From the NCBI RefSeq assembly GCF_905475395.1, contig NC_058339.1, positions 8,936,001 to 9,000,000 on the forward strand: a stretch of DNA of 64,000 nt, given 5' to 3'. Below, in pieces: positions 1 through 64,000 of the stretch; the first letter of the stretch is position 1, and every line of letters begins with the position of its first letter. The DNA comes from Chrysoperla carnea (lineage: Eukaryota; Arthropoda; Insecta; Neuroptera; Chrysopidae). The notes below the pieces were generated by a model that saw nothing but the letters and a program-made list of their open reading frames with translations, made no database searches and was not told the DNA's origin. A program made the translations under genes and the position numbers.

Positions 1-1925
1 CATAAAGCTAAACTTCTTATAAAAGTTAAATATAAACGATTCAAATCAATTTCACGGCCATTATCTCCTTTATTTTGTCTGGTAAATTCTATATTCAATA
101 AATAATATTCTTTTGAATTTACTTCCTCCATTACCTTTAACCCTTCTTCGAAATATTTGATACCTCTGTCTTTCATACCCAAAATAATAGAACAACACCC
201 TAATTGGAAATACATAAATGGGGATCTGGGGATATCTTGATCATGACAATATTCATAATCATATATTGTAAATATGGAATTAAAATGTTTATATGCAGGG
301 AATATATCATCTTGAATTCGTTTTTGTAACGATTCTCGATTTAAAGAAAATATATCATGAACCAATTCATTGGACCTGGCATTTCTTGCTGAAATACTAG
401 CATCTAAACTAAGATTTGTTGGTGTTGGAAAAATTAACTCGTCCTCAAGTTGATCTATTTTATAGTAAGCATCATCTAAATCTCGACGGTATTGACCGAT
501 TAAGGATACAATATGGTCCATAATATATTCTTGTTTTTTATTTGTGTGTCCCCGTTGTTCAATTTCTCTTAAATATTTCAGTTCCTCGTCAATTTTTTTC
601 AAAATATCTTTTATTTTACAACGTGTCTTCATTTTCTCTCGGTGTTTATTTTCATCATCAAGTTTCTTTTTTTGAATAAGCTTATTTTGCTCTCGTTCTT
701 TTTTTATTTTCTCTGCAAGATTAATTATTATTTCCTTTACGTTTTGTGATAAACTTTCGGGATAAGATGTTACTTCCTCGTTTAATTTTTTCATATTTCC
801 TTGAGAAGTTTCAGTATATAATTGTTTCTTCAATTCTTGATATTCTAAATTAAGTTTATCTAATGATTCGACAGGATTTTTTAAATCAAAAGCTTTAGCA
901 GCATTTATTATTAAGTTCTTTAATTTATTCAATGATTTAATGAGTTCAGTCGAAGTAGAATTAGTTTTACTAATAACATTATTTCTACTAGGTTTTTGGA
1001 TTTGGGCAGGTTTAAATTTAATGACCTCATTTAACCTTTTCGAATTAACCTTTAATGATTGTATAGTTTTCGAATCGTTATAATTTAATGAGATCGTCTT
1101 TTCTGCGTCAATTTGGATAATTGTTAATAAATCTTGTTTTACATGTAAAATGACCTTTTCCATTTCGTCTTTACTTTCTCCAAACTCGTCTACATGTTTA
1201 TGATGATGAATAAGAATATCCCTTGTGTTATTTAAGTTCTTAAATGCGTTCAATAGTTCTTTATTCGTTTGAATTGTTTCATCTTCAATAATTTCGTGCA
1301 ATAATTCACCCATAATTATAAATATTCTTGCAAAATAGTACACATCATCGTTTTTATTAAAATCTAAATTTTCAAGTGAAGTTAATTCTTCTTTAATTTT
1401 TGTGAAAGCAAGTTTTTGGTATCGTTGACTGGAAATTTTAATAATGTATAATAAATTATGTACTTTAGGATCGAAACATGAATCTGAAACCTCAAATTGC
1501 TTTTCTAATTCGTCATCAGATGAAAAATCATTTTCTTGGCGTAGGATATGTACAACTATTTTTTGTAAATTGGACAAATCACTTATTAAATTTTTATTTT
1601 CACTATCACTAAACGTTGTTTCTTTTTCACTTTCACTTAACGTTGCTAATGCTTGATTAAGTTGATATAATTTTTTAAAATGAATTCCTCCTTCATTAAT
1701 TTCAATTTTGGACTCATTAACTCTTTGAATATATCCATATTTATTCCGTATACAATCACTATCTTTATTATTAAATGATATTCCACCAGCTAATTTGCCA
1801 ATTTCGATTAATATTTTTACTAAATTGGAATTCGATGTGTCTTTTTTAATTTCATTTATAGTCATTAATATTCCCATTAATTTCTGTAGATCGTTTTTTT
1901 TTCGCCTAACTTTAATTTCAACCAT
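1..1925 (-). CDS. Long intron-free ORF with HEPN-like RX4H motif, 3' end outside window
   Basis: Seen: reading leftward from ATG at 1925 there are about 641 codons without a stop, to the window edge; an in-frame TAA just upstream makes this the first ATG. The protein is Lys/Glu/Asn-rich. Around residues 196-246 two predicted helices flank RDILIH (R235 to H240), with an upstream MGELLHEII segment; this spacing resembles the RX4-6H catalytic motif of HEPN RNases such as the DUF86 type. Residues about 440-560 look like coiled coil, and the visible C-terminal part (near SPFMYFQLGCCSIILGMKD) has a TPR-like Gly/Ala pattern. I do not recognise the family. The lack of introns over 1.9 kb and the HEPN/TPR-like make-up suggest possible transfer from a bacterial endosymbiont or an element-borne gene; this is inference. 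No operon or promoter is visible. Confidence 0.6.
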   Translation of the reverse strand, partial: MVEIKVRRKKNDLQKLMGILMTINEIKKDTSNSNLVKILIEIGKLAGGISFNNKDSDCIRNKYGYIQRVNESKIEINEGGIHFKKLYQLNQALATLSESEKETTFSDSENKNLISDLSNLQKIVVHILRQENDFSSDDELEKQFEVSDSCFDPKVHNLLYIIKISSQRYQKLAFTKIKEELTSLENLDFNKNDDVYYFARIFIIMGELLHEIIEDETIQTNKELLNAFKNLNNTRDILIHHHKHVDEFGESKDEMEKVILHVKQDLLTIIQIDAEKTISLNYNDSKTIQSLKVNSKRLNEVIKFKPAQIQKPSRNNVISKTNSTSTELIKSLNKLKNLIINAAKAFDLKNPVESLDKLNLEYQELKKQLYTETSQGNMKKLNEEVTSYPESLSQNVKEIIINLAEKIKKEREQNKLIQKKKLDDENKHREKMKTRCKIKDILKKIDEELKYLREIEQRGHTNKKQEYIMDHIVSLIGQYRRDLDDAYYKIDQLEDELIFPTPTNLSLDASISARNARSNELVHDIFSLNRESLQKRIQDDIFPAYKHFNSIFTIYDYEYCHDQDIPRSPFMYFQLGCCSIILGMKDRGIKYFEEGLKVMEEVNSKEYYLLNIEFTRQNKGDNGREIDLNRLYLTFIRSLAL

Positions 1926-2084
1926 TATCCTGGATTCCAATTAATGGCTATTCTAATGACTTTTTTCAGACAAAAATAAATGTTTTTACTAACAACAATT
2001 TATTAAAGCTAAGTAATAATTATTTTAAAGATAAGATATCTAGTATTTTGTATAATAGATAGGCGCTCCCTATACACAGGGGCG

Positions 2085-2460
2085 TATGTAGTCAGTGCTG
2101 GATTTAGGTTTAGGCACATGAGGCTTGTGCCTATGGGGGGTACAATTTTAGGCAAATTTACTTTTTAATTTGACGCAATGTAAATTTTGTAATAGATAAA
2201 TAGGCTTATGGATTATTATTTTAAAAAGAATGATGAATTGAGAAATTTGGAGAAAAATTTTTGGAACACATTTATGTTCCTCAATGTTTTTTAATATTTG
2301 TAGTTTCAGTGAAATTAATCTCATCCTACATTAAATTAAATTTTAATTTTGATAATTTATCTGAAATTTATACAAATAAGTTGAAAAACCAAGCCCATGA
2401 ACTCGTCAGTAAATATCCGAGCGACTTAAATGAAACATTGGAGAATGAATGAATTTTAAA
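2085..2460 (+). mobile_element. hAT (ZMYM1-like) transposon relic
   Basis: At 2085-2145 there are two stacked sequences typical of hAT ends (CAGGGGCG at about 2087, then CAGTGCTGGATTTAGG at about 2094). A 63-codon ORF follows (2261-2452) whose tail, QAHELVSKYPSDLNETLENE, resembles the segment just before the hAT dimerisation domain of ZMYM1-like transposases (pattern A-x2-L-x3-Y-x2-DLN). Only a short fragment survives and it ends at a stop. The family call rests on a short motif and the terminal sequence. Confidence 0.4.
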
Positions 2461-3256
2461 AAAACAATATTGAACTAATTTTATTATTATTTTAAAATAT
2501 GAATATACAATTTATTATTACATTATTACATTGATTTGGAATATAAAATAATTAATAACTACAAACGGTAAGTGAAATATTTTAAACATTTCATTTATCA
2601 AAATGTCCATTTACGTCATGTCATTATAAGAGAAGTTGAATGTCATAATAAGAGAAGTTAAATAATAATAATAAGAGAATATAAATATTATCGAAGATAA
2701 TAAATGAGAACTCTAGGATATTTCGAAATAAATTTCGATTTTTGCCCCAATTTCCTTTACCATTTGGAGCTGTTTAAGAACAGCAGGAGGGCTTTGACGT
2801 CGACTGACTTTAGATCGGAGAAAATTCATATAGAAATGAAATAATAATTAATCTAAAATATATTTTAGTAAATATTTTTAAAAATTAATCATTCCATTTT
2901 ATTATTAATTATTTATAATAAATGGTAATATTTTTGAATAAAAGAGGACTTGTTATTGGTAGTGACACCCGTTGAAGCTATGAGTTTTTACAATTCGTCT
3001 TACTCGAAACGGAAATTGAACGTTGATCGAAAAGGAAATAGAAATAATATAAACATGAAAAATTGATGACTTTGACATTGAATTGGAAATATCGTACAAG
3101 ACATTTTTGTTTATGTATTTTTATTTTTGGGTTTTTGAGTCATTTGGCACAAATTTGAGTCTAAAAAATTATACTGCCAATAAATTTCCCTTTGGAAAAC
3201 GTTAAAAACTACGGTACTATCAAAACAAATCAAAAATTCATAAACTCATACCGCCA

Positions 3257-3504
3257 CTATATCCCGTCAGCACTCCCAACAGCCGTTCGGTAATCTTTAG
3301 TCTCGTGTTGAGAGATTTTCTCAGGCGTTCTACACATACGTCAAATATTTCGCGTGAATAACTTTAGAACAAAATTCAAAATAATCATATTCATTAATTA
3401 TACTGTAAATTGTTAAGAACGCTTTCAATGAAAATTATAATACAAATAAATCATAAAAAAATTACTTACAACATATGATTAGCGGAAGTGCTGACGGGAT
3501 ATAG
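3257..3504. mobile_element. MITE-like element with 18-bp terminal inverted repeats
   Basis: CTATATCCCGTCAGCACT at 3257-3274 is the exact reverse complement of 3487-3504, bounding a 248-base element with no ORF. I see no clear target-site duplication, so the superfamily is not assigned. It lies about 30 bases past the costa stop codon and so probably within the costa 3' UTR or just beyond it. Confidence 0.65.
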
Positions 3505-3532
3505 AAGTAATAACAGTTATTGAGCTTGACCA

Positions 3533-6500
3533 TTAATTTTTAGTATACTTCTTCGGTTTACCCTGTTGAATAATTAACTTATTCTTTTGTCTAGTGACTT
3601 TTGTTGGCGGTTGAACACTAGAAGGTTGTAATTGTTTTAAATTTTGTGATGGTATTGTTGATTCCGGTTGAATACGTCGTTTCTCTGTATGATATCTTGT
3701 AAGCTCTTGGAAGCGTGCTATAAAACGATTTTTCTCTCGTCCCTCCTCACGATATTTAGCAATAACACGTTCTTCACGATTATTGTGCTTGTATCGTGTC
3801 AACGTTTGATCGATATTTTTATTACTCGAATTTGGAATGTTACATGTGTTTGTAATTTCACGATCATTTTCTAAATACGGTTTATTACGTTCTATGGCTC
3901 TTGCTAACATTTTATCACCTTTACGCTCTGTACTAGAACTTGTACTAGTTTCTTCAGCAAAATGACGTAACATTAAATTGAGTTTATCTTCGTGCTGCCG
4001 TTGTAAAAGTACAATGCGTCGTTCACCTTCCAAACGTACTTGTTGTAATGCATGACTTAATGCTTGTACACGCCAGGTACTTGTTTCACATTCACGTTCT
4101 AATTGTATCACTTGCATTTCTAATTTCTTGCTGCTATCACGTAAATCGATGACTTTTTGAAAATATTTATATAATAATGTACGCATTTCATTTTCAGATA
4201 ATTTCATCAGTCTTTGCATTAACATTTCCTCACCTGTAATCAAGTACGAATTTATTTATTTAACGAATATTTTACAATTATTTGTCATAGTCTTGGGAAT
4301 CAGGTTACTCTAGCGTTAAATGAAATGAAGCAGCGGATTCTTTGGCACGAGAGGCCTTTTTCACCTGAGCCTGTCATTCCCATAGCAAGATGCTCCGTAA
4401 TTTACCGAATCAAGGAATGGCTACGACAAGCGCATCTTGATTATTAGGCATGCGAAAGGCCAAACTGTGTATAACCCGGTATTCGACTAAACTCACCTGA
4501 AACTCACTAGAGCACAGTTGAGAAGGGTGGTGACACTCTTGAAAGGACACTGTCGATTGAACTACTACCTTCATAACATGAGAATCTCCTATCCCACTTG
4601 CAGGGCCTGTATGGACGATGAAACCTCCATACAGGTTTCTTGATCCTGTAGATACCAACAGGGTGCCAAGTTTAGAACGTTTAGGTCCGAAATCTTGGAT
4701 GTATCAATCCTGGAAGTAATCCCGGCGGCGAAAACATGGGCGTTCTGATTAGCGTCTGGCTTTGACAGAATACTATACCTTCATCTGCTTAAAATAGCAT
4801 CTCTTACCCGGGGACGTCTCGCCTTCGGATAACAGGTTGTTCTCGAGGAGGGCACAGAGAACCCTTTGAAGATAGAGATCTATTTGTGATACCCCTCTTA
4901 TATATATTATAGTCTTAGGGAATTAGCAAATTAACTTGATGCTTAACACTAAGCATTTTGGTCTACCCGAAGCACTAGAGTACTAAATTGTATTCGTACT
5001 CACCTTTTTCACGTTCAACGCGTTCAACATCCATCTCTTTTCTTCCACAAATCAATTCATTCTTATATTCAATAGCTGCATCGATGGCTTCAATCGCTTC
5101 TTCACATTCTAATAATTTACGTTCTTCAACATCGGTTAACATTTTCTCTTTTTGTAATTTTCTATCTAAATGACAACGTTGCTCAACTAAACAATCACGT
5201 GTTCGACGTAAATTTCTAATTTCATGTCGTAATGATTCTTTTTCATCAACATCCGCAGCTCGTTCTAAATCATTTGATTTTTCTTTTAATACTTGATCTA
5301 AATGTGATATACGAGCACTAACTTCACGAAGACTACGATGTTCTTCATCTTGTACCTTGTTAGTATTAGTTTGTTGCTCTAATTCAGCGATTTTCTCTTT
5401 ATCCGATATTAATTCTAATTCTAAACATGCTTTTCTCTTTTCCTCTTTACGTAATTGTTTTTGTAAGCGTTCCATTTGTTTTTTTGATGTGTGTAAACTA
5501 TTTTCTAATTCTAATACTTTTCGTGCACTTTCTTCTGGTATCTGTTTAACACTCTCGATATCTTTTAATCGTTTCTCATAAAACATCGCTAAATTTCGAT
5601 ACTTTTCAATTTTGTTACGTATCTCACTTTTTTCATTTGAGTTTTGACAATGTAATAGTTGACTTTCAGCTTGTGCTAGTTCGGTTCGTGCTTTATAATA
5701 TTCTTCTTCTAATTTCGAACGTTTCTTTTGAAATTTTTGCTTAGCACACATCCGTGTCTCACTATTTTTTATCATATCTTGTATTAATTGTTCTTTGATT
5801 TGTATTGTATACTCTAATTCCTCGATTTGTTTTTGTACACCTGTAACAGATTCATACATTCATTCATAGGTTAGGTTAGGTAGGAGTGGATGTCTTGGGG
5901 TGAGACATACTTAGACCAAAGGGTCGCAGTCATATACAATTAAAAATACAATTCAATCTCTTCAGCATTTCAAAAAGTGCATGTTTTCAAAACTGTGAGC
6001 GAAATCTGCATCGCATACGACATGGAATTGAAGAAGGCTCACGCCAAAACAGACTTCAGCGCTCGAATGTACAGACTGATTTTGTTTCTGACACAATTGT
6101 GATTTATTATTGAGTAGGAGATCGCCAAGTTTTAAAGGAGATTTCAATGCGAAAAATTTCCGTACCTTCTAAATCAGCCAATACTTGTCGAATACGATTT
6201 TGTTTTGTTTCAGTATTTAACGATAATGCTTTCATTTTTTGTACAGGATCACCACCACATGTTTTTAATATTTCATTTTCAATTTGTTTTTCTTCTACTT
6301 CAGGGCTACTTCGTATTTCGGCAAACTCTTTCGTTTCAATACTAAATTGACCAATATTATTTTCTGGTATTAATTCATGACCAGGATGTATACTTTTACG
6401 CCGACCTGAAACCAAAATTTATTAATTTAGAATTAAAGCAAATTTGTATAAACTTATAAGTCCATAATCTACAGGGTGGATCATTTTAATCTATCAGTTG

Positions 6501-9239
6501 TAGAGTTTGATGGTAAATAATAAAAGACCTCAAACAGAAACTTAGCTTCAATATCATCCGCTTCAACCAATACTAACCTCGAGCTCCTTGTAAATGAAAA
6601 CTTGGACTACATGATTGTGATTGATTTCCATTATCATTTCCATGATTTTCATCTGTTTTTTTATTAATTTCAATATTTGTATATTTAAAATGTTCATCAA
6701 ATTTAAAATAATTATCATAATTATCATGAATTAATTGATCAGTTTGTATTTTAAATTTTTCAATGAAATCATCAACTTTTTCAATAAAATCAGCTTTTTC
6801 AATAAAATCAATATCAGTTTCAGTTTCTTCATCTGTGTCAATATTTGTTGGTGTTGACATTTCATGATCCGTTTCAGTTTCCTCTTCAATACGACCTAAC
6901 GATCGTCTAGGTTCTGTAACACCAATACTAATTGTTTCCTCGCTACTTAAACATTCTTCGCATTCTTGTTTTAAAAATAACCATTCTGAGATTTGATCTT
7001 TTTCTTGATCGGATAAAACATTATTCGATACAAGTTTATTAAATAAATCTTCGGCATTTGATACTAATTTTAACCTGAAAAAATTTATTAAAAGGTTTGT
7101 GATTTCAGTTTTGTATTTTAATATTTACTACATCACAAACAATCACACTGTGCCCAAAAAAAAAAAAAACGTTATTTGAAATAAAATAGAAAAATTGATT
7201 ATTATTTTTTATTCAACAACCCAAATGGTTTTTAAAAAATTTCCAACAAAATTGGACGATTTTAAGCATAAATTTTAATATTCCTATTGTGAAGTCTCCC
7301 ACCCTTTTTGATTAAAATCGGTTGGCATTAGATTCTTTCGATATTACATACCATTGTGATGCAGCAAATTGCAATCCAAACATATCAGCATTTGTACTCC
7401 GTTCCACGCTGTCTTGTTCATTTGTATAATTTTCATTATAATCGTCTGTGGTCACATTTGAAAAAGAATTGGTTGTGACAAAATTTCGAATATTTTGTAC
7501 GCGTGATATAAATTGTAGCGTGTACAAAGTTTCCTGATAATCTTGTAATAATGATGAAACGCATGCAATCACTAAAGTTTTGGCACGACCACCAAATGAA
7601 TCTTTTAGTAATGTAGTTAAAGTTGATTGATTATACGGAATAAAGGTTTGATAGCCATTACATGCTTCCACCAGTGAAGTCACGATACGATCTAAAGCTA
7701 ATAAACCACTGTCTGTGGGTATAGCTTGAGGTTCACCTAATCTACCTGTAATAAAATTTTTAAAATATGATTAGACCAACCATAAGAGTTATCGACGACA
7801 AACTAAACATTCGTTTCAGTGTTTTTTATTTAGTAATTTCTATTCCTGAAGATTATATCGTGTTAAAATAGTCCCATATTTTTTGCGATAATCTTTACTA
7901 TCCTCTTTTTTGGTAATTTTCGAATATCAAACATTTCAGACAATTATTATACCATGCATATATGTAATATGCAAGAAGGTATACTAAGTTTAGTCCCAAG
8001 TTTGTAACGCTTAAGAATATTAATGCTATGAACAAAATTTTGGTATATGTGTTCATAAAATCACCTAATTAGTTCAATTTCGGTTGTCTGTCCGTCTGTA
8101 ACTCAAAAACGAAAAAAGATAACAAGCTGAAATTTTTACAGCGTAGTCAGGACGTAAAACGTGAGGTCAAGTTCGTCTGTCTGTCGTCTGCCATCACGAT
8201 TACTCAAAAACGAAAAGAGATATCAAGCTGAAATTTTTATAGTGTGCTTAAGACGTAAAAAGTGAGGTCGAGTTCGTAAATGAGCAACATAGGTCAATTG
8301 GGTCTTGGATCTTGTAAACCGTTAGAGATAGAACAAAAGTTTAAATGTAAAAAATGTTCCTTATCAAAAATAAACAACTTTTGTTTGAAACATTTGTTCG
8401 TAAACATCACTGGTTACCTGTGAGGCCGCAAATTAGGCGTAAATTGTATAGCATGTATTATATAGGGATATCAGTTACGTATTTGTGCCATGTATGTATG
8501 TGTAATGTGAGAGTAATCAACACTGTCTATGCATGGTATTTTAACAATTTACTCAGTCAATTGTTTGTTTTCACTTGTTAAGAATTAATTTTCGTTACAT
8601 ACCTACAATATATACTTTTTCTGAACTTGTTAGATCAGCAAAACTTGCTGTGGATATTCGATGTTGAAGTAATCCATCAGTACCAATCCATTGTTGTTCC
8701 AAAGTAATTGTGAATAATGTGTGCGCATGATGTGGTGCTCGATTACTCATTCCCAATTGTAACCATTGGAATGCATCGGTTACAGAACAACATTGAACGT
8801 TGCCAGCTCCAAGTAAATCTTGAATATTTTCACCACATATTTGAGTCCATGCAATAGTTATGTTAAAATTTCGATCTGAATGTAACGCTAAACGACTAAA
8901 TATTTCACGTACAGATCTCGGTACAACACCATATTCACTTTCACTTAACGCACAATGTAATCCAGGTCCAAATAATGTGTATGTTTTGCCAGTACCAGCT
9001 TGGCCAAGTGAAACCACAGACACATCACATCCTTCCAATAATGAATGTAGCAAAGGGAATATGGTAGTATCGAATACTTGATTTTGTGTACAATCATTTG
9101 GTAATGCATAAGTGACGGGAAATGTTTGTTGATTGCCAAAATTAATTTGGTTTACATACGGATTCGATTGTAAACATACTATATCTCTTGCATTATATTC
9201 TGGACGAATTCGTACCGCTATTTGAATTGGTACTTCCAT
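3533..9239 (-). CDS. cos: Costal-2 (kinesin-like protein costa), complete, six exons
   Basis: Costal-2 is the kinesin-like scaffold of the Hedgehog complex, binding Smoothened, Fused and Ci on microtubules. Exons by conserved protein and GT-AG sites: 9239-8603, 7745-7352, 7074-6578, 6405-6166, 5840-5004, 4233-3533; total 3306 nt, 1101 aa (Drosophila about 1200), with all phases closing. The N-terminal motor-like domain (about 1-345) starts MEVPIQIAVRIRP, as in fly Cos2, and holds P-loop GQAGTGKT at 79-86. The switch I region reads NRAPHHAH instead of NxxSSRSH, and switch II is DLTSSE (202-207) instead of DLAGSE. Exon 2 carries TTLLKDSFGGRAKTLVIACV. Exon 3 has the Cos2 stretch EWLFLKQECEECLS, then an acidic repeat of FIEKADFIEKVDDFIEK. 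Exons 4-6 are long coiled coil. The degenerate switches agree with a weak or absent motor ATPase. Repeats occupy introns 1 and 5. Confidence 0.93.
4301..4908. mobile_element. GC-richer retroposed insertion in costa intron 5, flanked by a 14-bp duplication
   Basis: This 608-base block is visibly richer in G and C than the flanking intron. It is bounded by ATAGTCTTGGGAAT (4287-4300) and ATAGTCTTAGGGAAT (4909-4923), a probable target-site duplication differing by one inserted base. A duplication of 14 bases suggests LINE-type retroposition. I cannot identify the source; the 82-codon ORF inside it (4410-4658, minus) matches nothing I recognise. Confidence 0.55.
7947..8579 (+). repeat. Dispersed repeat family A, longest copy (costa intron 1)
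   Basis: A 633-base unit starts TTATACCATG and ends near CAATTGTTTGTTTTCACTTG. The same two ends bound a 219-base internally deleted copy at 43491-43709, which defines the unit. The interior has two tandem blocks around CTGTCTG and GATATCAAGCTGAAATTTTT. Shorter copies lie at 10806-11195, about 18610-18760 and 45290-45490. No coding capacity is seen; it is probably non-autonomous and its class is unknown. Confidence 0.75.
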
Positions 9240-10714
9240 TGAAGTTCAATTTAAATTCAATCCAATTTCATATTGGTATTAATCTTTTTTAAAAAAATCT
9301 ATTCAGATTCAGAAAGTTCAGAAATGTCAATATTTTGAATTCGTGATTTATTTCGAACAATAGTGAAAGAATTACATCTAGAGAATAACTTCTAACTTGA
9401 CCATTAGATGCATTCCATAGAGATAATACAGATAGAGAACGCTAAGTGTCTATTAGCGTGTAATTGGATACTCCTTGTGTCCTCTGTGTTCTTGTAATAA
9501 TTATATGTACATATATACTTATTATACACGAAAATCAGGTAGTTTAGGTCACTGGTAATTTCACTGGCAGTCTTCTCTCCCGCTACGCATATCGCAAGTT
9601 TTGACCCTTGGCTTGCTCTACTCTATTCATAGCACAGTCATATACAGTTGGGCAGCCATCTCGTTAGCCATTTAAAATATATGAAGTAAGAAGAGTTTTT
9701 ATGGACTTTCTTATGCATAAAACAAAGATAACAACACAGTAGTGTTGTATATCATATAGTCAGGCAGGTTTGGTGTGTCTATACTGTCTATGGGGCTTTT
9801 CATTTTAAAATCACGACTCACATTTGTTTCGTACTAAATGATTTATAACCAATGGGATAAAATGCATAACAAATATCTTCTATCTTAGTCCTACTTATTG
9901 CTGTCAGTACGAAAAAATAAATTTTGCACTTGCGCATATGACATGATGAAAAGGTCTGAGAGTGATTAATGATCTTACTTTAGAAGAAATTTTTCTGCCA
10001 ACACTGATCCAAACAGATATTTTTTGGTCGAACAAAGAATAACTAGTTCAGAAGTATTGAAAAAAAAGTTCGAAAAATACATAGTTGGGACTCGCTCACG
10101 CTAACTTATAGCACCCCCTTTAATCGAGAATATTTTGTCTGATTATTTGACAATATCTAAAAATGGCGAACGATCATACTCACATATAAAGAGCTCTAAG
10201 ATATATGAGAATGAGATGAGCCATACAACATCGTAGTTGACAAAAGTCGTCCATCCATACGACTTTGTTAACATTTAGATTACTTATATTACAATTACTT
10301 CTTATGATTAAATCTTATAGAATTTCTAGAACGTTCTAGTAAATTACTGAAATTTGACATTCACATATCGAAGTTCATGAATTATCTATATGACAGAAAC
10401 GAATTATGCCAATATAACCCTTAATATATTATTTTTATTAGGTACCGAATGGGGTATTCAATGAAGTAAATACACAAAAGAAAATAAACTGAATTAACCA
10501 AGGTAATTTGTAAACATGAATTTTTGATCAAATAATTAAAGGAAATATCCAATTACCGTATAATTACCTACCCATTTTATATTGTTGAATTTAAATCAGA
10601 ATAACAAAATTAATCTTTAATAACCTATTTGCTTGGTTTAAATTTTAAATGTATAACAAAGCTAATATCAGATACCGTATTGTTATCTGTTTTAGTATAT
10701 TTATCTTCAAAACG
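9240..10714. other. Shared upstream region of costa and Pcmt
   Basis: The two genes are divergent with about 1.47 kb between start codons, so both promoters should lie here. I cannot place a TATA box or initiator with confidence. Nothing coding is seen; the sequence is AT-rich with small patches of repeat-like sequence near 9540-9700. Confidence 0.5.
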
Positions 10715-12483
10715 ATGGCTTGGAGATCTCATGGTCGAAATCAAGCAGAATTAGTGCAAAAACTGCGAGGTAAATATAGTTCATTAGATGTTTCATTTTA
10801 ATGTCTCGATGTTTACAAGAAAATGTGTCAAACAAAAGTTGTTTATTTTTTTATAAGGAACATTTTTTACATTTAAACATTTGTTCTATCTCTAACGGTT
10901 TACAAGATGGGTCCTACGGACCCAAGACCCAATTGACCTATGTTGCTCATTTACGAACTCGACCTCACATTTTACGTCTTAAGCACACTAAATTTCAGCT
11001 TGATATCTCTTTTCGTTCTTGAGTAATCGTGATGGCAGACGGACAGACAAGACAGACAGACATACGAAAATGGACTAATTAGGTGATTCTATGAACACCT
11101 AAACCAAAATTTTTTTCGTAGCATCAATATTTTTAAGCGTTACAAACTTGGGACTAAACTTAATATACTATGTATATTTCATATACATGGTATAAAAATG
11201 ATCTAGGAATTTGTAGGCTAATCTCGGAGAGGGTTTTTCTAGATAAGAAAAATTCAACAGGCTAATAACTTAGTAATTTTGAATCATCTCAATCAATCTG
11301 ATATCTTCTAGCCAAATCCATGGCATAGGGTTCATAGACTGTTCAAACCGCACTTTTGGATTAAATATCACAGCTTTAGATTTATGAGACTTAGTATCCA
11401 CAATGTCACATCTTCTGGGTGATGAATTCTCCGATATGCAAGTGTACTATATTGTACAAAGAAAAGATACTATTATTTTACTAATTCTAGCATTTAACGA
11501 TAATCGATTTTTAAATTTATAGCAAATGGAATAATAAAAAATCGTTCAGTTGAAGAAGCAATGCTTGAAACGGATCGAAAATATTATACTCCAATCAATC
11601 CATATATGGATTCTCCACAAGGGATTGGATTTGGTGTAACAATTAGTGCCCCACATATGCACGCACATGCACTAGAATTATTATCTAATCAATTGACTGA
11701 AGGCGCAACAGCTTTGGATGTAGGTTCTGGTAGTGGTTATTTAACAATGTGTATGGCTTTAATGGTAGGTGAAACTGGTCGAGTTGTTGGTATTGATCAT
11801 ATCCCGGAGTTAGTTAATTTTGCAAAATCGAATATTGAAAAACATAAACCGGGATTTTTAAAAGATAATCGAATCGAATTTGTTGGTAAGTAAACTGATT
11901 TTATTTTTGGAAATTTTCAAAGTATATCCTTTTTTTTTAACTTCTTTTAAAATGTCATATATATTTTTGTAGTTGGCGATGGTCGAGAAGGGTATCCACA
12001 AGGAGGTCCATATGATGCAATCCATGTTGGAGCCGCTGCGCCTACTTTACCCCAAGCGGTATGTATAAATTAAGTTTTTACTTGAATATAGCAGTGTGAA
12101 ATGTTTGTATGTTCTGTATACACAAAAATACAAATAGAATAAAGACAATGGAAGCGTTCGAGTACCGGCTTCTGTTTATATTTTTCATTTCTTTCTATAA
12201 TGTACTGAGATAGAAAAAGCTATTAAAATTTCAAATAAATGTAAAAATTTGGTTTCATAATAAAAATATGAAGCTTGTATAATGTTTAAATTTTGATAAT
12301 GATTTTCAGCTAGTAGATCAATTAAAACCAGGAGGTCGTTTAATAATTCCTGTGGGACCTAGCGGTGGAGATCAACAGTTGGAACAAATTGATAAACTTG
12401 AAGATGGTAAAACAGTTCGAAAATCTTTAATGGGTGTAATGTTTGTGCCTCTAACAAATAAAACAGATCAAATAGGCAAGTGA
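10715..12483 (+). CDS. Pcmt: Protein-L-isoaspartate(D-aspartate) O-methyltransferase, complete, four exons
   Basis: This cytosolic repair enzyme methylates L-isoaspartyl residues of aged proteins using S-adenosylmethionine. Exons: 10715-10769, 11523-11885, 11973-12058, 12310-12483 (678 nt, 225 aa; family about 227). The start is [18 protein letters not shown], as in animal PCMTs. Visible motifs: TISAPHMHA (58-66) in the substrate and active-site loop, SAM motif [12 protein letters not shown] (83-93), GID at the acidic motif (108-110), VGDGREGYP (140-148), and [12 protein letters not shown] (173-184). All phases match and all introns are GT-AG. The C-terminus ends ...[13 protein letters not shown] rather than the usual KQWxRW-type tail, so an alternative 3' exon is possible. 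Intron 1 carries a reverse copy of repeat A. Divergent from costa. Confidence 0.95.
10806..11195 (-). repeat. Repeat family A, reverse copy in Pcmt intron 1
   Basis: The reverse complement matches the central and left parts of the 7947-8579 copy, including the GTTTACAAGATGGG, TGAGTAATCGTGATGG and GTCCCAAGTTTGTAAC segments, and ends in CATGGTATAA, the family terminus. Lies wholly within the intron. Confidence 0.7.
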
Positions 12484-15400
12484 CGGTTTAAATATTTTAT
12501 TTATTTAGTTGGTGGAATTTTAATTGTATGTGTTATTTTTCTTCATTTGAAACAAAGATTTCATATTGAGTTTTAATTTATTTTATTTGTGATGTGTTGT
12601 TAGAACTCGTTATATTATTTATTAGTGTATTTATTAGTTGCTTGTTGAATTTGAAATATTTCAATTGGGTATACGCATAATAGGGTATTTTACTCTATAT
12701 GAGAACAAAAATCTAAAAATACATTATTTTTGAGTTAATTTAAGCAAAAAAAAATTCTCAAAATATTAGTTTTAGTTCATAAAATTTCAAGTTTTGTATT
12801 TTTTAAATTTGTTTTTCAACTCCATAAAATAGTAGCTGCCATGTTATTACGTCATATGGCTGTGTAAACTTAAAAGTTTAAATTATAAAAAATTATCATA
12901 CAAGATTTCAACACATTTGTTTACATAGCCAACTGACGTCATTACCACATAGCAATTAATTATCATTATTCGAGCGTATTAATATTTCTTTAATTACTTT
13001 AATCATATCTAGGCTAGGCAAAACAAAATAAATTTTGATTTTTTGAATCAATTTTAAAAAAATAGTAGTTAACAATGACTCTCGATACTGCCATACTGCC
13101 AACTAATGCGTATTCCCAATAACTGTACACAGTAAACAACTTTGCTTGTTATATTATTTGTATGAATAGTTCATTTTTTAAGTATATGAAGCAATTTTGT
13201 TAATACCATAGAGCTGTATAGGAAACGCAATAAGTAAATTCTTGACCGTAGTGAGAAAAGTAGAAAGAGACAATAATTGTGGCGTATAAAAGAGGCGAAG
13301 ATAGGCTATACTTTATCTGTCTCTCTTTACTGCGATCAACCGTTTGGGCAGCGACTTGGCAGCTCTATGGTATTATCTCTATAATTAATATCCAAGAAAT
13401 CTCAGTACATCCAAAAATTACTGAATAAATGGGATGTATGCACGCAATCGATTGATTGATTATTTTTTTCTGTAATTTATAATTTATTGAATTATATTTA
13501 TAAACTCTTTTCAATAAATCTATAAAATTAGAAAGATGGAAGCAATACTAGAGTGTACAATAATGGTGACAATTTTGAATTTTTATCAAAATTTTAATGT
13601 TGGTTTAGAAATTTATTAATAATCAGATGGAATCTATATATTTAGGATTCCTTTTTTAGACTACTCAGCTTGTTTCTGGATGAAACTAATAATCAATTTA
13701 TATTTAATATTTCCTTCAACCAGGGGCGCACCTAAAGTTGATTCACTTCATCTTTTTAAAATATTTTTATAAATTATAGTTCATGTGTTATTCTGATGTA
13801 TGAGCTATAATATTGTAAAGTTTCATTAAAATCCATTGAATAGTTTTTGCGTGAATGTGTAACCAATATATAGGGATAGTCATATGATGACATATTTTAA
13901 AAAAATTTCGAATCTGCATATTTTGAACAATGATAAATTCGATCATATCAAGATAATTGCTTTTTTCGATACCGTATTATTATTTTCTACACTATATAAT
14001 ACGTTTAAAATTTGTCTTTTGTTTGGAAACGTTCTTTAGATTGTAATAATTTCAAAGAAGTTTTGTTTATTTGATAAATGATTGTTATCTAATAGGTACT
14101 TTTGGTTCTCCTTATTTGTAGATAAAATAAATTATTACAAATTTTCACCAACGTAAGTATTTTTCACAATTAAACCCTAAAATAAATTGGTACAAGAGCT
14201 AGTTATAGAATATATGCGCAAGGTGTCGCAACCGCAAAGCATGTTTGTGGCTGTATTCGTTTTTGGAACTTATACGCTTTTAAGGCAAACAAATGATGCT
14301 TTTTATTTATTAATTTTAAAGAAATAAGGTACACAAAATCGATTATATTAACGGATTTTTTTAGGATAAAAATACTAACTCAATACTAATGACGATCGTA
14401 TACATAATGTACACTATGGAAGCTGTTCTGTCATTGGCTCTTGTATTAAATACATAATATCCGTCAGTATACATGTTGTCGTTGATAAATTAATTCTTTT
14501 TCAAGACGCACGGAAAGTTTTCGAAAGCAGATTTAAAATTATTGAATATCGATTTGATATTCTAAGAGGATAATTGAATAACAAATTCAATAATAATTTG
14601 GTTAAGCGCGGATCGGAGTCACACACGAAGGGCTCCGTACCATTGAACAAGATATAACATTATGTACTGTTTATTAACGGTACTTCTTCGGGTACAGAAT
14701 CCTAAATACTATTATTAAATACGGTATATTTCCGCTTGTCTGTATGTCTGCCCATCTGCATCACAATAACTCAAAAACGAAGAGATATCATAAGCGTGCT
14801 TAGGCCTGTCATTAAATTGAACATTTTCCAAGTTACTTAAAAGAGAACGACCCAATCAATGACAACATGCACCGACAGACTTATAATAACTTGATTTAGA
14901 CCAGCTAATAAAATATTTTAATTCGAAAATAAGTCTCAAAATTCTAGAAGAATTTCGATTGAAGTGACAACCGACCTAATAATATGCATGTTGTGATTTA
15001 ATTCTTCCAAATTAAAAGTTTGATTTTTAATCTTAATTTACTAAAAGACAGTGTTGTATTTTAGAGTTATGAAGGGTATCAGAAATTGGCTTAAGAAACT
15101 GAATAAATAAGATAAAAAATAATACAAATTTGTGATTAAAAAATAAATTGTAAAGTTATACAAACAATTTTAATAAAATTAAATGTAAAAATAATCTTAT
15201 TTTATAATTTAATTTTAAGTATATTTATCAATCGAAATGTATTAATTATGAAAATAAAATTATATACGCATATTTCTAATATTCATTATTTTTATTGGTT
15301 CTGAAAGTCATTAGCAATTTTTCCGCATATTTTTTAACTCTTTATGCTTTAAATATTTATCCGCTATTAATATAACCCAGCAGATTGTTATTAAAAGAAT

Positions 15401-16615
15401 ATCACTATAAAGGATGTTAAAAAAAATATGTATTCAAGTCCCTTTAGCACAAAAAAATTAAATAAAATATCATGGAAATAAACGAATCCCAATGAAAATA
15501 AAAACAATTTCAATTAAACACTTTTTTTTTACTTCGAAACTTGATTACACAAGAAACTTTGAAGATGATAAGTAATAATACAATTTATAAAAATTAATCA
15601 ATACTTAATCAACGTTAACTAGATAGGTATGCAATTTACCAATAAATAACATTTACATAAATTATTTGAAATGGAGCAATTTTTAAATATTGCCGCCATA
15701 TTACCAGTCAATGGCATTAGTTATCATAGTTATCATACTCTCTAACCTCCATGGGTTATATTATTCTATGACTATGTCTGTGTCTGGGTCTATATTGCTG
15801 TACAATTGATTCAAAAATAAAATATAGTAATGAAGTTTATTAAAATGATTAATTAAAAAAATATGTTTATTTAATTATACTGTCACAAATGCTAAAACTT
15901 TTTTAACGTAATTCCCAAATAAATTACTATCAAATAACGTAAAAATGATGGTGATTTAATTTCTAACTATCGTTAAAAAAACATTAATTAATTACGCGAT
16001 AACTAATTAGTCCTAAATAACAAAGTTATATTCTTCCCAAACTATTCCCAATTGAATAGAAATAGTTTTAATGAAAAAATACTCTTTCAAAATCATTGCA
16101 GTTTAGCCGTGACCATAGAGACAATCTCGCATCCCTATTTTCTCTATAGCTGTGACATAGATAAATATGTTAGGATGGGCCATGTTCAGCAAAGAAAATT
16201 GCTATTTAGTATTGTAGCTATTATGTAACCTAATCAGAAATTGAGGTCGTAGCAACAGTCTTGTTTTTTGTGTAAATTCTGAATGCGACACAGATAGGGC
16301 TGCCAAATCTCCGGTTTTGGATCGGGGTCTCCGATTTCTTGTCACATTCTTACCCATCAGAAAAAAAATTCATCCCTTATTAATAAAAATTTATTTTAAA
16401 CACAAAATGGTAGATGCATATAAAAAAAAGAAAAGTAGGTATGATTTTCTAAAAACTATAGAGTTGTTAATTATATTCATTTATAATAATATTTAATTTT
16501 AATATTGTGATAATGTGAATAATTTGTCAAGAATAAAAATTTAAGAATTTTATAATTTATTCTTCGCATATTTACGAAGGAAAAAAGATTTTTTATTTGA
16601 TTTTTTTAAGCATAT
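12484..16615. other. Long noncoding intergenic stretch between Pcmt and the hairpin cluster
   Basis: AT-rich with no ORF over 60 codons. It includes a TA-flanked MITE (13203-13373) and a CAGGGGCGCACCTAAAG hAT-like end at about 13722. A decayed repeat near 14690-14810 has the GTCTGTATGTCTGCCCATCTG type of sequence shared with family A. Otherwise I see nothing I can assign. Confidence 0.5.
13203..13373. mobile_element. TA-flanked MITE (family B)
   Basis: A 171-base element with perfect terminal inverted repeats ATACCATAGAGCTG / CAGCTCTATGGTAT and a TA duplication at 13201-13202 and 13374-13375, the pattern of Tc1/mariner-type non-autonomous elements. A diverged relative occurs at about 37911-38140, sharing the TGAGAA..GTAGAAAGAGACAA and TATCTGTCTCTCT blocks. 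Confidence 0.7.
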
Positions 16616-16616
16616 A

Positions 16617-16702
16617 TTGAGTGTTGTTTTCACTATGAATCCGTTTATGTTTTATTTAAGCACAGCATAAACAGATTCATATTGAGGATAATTCTTTTTG
16701 TT
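16617..16702 (+). ncRNA. microRNA-like hairpin, copy 1
   Basis: CACTATGAATCCGTTTATGTT pairs with GCATAAACAGATTCATATTG across a loop of about 14 nt, with a wobble-paired lower stem (GTGTTG.. with ..AATTCT). It is the most diverged of three related hairpins. Shape and stem length fit a pre-miRNA, but expression is unknown, and a palindromic repeat is the alternative. Confidence 0.4.
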
Positions 16703-16966
16703 CATCGTAATTTGTTTTCAACTTGGATTTCCTTCAGAGGTAAGCATTCATAATATTACCCGAGAATAACGTTCTTTACTCTTTTTCATCAACAGTGTTA
16801 TATCCGAAATTTATTTTAGTGCAGGTAAGATGTTACTTGATAAACTCCAGCTGAGATAATTATCGTAAGAGTTGGAAATATTACAGAACAGTTTGTTGTG
16901 AAATGATTTTGGTGAATTTAAATGATTTGGTGAAGATAACCAGGAATAACCAACGGTCTTCGACTT

Positions 16967-17054
16967 TAAGAGTGTTGTTTCCACTATGAATACGTTTATG
17001 TTTTTATATGAACGCAACATAAACAGATTCATAGTGAGGATAATACTTTTTCAT
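16967..17054 (+). ncRNA. microRNA-like hairpin, copy 2
   Basis: The 5' arm CACTATGAATACGTTTATGT and 3' arm ACATAAACAGATTCATAGTG pair except for a 2-nt internal loop. The stem continues downward through GTGTTGTTTC against GAGGATAATAC using G-U pairs, giving roughly 33-35 paired positions around a loop of about 15 nt. The arms match copy 3 almost exactly. Confidence 0.45.
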
Positions 17055-17135
17055 CATCAAATTTTTTTCAACTCTATTTCATATAAATAAGTTTAAAAGG
17101 TTGCAAGTTCTCTAATAACCTTAGGGTTTTCACTT

Positions 17136-17221
17136 TGAGAGTGTTGCTTCCACTATGAATACGTTTATGTTTTATGTGAGCACAACATAAACAGATTCAT
17201 AGTGAGGATAATACTTTTTCA
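17136..17221 (+). ncRNA. microRNA-like hairpin, copy 3
   Basis: It has the same arms as copy 2 (CACTATGAATACGTTTATGT / ACATAAACAGATTCATAGTG) with a loop of about 12 nt. The lower stem keeps pairing through wobbles, and the C/T change in GTGTTGCTTC turns an A-U pair into a single mismatch. Copies 2 and 3 sit about 172 bases apart and share downstream sequence (CTTTTTCATCA, TTTTTTTCAACTCTATTTCA), so they arose by tandem duplication. Confidence 0.45.
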
Positions 17222-18215
17222 TCAACAATTTTTTTCAACTCTATTTCATATAAATATAAGAAGAATAAAAATTAAAAGTAAATATGAGAAGGGTAAAACT
17301 TACAAGTTCACTAATAACCTTAGAAATTAATTACGGTGTTGTGCCACGATGTAATACTAAAGGGAGCTGTGCCTCTTCTTCAAAATTTAAAGCTACACAA
17401 TTTTTTTCAGACTTCATTAATTAATTTATTGTTTACAAAATAATTTAATATGATGTTTTTTGGTTATGTTGATACAAGTCTATTTATGCAATATGTATAA
17501 AATTATTGGAAACAACCGTAAGCTAGCGACACTATTAAGGGTTACACGAACTAAGCAAAAAAATGCGCTACTTTTAAAATAAATAATACATTTGAGTAAT
17601 TTGAATTTTGATTTCAAAAGATATGCAATATTAAGATATTATCTTCAGAGTTTAATTGGATAGAAATTGATATTTTCTTTGTTCACAGAGAGTTCTACTT
17701 CACATATTCTTTTTTTGAGTTTCAAACTAAATATTCTGACTTCCAGAACAGATTTATTTCTACAAGGGTAAGTGCAATTGACATAATAATGCTGCAAAAA
17801 ATATTTACAAGACGTTACAAAACTAGAAAATTTATTTTAAATAAAAATGATAACAAAATATATTATTTTATTAAAGAACAAACAAATTTTAAAATATTAA
17901 ATACTACAAAAACTTAAGATTATATTTTCAAATGATTTTATTAACAAAAATTTTATAAATTAACATATCTTGATTTCTAAAGCTCGTTTATTAATTTAAA
18001 ATATACTTCCCCACAAAAAAAAGTGACGCACTTAAAAAAAAATTAAAATCTCAACCAAAAATAATTGAATCTGAATGAAATATACATGATTCGAAATTTT
18101 TTTTAAGTACGCCACTTTTTTTACTGGGGCAATGTAATTTATGAACAAATTCAAATAAAATATACAAATGCAGAATTATTCAAAAACCCAAATTGGTTTC
18201 GTTGCAGAAAACATG
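17222..18215. other. Noncoding stretch between the hairpin cluster and the NPRL2 3' end
   Basis: The first 110 bases are still part of the tandem unit (CAAGTTCACTAATAACCTTAG at about 17302, repeated from about 17104). The rest is AT-rich with no assignable feature. It should contain the NPRL2 3' UTR near 18215. Confidence 0.5.
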
Positions 18216-21200
18216 CTATTTCCAAATGACATATATATTTGGATCACGCTCTAATATATCTTCTAATTGTTGTGAACTAATGCCATTTGTACAACATATT
18301 TCATCTGTTGAACTAACTCCAATAAAATTACCTTGTAATTGACTTAATGTTGATAAATTATCTTCACTTTCACTGCTTGATGAATCACCACATACAATTG
18401 GATATTTGTATACACGTCGAATGAACCCTTCCAGCACACCAAATTGTACCAGTTTTCTTTCATTGATATGCAATGAATTTGGATTAAAACGTATACATAA
18501 ATCTTTAACTGTTGTTCCATACGTCATACTGGAATACATTCGAAAAATATCCCGTAATGTAGCTGGTGTTCTTGCTAAAAGAAAACCAATCATTAAAACT
18601 AAAGGCTATCAGGCTGAAATATCAAGCTGAAATTTTCATAGCGTGCTAAGCACGCAAAAAATAAGGTTTAGTTCGTAAATAAGCAACATAAGTCAATTGG
18701 GTCTTGGGTCCGTATGACTCATCTTGTAAACAGTTAGAGATAGCTAACTTTTTTGAAAATGAAGTTTTGTCCATGATACTCGCTGACATTGTACCCATTA
18801 AAATTAGCAAAAAATCGAAAAAAAATTTTGTATCTTTAATTTCTATAAAACTCAGTATATACCGTAATTTTGAACCAAAAAGTACATAAATCGGGTGCAT
18901 TTGCTGACTGGTCGAACAGTTTTTGAGATACGGACTAAAATCGATCCAAACATTGCGATCGACGTAAAATATAAAATAAACACTCACCCGATTTGGATAC
19001 ATAAGCAATACATTGTCGTTGTAATTCTTCATTGCTCGCCAAATTCTTTAATTTTGGCGTCGCTGTATAAACATTTGAATATTGAAATATTGGTATTAGT
19101 GCAACAACTCCATAATATAATAAATTTTGTACACAGGCTTTCACTAAATTATTTTCAACATCAGCCTCAGCAGCGATTTTTGCAACATGATTGAAGCCAT
19201 CAATATACGGATATACCTTCAATTCAATTCAGAAAATTACAAATAGAGTATTTACAATAAGTAGCCATTTAATTAACAGTCTAGGCTTTTTACTAAAAGA
19301 TGCCGTTAAATTAGCGCCTAACGGCATGAATGATATTCAATCATTCAATTAAACAGTTAGGCAAATGATTTGGATCGATAACGGTTAACTACTTGCCTAT
19401 CCTAATCATTTAAACTTAGTTCCACTTGTTGCCACCTGGAGCTGAAACTCACACACTGCCAATATGGCGTCGGTAAGCAACAATATTGTTAATATTGTCA
19501 CAATTTTTAAGAAAAACGATTAAGGTAGTTCCTCCGCGACCGTCCAGTCAAAAAGTTTTGGACTAATACTATCATTCAGTGCATTATCTGTGCTATGACT
19601 ATTATACATATACCATATATTATTTTCAAAAGACTGTAGTTACTCACAATTATATATTCTATACGTATACACACACATACTTTGATATCTATCTTTACCA
19701 TTAGTTTTTATATGCTTTCCACAAAAATCATCGCTAAAACGAGTTATTTATTTAAGTTTTTTATCGAAACTATATGGTAAATAATCTTTATTTTTATTTA
19801 TATATTTTCTAAATATAGTATTCTACATTATATTAGTTTTTCATAGAGATGGTGGACGTCATTCATTGGTAAATAAATATAATATTTGTAAATTTGTGTA
19901 TTTTTATACACTTCTCCCATGTACACGTACAAATTGCGTCACTTTTAATTGCTAATATCTCATGTATGGCATGGTAAATCATCTTCTAATTTTAACAGCA
20001 AGTGTATTATGAATTAAATATTTTATATTCTGAGTTTTGAGAAATTCTTGGAATATCACTTTCGTGTAGGTACTACCTTAATGGCTTGATTGTATGAAAC
20101 ATTAATAATTAACTTACTTGATGTGTAGTTAAATCCCATTGATCGATTACAAAATCATCTTTATTTGGAGAAAATATAGGTACAAGATGATCCAAGACCG
20201 GTGGTGGATCATCAGCAACTTTAACAACTTTTAAATGTGTGATTGTTGTTCCTTCAGTTAATGTACACATATTTTGTGAATTAATATCGTCCATCACTTG
20301 ACGCAACATTACAATTAATTTACCTGGTTTTTCTTGATTTGATAAAAAACCATTTTCTAATTCCATTGCAATCTAAAATTATATTTTAAATAAAGTATTA
20401 AGGTGATCAAATACGAGTTATGTATTTTTAATCCCTATTATATTATAAATGTGAAAGTAAGGATGTTTGTATAGCTCATACATCAGAATAACACATGAGC
20501 TATAATTTATAAAGATATAATTAAACAAAAAAAGTTTTGTCATCAACAAAACTGGCGATTATTGTATGATTGTAATCAAATATTTGATTTGAAAACTATT
20601 GAAATTTATATTTGGCACTATTCTAAGTACTTTTTGTGCCTTGTCATTTTCACCTCACCGTTTTCGAGATATTATATAAATGGCATTAAGTATTAAAATA
20701 ATTGAAATACGTTACCAAATAATCAGCAAGTTTTTTCACAACCGGTTCATAATGAACAGTTCTAGCCCATGAATCACAAACAAAACATAAATTAAAATAA
20801 AATGCATTTCGTGCATATTTTCGACTATCTATTTGTACAGGAAACCCCAGTATTTTAAATCCAAGTAACGTTCTGAAATATTTAATTTGGGAAATTATGT
20901 TTTTCATATTAAAATCAATACAAAAGAAATTAAAATACCAACACTGTTAAAATACTTCGTTGAAGTTGTGCTTTGGGAATTATATAAACACTAACCGCAT
21001 CAAATACTTCTTTCGAAATATAATTTGCAGGAACCTGTAAATATGAATATACCAGTAAACATTTGGCATGAACTGGCATGATTATAAATCTGCTTAATTA
21101 GGGATTGGGGATAAGAAGAGAAACTCCTTAATATTTAAAAGCAAAATTTAATTCGGTTTTTAAAGGCTAAGATAGCTTTGATTAGTTGAGTTGTCCTGAA

Positions 21201-21342
21201 ATAACATAAATAAACATACTTGACATGTAATTTTAGGACCGGCAACATGATGAAATTCACAAAGAAAAATACATCTAATCGGTCCATCTTTTCCACAGCC
21301 TTCAAAACGATCCGAAGATTGACTATTATTAATTACAGACAT
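18216..21342 (-). CDS. Nprl2: NPRL2 (nitrogen permease regulator-like 2, GATOR1 subunit), complete, six exons
   Basis: NPRL2 forms GATOR1 with NPRL3 and DEPDC5 (Iml1), the lysosomal GAP complex for Rag GTPases that shuts TORC1 off when amino acids are scarce. Exons: 21342-21220, 21034-20943, 20872-20716, 20372-20118, 19216-18988, 18574-18216 (1215 nt, 404 aa; human 380). Hallmarks: EGCGKDGPIRCIFLCEFHHVAGPKITCQ at the start of the longin-type domain, ILGFPVQIDSRKYARNAFYFNLCFV, DDFVIDQWDLTTHQVYPYIDGF, VQNLLYYGVVALIPIFQYSNVY, VKDLCIRFN...ERKLVQFGVLEGFIRR, and the C-terminal DPNIYVIWK. A Ser/Glu-rich insert (GDSSSSESEDN) near the C-terminus is longer than in human. The exon 2 donor needed for phase is CAGT|GTTGGT, weaker than the others. 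Intron 5 holds a repeat A fragment. Transcribed divergently from APC5. Confidence 0.94.
18610..18760 (+). repeat. Repeat family A fragment in NPRL2 intron 5
   Basis: Matches the block of the 7947-8579 copy that runs from ATATCAAGCTGAAATTTT through GCAACATAAGTCAATTGGGT to CTTGTAAACAGTTAGAGATAG, in the same orientation on the plus strand. The outer ends are missing. Confidence 0.6.
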
Positions 21343-22149
21343 TTTATTAACTAATGTTATAAAAATTTATACAAACAGAAGTTAGAAACTGTCACTTTGA
21401 CAATTCCGTATTTGGCTGTCACAGCGAGGGTGAGTTCATATCTTAGATCTAATTTCAAAAAGTAAACTAAAGTTGCCAGAAAAATTTGTATCAAGCAATT
21501 CCATTATTTTCAACCGATAATAATACATTAAAATGGCATGAAAATTTTTGTAACACAAACATTTTTTAAAGTAGCCCAAGAATGAAAAGCCTAATTTGGA
21601 AAAAATGCCACAATCTGGATTCATCTGATCGAATGAGATCTGGTAGCCTTGCTACAGCCAAATATATAATTTAATTTAACGGCCTTTTTTACGACTACAG
21701 TCATGTAGATATATGTCACCATATTATTGTAATTTCCGTCAGATTGTAAACTGACCAGTAAAATTGTAAATTTGACTTCAAAAAAAGCGGTCAAAAACCA
21801 CTCCAACCCCTGATAACACGACCCAAACCAACTAAACATTAATTTTCGTTAATAATTGTTGAGTTAGCGCTTCTAGAAGTGGTTTTTTGTAACCTTTTAC
21901 AATCTGACGGAAATACAAATTACATTGACAGATGCGAGACACAATACTCATCGCTCATAGAATGGGAATAGTGTTGGAACGCAACCCAATTGGATATACA
22001 AAAAATTTTAATTTAAATTTCGTATAAAATTTAATAACGCATGATGATAAATATTTCAAATTTAAAATAAAATATAGAGATAGTTTATTAATTTAAATTG
22101 ATTCTTTATTATTTAGATTAATTCGAAAATTCAAGATTTGTAAATAAAA
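21343..22149. promoter_or_regulatory. Bidirectional upstream region of NPRL2 and APC5, with an inverted-repeat element
   Basis: The 807 bases between two opposed start codons must hold both promoters. An inverted repeat, ATTTCCGTCAGATTGTAAA at 21732-21750 and its reverse complement at 21896-21914, bounds about 183 bases and looks like a small MITE. No TATA box or initiator can be assigned reliably. Confidence 0.5.
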
Positions 22150-25100
22150 ATGAATGCAAATCGAGAAATTTTCGATGCGGGAATTTTTCAAAGAAAAACA
22201 ACCCCTGAGTATATAACTCCTCATAAATTAGCAGTAGTTTGCTTTATTGCTGAATATCTCAAAATACGCGATGAAGATTTAGAAGGTAGGATATTTACAA
22301 TGAAAAGAGTATGTTACTGTTGCTTAATATTTTCCATTTTCTTATTTTTAGCTCGACCAGGTTTGTTTACCGCTCGAACAAATTTACCATCGAAAGTAAT
22401 ACGTGATTTCGCATTACTTACCCTAAATTTAATAAATGGTCCAGATTTAACATTTGCTGAATTTCATTCGTTGCTAACAAGTGGAAAATACACTTTGGTA
22501 CCAGAACATGTCGAAAATTTCATGCAAAGAATGAAACAAATTACAGAAACAGGATTGAATTATTTCATGGATTTATATGAGTTTTGGCTAACAAAAGTTC
22601 TTAAAACTCGTGCACGTAAACAATTTGTAGTGTATAAAACAAGTGTTATTGGATACTATGTTCGACGTTTTTTTATGTCTGTTGAAAAATCAGAATTTTC
22701 TGAATTAATTCGAATTATTGAACATTTTAAAGTTTATTTTGAAAGTGATTATGAAAAATTAATCAGTAGTGATTCAAGTATGGAATTGACAAATTTGAAT
22801 ATAACGGAAGATGAACCAGTGACCACTAGTTTAAATGCTAAGCTTAGTAATTTAAATATTGATCTTGAGCATAATAAATGTTCTAGAAGACAAGCCGAAC
22901 TGTTTATTGCAACTCAAGCTACGTTGCTAAAAACAAACGAGGATGCAGCTTTACCACCGCCTGTTTTACAAGAAAAAATTCGAAGTTTATTAAAAAATAA
23001 TCCTGGATTTTCCGAGGCTGTAATTATTTATTTCATTTATTATTTTTCTCTTTTATTTTGGAAGTAATCGAAAAGTTTGTTTATGTCTATTTTTAATTTA
23101 ACTTTTTTTTCATAACTGTTTTTTGAAGGCAAACCTATTAGCCGTTTAACTCCCTAACGTAAAAATGCAAGTTACCGGTGGGTAACCCGGTAGGATATTG
23201 TTTAAACTCTTTTTTTTTTTAACAAATAAATAATATTCACCGAATCGCTTTGGAAAAATTTTTATCTTATTTTGATTCTAATATAAAATTAATTTTTCTA
23301 GCATTTCTTAAGTTACCTAAATTGCTTACGTGTAAAAGAATTTTGTGGCGCTTTAGATAGTTTGTATCATTCATTTGATCGAAATACATCAGTTGGTGAT
23401 TCAAAAAATGGAGGGTCTGATGAAAAAAATGATGGTTTTAGATATGCAGCATTAAATTTGGCTATTTTACATGTTCAGTTTGGACACAAGTATGGGCATT
23501 TTAAATTTTTATTAAACCATATATCAGACAAGCGATCGCCAAAGCGCTTTTTTTGTAATAAATTTATTTATTCATAGATTTTTTTTTTTAATTTTCATTA
23601 CAGAGAGGAAGCGTTAGTTGCTTTAAAAGAAGCTATTATGAAAGCACAAGAAGCAAATGATAATTTTTGTTTACAACATGCTCTAACATGGATGTATAAA
23701 TTAACAAATGATAATAAAGAATTATTGATTGAACGTTCAATATTAAAAAGTAACGAGTTAAATTTAAATTATAATACTTCATTAGGTATACAAGCATACA
23801 CACAATATATGGGCTTAAATGGGGGCAAACCCAAGTACATATTTGATGTAAGTATTTATTAAAGAAGGCTCTAAGACCTTTTGCTTAATCTCCATTTGTT
23901 CACCCTTCAAACCCGATCGTCTTTCGTATCACAGTTATTACTCTTGTTATATAGAGAAAATCTCATGCTTTTGATAAAGTAATGTGTGTGTTACCCTCAC
24001 ATTCATATAAATGTGTCTATCTAAACACAAACATTTCCTTTTTCTTACATTACCGATTAACATTTCTGATAACTTCGTATAATTCACTAACAGATGGCGA
24101 GACTATCGTTTGCCATATACCTTAAGTTTAAAAAATATGAACTTCGATTTAATTCTCTCGAAATTTCTGTATACCTTAGCTCCCTAATTTATAACAAAAA
24201 TTTTACATAATATGTTTTAGTTGTTAACAAAAAGTGATGTTATAAATTGTCAACATTCATTGATCGATCTACTATCGAATAGTTATTCACAAAAAGCAGC
24301 GTTATGGAAGCTTTATGGTAAACAAGAACTGTGTGTAATATGGAGTCAAATATTATTACATTTAAAATCTGATCATATAATACGTGGTTGTGTTAGTTAC
24401 AACGGAGAAGGCATTTGTCAAGCGATATGTAGTATATCAATGAATTTAACATTAAATGGTACGTAATATCATAGGGTATTCCAACATCCGCTGTTCCAAA
24501 AATAACCGAAATTTTTCAAAATACAAACAACCAGTGTACATTTTGAGATAATTCTTTTTTATTATTCAATATACTCTCCTTTCACTTCGATACACTTCTT
24601 TGAACGCTCATACAATTTGTTAAATGAGTCGGAAATGTCCTCTTTAGGAACCTTGTCTAGTTCGTCAGTCGTCGCCTTTTGAATGCGGTCAATTGAGTTT
24701 TATTTATTTGAGTAAAATTTATTTTCAGTTGATTATATTTTTCTTTCACTCTCTAGAATTTTATGTTTGTAAGAAAATTTTAGAACTCTTTTTCATTTTT
24801 CGGGGGCCCCAGGCAACTGCCTATTCTGCCTACTTGTTAATCCGGCCCTGATCCCTGATATAGGATATAAATTTGTATTTTAAATTTGTTTATACAAATA
24901 AGTTTAACAAACTTGAAAATAATTTTGAGAATCACTTTATTTAATAATGATTTTTTATCTCTTAGGTGAATATGAAAATGCATACATAGTTTTAAATCAC
25001 GCTCGTGATCGTTTTGTAAATGAACCAATATCACATATTTGGATGTATTGTGAACATTTTTCATGTTACAAACAAGCATATCATAATCAGCTATGGCAAG

Positions 25101-26051
25101 TGGCAGAAACATGTGCTCGCAAGATTGCAGCGTTCGATCAATGGGAAAGTTTATTATATTTAGTTGAAATTGATATCGCACGTGGTAATTATCAAGCGGC
25201 AACAGATCATTTAAATAATATATTAAATTGTGTTGATCATATTGATAATTTACATAAAATCGATTTAAAAATTAAAGCAATGATTTTATTAGCGGAAATT
25301 AAATGTTCACAATTTGTACAAGGGAATGTTTCAAGTGAATTATTAATGATTTTAAATGAAGCACTTGAATTAAGTGAAAAATATTATTTAAAGTATAGTA
25401 CAGCTCTTATACAATTACATATTGCACATGTACAATTATGGATGAAAATGCCAAATTTAGCGTTGGATTTTGTAAATCAAGCGTTAATTACAATATTGGC
25501 TAATGGTGGATTATATGATCGGGCACGTGCTTTATTGTTGTATGTGAAATGTTTTGTAGCTAATACTAATACATCATCTGGTAATGTTGACAAGAATAAT
25601 GAAATTAAAAATTGTGCATTGCTTTTAAATAGCGTTAAAGGACATTTTGAGAAAGTTCAAGCGTATTCACGCGTTAAGGATGTCTTATATTTACAAGTAA
25701 GTAAATATTTTGAGTTAAATTATACAAATATTGTTTATTGAAGCATCAGAGAAAAGTCTTTAGTCACCTGAAACCTGGAATGCTACTTCACAGTTTTTTT
25801 TTTATTTCCTAAGCTTGATCCAAGAAATAATAGTGCAGTATGTGCGGCCCAAAATACTTCAATTAAAAAAAATAACTATGGCCCTAGGCCTATATTTATC
25901 CTATTTACATTAAAATGTTTGGTTTTAGGCAAAACTATTTGATTATGTGAATTGTATCCAGGATAGAAATAAATGTGCTGCTGAATTTAAATTATTTAAT
26001 GAAAAATATTCAACAATTTCGGAGCAGACATCACTTCTGACAATGTTGTAA
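22150..26051 (+). CDS. APC5: Anaphase-promoting complex subunit 5, complete, seven exons
   Basis: APC5 (Drosophila ida) is a TPR-repeat platform subunit of the APC/C ubiquitin ligase that triggers anaphase and mitotic exit. Exons: 22150-22285, 22352-23019, 23302-23489, 23604-23847, 24221-24458, 24966-25696, 25929-26051 (2328 nt, 775 aa; human 755). Conserved stretches: ITPHKLAVVCFIAEY near the N-terminus, AHFLSYLNCLRVKEFCGALDSLYHSFDRN across the exon 2/3 join, GFRYAALNLAILHVQFGHKEEALVALKEAI (TPR) across exons 3/4, and NDNFCLQHALTWM. Phases close at every junction. Intron 1 is only 66 bases, a multiple of three and free of stops. Intron 5 contains mariner and hAT debris. A poly(A) signal AATAAA follows the stop at 26070-26075. 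Divergent from NPRL2. Confidence 0.94.
24470..24860 (-). mobile_element. Mariner and hAT debris in APC5 intron 5
   Basis: On the minus strand the segment at about 24570-24690 reads like the C-terminal end of an insect mariner-type transposase (DRIQKATTDELDKVPKED, then NKLYERSKKCIEVKGEYIE). It is followed on the plus strand by CGGGGGCCCCAGGCAACTG and TTGTTAATCCGGCCCTGA (about 24800-24850), a hAT-like terminus. Both are short fragments. Confidence 0.5.
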
Positions 26052-26339
26052 AAATCAGAAAATTTCATTAATAAAAAGTGTAAAATGCAAACAATCTTTT
26101 TATGAATTGACCTATTAATTTTTCCTTGTCCAACTTATTTCTGTTAGTTCCGAAACAATAACGAATTGTAATTGAAATGAAGAAGGTTCATTGCCTAGCA
26201 TGAATAATCTAAGTAAAAATATCCCTTAAAATGTAGATTTATTTATCGAAGGTTAAGTGGGAATATGTTATAAAGCTCATTTATAAACCCTAAATGAGCT
26301 ATGGAAGACGATTTTTGGAAAGTATTTACCTCAATTTAA

Positions 26340-26583
26340 AAGCACGAGAAGTGTAAAGGGTTATGTGGAAAATTGTCTAAGTCGTTCCAAGACGAATATA
26401 GATCTGAGTTTTCATAATTTGCCTCAAGCAGGCAAATATTACACGAAAATTGAAAATTATTTTGGTAAGTTTGAGAAAATTGCTGTCTTAAAATTATGGC
26501 AGAAAACAATTAAAAAATATCTTACAAGTCCAAAAGTATGCTCACTTCATTTAAAAAAAAAAAGATTATGTCTTATCAACTAA
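26340..26583 (+). pseudogene. THAP-domain relic
   Basis: The reading frame here (ORF from 26365) shows VENCLSRSKTN..LSFHNLPQ, then LKLWQKTIKKYLTSPKVCSLHL. The spacing SFHxxP...W...VCSxHL matches the C2CH THAP zinc finger (final C-x2-H intact), but one zinc ligand near the start seems to be missing and the protein ends soon after. THAP domains occur in P-element transposases and host proteins; only this piece is present, with no exon partner seen. Confidence 0.45.
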
Positions 26584-27083
26584 TATGTTTAAATCTAAAA
26601 AGATTACTGTGTTTTGCCATCAAGAATATTTGAAGAGATATTTATTTATGTATATCGATTTGATGAGGCTTTTCTTTTAAATTAGTTGTTTGTAAACAGT
26701 ATGACGTTAAACTGACCACAACTTCATCACTTTCGACTTGATTTTTTCCACATTTAATCACATGACCTGCTTTCTAAAGTCTTTCACCTTCAATAAAATT
26801 ACGATTATTCGGTTTTGTTTACCCCCCAAAAACAAATTTCATTAATATTAATCATTCTCTTCTTGAAAAATTGCACAAAGGATATGTATTGCTATGTTAT
26901 TTTTAAAATTTATCACTTTTTGTCAGCCATGTTTTTTTAGCCCCGCCCATATGTCAGATCCCAATTGTCTAACTTAGTTTGGTCAGGGTTGGCCTGAACG
27001 TACCCATTTTATTTGAAGTCCAACAAGTTTGACATTACTTCATGCCTACACGGAGTATAATTATGTATAAAAGTTAATAATTA

Positions 27084-29366
27084 TTGTTATTAAAATACAA
27101 AATAAAAATGTCTAATTATCCACTCAATCAATTAATTACAACTGGAGAAATTAAAATTGAAAAACTACAAACAGAATTAGAAATTCAAGATGGAATATTA
27201 TTTGAAAGAAATGCAGATCGAACAATTCAAGTTAACAACTCAGTTTTTATAAAAGAAGAAAACATTAAAATCGAACAAGTACACACAGAATTATTAATAA
27301 AAGAAGAAGATATCGAAGAAGCCGAAGAACATTTTACGTGTGATGTTTGTAATAAAATTTTTACCAAACATTGTTTTTTATATTTACACAAACGAATTCA
27401 TAATGCGGACAAACCTTATACATGCGATGTTTGTGGCAAGAAATTTATTGATAAAAGCCAATTAACTCGGCATAAACGAATTCATACAGGTGACAAACCT
27501 TTTGTTTGCGATGTTTGTGATAAAAGATTCGCCGCAAAAGTAAATTTAGTTGTACATAAACGAATTCATACAGGAAAAAAACCTTTTGCATGCGATTTAT
27601 GCGATAAGGAATTTATTATACGTCAATATTTAGTTTCTCATCGACGAATTCATACGGGGGAGAAACCTTTTGTTTGTGATTTTTGTGATAAAGCATTTAA
27701 TCAGAAGACAAGTTTAGTGAGTCATAAACGTGTTCATACGGGTGAAAAACTGTTTGCTTGTGAAGTTTGTGATGAAAAATTTATTCATAAAACAAGTTTA
27801 ATGAGACATAAACAAATTCATTCGGGAGAAAAACCAACATGTAGTGTTTGTGATAAAAAATTTACGGACAAATCAAGTTTAATTAGACATGAACGAATCC
27901 ATACGGGAGAAAAACCATTTGTGTGTGATTTATGTGATGAAAAATTCAATCAGAAAACAAGTTTAGTCTCACATAAACGAAAACACCACATTGGAGAAAA
28001 TCAAAAAATAATTACAATGGAAGAATTACAAACAGAATCAAAAATTAAAGCAATTGAAGGTAAAGAATCAAAATACAAAAATATAATATTTGAGACAAAT
28101 GCATCCAGAAATCAAACAATTCTGGTAGAAAACATTAAAATCGAACAAGAATTAATTCACACCGAATTAATAATAAAAAATGAAGAAACCGAAGATCACG
28201 GATTTGCCTGTGATGTGTGTAATAAAAGCTTTAACAAGCATTACTTTTTAGTAAAACATAAACGACTTCATACGGGTGAGAAACCCTTTACATGTGCAGT
28301 TTGTGATAAGAAATTTATTGATCGAAGCCAATTAGCAAGGCATGAACGAATTCATACCGGGGTGAAACCTTTTGTGTGTGATATTTGTGATAAGAAATTT
28401 ACACAACGTGCAAATTTGGACACACATAAACGGATTCATACGGAAGATAAATCTTTTACTTGCGATATTTGTAACAAAACATTCGGTGAAAAAGCAAATT
28501 TAGTTGGGCATAAACGAATTCATGCAGGGAAAAAACCGTTTGTTTGTGATGTTTGTGATAAGGAATTTACGAAGCAACAAAATTTAGATAGTCATAAACG
28601 AATTCATAACGGGGATAAACCTTTTACGTGTGTTGTTTGTGGTAAAAAATTCACACAAAAATCTAGTTTAGTCGCTCATAAACGCATTCATGCAGGAGAA
28701 AAACCTCTGGCATGTGATCTTTGTGATGAAAAATTTATTCACAAAATAAGTTTAGTAAGACATAAACAAATTCATTCGGGAGCAAAGCTAACATGTCCTG
28801 TTTGTGATAAAAAATTCACCGATAAGTCAAGTTTAATTAATCATGAACGAATTCACACTGGAGAAAAACCGTTTGCGTGTAATTTCTGTGATGAGAAATT
28901 CACTCATAAAACAAGTTTAGCTGGTCATGAACGAGTTCACACTGGAGAAAAACCTTTTGTGTGCGATGTTTGTGATGAAAAATTCACGCACAGATCAAGT
29001 TTACTTCTACATAAACAAAGTCATTCGGGAGTAAAACCTTTTGCTTGTGATATGTGTGATAAACGATTCACGGACAAAACAAATTTAGTTGCGCATAAAC
29101 GAATTCATACAGGAGAAAAACCTTTTGCGTGTGATTTTTGTGATAAGGAATTTATTTCACGTAAATATTTAGTTCTTCATCGACGAATTCATACGGGGGA
29201 AAAACCGTTTGTTTGTGATTTTTGTAAAAAAGCATTTAATCAGAAAACAAGTTTAGTTATTCATAAAAGAATTCATACGGGAGAAAAACCTTTTGCTTGT
29301 GATGTTTGTGATCAAAAATTCTCTCAGAAAATAAGTTTAGTTAGACATAAACAAACTCACGTATGA
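27084..29366 (+). CDS. C2H2 zinc-finger protein with 22 fingers, single exon
   Basis: A probable nuclear DNA-binding transcription regulator of unknown target. It is an uninterrupted 760-codon ORF; the ATG at 27108 (MSNYPLNQL) may be the real start, eight residues in. The N-terminal region is acidic (two IKIEQ..HTEL motifs, no ZAD or KRAB domain seen). Eight C2H2 fingers of the C-x2-C-x12-H-x3-H type follow, with TGEKPF linkers. A 65-residue acidic spacer repeats the N-terminal motif (ENIKIEQELIHTELIIKNEE), then fourteen more fingers reach the C-terminus. The two halves look like a tandem module duplication fused in one ORF. One linker is altered (HHIGENQK after finger 8), and a few are diverged (NADKPY, EDKSF, GAKLT). 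Intron-free, unlike its neighbours. Confidence 0.9.
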   Translation: MLLKYKIKMSNYPLNQLITTGEIKIEKLQTELEIQDGILFERNADRTIQVNNSVFIKEENIKIEQVHTELLIKEEDIEEAEEHFTCDVCNKIFTKHCFLYLHKRIHNADKPYTCDVCGKKFIDKSQLTRHKRIHTGDKPFVCDVCDKRFAAKVNLVVHKRIHTGKKPFACDLCDKEFIIRQYLVSHRRIHTGEKPFVCDFCDKAFNQKTSLVSHKRVHTGEKLFACEVCDEKFIHKTSLMRHKQIHSGEKPTCSVCDKKFTDKSSLIRHERIHTGEKPFVCDLCDEKFNQKTSLVSHKRKHHIGENQKIITMEELQTESKIKAIEGKESKYKNIIFETNASRNQTILVENIKIEQELIHTELIIKNEETEDHGFACDVCNKSFNKHYFLVKHKRLHTGEKPFTCAVCDKKFIDRSQLARHERIHTGVKPFVCDICDKKFTQRANLDTHKRIHTEDKSFTCDICNKTFGEKANLVGHKRIHAGKKPFVCDVCDKEFTKQQNLDSHKRIHNGDKPFTCVVCGKKFTQKSSLVAHKRIHAGEKPLACDLCDEKFIHKISLVRHKQIHSGAKLTCPVCDKKFTDKSSLINHERIHTGEKPFACNFCDEKFTHKTSLAGHERVHTGEKPFVCDVCDEKFTHRSSLLLHKQSHSGVKPFACDMCDKRFTDKTNLVAHKRIHTGEKPFACDFCDKEFISRKYLVLHRRIHTGEKPFVCDFCKKAFNQKTSLVIHKRIHTGEKPFACDVCDQKFSQKISLVRHKQTHV

Positions 29367-29379
29367 AGAATCGGCAACT

Positions 29380-29935
29380 CAGCCGATCCCAGCTGAGTGC
29401 ATACAGTAATCGTAGACATTGGGAAGGCCCCGAACCATTTTCGTCGTGTTCAAGAGTTGTTGGGTCGTTATTTTTAAAATCGTATCGATTTTCCAGTATC
29501 GCTGGAAAATAAATGTTTGGGCTGGGATCATCGATGATTTAGTTGTTAGTATGTACACATTAAATGCTCACTTTACCGCGAATGTAAGGAAGCATCTTGT
29601 TGAAACTATCCCGAGCAGGTGGATTGGTTGGATGGGTCCGATAGCGTGGCCAGCACGTTTTCCAAACTTAAATTGATTGGATTATTTTCTGTGGGACTAC
29701 GTGAAAAGAGATAATGTACAAAAGATCAACTATCGACGCAGAAGACTGCAGGCAGCGGATAGTACAAGCTTCTGAAGAGGTTCGGTTCGTAAATAATATT
29801 TTACGAAGAGCAACGTGGATTATTGAAGACCAATGGAGGCATGAATTATGGAGCGTTTATTTATCACTTTTTCCGGTGAGAGTCCATCTAATTTTCAATA
29901 TTCTAAATAAATACTTATCGTTTCCATTTTAATTT
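29380..29935 (+). mobile_element. Broken mariner-type transposase fragment
   Basis: Pieces of the insect mariner DDE C-terminal half are spread over more than one frame: VNVWAGIIDDLVVSMYTLNAHF, then IPSRWIGWMGPIAWPARFPNLN, LDYFLWDYVKRDNVQK, and DCRQRIVQASEEV..LRRAT. The order matches the family (WAGI..., GRWIGR.GPI.WPARSPDL, FLWGY.K). It is interrupted by at least one in-frame stop (after PNLN) and a frame change, and the N-terminal DNA-binding half is absent. It begins right after the zinc-finger gene stop. Confidence 0.75.
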
Positions 29936-32900
29936 CAGTATTTGAAGAACTCCAACGATTACCAAAACACAACGAGTTTTATCGATGGTGAGGATTTTCT
30001 TTTAGGAGTTTTATACTCATTTGAAGAAAGTTTGAATGTTGGTTAATAGCTAATTTGATATGTCTTGATCTGTAGTTTATTATTAATGAATTATTGACAC
30101 GAATTGAAAAACTTTTGTTGCATTTATTCGTTAATTAAAATTTTTAACACATATTCTTTGAATTTCATTTTTCAAGTCCTTCTCTTTCATTTAATTTACT
30201 TTTATTTTATTTTTATATTTGGCATTACTTAATTTTGACTTGAAAGTGTTTTACTGCCAACTAGCAATAATTATTCGTACTAATTAAAACATGAGGTTTT
30301 CACCAGTTCCAATTTAGATTGTCAGATGGCAATACTGTTACTTACCATTTTTAATGTCCAATCAAAATATTCAAATTCGAATCAGATAAATCTCCCCCAA
30401 CTGGCGATAATAATTCGTACTAATTAAAACAGGAAGTAGGCTCGTTTCCATTAGTTCCAATTTAGACTACCAGGCTACTTACCAATACTAATTGAGTTGT
30501 TGAATAAAAAAATTTCTAAAACGGAAATTCAAATTTTTATACGGGCGCGGCGTGACATCAAAGTACGGGCCTGTCAAATTTCTTAACATACTGTATGATT
30601 ATTAATTACTTACATTTTATATGGTATTTCATTAAATTATTCTATTCTACAGCTTTTTATTAGAAAACTTAATAATAACGAGTGTAAATTCTATGTTGTA
30701 AATTCATTTCTTTAAAGTGTAAATTATACATTGAACTGTCACCAATTGACAGATCACGTACTTATACGTCATCAAGAAAGAGCGCCAAAAAACTGCGTTT
30801 AAATATCTCAAAATTTTAATGTATTTTAAATATTATTTTTACACTTAAATACAGCATTTTTAAGCAGTATTTATATTTTTTACTTTGTTATAACGGTGTA
30901 AACAATGAATTAAAAATATAAAAAAAATACATGAATATTACCTATTGGTGAGGGGTAATAAAAAATGAAGCATAAAGATTATATGATTTGAATTTTTTTA
31001 TTGTATATTATTGTTTTAAAGAAGTCTCACTAAGACTACAATATTTTGTACTAAATAACTAAATTTAATAGCTATATAAAAAATACATTATTCTACAAAT
31101 TCATATTACCAATCATTCACAAAATCAAATACAACACAACTGACAGACATTTTTTCTTTGTGTTTTGTCTAATTTTAATTGATAAAATGTTTTTTTTTTG
31201 TTACTCTGAATTCTTTGGTTAAAACTTAACATCATCATTTAATTTTCAAGCACAGAGAAAAAATTTCCTACGGTTATGGTTTTTTTTTTTACATTTTTTT
31301 TGTATAAGTATTATTACAAGTCATTAATATTATTTATTCAAGACATTTTTATAAATATATTCTGATAATTTATTAAGTCTATTTTAAATTAAAAATATTA
31401 TTATAGTCCTTTTTGTAAAGGGTTGCCACTGCAACATCCGCAGTTCAAACTCACATTCGCAATTATCCTTACGCTGAGGACACGGAGTTTGTCCTCGACA
31501 AACGGACACAATATGACATATAAACTATCGTTGTCTATTTCCAAAAACGCTTTTTTTTGAACTGATAAACATTACTCAATCAGTTAAAGTCAGAGAGTCA
31601 AGAGTAAAAATTGAGGTGTGTCTCGAAGTATGTTTAGTATAACTTTTCTTATGTGCTAAGCAAATCTTTTTGATAAATTATATAAATTGCTAGCTGCCAG
31701 CTAGCAAAAACCGTAAAGATAGTATACCATTGGAGAAAACCATTGGAAACATTAAGGAAATTCAAAAAATTTGCTACCCTTTTTTAGGTAAGCAGACGGT
31801 TTGCTGACACTGAAGAAAAGGGATAAAAATGGGAGCGGTACAACTTATGCACAAACTGTTTTTGAAAATTTCCTACGAAAACGAAAGGTTAAAAGAAAAA
31901 AGTAATCCAAAATTTGTGGAACAGTCATTACAATTTCATAGCGGATTATGCAGCATGCAAAACTCTTTGAAAAATTCCTTACAAACAACAAACACCCTGC
32001 CTGAATATTTTATCGAAAGTAAAAATGTCAAAATAATAATTTATTTCCAAGTGAAAGCTAAACAGCTTCGATGAACAACTCAAATTGATTTTACGATATT
32101 TAAACGCAACGTCTACCAATTCGTCGCGCTATAAAACTTAGGAATAACTTTAATTAAAATAAAATGATTGTTCGTATAAACGGTTCGCGTAGGATTTTAT
32201 TTACTGCTTTACTTACTTTAATTTGCAGAAATTCAAATTTGATTCAATTTAAAACAGACTTATTTTATAAATTTTTGTGATTATATATCTATATAATTTC
32301 TTTTTTTAAATATATATTATGTACAAACTTTCTACCTGATAAATATTATTGTACAGTTTGATGCAAATACTGTATTTGAATTTTTAAAGAAATTGAATTT
32401 CCACGGCTTTTTGAACTGTCGGTTGTGAGGCTAGCTGATAAATGAGAATAAAAGGACACGTAATCAAGTTAAACAGTATACTGGATCGGATTTCTAAACA
32501 CAACTGTTATAAAATTTTGCTTTACAAACCAAAGGATATACGAAAAATAAAATAGATGTGATGATTTTTAAGCTTTGATGTATTTTGGCGAAACTTGGGC
32601 TGAAGATAATTCCGTGGAAATTCGATTTCATTTAAATAATTTTAGTTAATGATAGTCTGAAAAAAAGAAATATTTCCAACGTGTAAATGTTTAGTTCAAG
32701 AGACGACCGCATGAAAATCTTTTGCATCGAAAAGTTGTAATAAACAATGCTCCAAAACTTCTTTATTATCTTTATCTCCGAAATAAATAGTCTGACCTTT
32801 GTTTATACTATTAATTAAAAATTTTTGTGTTTCTAAAACAAATGTAATTAAAATTTTGGTTCAAAATGTACCCCCTCTGCCTCACAGCAAATTATTGGAA

Positions 32901-35670
32901 GACATAGCTCTCTGAAAAGTATCTGGATCGTCTCGTAAGGATGCAGCTGCAGCCATAACACACCAGAGATGAGCTACTTTAAAAATTATGGCTGCATCTG
33001 TATTTATACAAGGCAATACAAATGCTCTTCATAGAGCCATGCTTTATTAGTCGATTTTTGTTACATCTTTGACTGTTCTAGTTGGACTGGGTTTTATAAG
33101 TTAAATTATTGTTATTTTTGCCCTATTTTATCAGGACTTTAGAGTGCACACTCCAATTTTCGTGAGACTGTCTCTTGAATTAATATTGTTTTATTTTAAA
33201 ATAACAAATGTTGGATTGTATGCTCTCTTATTTACATGTCAGATCAATGCTTTGATCAACAATGCGTAAGTGAAGAGTTTCACAATTCAAAATTTATTTT
33301 TTCCCCACATAATCAATAAATAAAACCGGATATTACAGTTTCTTTTATATTTAAAAAAATTGCACAACCCTAGCCGTGTGTAATTACCTGTATATTCATA
33401 AAATTATGATGTGGATCGTGCAAAAATCGTTTTAATTACAGTGTTTCTCGATTTCGATAATGTTAGAACGAATTTTTTCTGCTCCAGAATGTAATAGCCA
33501 ATTCGCGCACATGTTGCGGGATTTTTTTTCTTCCAAGGATAAGTTCTCTCTATCGAGAGCAAAATACTCCTATATGGTCAGTTAACATGGGACAGAATGT
33601 CTCAAAATTACGGTGCCAACTTTAAAAATCTTTTTAAAAAAGAATTCCCTTTGGATTATATGTGAAGTCGGTCGTGTATTTTGCACTATACCTGTAACTG
33701 TCGCTAGTGCTAAACGTTCTCTCAGTGTTCTATCAGGGGCCCGAACTTATTCATCCATCGGGCTCAGATTTTCTCTCGGCGATCCTGGTTAAAATCGATG
33801 ATTGCATGATCCGTAGTGTATAACAACTTTCCAAGGTAGTATTTTTTTTTAAAGATTCTCTTTTTCAGTCAACGCTATTATATACGAATAATCTTAAATA
33901 TCACATACTACACAAGTAAAATAATTCGTTTCATTGTAATGAATTTTTATTTTATTCGTTAATATATTTACAGTCTTGTAATCTAAGCTCAAAAATTTAT
34001 TATTCACTGAACTTGTTTTTTTTTGTTTTAAAACTTCTTATTTAACTTGAAGACAATATGAATTTCTATTTAAAGGTAAGTAATTTGGAAAATCTCTTTG
34101 TTTTTTGAATAATTTGAGATTTTTTTAAAAATAGGTTAGGAATTTAAATTTAAAAAAATATTAATTTAACGTAGCCTGTAAGATATTTTTCGGAATTAGA
34201 ATAGAAGAATTTCTGCTGAAAAAAAGGAGATTTAGTGGGAGTAGGGTTTCTAATTCCGAAAAAAGATCCGATATACTATTTGTTTAAAATGATAATACTA
34301 TGGGATCATAGTTTGTAATTTATGTAACTTCTTTTGTATTTCGGTGTTTTGTGATAGGTACATATTAATGATTAACTCTGTATTTTATAAAAGTAAATCA
34401 GTAATCAGACAAGCGGCTAATATTACGCCAGAAGTTTCTTTTTTAAAATGGGCCTTTGTAAAAGCTTTAAGATGTAACAGTTAATTAAAAGATACATTGA
34501 CTTGAATCAGGAAGTAAGTCAACTTTTCTAGAAACATTTTTTTTAAACCGAATAGACTCGATAGACAAAAATTTGAAAAAGAACGCATGCAAGTCTGTTT
34601 TTTCTGACACATTTACAATATAGATTTATGAAATTTTGTTTGTCTATTTCGCAACAAAATTGAAAATTTTGATGGAAACTCTTACTCTCAACTTTTCGCG
34701 GTGTAGAAGTCGAGTTTTATTGACTTAATGACCTAATATGATGACCAAAAGTTTCAGAACACGATACAAAAAGTATGCATGCACATCCGATAGTTCTCTT
34801 CTAGATTACGATGATATCGGATGATCATATATTCAGTGGCTTTTTGTCTGATCTAGATTTGTAGTGTAAAAACGGTTAATGTAAAGAAAAACCTATTCCC
34901 ATGTGAAATGATGATATATTTTTTATACTTGTAATATCATGAACGTTATCTTTAATTAAAGGAAAGAATATGATGACAAGTGAAACTAAAACACCCTAAA
35001 AAACTAGCCAGAAAACAAGTTTGATAGTCTGGTTTGACAAACCCTACTTGCACAATTTTGCATGATTCAAATTCAATTATTTATGAAGTGACTTGGACAT
35101 AGTTGGTACAAACATCGAAGGACCTTTTTCGAAAATGGACAGACCTAGAAATAAGAAGTGTCTGTAAACGATGACGATTGATCGCCTTATTTATTTTCGT
35201 AGTGAAATATGCTCAATGTAACTAGATATGTCATGTTAAGTTTTCGCGAGTCTGTCGAATATGATTACGAAATAAATAAATAATTAATTAGTAATTACGA
35301 ATAAAAGATATATTTTATATATTAATTTGTAAATACTTTCTCAACGTTCCTATTATTTGTAGTTTTTATTCACATTTATACAAGAAATGGATAATTAAAA
35401 GTATTCGAAAATTATTGAAAACAAAAAAATCAAAAAACTTAAAAAATATTTTATAATACATTTTTATTTTAGGAAATATACATTTTTTTAAATAAATTAT
35501 AATTATCCCTAAGGAATAAATTAAAATACATAATTTAATCGCTAGTTCCTATTTTTGTTTGAAATACAATGTCTTTTACGAAATATTACGGAGAAAAAGT
35601 GACTAGTTTAAAAAACAAATCGAAAAAAATTTCCATTGTTTTTAAATATAATTGAAAAATGAAAATTTGT
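29936..35670. other. Noncoding stretch between the mariner relic and the NCKAP5-like gene
   Basis: AT-rich, with no gene I can support. Visible structure: a two-copy direct repeat at about 30257-30510 sharing ATAATTCGTACTAATTAAAAC, and an 81-codon ORF (31829-32074) that matches nothing I recognise. Several GC-richer patches (about 31425-31510, 32870-33060) could be old repeat fragments. Confidence 0.5.
30257..30510 (+). repeat. Two-copy tandem direct repeat, about 140 bases
   Basis: The block CAACTAGCAATAATTATTCG...ACTAATTAAAACA...TTCCAATTTAGA starting at 30257 is repeated, diverged, from about 30398 (CAACTGGCGATAATAATTCG...). It has no coding content. Confidence 0.6.
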
Positions 35671-38600
35671 TTAACCAATTTTTGAAGCTTGGATTGTTTG
35701 TTGTACAGAATCATTTTGAAATAAAGGATATTCTTCTTCAATCGATGAACAATTACTAGCTGTTGTTGAACAATAATCTTTCAAAAAATCGAAACTAGCT
35801 ACTGCTTCTCGTTCCTTTTCACCATATCTTACAAAGAAGTTATCACGTCCAATAATAGATGGCCGTGATGTTGACACTGACGTTACATTTGTAATTGGAC
35901 AACGGGTGGCGCCATCAACAAGTTGTGCACGTGCTGCTGACGCTAAAACCATTGAGACGAATGCCGGAATTTTTTATACGGCTGTTTCGGTACTTGGTGT
36001 GCATGGTGCTGAATTCGACTCTATCATATGATATGGACATAGATATACAATTCGTTCAGCAATAAAAAAAAAATATTCGATACACAAACACATACAATAT
36101 AAGATTGGCTGAATGAAAATGTCTCATCTCCGACCGTTTTCTTCATTATCCCTAAAATGTTACTAAGTACTACCTATCAAGCATCGTAATGAAAACTAAG
36201 GTTGTTTTGCTCAAAATCCTTTTGATTACTCATATTTTGATTGAATACAAAATGGAGTATCGATCGGAGATAAGACGTTTTCTAAACTATAGGCTATAGA
36301 AATTTAAAAAAAAGTATTCACTTCATAATAAAATTACAATTAGAATAAATGATATATGAAAGCAAAAGTAACAACAAAGCCCAATTTATTGCGTGTAAAA
36401 ATACTGGAAATAACAAATGAGTTGGTTTCCCCCATGTTTGTCCTTCTAATATGACATTAAACTACCAGACCACAAAAATATAAAGTAGAATTCCAAAATT
36501 AACATAGCAAAACGAAAAAAAAAAAAAAAAACAAATGATTTAGTGCAATATGGAAATTCCTCTGTACTAATGATTTAAAACAACTACAAGTAGATACAAG
36601 AAAATCACAACACCATCCTTTGTCCCGTATATCATAAATTTGTCTGCAATAAAATCCGAAAAATCTAGCAATGGTATTCACCGAAAATCTAGCAATGATA
36701 TGCATTGGTATTCGTCTGCAAGCCTAACTCTTTTTGGAACCAGAGCATTCTCTTTCACGGAACGTAAGGGCCAAAAATACGTAAGCCCGATAGCTATACG
36801 CCATGAGAGACATCGCCAATTCGTGGATCTGAGAATGGACGCACTTATAGTGTAGATTAAAGGTGCTTTAATATGGACACAATAACATCATACAAATACG
36901 AAATCTTTAATTTTCGGTAATTAAAGAAAAACTAATTATTTTTCACAATCTCTGCAAACGGATTGGTAATCTCCGTAAAAAATTCTTTAATTTGTTTCTT
37001 CCTTACGTTCTAGGAAGATTTTTAAGTGGCTAATGAGCAAAAATTAATATTCTATTCTACGGCAGGTTTAGTATCGTGACTTCTTGCTCTAATAAAATAA
37101 AATTTGGAAATTGTGTACAACATTAAAATAAAAAGTATGAAGCCAAAAATTGTGAGATAACCAAATTTAGACAAAGCTTACAAAATATAATGGTATTTGA
37201 AAAAAAATAAATTTAAAATTAATAAGTTCATTCATTTGCTGAACGAACTGTACAAAATGTACCATTTTTACTTTTGACTTTATTTTGAATCCAAAATAAT
37301 TTTTAACCTCACAATATGTATGGGTATAAAAGTACAGAATTATATTTTTTATCCAGGTTTAAAAAAAACTTTTGGTAGAGTCCTCGCTAATAGTTTTGTA
37401 TGTGAGTGTGCTTCAGAAACTTATTATTTATGTTCAAACATAAAATCATTGTTTTTGTGATACAACTTAAAAAATTTTGGACAAACTTTTTTGAAAATAA
37501 ACAATGGTTTTATATTTGAAAAATTACTTGAGTTAATTACCTTTCTTTTGTCGACGATACCGATGAATTTTGTGTAGATGTTTGTAATCCGATCTATCGT
37601 CATTGGACTCACTGCTAACACTTCCGCCACACGATGATGTAGGAGATGAATCACTTGATGCTAACATTACGTCTAATAAATTTGCTCTTGCCTAAAAAAT
37701 TTCAAAAGTAAATTTCGTTTAGTTATACTAAACAAGCCTTAAGGGAGTCGGATATAATTCAGGAGCTACATTGGTACCTTTATTTCCGTACTGAGCTATA
37801 AGCACAATTAATGACATCTTAAAAGAACATCATATTAGTAACTCCGAGACTTAGTTCAAAGGCATTTGTAGAAATTTTAAATTTTTGAAAGACTCCATAA
37901 ATAAAACCATAGAGAAAATACTACCAAAAGCTGTATAGACATAGGAAACACAATAAGTGAATTCTTGAAAGTAGTGAGAAGGGTAGAAAGAGACAAATTG
38001 TAGGCGTTTATAAGAGAGACGAAGACAGATATACGATCTTACATTATCTGCCTATCTCTACTGCGATCAACTCCTACTTTATCTGTCTCTCTCTACTGCG
38101 AATTGGAAGTGACTTTGTAGCTCTACGGTTGGTATAGCCTCTATGAATAAAACAAAGGAACGATATCTAGCGTCGATTAAAATGAGCGACTCGTTAACAT
38201 CTGATAAATTTGGCGTAATTTGCAATATGCCATAAACGGCATTATTCCCAGCGGAAAAAGACCGCTAAGTGTGTCTGTCTGTGGCATCGTAGCTCCAAAA
38301 CGAATGAACCGATTTTGATTTTTGCAAGGTAATTTAATGAAGTGAATTCTTAGCTATGTTTAAGAAAATCGATTCAGTTTGGAGAGAGCGTTTGTCGGGG
38401 ATTTTTAAAACTTTATAAATTTGTCTTGTTTAAGTCTTTCGTGTAGTTTTTATTATCAGAATTGTTTTAACTAACCTTTGGATCATTAAAATCTATATCT
38501 TTTTCAACATGTACCCATCCCGTGGCATAACAACAGCTATCCAACTTTTTTGATGAAATCTTCTCATCTGTTGATTCTGCAACATTTGTACCATCATCAC

Positions 38601-41600
38601 TTTTACGAATCATTCGATTTAATTCATCGATAACATCTTTTGAAGTGGCCCGTTCATGAAAACTGACAGCTCGTTCTGGTGGACCTTCAATTACACTACA
38701 CGCTGGTATACCACTACTCGCAAATTGTGGTAAACGTTCTGAAGTTATCACAGGTTGTACTTTTTTCTCCGCTTCTTTTTTCACAATTTGTACTACGGTC
38801 GATTTATGTTTATATGGTATTCGACTTTTTACTGGTTTTTTAGTTGTTTCAGTTGTTTTTGTACTGAGTGAGGAAGATTCTGGTTCTTTAATCGGTGGTG
38901 ATTTATTACAATTTATTGGTATATTTGATTTTGGAATTTTTGATCGACGTGGTATTCGACTAACAATTGTATCTGGTGTTGATACACTTGATGTAAATGA
39001 TTCTGTTAATGTTGTTGGTGGTGAAGTTTCTTCTTCTTCTGGTACAGTAATTAAACTACTATTCACTCGAGTTGAATTTTCACCATTTACAAGATCTGGT
39101 GGAGTTATTATATTGTTGATTTCACTTGAAATTTTTAAATTTCCACTATTTTGTTTTTCAATAATATGAATATCTAAGGATACGCCATTGCTTTTATTAA
39201 ATGGTTTACTAGATTTGATTTCCGTACTTGAATTCTGCGATTGCTCACTATTCATTTTATCATCTTTAAAGACAGCATTTACAATACAATCTGGTATTTG
39301 TAAATCCTTTAACGTGTTCTGTTCATTTAAAGCTAATTCATTACGTAAATGTTGAAAGCTTACGTAATTTTCACTATCACTATAATTTTCATTCTTATAT
39401 ATTTCATCTGTGTGTTGAGATTCAATTTCCGATGAAAGTGGTTCTGTGCTTGTACATGAATCAGTCCATATTACTTCCTCTAATCTCGATTGTGGTGGTC
39501 CCTCAATATTAAAATCCCTAGCTGACGATGGTCGCGAATCACGATGTTCTTGATTATTACAATACATTTGTTGTTCGGCGATAAAACTTAATACACTTTG
39601 TAGAGTTTGTTCACGATCAAATTGATGTTCTTGTTGGCCAGTTCCACGTGATGAACACGACGCAAGGCTTTTTGTGCTTTCAAATTTAACAAGTCGGTAA
39701 AAATCTCGTGTAAAGTTTGTACCAATGACGGGAGCGTCATCACTGCAGCCACTCATAGCTGCAGATGATCTTTTGGAACATGGATCATCTTCAGAAACAC
39801 TTGACCAACTTTCGGGTGGTGAAGATACATCATGACTTGCAGCATATGGCCAAGATACTTCGATTTCACGTCCTGTTTCCGTGTCCATTAATAAAGATAC
39901 TAATTCACCACCTGTACGATCTGCTAAATAGCTAGAATCATTCCATAAACACTCACTAGAATCTTCTTCCAGTTCAACAGTACTTCCTTCTTGAATGCTC
40001 GGCAACGTAGCAATTGAGACTTGACCAGGAGTTTGTATTGGTTCTGTTATTTGGGTATCACGTACATCTTCCGCTGAAAGACTTAGGCTCCAATCTTCTA
40101 ACTCAGCACGATCGTATTCGAGTTCTAATAAATCTCTATGCTGTTGTTGTAAATTTGATCTAGTTTCATCTAATTTTAACCAATGTTGGATATACTCGGA
40201 GTCCCAATGTTGATTAGTTGGTTCTAAATCAAGATTACTACCCCATGAATCTACAGGCGCTAATGATGCATTGCCTCTAGTTCGACGTAATGGGTTTACA
40301 TCTAATAAAAGTACGCTTGGTGTACTAGTGATCGGCGAAGAAATCGAATAACAAGGAGATGGCGCCGTTGTAATTTTTATACATAAATGTGAATCAGAAA
40401 AGCTACGCATTACATGTTGGAACGGTAAAAGGTCTTTTGTTGGTGGATAACTATTTCTAGGATTTATTCTTAATGCTAAATTAATAGGTATATATAAAAT
40501 ATCGGATTCAGTTCGATCTTGTACATCGACTACAATAAATCGTTTTTCAGATTGTGTATCGGCAGTTTCATCAGTTACTTCAGCTAAATCTTCTAATCCA
40601 CGATTCGGCTCACTTTGACTTCGATTTACTTCACCTTGTACGTCAGATGACATTGTTGAATAACCTTCATCACGGTTTCCACTTTCTGGAGATTCGCTAC
40701 CTAATTCTTCTTCGGGTTTATTTACCAATGTTCCTAAACAAAAGGAGAAACATATCAGGCATCAAAAGAACACATGTCAGACCAAAGTTGGAAGGAAAAA
40801 TACCAGGGCTGTCTTAACCACATTGGGTGTCGGGATGTGAAAATCGGATTGCGCCCCCAAGACTCTACACTCAGGTGCCGCTCACTCCTTACAACCCGAG
40901 GTTAAGACGACCTTGATTAAAAGAATAATTTTGAAAATAGTAGAAGACCATATTGGACGAGAAGAAATAAATACTTTTTAAATAAACTTACCAACTATTG
41001 GTCTTATTTTTTTATTAATACTTCGGTTACAAGATGATTGTTGTAAATTCTGAGGCAAGGTTAAATTTAACGTAGCAGGCCTTTTTGCTGGTAAACCTGT
41101 AGTAGTCCATAAATTTGATTCTAAAGCACTTAATGCATTTAACAACTTTTGTGGTGTAACTTCTGAACCCTGTAAATCTTTCCATAAATCTGCTAATACT
41201 TGATGTCGTTTTTTATCTTCCAAAGATAATCCATTATCTTCACATGAATCTAATACATTGGCAGATAATCGTTTCTCACTAATACAAGCAACAAGTTCAC
41301 CACTTGGTAAAACTTTCTCATTATACGATGAAATTAAATCGCCAGTTGAAAATCGTTTATCAATATTACGATTTTGTTGAAAATTAAATGAATTTGAATG
41401 TTTTAAATTCGATGATATACGTTCTTCAGGTGGCGAATGAAATAAACTACCGGGGGAAGACAATGCTGAATTTGTTAAGTCATGTATATCACCATCTAAT
41501 GCTAATTGTTCACCAGCTGAATTTGGTGTAATCATTGCCGATGAGGGTGTACTTCCCGTACGTAACTGTTGCACCAATAAAGATGTTAAGGCACGATTTT

Positions 41601-44600
41601 GTGTTTCTAATTCTCTAATACGACGTGTCAACGAAACAATCTCTTCTCGTAATGTCTTTTGTGATAATAAGGCGCGTACAACCTGATTGGCTACATCATC
41701 TAAACAACGTTCATACTGATTACGAGCTTCTTGTACTTGTCGCTGTAGTGTTGCATTATCTGCTTCTAGTGCAGCAATACAATTCTCTGGTGAACCTGAT
41801 ACGGATTCTAATTGTTGACGTAATGTTGATACTTCTTGACTTAACCGTGCAATAGTAGCTTGATAATGTTGAGAACGTGCCTGAAACAAAAAAATTTGTA
41901 TATGAGAAAAGGACGAATAATTAATTAATTTATAAACAACCGACTCGGCATCATTCCTTAGTAATATTAAAATTTTCATTCCACCAAGTCTTATAATCCC
42001 AACAAAATTGATCGGCAAATTGAAAAATTCGCCTAAAACTTTATCCCCCAAAAAATAAGCGGTCAAAAGAGTAATTTTAGTATATAGGTTTTTCAACACC
42101 CCTAAACAGAGATAAAAGAGTGGAGGACTGAAAGAAGAGCAGAAATATTTGATCGCATAGTTGCATAGGTCATAACACATTATTTATGACATTATTCGTT
42201 TAGTTTCATTTAGCATTAATAGATGGTACTGCATGTATTGGATCATAGCTTTGATAATAGTTTCGTTTAGTATTCATAGATGTCATAATAAAAAAGTTTT
42301 CCATATGGAGCCAACTTATAAATAGACACACTGTATATAATAATAATATAATAATTTAATAATCACTAGTTTTTCAAAAGATATTATAAGATATTAAATT
42401 ATTATAATATACTTATTTCTTGTAATAAATTTAGTAAGTATATAGAAGTAATGAGAATGATAATTAAGTTATAATATTCAATTACGTAGGGGATAAATAT
42501 AATCATTTATATATTTCAAATAGTATATAAGAATGTATTTAGTTTAGAGGGTGGAATTAATCAATAGAGCATTAAAATTCCAGTTAGAATTCAAAAAAAA
42601 TTTATATCAATTTAATAAACTATTATTATATCTTACTCTATGGGTAATATTAAGTATTAGACGAGTGTAGGCTTATGCTTCCCAAACAAATTTGTTTAAA
42701 GCTTTTTGAGTTAGCTGCTTCTAGATAGAAGTGTAAGTCCATTAAGCTCGAATTTAATGCGGAAAAATTTTAAGCCAAATTGCGATAGACAGTTTCTTAT
42801 TACAATATTAAGGGAAAATTTTTTTTGGCGCATGTTAATTATCAACTGTTGAGACGTTAATTTTACAGGAAGAATTAAATTATTATAGAATGGAATATAG
42901 TCTATTTTATTAAGCAAATATTCAGCAATTATAAAATGTAAATTTCTATTAAAAATTTTTAAAAATTGGCGGATCAAAAATAGTAAATAAGTCATTGAAG
43001 TACAAGAAAATAACCTGCTAATTGAAAATGTGATCCATTGAAACTGAGCCTTTGGTTCGATCAGTTATAAATTTATGTAGAGATTTAAGTTTAGATGGGT
43101 AATATCTGATATATGATATTTTTGAAAGGCCCAAAATAAGGTAAATTCATTTCTAGAATAGAAATTTGAGTGAAAACAGAAAACAATATGTAATTTGAAA
43201 TTTGAATAAACATTATAATTGCATAGAAAACTGAGTGTAACTAGGGTGAAACATGATCATCAGTTTCCAATTGAATTTTAAGGTTCAAAATCTTGCTTCG
43301 TTAAATTTAGAATATGCTATTATTATTTAATTTATATATACAGGGTTGTTTTCGCTAAACGACTCGGAAGATTATGGCTAAACGGCTTGATTTTAAGCAA
43401 ATTTTCTTTCAGGAATAGATAGAGGATTATTGACTGTACATTTTAAATTGGATGGCGGCATAAGTTTGCCCTTTTTCTATATAAATGTTTTTATACCATG
43501 TATATGGAATATACCAAGGTATACTAAGTTTAGTCCCAAGTTATTGATACTATGAACAAAATTTTGATATAGGTGTTCATAAAATCACTTAATTAGTCCA
43601 TTTCTGCTTGTCTGCCTGTCTGTTTGTCTGTCGTCTGTCATCACGATTACTCAAAAAAGTACATGGTATTTCAACAATTTACTCAGTCAATTGTTTGTTT
43701 TCACTTGTTCTTTATTAAAGTTTTCTAATTTATAAAAAATAATGCAAGCGCTGATATTTAACACATCTATACCGGGTGTTAAAAAAATTAAATCAGTAAA
43801 TTGTTTATTTTCTATTCGTAAAATTCGAGTTATATAAATTCAGTACTGTTTTGTGTCACCCTAGTTGCAGAGAGCCTTTTGAACACTATCATATGATAAA
43901 TATACAAGTTGTGTAGTAAACGAATTACATTCTTAGTCATATTATTTAATTGAGTATTGTTAATTAGACTCCCCACTAAGTTATTACAATAACAAATATT
44001 CATATTTGTAACACACACATAAATCTATCGTTATTAATGAATAATATCAAGTGCAGCTGATATTATGAATGAGCAATTTTGAATGCTCATTATAATCATC
44101 TGTTTAAAATATAAGGGGTTGTGTGTTGTAATACTTTATTACTAGAATACGTATTATACAAGCAGTGCTTTGTCATTTAACTCAACAGTATAGGTGGAAT
44201 GTTATAGCGTGGGATCAAATCACGAATGGAAGGTAACTACACTCATGTACGCATAAAACCTTGAATTTGAATCTTAAAAGAAATTTTAAAAATGATTTCC
44301 CTCTTTAGTAAGAAAGAAAATTGAGTGGGTATATCATGTAAAAGGCATAAAGATGGTTAAATACATGAACAAGAACAAGACCATAGTCATCTTGATATTG
44401 GTCTTGCATTATTAGTTTTAGAGTTCTATCAAAACTAAGTGGCACTGAACAAGAGAGAGTATAGATACGAGTGAACATACATATACATCATACACTCTCT
44501 CTTGCTCGGTGCCACTTTGGTTTGATTGAAGTCTACTCTTGGTCTGGAAAAAATATACCTTGCCTCTAGCAGAAATGAGGCTTGGTCTTGTGAAAATTAG

Positions 44601-47600
44601 TCTTGGTCTTACTAAAATAATCTCAGTCTTGATCTTGGTCGATCGACTCTTCCTTGGTACTTTTAAGTTTCGATTAAGTTATAATTGTATTATTTCAGAA
44701 ATTTTACTTCTTACTATTAATAATCATTACAAAATTAATCAATTATCTACATATATTTTATTTACTAGCTTGATACCCGCCCGTTTCATCGGGCTTAAAA
44801 GTAAAAACCACTGTTATAGTTTCCACCTCTCTTGATCGCACTTATCCCCCTCCCAGAACACTCAGAAAGAATCGTTTTACACAGCTAAAATATATGCACA
44901 GTTTTCAATTTTTTAAAGTGTAAAATAGTCATAATTTATTGAGTATTTCAGAAAAAATGGTCATGGAAATGACTCAAAATGATTCAAAGAATAATTCAAA
45001 AACAAAATGGAAAAAAGTGCTACTTTGAATTCTAGGCAATAATTACTTTACTGAAAGTGAAATTTGCAATAAAATCTGGTAAAGGGATATAGATATACGG
45101 GACCCTTAATAATTGCATCAACAATTAATTCAGTAGACTGAGTTAATTGTTGAAATACCCTGTATAGAAAGTGTTGAATAGCAGTGATTGCATTATATTT
45201 TATAAATTAGAATAGTTTCAAAAACCAACATAATTATATATTGGTTTTCGAAAATTTTCGAAAGTATTTTCAAGAATTTTTTTTTGAAATGGACTAATCA
45301 GCTGATTTTATGAACACTTGTACCAAAAATTTGTTCGTAGCATCAATAATTTTAAGTGTTACAAGGTTGGGATAGATTAGAGATTCTATCCTGGGGTGGG
45401 AGTCCTACCATAGGACACATTTAGAACATAGAGAAATGTTACAAACTTTCGACTAAACTTAGTATACCTTGATATATATTTCAAATATACAGATATTGAT
45501 ATATAATTTCATATATACTTATGAAGGTATGTATAATGGTTATATCGAAATACATATACTGGAGTAAATCTAAGCAAAAAAAGGCTGTTATATGGATTAA
45601 AAGTTCGAGCAATGAAACTTTGGGGTTTTTCTTTTCACATCAAAATAAGTATTTTTTGAAATTTTTTACTTTCCCGGAGTGGTGCAACATGTTTAAAAAA
45701 CAAAATGGCGTCAAAAATGAAATTTTTTTCAGAAATTTTATCATTTTTATTTTATATTCGCAAAAGGAGACATCGGTGCATATCCAAATTTGGTAGGTTT
45801 GTAGTCAATGTTAAGAACTACTCCTCATATTTTTTTGGTGGGGTTTCGTCCCTTCCCCTCCCAGTTATATATATATGTATACATACATATGGTAAAACAG
45901 TTCATTTGACTGTAACTTGAAAAATATTCGATTGATTTTAATGAAACTAATATCAATAGTAGGTTTTATTACTTACAACTTTCGGTTAAAATTTTAGCGA
46001 AATCCGTTAAATAGTTCGGCCAAAATTTCCAATTTAGGGAATTGTTTAAAATGGCTGCCATTTTATGCCATTTTGTCCTACGAGGTTAAATTTTTTTTTA
46101 AATTGTAGCATTTTTTATTATCTTTCGATTTTATAATAAGTGACTTACCCGTAAAATGACTCCTTGATCCATATTTTTGCGAAAAACGGAAAATTTAACA
46201 CTTTCTGGAAATAATTGTTTGGGGGGTGTATGGACTGGCTTTGGGGGGTGTTTTTTGCTTTGGCATGAGAAAACTATTTTTAAAAGAGGTCTATATGGTT
46301 TAAAGCAAAATTTTTAAGTTTTAACCCCCGCGCTGTAAGGGGGAAGGGGTGTATGAAATAAATGTATCTTAAAAGATTTTAAAAAGAGGTCAAAATAGTT
46401 TAAAATGCTAAAGTAACCCAAAATTTTAGCTGTTTATATTAATATAGCACTTTTTACAACATCCACCCCTTCCGCTCCCCCTTTCATATTTTTTGCAAAT
46501 TCAAAATTTTTAGGACGTATAAAGGGGTTTTTGGGGTCGCTGATCTCGAATTTTGCAATAGATTATCAAAAACAATTGTAATATTTTTAGGGGGTGTACT
46601 TATTTGGGCCAAAAGTTCGAGATCAGCGACCCCCAAAGCCCCTTTATACATCTTAAAAATTTGGAATTTGCAAAAAATATGAAAGGGGGAGCGGAAGGGG
46701 TGGATGTTGTAAAAAGTGCTATATTAATATAAACAGCTAAAATTTTGGGTTACTTTAGCATTTTAAACTATTTTGACCTCTTTTTAAAATCTTTTAAGAT
46801 ACATTTATTTCATACACCCCTTCCCCCTTACAGCGCGGGGGTTAAAACTTAAAAATTTTGCTTTAAACCATATAGACCTCTTTTAAAAATAGTTTTCTCA
46901 TGCCAAAGCAAAAAACACCCCCCAAAGCCAGTCCATACACCCCCCAAACAATTATTTCCAGAAAGTGTTAAATTTTCCGTTTTTCGCAAAAATATGGATC
47001 AAGGAGTCATTTTACGGGTAAGTCACTTATTATAAAATCGAAAGATAATAAAAAATGCTACAATTTAAAAAAAAATTTAACCTCGTAGGACAAAATGGCA
47101 TAAAATGGCAGCCATTTTAAACAATTCCCTAAATTGGAAATTTTGGCCGAACTATTTAACGGATTTCGCTAAAATTTTAACCGAAAGTTGTAAGTAATAA
47201 AACCTACTATTGATATTAGTTTCATTAAAATCAATCGAATATTTTTCAAGTTACAGTCAAATGAACTGTTTTACCATATGTATGTATACATATATATATA
47301 ACTGGGAGGGGAAGGGACGAAACCCCACCAAAAAAATATGAGGAGTAGTTCTTAACATTGACTACAAACCTACCAAATTTGGATATGCACCGATGTCTCC
47401 TTTTGCGAATATAAAATAAAAATGATAAAATTTCTGAAAAAAATTTCATTTTTGACGCCATTTTGTTTTTTAAACATGTTGCACCACTCCGGGAAAGTAA
47501 AAAATTTCAAAAAATACTTATTTTGATGTGAAAAGAAAAACCCCAAAGTTTCATTGCTCGAACTTTTAATCCATACACAAGGCGTAATTTCACTCTACTA

Positions 47601-50600
47601 ATATGAGTGTATCCATGTCACCACTCTCAGTACTTAAAAACTGTGTAATATTAGAAGCATGAGTTGGCAAATATTTTGAAGGGTAGAAAGTTTTATTGGC
47701 AATCTTAAAAAGATTATTGAGGGTAACAAACATGTATTTTTACTTTTGAGAAGATTTTTAATAAGCGTCATCATCATCGTAATAAATACATTCACTATTA
47801 TTATTATTATTATATATTTATTTTTAAATCATAATATCATTTTTATTATTATTAAATTTCTTACTGATTTTTCCCTTCTTTTTTGCAGAAAAATGCATTA
47901 ATTAAACAAATTAAACTTTTTGATTATTTTAAAAATAGTTGTATTAAGTATTTTTATTTATTAGTTGGGGTTCTTTATACCCTATGTAAAGAGTTTATGT
48001 TTATTCTAAAACTTCTAACGAATAGAAATATTCACAGAAACAAAGTTTTTGTGCAAGGAACAAATTTTTACAATCATACTTTACAAGTTTGTGATCAAAA
48101 TTAGCCTAGTTATAATAGGTTTTAAGAATGTGGAGTCCTGGTCCCGGAATCAAGCACATAAGTGATAGCTAGCGATCACTTATTAAACTGGCATCATAGC
48201 TGAAATAAATGACCCAAAATTAGTGGTTTTCAAAAAAAATTCCAATAAGATTGGATCAAATTTGTCTGTGTAATCAAAAAAATCGAATTTTTAAACTTTA
48301 TGACGTCATCAGAATCCAAAAATTTAATTTTGCTCTATCACATCCCAATTTTATTCAATTTTGATAAATCAAGTATGTAATTCTACTAAATTTGGGTCAT
48401 ACTTTTCAAATTTGTGATAAAAATTAACCTAGCTCTAATAGGTTTCAAGAATGTGGAGTCCTGATCCCGGAATTCAGCACATAAGTGATAGCTAGCGAAA
48501 AAGTCACATCACAGCTGAAAAGAATGACCCAAAATTATTGGGTTGCAAAAAAAATTCCAATAAGATCGGATAAAATTTGCCAGTGTAAGCAAAAAAATCG
48601 AATTTTTAAACTTTATGACGTCATCAGAATCCAAAAATTTTCTTTTGCTCTATCACATCCAAATTTTATCCAATTTTAATAAACCAAGTATGTAATCCTA
48701 CTAAATTTGGGTCATACTTTTCAAATTTGTGATCAAAATTAACCCAGCTCTAATAGGTTTCAAGAATATGAAGTCCCGGTCTCGGAATTAGGTACATTAA
48801 TGATAGCTAGCATAAAAATGACATTACAGCTGAAAAGAATGGCCCAAAATTAGTGGGTTTCAAAAAAAACTCCAATAAGATCGGATCAAACTTGCCTGTG
48901 TTATCAAAAAAATCGAATTTTTTAACTTTGTGACGTCATCAGAACCCAAAAAATTTTATTTTGCTCTATCACATCCAAATTTTATCCTATTTTGATAAAT
49001 CAAATATGTAATCCTACTAAATTTGGGTCATACTTTTCAAATTTGTGGTCAATATTAATCTTGCTCTCATAGGTTTCAAGTATGTGGAGTCCTGATCCCG
49101 GAATTAAGCGCATAAGTGACAAAGAAGGCTATGGATATACATAATGTATACAATTTTAATATGACTAGAATTAAAAATAATAAAATAATATTTTAATAAA
49201 AAGGGTTCTTTATATACGTCACTAGTCGTCTTAAATACAAATAATAAAAAGAAGAAATCTAACGTTAATTGAACATCCTTGAAAAGTTTATTATTTTAGT
49301 GGATCTTCTTATAAGAGTGAAAATTAATTTTACTATTATCTATCATAAATAAAGGTACCACCTTGAATTTAATATGAATGAAAATCTAAAGAAAATTGGA
49401 AAGTTTTATAAGGGAGATCATCATCAAACACTTATGTATTATCACTGCCAACGATAACTTTTCTAAGTTAATAAAGTTTAGGCCTCTAAATGTCTGTTTA
49501 TAAGAAAACATGTGAACAAAATTTATGAAAATTAACTCTACTGGATAATTTTCTTTATGTGTTGCTAGACTTTTCTCCTGTACTAGTACTTATCGATTAG
49601 GCAGGTGATATATTACGAAATTATCGGTCGCAGAGGTTGAATTTGCGAATTATCATATTTTTTGTTTTAAATAGAGATTGGAACACTTTTAGAAACTGTG
49701 CATTAATAATTTTTAAGAGCTATGCCTTTTTCATGGAAAATATGATCCCAATATCATGAAAAATTAACGCCAATGTTCCTCTAAAAGTGATATCTTTTTT
49801 ATGACTATAGATTATAAAAATCACTTAAGGATGTATGAGCACGGTAGTGGGGCACAAATTTAAAAAATATATATTTTCAATTTTGATAAATTATATTATA
49901 ACTTGACGATATAAAACCAAAAGTAAGAATAAAATTTTTCAATATCTGGCGTAATTTTCAAAATATCAAAAATTGAAAATTTTGTTTAATTATTCAGCTT
50001 TCGATATTTCGAAAACCAAGGCACATATCGAAAATTTTTATTCTTATTTTTCGTCTACATTCATGAAGTTATAACAAAATTCATCATTAAAGTTGAAAAT
50101 AAGATAAAAATAATTTCAACCCTAAATCTACCCTGCTCTTACATCCCTTATATGGACGGAGACACTTAGTTTTTTTCTTTTCTATGTCATTGCTAATATG
50201 TTTACTTTCTATTAAAAAGTTTTTTTTTTAAATTGTTTTCATTCATTCCAAATGAAAATTATCAAAAACTTCCAAAATATGTCGTTTTTTGAGATTCCTC
50301 CATAAGAGCCAATGTATTTTATATCGATTTTTAATGACTTTTTTCTTAAAAATTTGCACGGATACCTAAGCTGAAATTTTAACCACATATTCTTTGAGTA
50401 AAAGTCTACCTATAAACAAATTTCGAGCCTTTAAATCAAACATTGTTGTCATGCTCATACATCCTTAATTGAGGAAGCTTATATATAAAATAAATAATTT
50501 TTTAGAAATTCACGTTAGCATGTAAATAGACATGGGTAAAAAGTTTTTTATTCACACATGTTATTGATAGGATGTTCTACGTTAGCATTTTTATCCGCTG

Positions 50601-53600
50601 ATATAGTTAGACCCACAGTTTTATAAAATATTTCGTATAAAAGTCAATGGAATCACAAAATTTATTTTATTTTTTAGAGCTTGGGCTAACAAGAAACTTA
50701 TTTAAGGATTCTGTAACTAGTATGGGTTAGAAATTTAATTTTTAACTCAATTTCTCTCCTTCCGAAAATCGAAAAAAACAGCCCTTAAAATTGCTGTTTT
50801 TTTTTCATTACATATAGTGATTTTTCTGTGATGCGGAGTTAAGACCGAAGGCTACCTTGGGAATCAAGGGAGCTCAGCCCCTTCCGATCGATTTACTCAT
50901 AAATTCTGAACTAATGGCTATACTAAATGCAAGCTTTATTATCCAGGGGATAAAGTTGGTGTTTTGGATGACTAGTAGGTTGAAGGATAGCATGTGGTAA
51001 ATGCTATAACGCGAGAGTATAAACTAAAAAAACCAATGATTCATTAAATAAATCAATGAATCAAATCCGCGAGCAAAGCGCAGATTAAAGCTAGTTTTAT
51101 AGCAATTTCTGAAATAATCTGGGTGAAAAACACTCTGTATATATACTTAGTAGGAATAAGACAGTAAATTTTCATTTATGGTTCGAATATAAACATTAAA
51201 TTCAAATAAAATTGATGATTTTAGTCAATTTTAAAGTTTGAAACTAAAAACTTGTTCTTTTTTTTTTTAATTTTCATCGAAAAGTTTTTTTATCACTTAG
51301 ATAACGTAGGTATAAAGTAAACTTTAGTTAAACTGGGATATGTTTGTTTTTTAACGATCATAAATATTTTATACATGTTAAAATATATTTTTTTTTTAAA
51401 TACAGTAGAATTTCGATAACTTAAACCTCGGTAACATAAAAACCTCTGTTACTTCAAAAAATACTATGTTCCCTTCCCATCAGAGCCCAAAACCTCTATA
51501 ACTTAAAAGACGCAACCTCTATAACTTAAATAAATAATCTCTGTATAGGCCCTCAGTAACTACATAGAAACATGTACATACCTCTATATTAACTAGGGTA
51601 CATAGAAACATGTACATACCTCTATATTAACCTTTACCTAACATAGACACTTGATAACTTAAAACCTCTATAACTTAAAATATTTTGTGTTTCCCTTGGA
51701 CTTTAACTTATCGAGATTCTACTGTATAAATTTTTGTTAGTAAAAACTAGAAATTGGTTTGGCCGCCGGAAATGGAAGTTTACTTTTTTTCTTGGAACAT
51801 GAGTCGCTATGGGTTCTTTAGAGTGTACGTGGTGTTTAAAAACTACATGAATCTAAATTGTGATATAATTGGCAGATTGGTACACGGTAAGAAATTTTTT
51901 GCAGATATCACTATGTAACTGAATGTGAACGCAATACTGAATGGTTTCGATAATTTTGATTTGCTATAAAATTTTAAACATAGACGATTTTGTCATTAAA
52001 TGTATCGGAACATGAGCAACAGCTAGGGCGCATGAGCCGATGTCAGTATTGGTGTCATGCCTAAAATGACTGGTGATATCCACAATACTTCTGGCGATTC
52101 TGGCGAATAGTACTATCTAACACTGTAATGTCAGTAATGCTACCAATGGCATAGCAGCAATATTTATTAAAATGACAAAATAGATTAAGAAAAATAGAGT
52201 TACGAGCAGTGTGACAACAAACATAGCGTTTACACTTATACTGAATAGGATCGTAGTGCCAGTGTTACCAAATACGAACTCTCGAAATATTATTATTCTT
52301 AAAGCTAAAGTCAAAAACTTCTAAATTCAGAAATAATATACTGTTATATTTTTAGGATTGATGAACATTTGAAGAAATTTTTTCAAAATTCCAACGTCAG
52401 TACAAAAACAATAGCTCCAATTTCTTCGGCAATCCGCTACTATGTGTTGAAATTTGCTGTACGTTCAATAAATGAAAAGATATGAATTTTTTCATCATGG
52501 ATTAAAGTAAAAATGAAAACTTTGATGAGGAGGACCTCCCTATTAATGTTAATATCACATATTTGGAGAAAGTAAAAGAAAATAGTCGATTGTTTGACCA
52601 ACTCAAGTGTAGATGCAGATTCAACCCCCTGAATGTAATCCTGGCGGTGGTCATGCATAAACAAAAATTGTATGACGTACACTTTAAATTTTTCTGAATT
52701 AAACTTCTTGAGGGAAGCTCAAGAAACATTTTACTTTATCTCAATATAAGTGAAAGTGCATATAAGTGGAAGTATCAATTAACTTTACGTACAAGGCATT
52801 TTTAGTATATTTTTCAACAGCAAACTTAATGCGTAAGCAACACTCATTGCTTACAACAATAGGGTAGGTACTACATAAAAAAAATACGATAAATAGAGAA
52901 GAAAGGGGAATAAAATGATATGACTTTTCTTTTTTTTGTTAGCTTCTTTCTTTTTTATATTTTTTTGTTATTAATTTCTCACAGCAGGATTCTTCATAAT
53001 GCTATGTTCACAATTACTATTCACTAGTAAAATGTTAGGACATTTGAATGAAGATTTATTGTGGTCCATAGATAAGAAAAATAGAAAATGCTAGAAATGA
53101 ATTATTATTATTATATTCAAGTTTTCCAATTTCATATTTAAATGCTATTATATTAAATTTTTATGTAATCAGATTATTAAAAAAGCTTTCGTATGAGGGT
53201 AAGATGGTTTTATGAATTATGGGATAATTTGCCCAATATTTCTCATAAAATTCTTAAAATTTGTTTATTATCAGTTGTGGTGAATAATATTTTTTATGAC
53301 TTTGACAAATTTGAGAAAACACACGAGCTCTGATGCAAAATTTCTTACCTATCGATCGATTGAGACTTCTAGAGGATAAACTGTATTTCTTTTTTTTTAA
53401 CGTCGGTTTAAGAAATTTATCGCTCAAGTTTGTTATGATTGACATACTGTCGCTGTCAGAATTCGAATTCATATCCTCCCAGTTCAAAGCAACCCAACAC
53501 TAAGATTTAGTTGAACATCGTTATAAATGACTGAAAAATCAATAGTACTTCAACTTGGATGACCGAGCTTTGCTAGCAGGTATTGTAAATATTTTAAATT

Positions 53601-56600
53601 TATATGTACACATATTATGTATGTGTTTGTTTGTTTATTACTATATCTACTTATAAGATGCTCTTATTACTTTGTATGTAAGAGTGACTATGTTTCTTTA
53701 CTTACATGACGTAAAAAAACAAATAATGGTATAAGCTTCCTTGAAAAAAACCGTTCATGGTAAAAATTGATTAAAATTCATTTAATTAAAAATAGCCATG
53801 AACACTTTTCGACAGAACCTTATAGACCATTAATAACATTTATAAAATGGTACATTTGTTTTGCATTATTGCTATACTTTTTTATCAAAGAGTTAGTAAA
53901 TTTACAAACTTTTCTGACAGTGTATTCTTTAATAAATACGATGCGAAGTCACAGTTAAGAGGTTTTATTACTTAATGATAAATTGAAATTCCCAGTAAAT
54001 AAAAACTATTCACATACCATCAACAATATCTCCTCTAATCATCAAATAATAATAATAATAATAATAAATATTATGATTAGTTCTAAATGCTAATGTGTAC
54101 ATTTTTTTAATGCATCTGTTTTCATTATTTCGAAATATCCCTATAAGTGAAATTGCAAACACATTGAATAGAGGAGAGTATAATAATAATAATAAAAGGT
54201 CATTTTATGCAGACATATATACGAGTATAATATTGTCATTTTGCAAATAGGGTCTGCCCTGTTCCATTATGCAAACTATAAACATACTCTCAAGTTTCTG
54301 AATAATAATATTACAGAATGGTCTACCAGAAAAAATTATAGAGAAAATAGTTTTAGTGTTCTGAGATTAATGAAAAGAAGTAGTATATTATTAAAAATTC
54401 AGATAAAAATGATCTGAGACTGAAAACCTGTGCTCGCACGTCCTTTTCGAAATAGAAAAGAAATGTTTTTACTTATACAGTCTCTGCTGGCTTAATTCTG
54501 ATAAGGAACCATTTATAACTGCGTGATTTACGAATTGGTTAGAGATTGGATTAAAAAAATTGCGACGCCGGAGCATGAGGAGATTATGATTTAAGCTAAA
54601 AAGTAAATAAAGCTTTAGAACGTTAGAACAAGAGAATATGTTAGTGTTTCCAGCTTCCAGTTGCAAATATCTTTACACGAATGACATCTGTATGTATTAG
54701 GATTCAAATCAAAATAGTATTCGCTTCGTGGATGAGTTTTCTTTCAGGCAGTCACCATAGAAACGACACACTACTTTATTAATATAATTTTATGGATGGA
54801 TATATAAGTCTATAGATTGTATATATGCTTCAACAATTATCCACTGGACGCGCTGGCGTATATCTGATTCTCTCCATGATAGTTATGCACAGAGTCAAGA
54901 AGGCGTTTTTAACTCAATTTACTTCAAGGAAGGCACTCTTAACAGTTTGAGTGATTAGTCACAGTACATCCTGTAAATCTATTGAATAGGGTGATTTTAT
55001 AGTGTGCTATTAAAAAGCGTGACTAAATGAATGAAATGCAACTTTAAAATTATTATGAAAAAATAAAAAAAGTTTTGATATAAAACTTATATGCTATCAT
55101 CCCATTTTACTCAATAGAAATTATTCCAACACAGTTTTCCACAGTTTCCCAACTTGTTTTTCTTAAAATTAGCCCAAGAATATGCTTCTAAATTTTGTGT
55201 ATTTACTTAAGAAACATTCTGTGTATTTATTATTTTCAAAATTTTTAATTATTGTTCATTCGAAATTTTTAGAAAATGGTGAGTTTTTCATTTTGATATT
55301 ACAATTCCAAATGAATACCAAATTTTTCTTAAATCCTAGAATACCGAAGTAATATTAATGAGACGGGTATTAAAAAGAAAATTAATATTTTAAACAAAGG
55401 TTATTATTCCTTTTTTTGCATTTCTCTTAAGTGAAAAGTAAGAGTTAAATATTATATAAAACTTTAAACCTTATATTTTATACAATAAAATGTACCTACC
55501 AACCACTGTTACCTCTACCGTTCTCTAACGTTTTGAAAATATTAAGGGTTGCAAGTAAGCAAGAGAATTTGTTTGCATGCAACCGCACAACCGAATGTCG
55601 GCTTCTCAGTTCCTTCCTTCCTTCCTAGTCCAATACGAACAATCCCTATACATAACACACCTAAATTATCTTCATATCCCTTTTCTAAAAAGTGGTGGCT
55701 ACTACTATTATATTATATTTTGAACATAACAACAATGAAATAGCAAACTCATCCCAAATACAAACTTGTCATGCCTGTAAGGTACTGTATGTTACAACTA
55801 ACCTTGGCGTAGTGAGCTAATACCTAAAGTGAAAAGGAAGCTGATAATAAATCAAGCAGGTTTTATCTGTTTACTCTGTTCACACTATCACAATTGTACA
55901 AGAGTTTAATCACTTCAGAGTTTGGATGCTGTTCAATTCGTGTCAGGTATCTTTCACTGAAATGTGCAATTTCATCCCGCACTGTTACAATTTCGAGACT
56001 TCGGTAAATATCGTCATTACGCACATACCACGGAGAATCACTAATTGTTCGCAACATTTATGATTGAAATCCTTGCAGAATTTCGATATTACTATTGCTA
56101 GGAGTTCCCCACAGCTGAATGTCATAGGTCCACACAGGTTTAAGTATTGTTTTATACACTAAAACTTTATTGTTCAATGATTAGAATTTTAACCCAAGAG
56201 TCAGTATAAATTAGAAAATTTCAAGTTTAGCTGTTTTCATTTCAACCAGATGTGTTTACGTCAAGTAAGTCTTCTATCAAGGTGTATACCCAAATATTTG
56301 ACTTCATTTGACTGTGGAAAACTGACACCGTCCATTATAACAGCTGGACACGTTTCTTTTCTCAAAGTGAACGTTGGGTATGGGTATGGAGGTTAGCGGA
56401 CCATGCTCGAGCATCGGGCCTCGAAGCAATGGTTCAGAGCACCTAGCCAAATAGACCCTTGTACTCTATGCCCGCTACGCTTTTCAGTGGCTATTATAAC
56501 CAACTGATGTACTGAAACCCAGGATCTGCCTAGCGCTGAGTTTCCTAATTTCTTCAGGTTCGACTATGGCCGGACCAAACCATTTCCTTCGCTGCTGTAT

Positions 56601-59600
56601 GAGCGCCGGGCAGTAACAGAGAAAGTGAATCGATGTTTCTTCTGAATTTTTTCCGCATCTGTCACACGCGGGAGATGTCTTTTTCCAATCTGATGTTGGA
56701 ACTTGTTCAGGTTATCATGCCCTGTGAGAAACTCTACGATGACTCTAATATCAGCTCTGTTTAGTTTCAAGATCTCCTCGGCTCTGTTACCGAGCGAGTT
56801 TCCTTCACCCAACAGGCTTTTGGCGATTCGCCCTCCCTCGTAGCTGCTCCATGCCTTTAATTGTTGGTTTTTCAGATTACCTCCTAATCTGTTAAGACCT
56901 TCTCAAAGTGAACGTTACTTGTACGGATTTCATATCGTTAACTTGAACACACCACTTATTCAACCAATATTGTATTTTATCGATACTTGTCTGCAATTAC
57001 TTATCTGAACACGCTGTATGAAATGCTTAAATAATAATAAAGTGAAAAACCTTACCCTCCTTAAAAAGTGTGGTCATACACACAATCGTATTAAACCGTG
57101 CATCAGTGAATTTAAAAATGTTTCACAACATACATATAACAAGCTTTTAATCCTATGGAATTTTTAATAAAGGTCTCCAAGTCCTTATTTATTTATACTT
57201 TTTTTTGTTGTTACTACATTTATACATAACATACTAAAATATAATCAAACAATACTTAAATGTAATAAGACCATTTATTTAATGAGTTTTATATATTTTA
57301 TATTGGATTCACGACCCATTTTAGTCCCGAAAAAAGGATACATAGTAAAGTAAGTAGATATTAGTTATATAAAATATGCTTTTATAATACATAAAAGTTG
57401 TTAAAAGTATGTAAAAATATAATTTTTAAGTAAATTTGCATATTATTCGATTTTATTTGAATATAATCGAGTCTTTTACAGTTAACATTTCTAAAATAAT
57501 TTAATATTTTTGAAATATATCGTTAACTTAATTATTCAGGAAATGTATTGTATAGGATGTACAACATTGATCGCATATGGGCTATCAAATGATATAGTGT
57601 ACGATTTTTAATGGTTTTTTGATCCGAAATTACTGGTAATCCATACTCATTATTAGTATTCATAAGAAATGGAAAAAGAAACGCTTTAAGGACTTTTCAA
57701 CCAAAAATTCTATTTGCTGTTGGAAAAATGCAGCCATTCTTGAGTAATCGTTTAAGGAAAATAATACTCGTCAGTCGAACTGTGAACTTAAATGATTCGC
57801 TTTCTTTGACTGACCATGGATGGGGCTATTAAATATGATTTCATTTATTAAATATGAAAAACAGAAAAATACCCAGTCAACAAGTGAAATTTACAAAATT
57901 TAAAAGACCTTAAGCTAAACTCGCACTTAAAACATATCTTAGAACACTCTCGATTAAATTATCTAATTCCTTAGGCCTTCTACAAACTGAATCGATTTTG
58001 AGGATCATAGCCTATCTTTTAATTGTCCCGGGTACGGAACCCTAAACTCGCACTTGAAACATACTAAGAACACTCTCCATTAAATTTCACTTCATCCGTG
58101 TAGGCGCTACGATGCCACAGACAGATAGACAGACACACACACATAATGGTCAAACTTATAACATCCCTTTTTTTGGTTCGGGGGTTAAAAATAAACGCAA
58201 AACTTAAAAAATTCGAAGTATTCTACCATAAAATTACATGTGATTCACATAGCATGTTATAGTTATAACACTTAGAATAGTAAAACACGTGCATTTTTTG
58301 ATAAAGAGTAAAAATGAAACCGAAAAGTTTAAAATTTTATTTTCTCTGTACGGTTTATGAGAGATGTGCTCTTTTTTGGGTAAAAACGCTGTCTTTGATA
58401 GTTAATTTCTTTCTACTAAATCGTACATAGAATCGTTATGAATTTTTCACAAAAGACGTATTAAAAGATGAATATAATTGAATAAAATTTTAAAATGTTG
58501 GTATCATTTTTATTGAAAATTTTTCATAAATAATATAAGAACATTTCGTTTTGAGGTCTTACATTGTTTCTTGAAAGGTTGAAGGTATTTCTGATTTGAT
58601 AATAAATATCTCCTGATGAAACTCTTTATATTTCGTGTAATGTTTTTCTAGTTATCATGTTACCAATATGGGCATTAAAAAAAGTATCAGATAGTTATTT
58701 TCAATAAAATTTGTAATAAAATATTGGATTTCCCTATTACATATACAGACTAATGAAAAGGGGATTGAAAATAATAAACATACAAACCAAAATTTCATTT
58801 AAATTTGTAACAAATATAAATTTTAAAATCCATTCGTAAAATGTTTTATCAATCCGGTACCACTATACATATAATTTTCAACCCCCCATTGAAAATGAAG
58901 TTGAGTTGTTTGCTGCCCCAATATACAAAAACGCATTAATAAACACTACCCCAATGACAATCATATGAAATATTCTTCTTAAACACACACAAGCATAATG
59001 TCTGTTCTTTTTTATATCGTTGTATTAAACTAAGTGTAGGTAGAAAAAGATAATCTTATTGCACTATAATATTACTATTTGTTTTTATTTACACTTAGTG
59101 TGCTACACCGAATTGGAAAGAACAGATGAAATTTAGTTGGATGTTTAAATGGTGGTTTTTAAGTTGAAGAGCTATTCTATGTACATGCCTTGTCAGCTGT
59201 ATGAGCTTTAGGTATACGTATGCAAAGAGAGCTAATAGCTTTTTTGAACTATTGTATTTCTTTATTGTATTGCGGTTTGTTGGTGTTATGTGTGATAGAC
59301 TCAACTAAATACCGATTTAACAACAACATCTCAAAATAAGTATATACACTCTCATAATAAGAGAATGCAGTTTATAAGTAACCCCTCTCAGTATTTTATC
59401 TTCAAATATTTCCTACCTTTTCAGTAAGGGTTTTGAAATTCGTCAATTCAAAAAATTAAGTCAACCACATGGAATTATAGCACCCAAAAAACTTGCCAAA
59501 TAATACAAAAAAAATGTTGTAATACTTTTGTTATCGATCGCCCCCCCCGCGTGTGACAGATGCGGAGAAAATTCAGAAGAAACATCGATCCACATTCTCT

Positions 59601-62600
59601 GTTACTGCCCGGCGCTCATACAGCAGCGAAGGAAATGGTTTGGTCCGGCCTTTGAAAATTCACTACTGGAATTGCCAACAGAGTGAGAACCACCTCTCAA
59701 AGTAGATTGACAAGGATAGTAAATATCAGGGCCTGGTCATAATACGCATGTTTTAATATACAACGTAATATCCTGGCGCGTATTTTAAATAAGATTATAC
59801 CCTTTGAAAATACACTACATTTTAAAATACATGATCATACGATCATATGATCATATGAAATGTCAATTTGAAATATAAACACATCATTGAAACAGCTGAT
59901 TCCGGTTATACGATCATGCCTCCTTAGATCATATATTTTAAACAGGCCTCCAACTATTTTCATCTTTGTTTATCTACTCTCATCTTTGTTAATCTACTCT
60001 GTGACGCCAAAATACATATACTTGGTATACACTGGGCTCATCCATTTAAAATATATGATCTAAGGGTCCGGCCATAGTCGAACCAGAAGAAATTAGGAAA
60101 CTCAGCGCTAGGCAGATCCTGGGTTTCAGTACATCAGTTGGTTATAATAGCCACTGAAAAGCGTAGCGGGGATAGAGTACAAGGGTCTATTTGGCTAGGT
60201 GCTCTGAACCATTGCTTCGAGGCCCGATGCTCGAGCATGGCTCGCTAACCTCCATACCCATACCCCCATACCCATTTGTTGTCGATTGAATATTTAAGGA
60301 AGTTCCCAAAAAATTTACGATTACTTAGCATCGTCTTTAAATCTTGTATCTGCATTTTCATTAATGCTCTTTACAAGCAGAGAAAATTTCTTAATACCCC
60401 TTATGGCGTTAAATTTTTAGTTTTAGCTCTTAAAGTTTGCATTTTTAACATATAAATACTATTTTGAAGTGTTTTTAGAAGTATCTATACTTTATGATGT
60501 AACAAGGCTAATTTTCTTAAGACTAATTTGGAAAACTAATATTTATTAATTAAAAGCATGGCAAATATTTTCCTATAAAGAAAAATATAACAAGCGGAAC
60601 TCATTTTTCCATAAAATACATTTACAGTGATGAAATGATTGGCATTTGTGTGTTATAAATGATTTTCTCTAAATCTTTAGGCATCAATATTTCAAAAACT
60701 ATAGTATATATCGAAAAAAATTTCGCCCTAAAAATTATAAAAGTTTTGAAAATGTTGCTGGCTAGACGCTAAAGAAAATGTCGAATTTCAACAAAACAAG
60801 AGTGTTTGTACTTTATTTTCTTGTAATAAGTGCCTACAGTAAGCAACACTAGTAACTAGCTTTAGGAGAAGAGCCCCAGGCCACTTATAAACATCTACTC
60901 CACTGTCGAGTGTTTAGTATGTTTGTACGTGTTTTTCTCTGGGTTTAGGGTAGTGTGGTAGGTTGTGCATACATTTTTATTTATGAGATATGCATGTTTT
61001 TGATATATTATGAGTCATACATTTATTTTTTTTAAAGTTAAAAAGCTTCTCTGAATTTGAAAGATTGTTATTTATGTTACATCTATTTATTATTGTTGTG
61101 TTGTTTATTCTTCTAAAAATCTGTTCTGCATAGACAAACGCTGAATAAATGATAATTCTTAATATTATTAATAACACTAAGTACATTTTGCCATAAAATC
61201 CACCTTATTTAAGCGAACTATCCAGAAATTTGCGATAAAAAAAATGCCTTAGCCAAAACTTTTATTTTTTACTTTTTACATATACTTTTTTTTTACTGCA
61301 TTATACCTACCTAAGGTAGTGAGACTTCCCTAGCTCGAAATCAAAATAGTTCTAAAATTTGAAAGGGCCCCGCACGATTAGATAGGAAAATTGCTTTCTA
61401 AGAAACTTTTTCAAAACGTCCCCAAATTATTCTCCGGATCGTCCTGATCAAAAGCTCTCACGGCCACAAAATTTTTTAACGAGTTAGTTTTTGTTTCGTT
61501 TTTCATTATGTATTTAATCGAAAATAACACGCATATATATAAATATCTACGAAAATGACCCCCATCCTACTGTGCAACTTTTGTTTCAGTTATTTCCTCC
61601 GAAAACGACATATTTTAATAGTTTTTGACAAATTTTACTTGGATTAAAAGAGACAAACGAAGGGCAAAAAATTTTCAAAAATAGAAAGTCGGGTAGTTTT
61701 TGTTTTTAATTTAAAGTTTCAAGCATTAAAAACCAAAAACATTTTCATTTAAGTATTGTAACAAAACTGAATACAAATATAAATGATACTCCAACTAAAT
61801 ATATGTTTATAGAATTAAATATATTTCAATTTCAAGACGGAAATTACAAAATACTGATATGTCAATATAAATGATTGACATGACGTATGTATATGTTCAA
61901 ATTCAACATGCTTATATTATTTATATGATAAGACACTACTGTTTCTTTCTCGAAATAGAAGTCTTTATTGTAAAAATCAAACCACTGAACTTGTGTTTGC
62001 AAATAATAAATAAGGGAATGAAAAACCATCGTCTGTTTTTTAAAAATCAAGTATATTTATATATTCTTTAAAAAAAAAAAGTATCATATACCTAAAGTTA
62101 ATATATCTACCCTCATTTGTTCAAAATATCCATCCCCTTTTGTAATCTTTCTGTTTTTTTTTTTTTTGGGGAAATATTGATTATACAAATAAAATGCAAA
62201 AAAAAAGTAGAAAAAAAATTAATAAATATGAAAAATATTTGTTGGAGATAAAGAAGACATAACAATATGATATACATATTTTTACAATTAAAAATTCTTT
62301 GAATTCTATGAATTTTCCATTTAGTTAGGTTGTGTTATTTTACTACGAATAAGAATTCTCATTGAACATATTTTATTATAGTACAGAAGACAGTGTAGGG
62401 TCGATAACCAGATCTCATCTGGTTATCGACCTATCACCTATAACCTATCTGATAACCAGATGAGACATATTTTTTTATGAAATTTTATTGATTTGAACAC
62501 GTCTACAATTTTTTGCGTAACGGTTTTCGCAGGCTGGCTTATACCATTCTTTTCGTAATTAAATTATTTTTCTTCTGATCCCAATTTCGATTGGTAAACA

Positions 62601-62878
62601 GTTCGGTGTAATAACCTATATTATCTTAGGTGCCTGTTCCTATGGTTTGAACCACTAAATCGATCTGATAACCCATCTAAATAGGTATCAGAACAATTAG
62701 AAGCAGATACTTATTTGCCTTATGCACTTGTATACATTAATTTCAAATTATATTGAATCAATTTGTGAAAATTAAATCAATGCTTACCTCAAACGCTAGT
62801 GTCAAAGATGCTTTTTCTTGTTTCAATTGCTCAGCTCGACTTTTGTATGCCAACATAGCGCGAACAGATTCTTCCATT
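35671..62878 (-). CDS. NCKAP5-like coiled-coil protein, 3' exons including a 20.9 kb intron (5' exons may lie beyond the window)
   Basis: Exons: 62878-62788, 41880-40992, 40733-38476, 37691-37541, 35942-35671, all GT-AG with matching phases; 1219 aa if the ATG at 62877 is the start. The first exon has an ATG one base after its acceptor, so upstream exons are either 5' UTR or further coding outside the window. Order: coiled coil (MEESVRAMLAYKSRAEQLKQ, then QATIARLSQEVSTLRQQLES and VVRALLSQKTLREEIVSLTRRIREL), a long Ser/Thr-rich middle starting DEGYSTMSSDVQ, and a conserved C-terminal block (GWVHVEKDIDFNDPKARANLLDVMLASSDSSPTSSCGGSVSSES..., then FFVRYGEKEREAVASFDFL). I recall this block from insect proteins labelled NCKAP5-like, cytoskeleton or microtubule-associated; that assignment is from memory and only moderately sure. 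The giant intron is the main repeat reservoir. Confidence 0.75.
37911..38140. repeat. Diverged family B MITE relative in the NCKAP5-like intron
   Basis: It shares AGCTGTATAG, GGAAACACAATAAGTGAATTC, GTAGAAAGAGACAA and TCTGTCTCTCTCTACTGCGA with the TA-flanked element at 13203-13373, with an extra duplicated block (TACGATCTTACATTATCTGCC). The terminal repeats are damaged. Confidence 0.6.
38220..38410 (-). repeat. Dispersed repeat family C fragment
   Basis: It contains GTGTGTCTGTCTGTGGCATCGTAGCTCC, whose reverse complement core (GATGCCACAGACAGA) recurs at about 58110 together with an AATCGATT-containing flank. Both lie in introns of the NCKAP5-like gene. Class unknown. Confidence 0.45.
40804..40915. 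mobile_element. Short hAT-like MITE in the NCKAP5-like intron
   Basis: A 112-base element starting CAGGGCTGTCTTAACCA and ending in the imperfect reverse complement GAGGTTAAGACGACCTTG, a hAT-style terminus. No clear 8-bp duplication is seen. Confidence 0.5.
43491..43709 (+). repeat. Repeat family A, internally deleted copy
   Basis: It has both ends of the family (TTATACCATG at the start, TCAATTGTTTGTTTTCACTTG at the end) but only 219 bases, with the interior after GATTACTCAAAAAA missing. It fixes the unit boundaries. Confidence 0.75.
44431..44523. repeat. Inverted repeat, about 34-bp stem, 23-nt loop
   Basis: 44431-44465 (AAAACTAAGTGGCACTGAAC, then AAGAGAGAGTATAGA) pairs with 44489-44523 (CATACACTCTCTCTTGCTCG, then GTGCCACTTTGGTTT) with about five differences. 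It could be a palindromic MITE core or a hairpin RNA; it is within the giant intron. Confidence 0.5.
45290..45490 (-). repeat. Repeat family A, degenerate reverse copy
   Basis: It reads like the reverse complement of the left part of the family (TGGACTAATCAGCTGATTTTATGAACAC, then CGACTAAACTTAGTATACC) with insertions. It sits directly before the palindrome. Confidence 0.5.
45557..47575. mobile_element. Foldback palindrome: two near-identical arms and a 65-base spacer
   Basis: The left arm 45591-46550 and right arm 46616-47575 are reverse complements over 960 bases. The first and last paired positions sum to the same value (93166) as the innermost pair, so there is no net gap. The only differences I found lie within about 100 bases of the spacer. 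The left side has 34 further family bases (45557-45590, TACTGGAGTAAATC...) lacking on the right. Each arm holds the same 71-codon ORF (45705-45920 plus, 47246-47461 minus) of unknown meaning. A diverged third copy of the arm starts at 63221. It is probably an inverted dimer of a dispersed repeat. It lies in a transcribed intron, so the RNA could form a long hairpin. Confidence 0.85.
48080..49122 (+). repeat. Tandem repeat, period about 316 bases, three full units and a partial fourth
   Basis: The marker TTTGTGATCAAAATTA recurs near 48088, 48411, 48726 and 49042. Each full unit carries GTCCTGGTCCCGGAAT-type sequence, ATAAGTGATAGCTAGC, CAAAAAAATCGAATTTTT and TGACGTCATCAGAA. TGACGTCA, the CRE/ATF palindrome, lies at 48301-48308, 48616-48623 and 48931-48938. 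No convincing coding content. Confidence 0.85.
49829..50464. mobile_element. TTAA-flanked element with 13-bp inverted repeats
   Basis: The termini GGATGTATGAGCA and TGCTCATACATCC are perfect inverted repeats, and TTAA flanks both ends (49825-49828, 50465-50468), as for elements that target TTAA (piggyBac or Kolobok type). The 636-base interior is AT-rich with no ORF and looks non-autonomous. Confidence 0.75.
51403..51724. mobile_element. Tc1/mariner-type MITE with TA duplication
   Basis: CAGTAGAATTTCGATAACTTAAA at the left and TTTAACTTATCGAGATTCTACTG at the right form inverted repeats with a few mismatches, and TA flanks both sides (51401-51402, 51725-51726). Internally ACCTCTATAACTTAAAA recurs several times, and a 39-base unit containing ACATAGAAACATGTACATAC is duplicated in tandem (about 51560-51635). 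Confidence 0.8.
55860..57020 (-). mobile_element. Jockey-clade LINE fragment (C-terminal reverse transcriptase), invaded by another LINE
   Basis: On the minus strand, upstream of the insertion: LQTSIDKIQYWLNKWCVQVN, then DMKSVQVTFTL. Downstream: RKETCPAVIMDGVSFPQSNE, VKYLGIHLDRRLT, VYKTILKPVWTYDIQLWGTP, LRTISDSPWYVRNDDIYRSL and the tail HFSERYLTRIEQHPNSEVIKLL. These are the ordered landmarks of Jockey reverse transcriptase C-termini. The frame is broken in places (stops near KYLGIHLDRRLT) and the 5' part is absent. Confidence 0.85.
56376..56900 (-). mobile_element. 5'-truncated LINE inserted in the Jockey fragment, 17-bp target duplication
   Basis: The target duplication TTCTCAAAGTGAACGTT is found at 56359-56375 and 56901-56917. 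The 525-base insert reads on the minus strand as LKLNRADIRVIVEFLTGHDN followed by KNSEETSIHFLCYCPALIQQ, then FGPAIVEPEEIRKLSARQIL. This is the LTGH...C.C....E...H.LC.CPAL tail of LINEs of the I, Loa or R1 groups. The 3' end is a CCATACC repeat at 56376-56390. Confidence 0.85.
57900..58190 (+). repeat. Dispersed repeat family C copy with an internal direct duplication
   Basis: CTAAACTCGCACTT..AAACATA..TTAGAACACTCTC appears at about 57913 and again at about 58042, followed by CGCTACGATGCCACAGACAG, (AC)n and TTTTTTTGGTTCGGGGGTTAAAA. Related to 38220-38410 in the opposite orientation. Confidence 0.45.
59545..60281 (+). mobile_element. Second copy of the same LINE 3' end, itself split by a 414-base insertion
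   Basis: 59545-59650 and 60065-60281 match, in reverse orientation, the LINE at 56376-56900 (CGATCCACATTCTCTGTTAC, GCGCTCATACAGCAGCG, then ATAGTCGAACCAGAAGAAAT, and CTCCATACCCATACC at the 3' end). The break is flanked by a 9-bp duplication, GGTCCGGCC at 59642-59650 and 60065-60073. It is 5'-truncated. Confidence 0.85.
59651..60064. mobile_element. Insertion within the LINE copy, unknown class
   Basis: A 414-base AT-rich sequence flanked by the 9-bp duplication. It contains internal inverted repeats (CTTAGATCATATATTTTAAA near 59931 against TTTAAAATATATGATCTAAG near 60045) and a GATCATACGATCATATGATC cluster. There is no obvious terminal inverted repeat or coding region. Confidence 0.6.
62399..62431. 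repeat. Perfect 15-bp palindrome with 3-base centre
   Basis: GGTCGATAACCAGAT, CTC, then the exact reverse complement ATCTGGTTATCGACC. A partial third copy (CTGATAACCAGATGAG) follows at about 62450. Could be a cruciform or a fragment of a foldback repeat; it is 350 bases from the splice donor of the 91-base exon. Confidence 0.55.
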
Positions 62879-63220
62879 CTGTAACAAAATTAAAATATAC
62901 ATTAAAAATGGTTAGATAAGATTGATTTTATGCAAATTTAATCAAATTGTTTATTTTTTTCGAGTGTATTTTTTTCAATTCTCTTTAATTAAGATTACTA
63001 GATAAGATATTTGTCAGTATTAAGTTAACGCTGTACATATCATATTAAAAATTATCAGTTATAATCGAGAGACCATGATGTAAATAAATATCGTATACAT
63101 GATTAAAAGTTTAACAAAAACAAAAAGTAATAATAATAAATAAGTGAATAAACAAAGTAAAAATAAAAATTCAATTATTTGAAAAAATTGTACTCTGTGT
63201 CTAGAACTGAAATAGCCTAA

Positions 63221-64000
63221 TACTGGAGTAAATCTAAGCAAAAAAAGGCTGTTATATGGATTAAAAGTTCGAGCAACGAAACTTTGGGGTTTTTCTTTTC
63301 ACATCAAAATAAGTATTTTTTGAAATTTTTTACTTTCGCGGAGTGGTGCAACATGTCTAACCAACAAAATGGCGTCAAAAATGGAATTTTTTTCAGAAAT
63401 TTTATCATTTTTATTTTATATTCGCAAGAGGAGGCATCGGTGCATATCCAAATTTGGTAGGTTTGTAGTCAACGTTAAGAACTACTCCTCATATTTTTTT
63501 AGGGGGCTTTCGTCTCTTCCCCTCCCAGTTATATATATATGTATACATACATATGGTAAAACAGTTTATTTGACTGTAACTTGAAAAATATTTGACTGAT
63601 TTTAATGAAACTAATATCAATAGTAGGTTTTATTACTTACAACTTTCGGTTAAAATTTTAGCGAAATCCGTTAAATAGTTCGGCCAAAATTTCCAATTTA
63701 GTGAATTGTTTAAAATGGCTGCCATTTTATGCCATTTTGTCCTACGGGGTTAAATTTTTTTAAAAATTGTTTAAGTTGCATACCCGTAAAATGACTCCTT
63801 GATCCATATTTTGCGAAAAACGGAAAATTTAACACTTTCTGGAAATAATTGTTTGGGGGGTGTATGGACTGGCTTTGGGGAGTGTTTTTTGCTTTGGCTT
63901 CAGAAAACTATTTTTCAGAAAGGTTTATTCCGTTTAAAACAAAATTTTTAAGTTTTAACCAGCGCGCTATTAGGGGAAAGGGGTGTATGAAATAAATGTA
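63221..64000 (+). mobile_element. Third copy of the palindrome arm, single orientation, continues past the window
   Basis: It starts at TACTGGAGTAAATCTAAGC and follows 45557 onward with scattered substitutions and a deletion near 63770, including a diverged version of the 71-codon ORF (63369-63584). Upstream of the 91-base exon of the NCKAP5-like gene. Confidence 0.85.

Follow-up and report, generated by a model that had tools for sequence, protein, structure and literature searches.

The window, the whole stretch of 64,000 nucleotides of Chrysoperla carnea DNA analysed here, contains a full-length copy of a palindromic, non-autonomous element of 2044 bp (45557–47600, plus strand), which is recognized by its tips, its arms, the trinucleotide ATA present on both sides as the left and right target-site duplications (45554–45556 and 47601–47603, no strand) and a length that matches 41 of 86 pairs of element tips on contig C1. 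An inverted-repeat search delineates arms of 979 nt (45576–46554 and 46612–47590) that are 99% complementary, with 57 nt between them. Base-by-base comparison of the arms yields an uninterrupted stem of 909 bp, the perfect part of the left arm (45594–46502, plus strand) pairing with that of the right arm (46664–47572, minus strand); the arm mismatches, at 46503, 46513, 46516, 46528, 46532 and 46551, are all loop-ward of this stem. A sequence-only reading of the locus had described a near-perfect 2-kb palindrome with arm differences only close to the spacer, and it was right on both counts, all mismatches falling between 46503 and the loop. The inner arm ends and the loop of ~57 bp make up an asymmetric centre (46503–46663, plus strand) that occurs in either orientation among the copies.

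Outside the stem, the left tip (~34 bases) and the right tip (~25 bases) differ in sequence, so that the element has unlike ends (TACTGGAGTAAAT.. on the left, ..TTCACTCTACTA on the right). The unique left tip, TACTGGAGTAAATCTAAGC..., spans 45557–45590 (plus strand), the match to the opposite arm beginning at query position 35, and is represented by an exact 19-mer; the unique right tip, TAGTAGAGTGAAATTACGCC... when read inward, spans 47576–47600 (minus strand) and is defined by exact 20-mer matches in the genome. The earlier boundaries of the palindrome, 45557–47575, are thus retained at the start and prove slightly short at the end, the element with its unlike tips extending to 47600. A second, more diverged copy of the family starts at 63221 (63221–64000, plus strand), with ~91% identity to the first over its first ~1270 bp; it has lost part of the right arm (element positions ~1275–1529), runs past the window end and continues as the sample L051.

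Two other features were noticed in the window. A tandem array of ~3.3 copies of a 315-bp unit (48074–49119) adjoins the palindrome. The ORFs at 56484–56902 (minus strand) and 59504–59705 (plus strand) have near-identical peptide stretches in common, PACDRCG.NSEETSIH.LCYCPALIQQRRKWFGPA, which by eye resemble the final portion of an ORF for a LINE reverse transcriptase; Pfam returned no family for the 56564–56902 reading.

The palindrome had been read from the sequence as part of a transcribed intron in a minus-strand gene and as a possible hairpin-RNA locus, in which the host-intron transcript would fold to a ~900-bp duplex and might give rise to Dicer-2 siRNAs silencing the family. The inverted repeat can form a long duplex RNA according to the folding prediction: the minus-strand RNA, with its 909-bp perfect stem, is predicted to form 988 pairs with an MFE of −1640.5 kcal/mol. 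A similar fold would be expected for the transcript of any full-length copy and is not special to the window copy. The genome holds hundreds of related sequences, and hairpin RNAs are a known source of siRNAs in flies (Okamura 2008, cited in the available part of PMC12076837). The surroundings of the palindrome offer no recognizable flanking exon pair: in a thin search of the window ORF list, no exon was recognized beyond the palindrome on the far side, and the closest long ORF of the minus strand towards lower coordinates (40978–42183) has a CCD48 match below the cut-off (21.6 vs 30.4 bits). Moreover, the window copy has no stop-to-stop frame longer than 98 amino acids and thus offers no transposase message as a target for silencing. 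In the accessible text of the Aedes aegypti endo-siRNA study, these RNAs are only auxiliary for transposon expression, and long hairpins are named as a possible gap (PMC12076837). The structure is accounted for by transposition and arm recombination without any selection for the RNA. The window palindrome is, then, a possible intron-borne siRNA source, and a dedicated silencing locus appears unlikely.

Copy number, ends and integrity of the family

When the left arm (960 bases) was searched against the source genome (559 Mb, 337 contigs) and 40 of the 1309 first-look candidates were scored, matches with 98–100% identity were found on all six large contigs, in agreement with the earlier proposal of a dispersed family; further copies with paired arms are among its members. 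Exact tips were counted genome-wide, yielding 389 left tips (19-mer) and 409 right tips (20-mer), compared with 0 for the reversed control of each; these counts put the family at ~400 copies. Fifty copies were taken for comparison, L001–L030 being those that best matched the arm of the window copy and L031–L050 a positional sample, namely the first 20 left tips on C1. After the removal of L031 (site identical to that of L011) and of L003, L007, L048 and L050 (no right end in reach), 45 two-ended copies remained.

All 45 two-ended copies are flanked by a perfect 3-bp target duplication (for example, TAA on both sides of L049), and in all of them the element starts with TACTGGAG and ends with CTCTACTA, i.e. 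has TA..TA termini. The targets are AT-rich, the duplication sequences being TAT in 10 copies, ATA in 9, TTA and TAA in 3 each and others in 20. The full-length palindromic form is present in 32 of the 45, and most of the copies read share the anatomy of the window copy.

The distribution of lengths was obtained by pairing the listed tips of C1 up to ~122 Mb (99 left and 100 right), with pairs allowed up to 15 kb and with the exclusion of left tips located past 122.0 Mb, where the list of right tips ends (6 from the list of 100 and 1 further). The 86 pairs, which may include one double count because the left tips at C1:60963269 and 60963625, separated by 356 bp, share one right tip, comprise 41 of 2040–2056 bp, 45 shorter ones (63–2025 bp, including 7 that fall short of full length by no more than 50 bp) and none longer up to 15 kb. 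Another near-perfect palindrome lies at C3:11242490–11244362; on either side, its matches do not start before arm position 35, so that it may lack the unique left tip.

The recurrence of this length bears on another explanation, in which a single arm was mirrored by an error of assembly or by a chimeric read. Whole-genome amplification and some long-read chemistries are known to generate palindromic chimeras. Such an origin is contradicted by the equal end-to-end length at 41 of the 86 C1 tip pairs, by flanks that differ from copy to copy and carry matching 3-bp duplications, and by the asymmetric centre and the unlike tips. The earlier view that the palindrome is no artefact, taken from the mismatches near the loop, is borne out, and 32 of the 45 two-ended copies have the full palindromic form. 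Because the family repeats the same end-to-end length and palindromic form, chance and chimera are excluded as its source, the probability of an artefact being negligible. Rather than a device of one gene, the 2-kb palindrome represents the form that a mobile element usually takes.

Shortened copies are common. The positional sample L031–L050 comprises 8 full-length copies, another of 1998 bp, 8 that lack large internal segments, 1 consisting of joined tips only (63 bp) and 2 half copies. On C1 up to ~122 Mb, 13 left and 15 right tips are unpaired, and 9 of these 13 left tips were examined: L033 has a changed right end, L003, L048 and L050 are half copies, and L057–L061 were sampled at 231 bp each. 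Among the latter, L058 and L059 are palindromic, and L057, L060 and L061 have no long match to the element within 231 bp of the left tip, L061 being single-copy.

The breakpoints are not confined to one part of the element. The half copies L003, L007, L048 and L050 end at element positions 964–995, and the deleted copies L002, L011, L015 and L033 have one edge at 989–998, near the stem-loop junction at ~998 (unrefined BLAST edges in both cases). Edges at the junction suggest that extruded hairpins may be opened or cleaved, or replication forks may stall, at this place. Centre-spanning deletions without a junction edge are found in L032, L034, L041, L042, L046 and L049, many edges lie away from the loop, and part of one arm is lost in L018, L043 and L051. 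In yeast, according to the available text of PMC6103520, inverted repeats separated by short spacers adopt fold-back structures that are processed by MRX-Sae2; analogous fold-back processing might be the route of the deletions here.

The longest stop-to-stop frame of the window copy does not exceed 98 amino acids, and no recognizable gene was found in any copy read. Given that no tip pair is longer than the palindrome either, the family appears to be non-autonomous. A search of the window and L001–L050 for an autonomous partner, with the 9-base core tip motif (at most 1 mismatch), a 3-bp duplication and ends 60–7000 bases apart, gave 47 pairs, all of which are the family itself; nor did the C1 tip coordinates (to ~122 Mb) reveal a longer copy, no pair exceeding 2056 bp. 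The transposase families PF07592 and PF13683, searched in the genome, showed no link to the element tips. PF07592, the ISAzo13-like transposase expected of Zator elements, had no match in the genome, but the search controls were silent too; rve_3, standing for the integrase-like DDE transposase expected of IS3EU/GingerRoot elements, had 31 matches, none tied to element ends, with the best 11 in a bacterial-looking stretch. Beyond this genome, a 29-base arm pattern had 0 matches in viral_contigs and a 24-base arm pattern had 0 in the bacterial and archaeal genome_contigs.

The bacterial-looking stretch is an observation in its own right. The 11 best of the 31 rve_3 (IS3-type integrase) matches cluster at 138.28–139.24 Mb of C1, a contig of 139.98 Mb, and a full-length bacterial 16S rRNA match (1191 bits) is located at C1 139382497–139383821. 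The region at 138.28–139.38 Mb looks like ~1 Mb of DNA from an endosymbiont-like bacterium, either joined to the contig end or inserted close to it.

Arm divergence and centre orientation

The arms were compared over alignment columns 50–900 in 32 full-length copies (24 from L001–L030 and 8 positional), with the 13 shorter copies dropped. The two arms of the same copy differ by 0.56% on average (range 0–2.6%), compared with 2.06% between the left arms, 2.11% between the right arms and 2.09% between the left and right arms of different copies, in a sample that leans to the subfamily of the window copy because 24 of the 32 were chosen as best matches to the window arm. None of 10,000 random arm pairings in a permutation was as low as the observed own-arm difference. 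In a midpoint-rooted tree, the own arms are sister rows in 29 of the 32 copies; when sequences are ranked by plain distance, the own arm comes closest in only 21 of the 32, and some copies have well separated arms (2.6% in L029, 2.3% in L030). Across these 32 full-length copies, the two arms show concerted evolution, which offers an explanation at the DNA level for the arm identity of the window palindrome.

The distribution of individual variants adds to this picture. Private variants, found in a single sampled copy, occur in both arms in 100 cases and in one arm in 96; variants common to several copies account for 136 two-arm and 54 one-arm occurrences. As judged from bit scores, the own arms of L045 are ~4 substitutions apart and the nearest other copy is ~15 away in both arms, and L039, with identical arms, has a sister copy on C3 that is ~4 and ~6 substitutions away. 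The two-arm alleles of L039 are mostly common to this sister copy, which implies that two-arm variants can be inherited and need not have arisen in place.

The orientation of the centre was scored in the same 32 full-length copies, with the unlike tips as the frame. Fifteen copies have the centre in the orientation of the window copy, and 17 have it reversed. Thus, the centre inverts: it is found both ways round about equally often. At least 9 orientation changes are required on the copy tree, compared with a mean of 10.95 for shuffled labels; because 40 of the 300 shuffles were as low, the orientation is indistinguishable from random with respect to kinship, on a tree that is itself weakly supported (3 of 29 inner branches starred). 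Among the 8 full-length copies of the positional sample (L035–L047), 7 have the reversed centre, and with a weakly resolved tree, mixing of the orientations need not be complete. All 13 columns with consistent arm differences (at least 20 of the 32 copies on each side) are at element positions 957–1010, which indicates that the innermost arm ends and the loop act as one non-homogenized, inverting block.

Taken together, the concerted arms and the inverting centre are best explained by recombination between the arms. A different source of arm identity would be transposition itself: a hairpin or single-stranded intermediate would be copied, with one arm templating the other, so that a fresh insertion would begin with identical arms and with its loop in random orientation, in a rolling-hairpin-like manner. 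The near identity of the arms in most of the 32 copies, the many private one-arm changes (96), the nearly random loop orientation and the two-arm alleles that L039 and its sister copy have in common would all fit such a cycle. The 3-bp duplications and unlike tips, however, resemble the common cut-and-paste reaction, conversion between inverted repeats requires no new enzyme, and the tips and the innermost arm ends are not homogenized; this rolling-hairpin-like cycle is judged quite improbable. The fuller version of this idea, a eukaryotic element with rolling-hairpin-like arm templating that spreads via a hairpin intermediate, an arm being resynthesized on its partner at every transposition, is given a still smaller chance.

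Proposed mechanism and what the family can report

The preferred reading, to which a probability of roughly 0.8 is assigned, is that of a foldback-type DNA transposon without a recognizable gene that is moved by a transposase from elsewhere, with arms that recombine with each other and a centre that is inverted by crossing over. The transposase, probably encoded at another place, would recognize the two unlike tips, each of which has TA at its end, and would insert the whole 2-kb palindrome with a 3-bp stagger, leaving the 3-bp duplications observed. The arms would recombine with each other, either in place or at transposition, as the pattern of differences suggests: conversion would carry changes from one arm to the other and keep the two nearly identical, and crossing over between them would flip the asymmetric centre, which would account for the about equal frequency of the two orientations. 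The innermost ~45 bp of each arm escape homogenization and travel with the loop as a block in the 32 copies. Finally, copies decay through deletions in the palindrome, possibly by hairpin opening or cleavage or by fork stalling at the junction.

Long perfect palindromes are generally counted as some of the most unstable genomic sequences. This palindromic element nonetheless occupies hundreds of sites, and about half of the 86 C1 tip pairs are full length. Each copy has a built-in readout, in which the unlike tips provide the frame, the asymmetric centre reports inversion, the arm differences report conversion and the truncations report breakage; the family is, in this respect, a natural test bed for the recombination and breakage of long palindromes. 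Comparison of individuals or sister species would provide natural-germline rates of palindrome inversion, conversion and deletion, and the same comparison would tell correction of the arms in place from correction at transposition. Full-length copies would also supply double-stranded RNA wherever they are transcribed.

Comparison with known systems

The palindrome family is a foldback-type non-autonomous transposon with unusually clear centre flipping and arm matching. It belongs to a known kind of mobile element, whose palindromic form is here unusually regular. Two long inverted repeats surround a short middle (979-nt arms, 57-nt spacer), and the dispersed copies have target-site duplications (45 of 45, 3 bp). 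Two other assignments were rejected: a MITE, on account of the 2-kb length (the MITE size class lies below 2 kb), and a local inverted duplication, on account of the dispersed copies with 3-bp duplications. FB elements have tandem repeats inside their arms; the arms here contain only 10-bp units in at most 3.6 copies. Such repeats are not strictly defining, being present in Tetris (PMC4079207) and absent from many Galileo groups (PMC3573991), as far as the available text of these papers goes. Among the matches listed in the open-licence literature, no palindromic element with a flipping centre was found by title or by the start of the abstract.

Several Drosophila elements come close to this anatomy. 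In the available part of PMC3573991, the Galileo 2T/2RT elements of the P superfamily are, like the family described here, non-autonomous with very long inverted repeats (in Galileo, up to 1,260 bp), and Galileo likewise has large structural variation and solo-repeat copies; unlike here, it has 7-bp duplications, copies with transposase sequence and widely varying arm length. The foldback elements Tetris/DAIBAM of the Drosophila virilis group also appear, from the accessible portion of PMC4079207, to be non-autonomous with long inverted repeats, whereas the duplications of Tetris are 8–10 bp and its arms contain ~220-bp tandem repeats, compared with 3 bp and no such array in the present family. 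What sets the present family apart from Galileo, in turn, is that its form of 2044 bp recurs, its duplications measure 3 bp, its tips are TA..TA and its centre lies either way round.

The termini and target duplications resemble those of several transposon superfamilies one feature at a time, and the family is assigned to none of these. The target duplication of PIF/Harbinger elements has the sequence TWA, to which the duplications here are not confined. Their duplication length of 3 bp, given in the accessible part of PMC12730594, fits. IS3EU/GingerRoot elements have the same TA..TA termini, but their duplications are usually 6 bp in the part of PMC10045372 available, compared with 3 bp here and no copy flagged as matching at 4 bp. 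Zator elements are among those with 3-bp duplications (PMC10045372), the likeness being one of duplication length. Chapaev3 elements, as described in the available text of PMC4079192, have 5'-CAC termini and TWA duplications, in contrast to the TA termini and the many kinds of duplication in the present family.

For the behaviour of the arms, the closest parallel is with the palindromes of sex chromosomes, in which gene conversion likewise proceeds from arm to arm between inverted repeats, as reported in the accessible parts of PMC3403216 and PMC7023750. Those palindromes are large; here, instead, the palindrome is a mobile family present in hundreds of copies.
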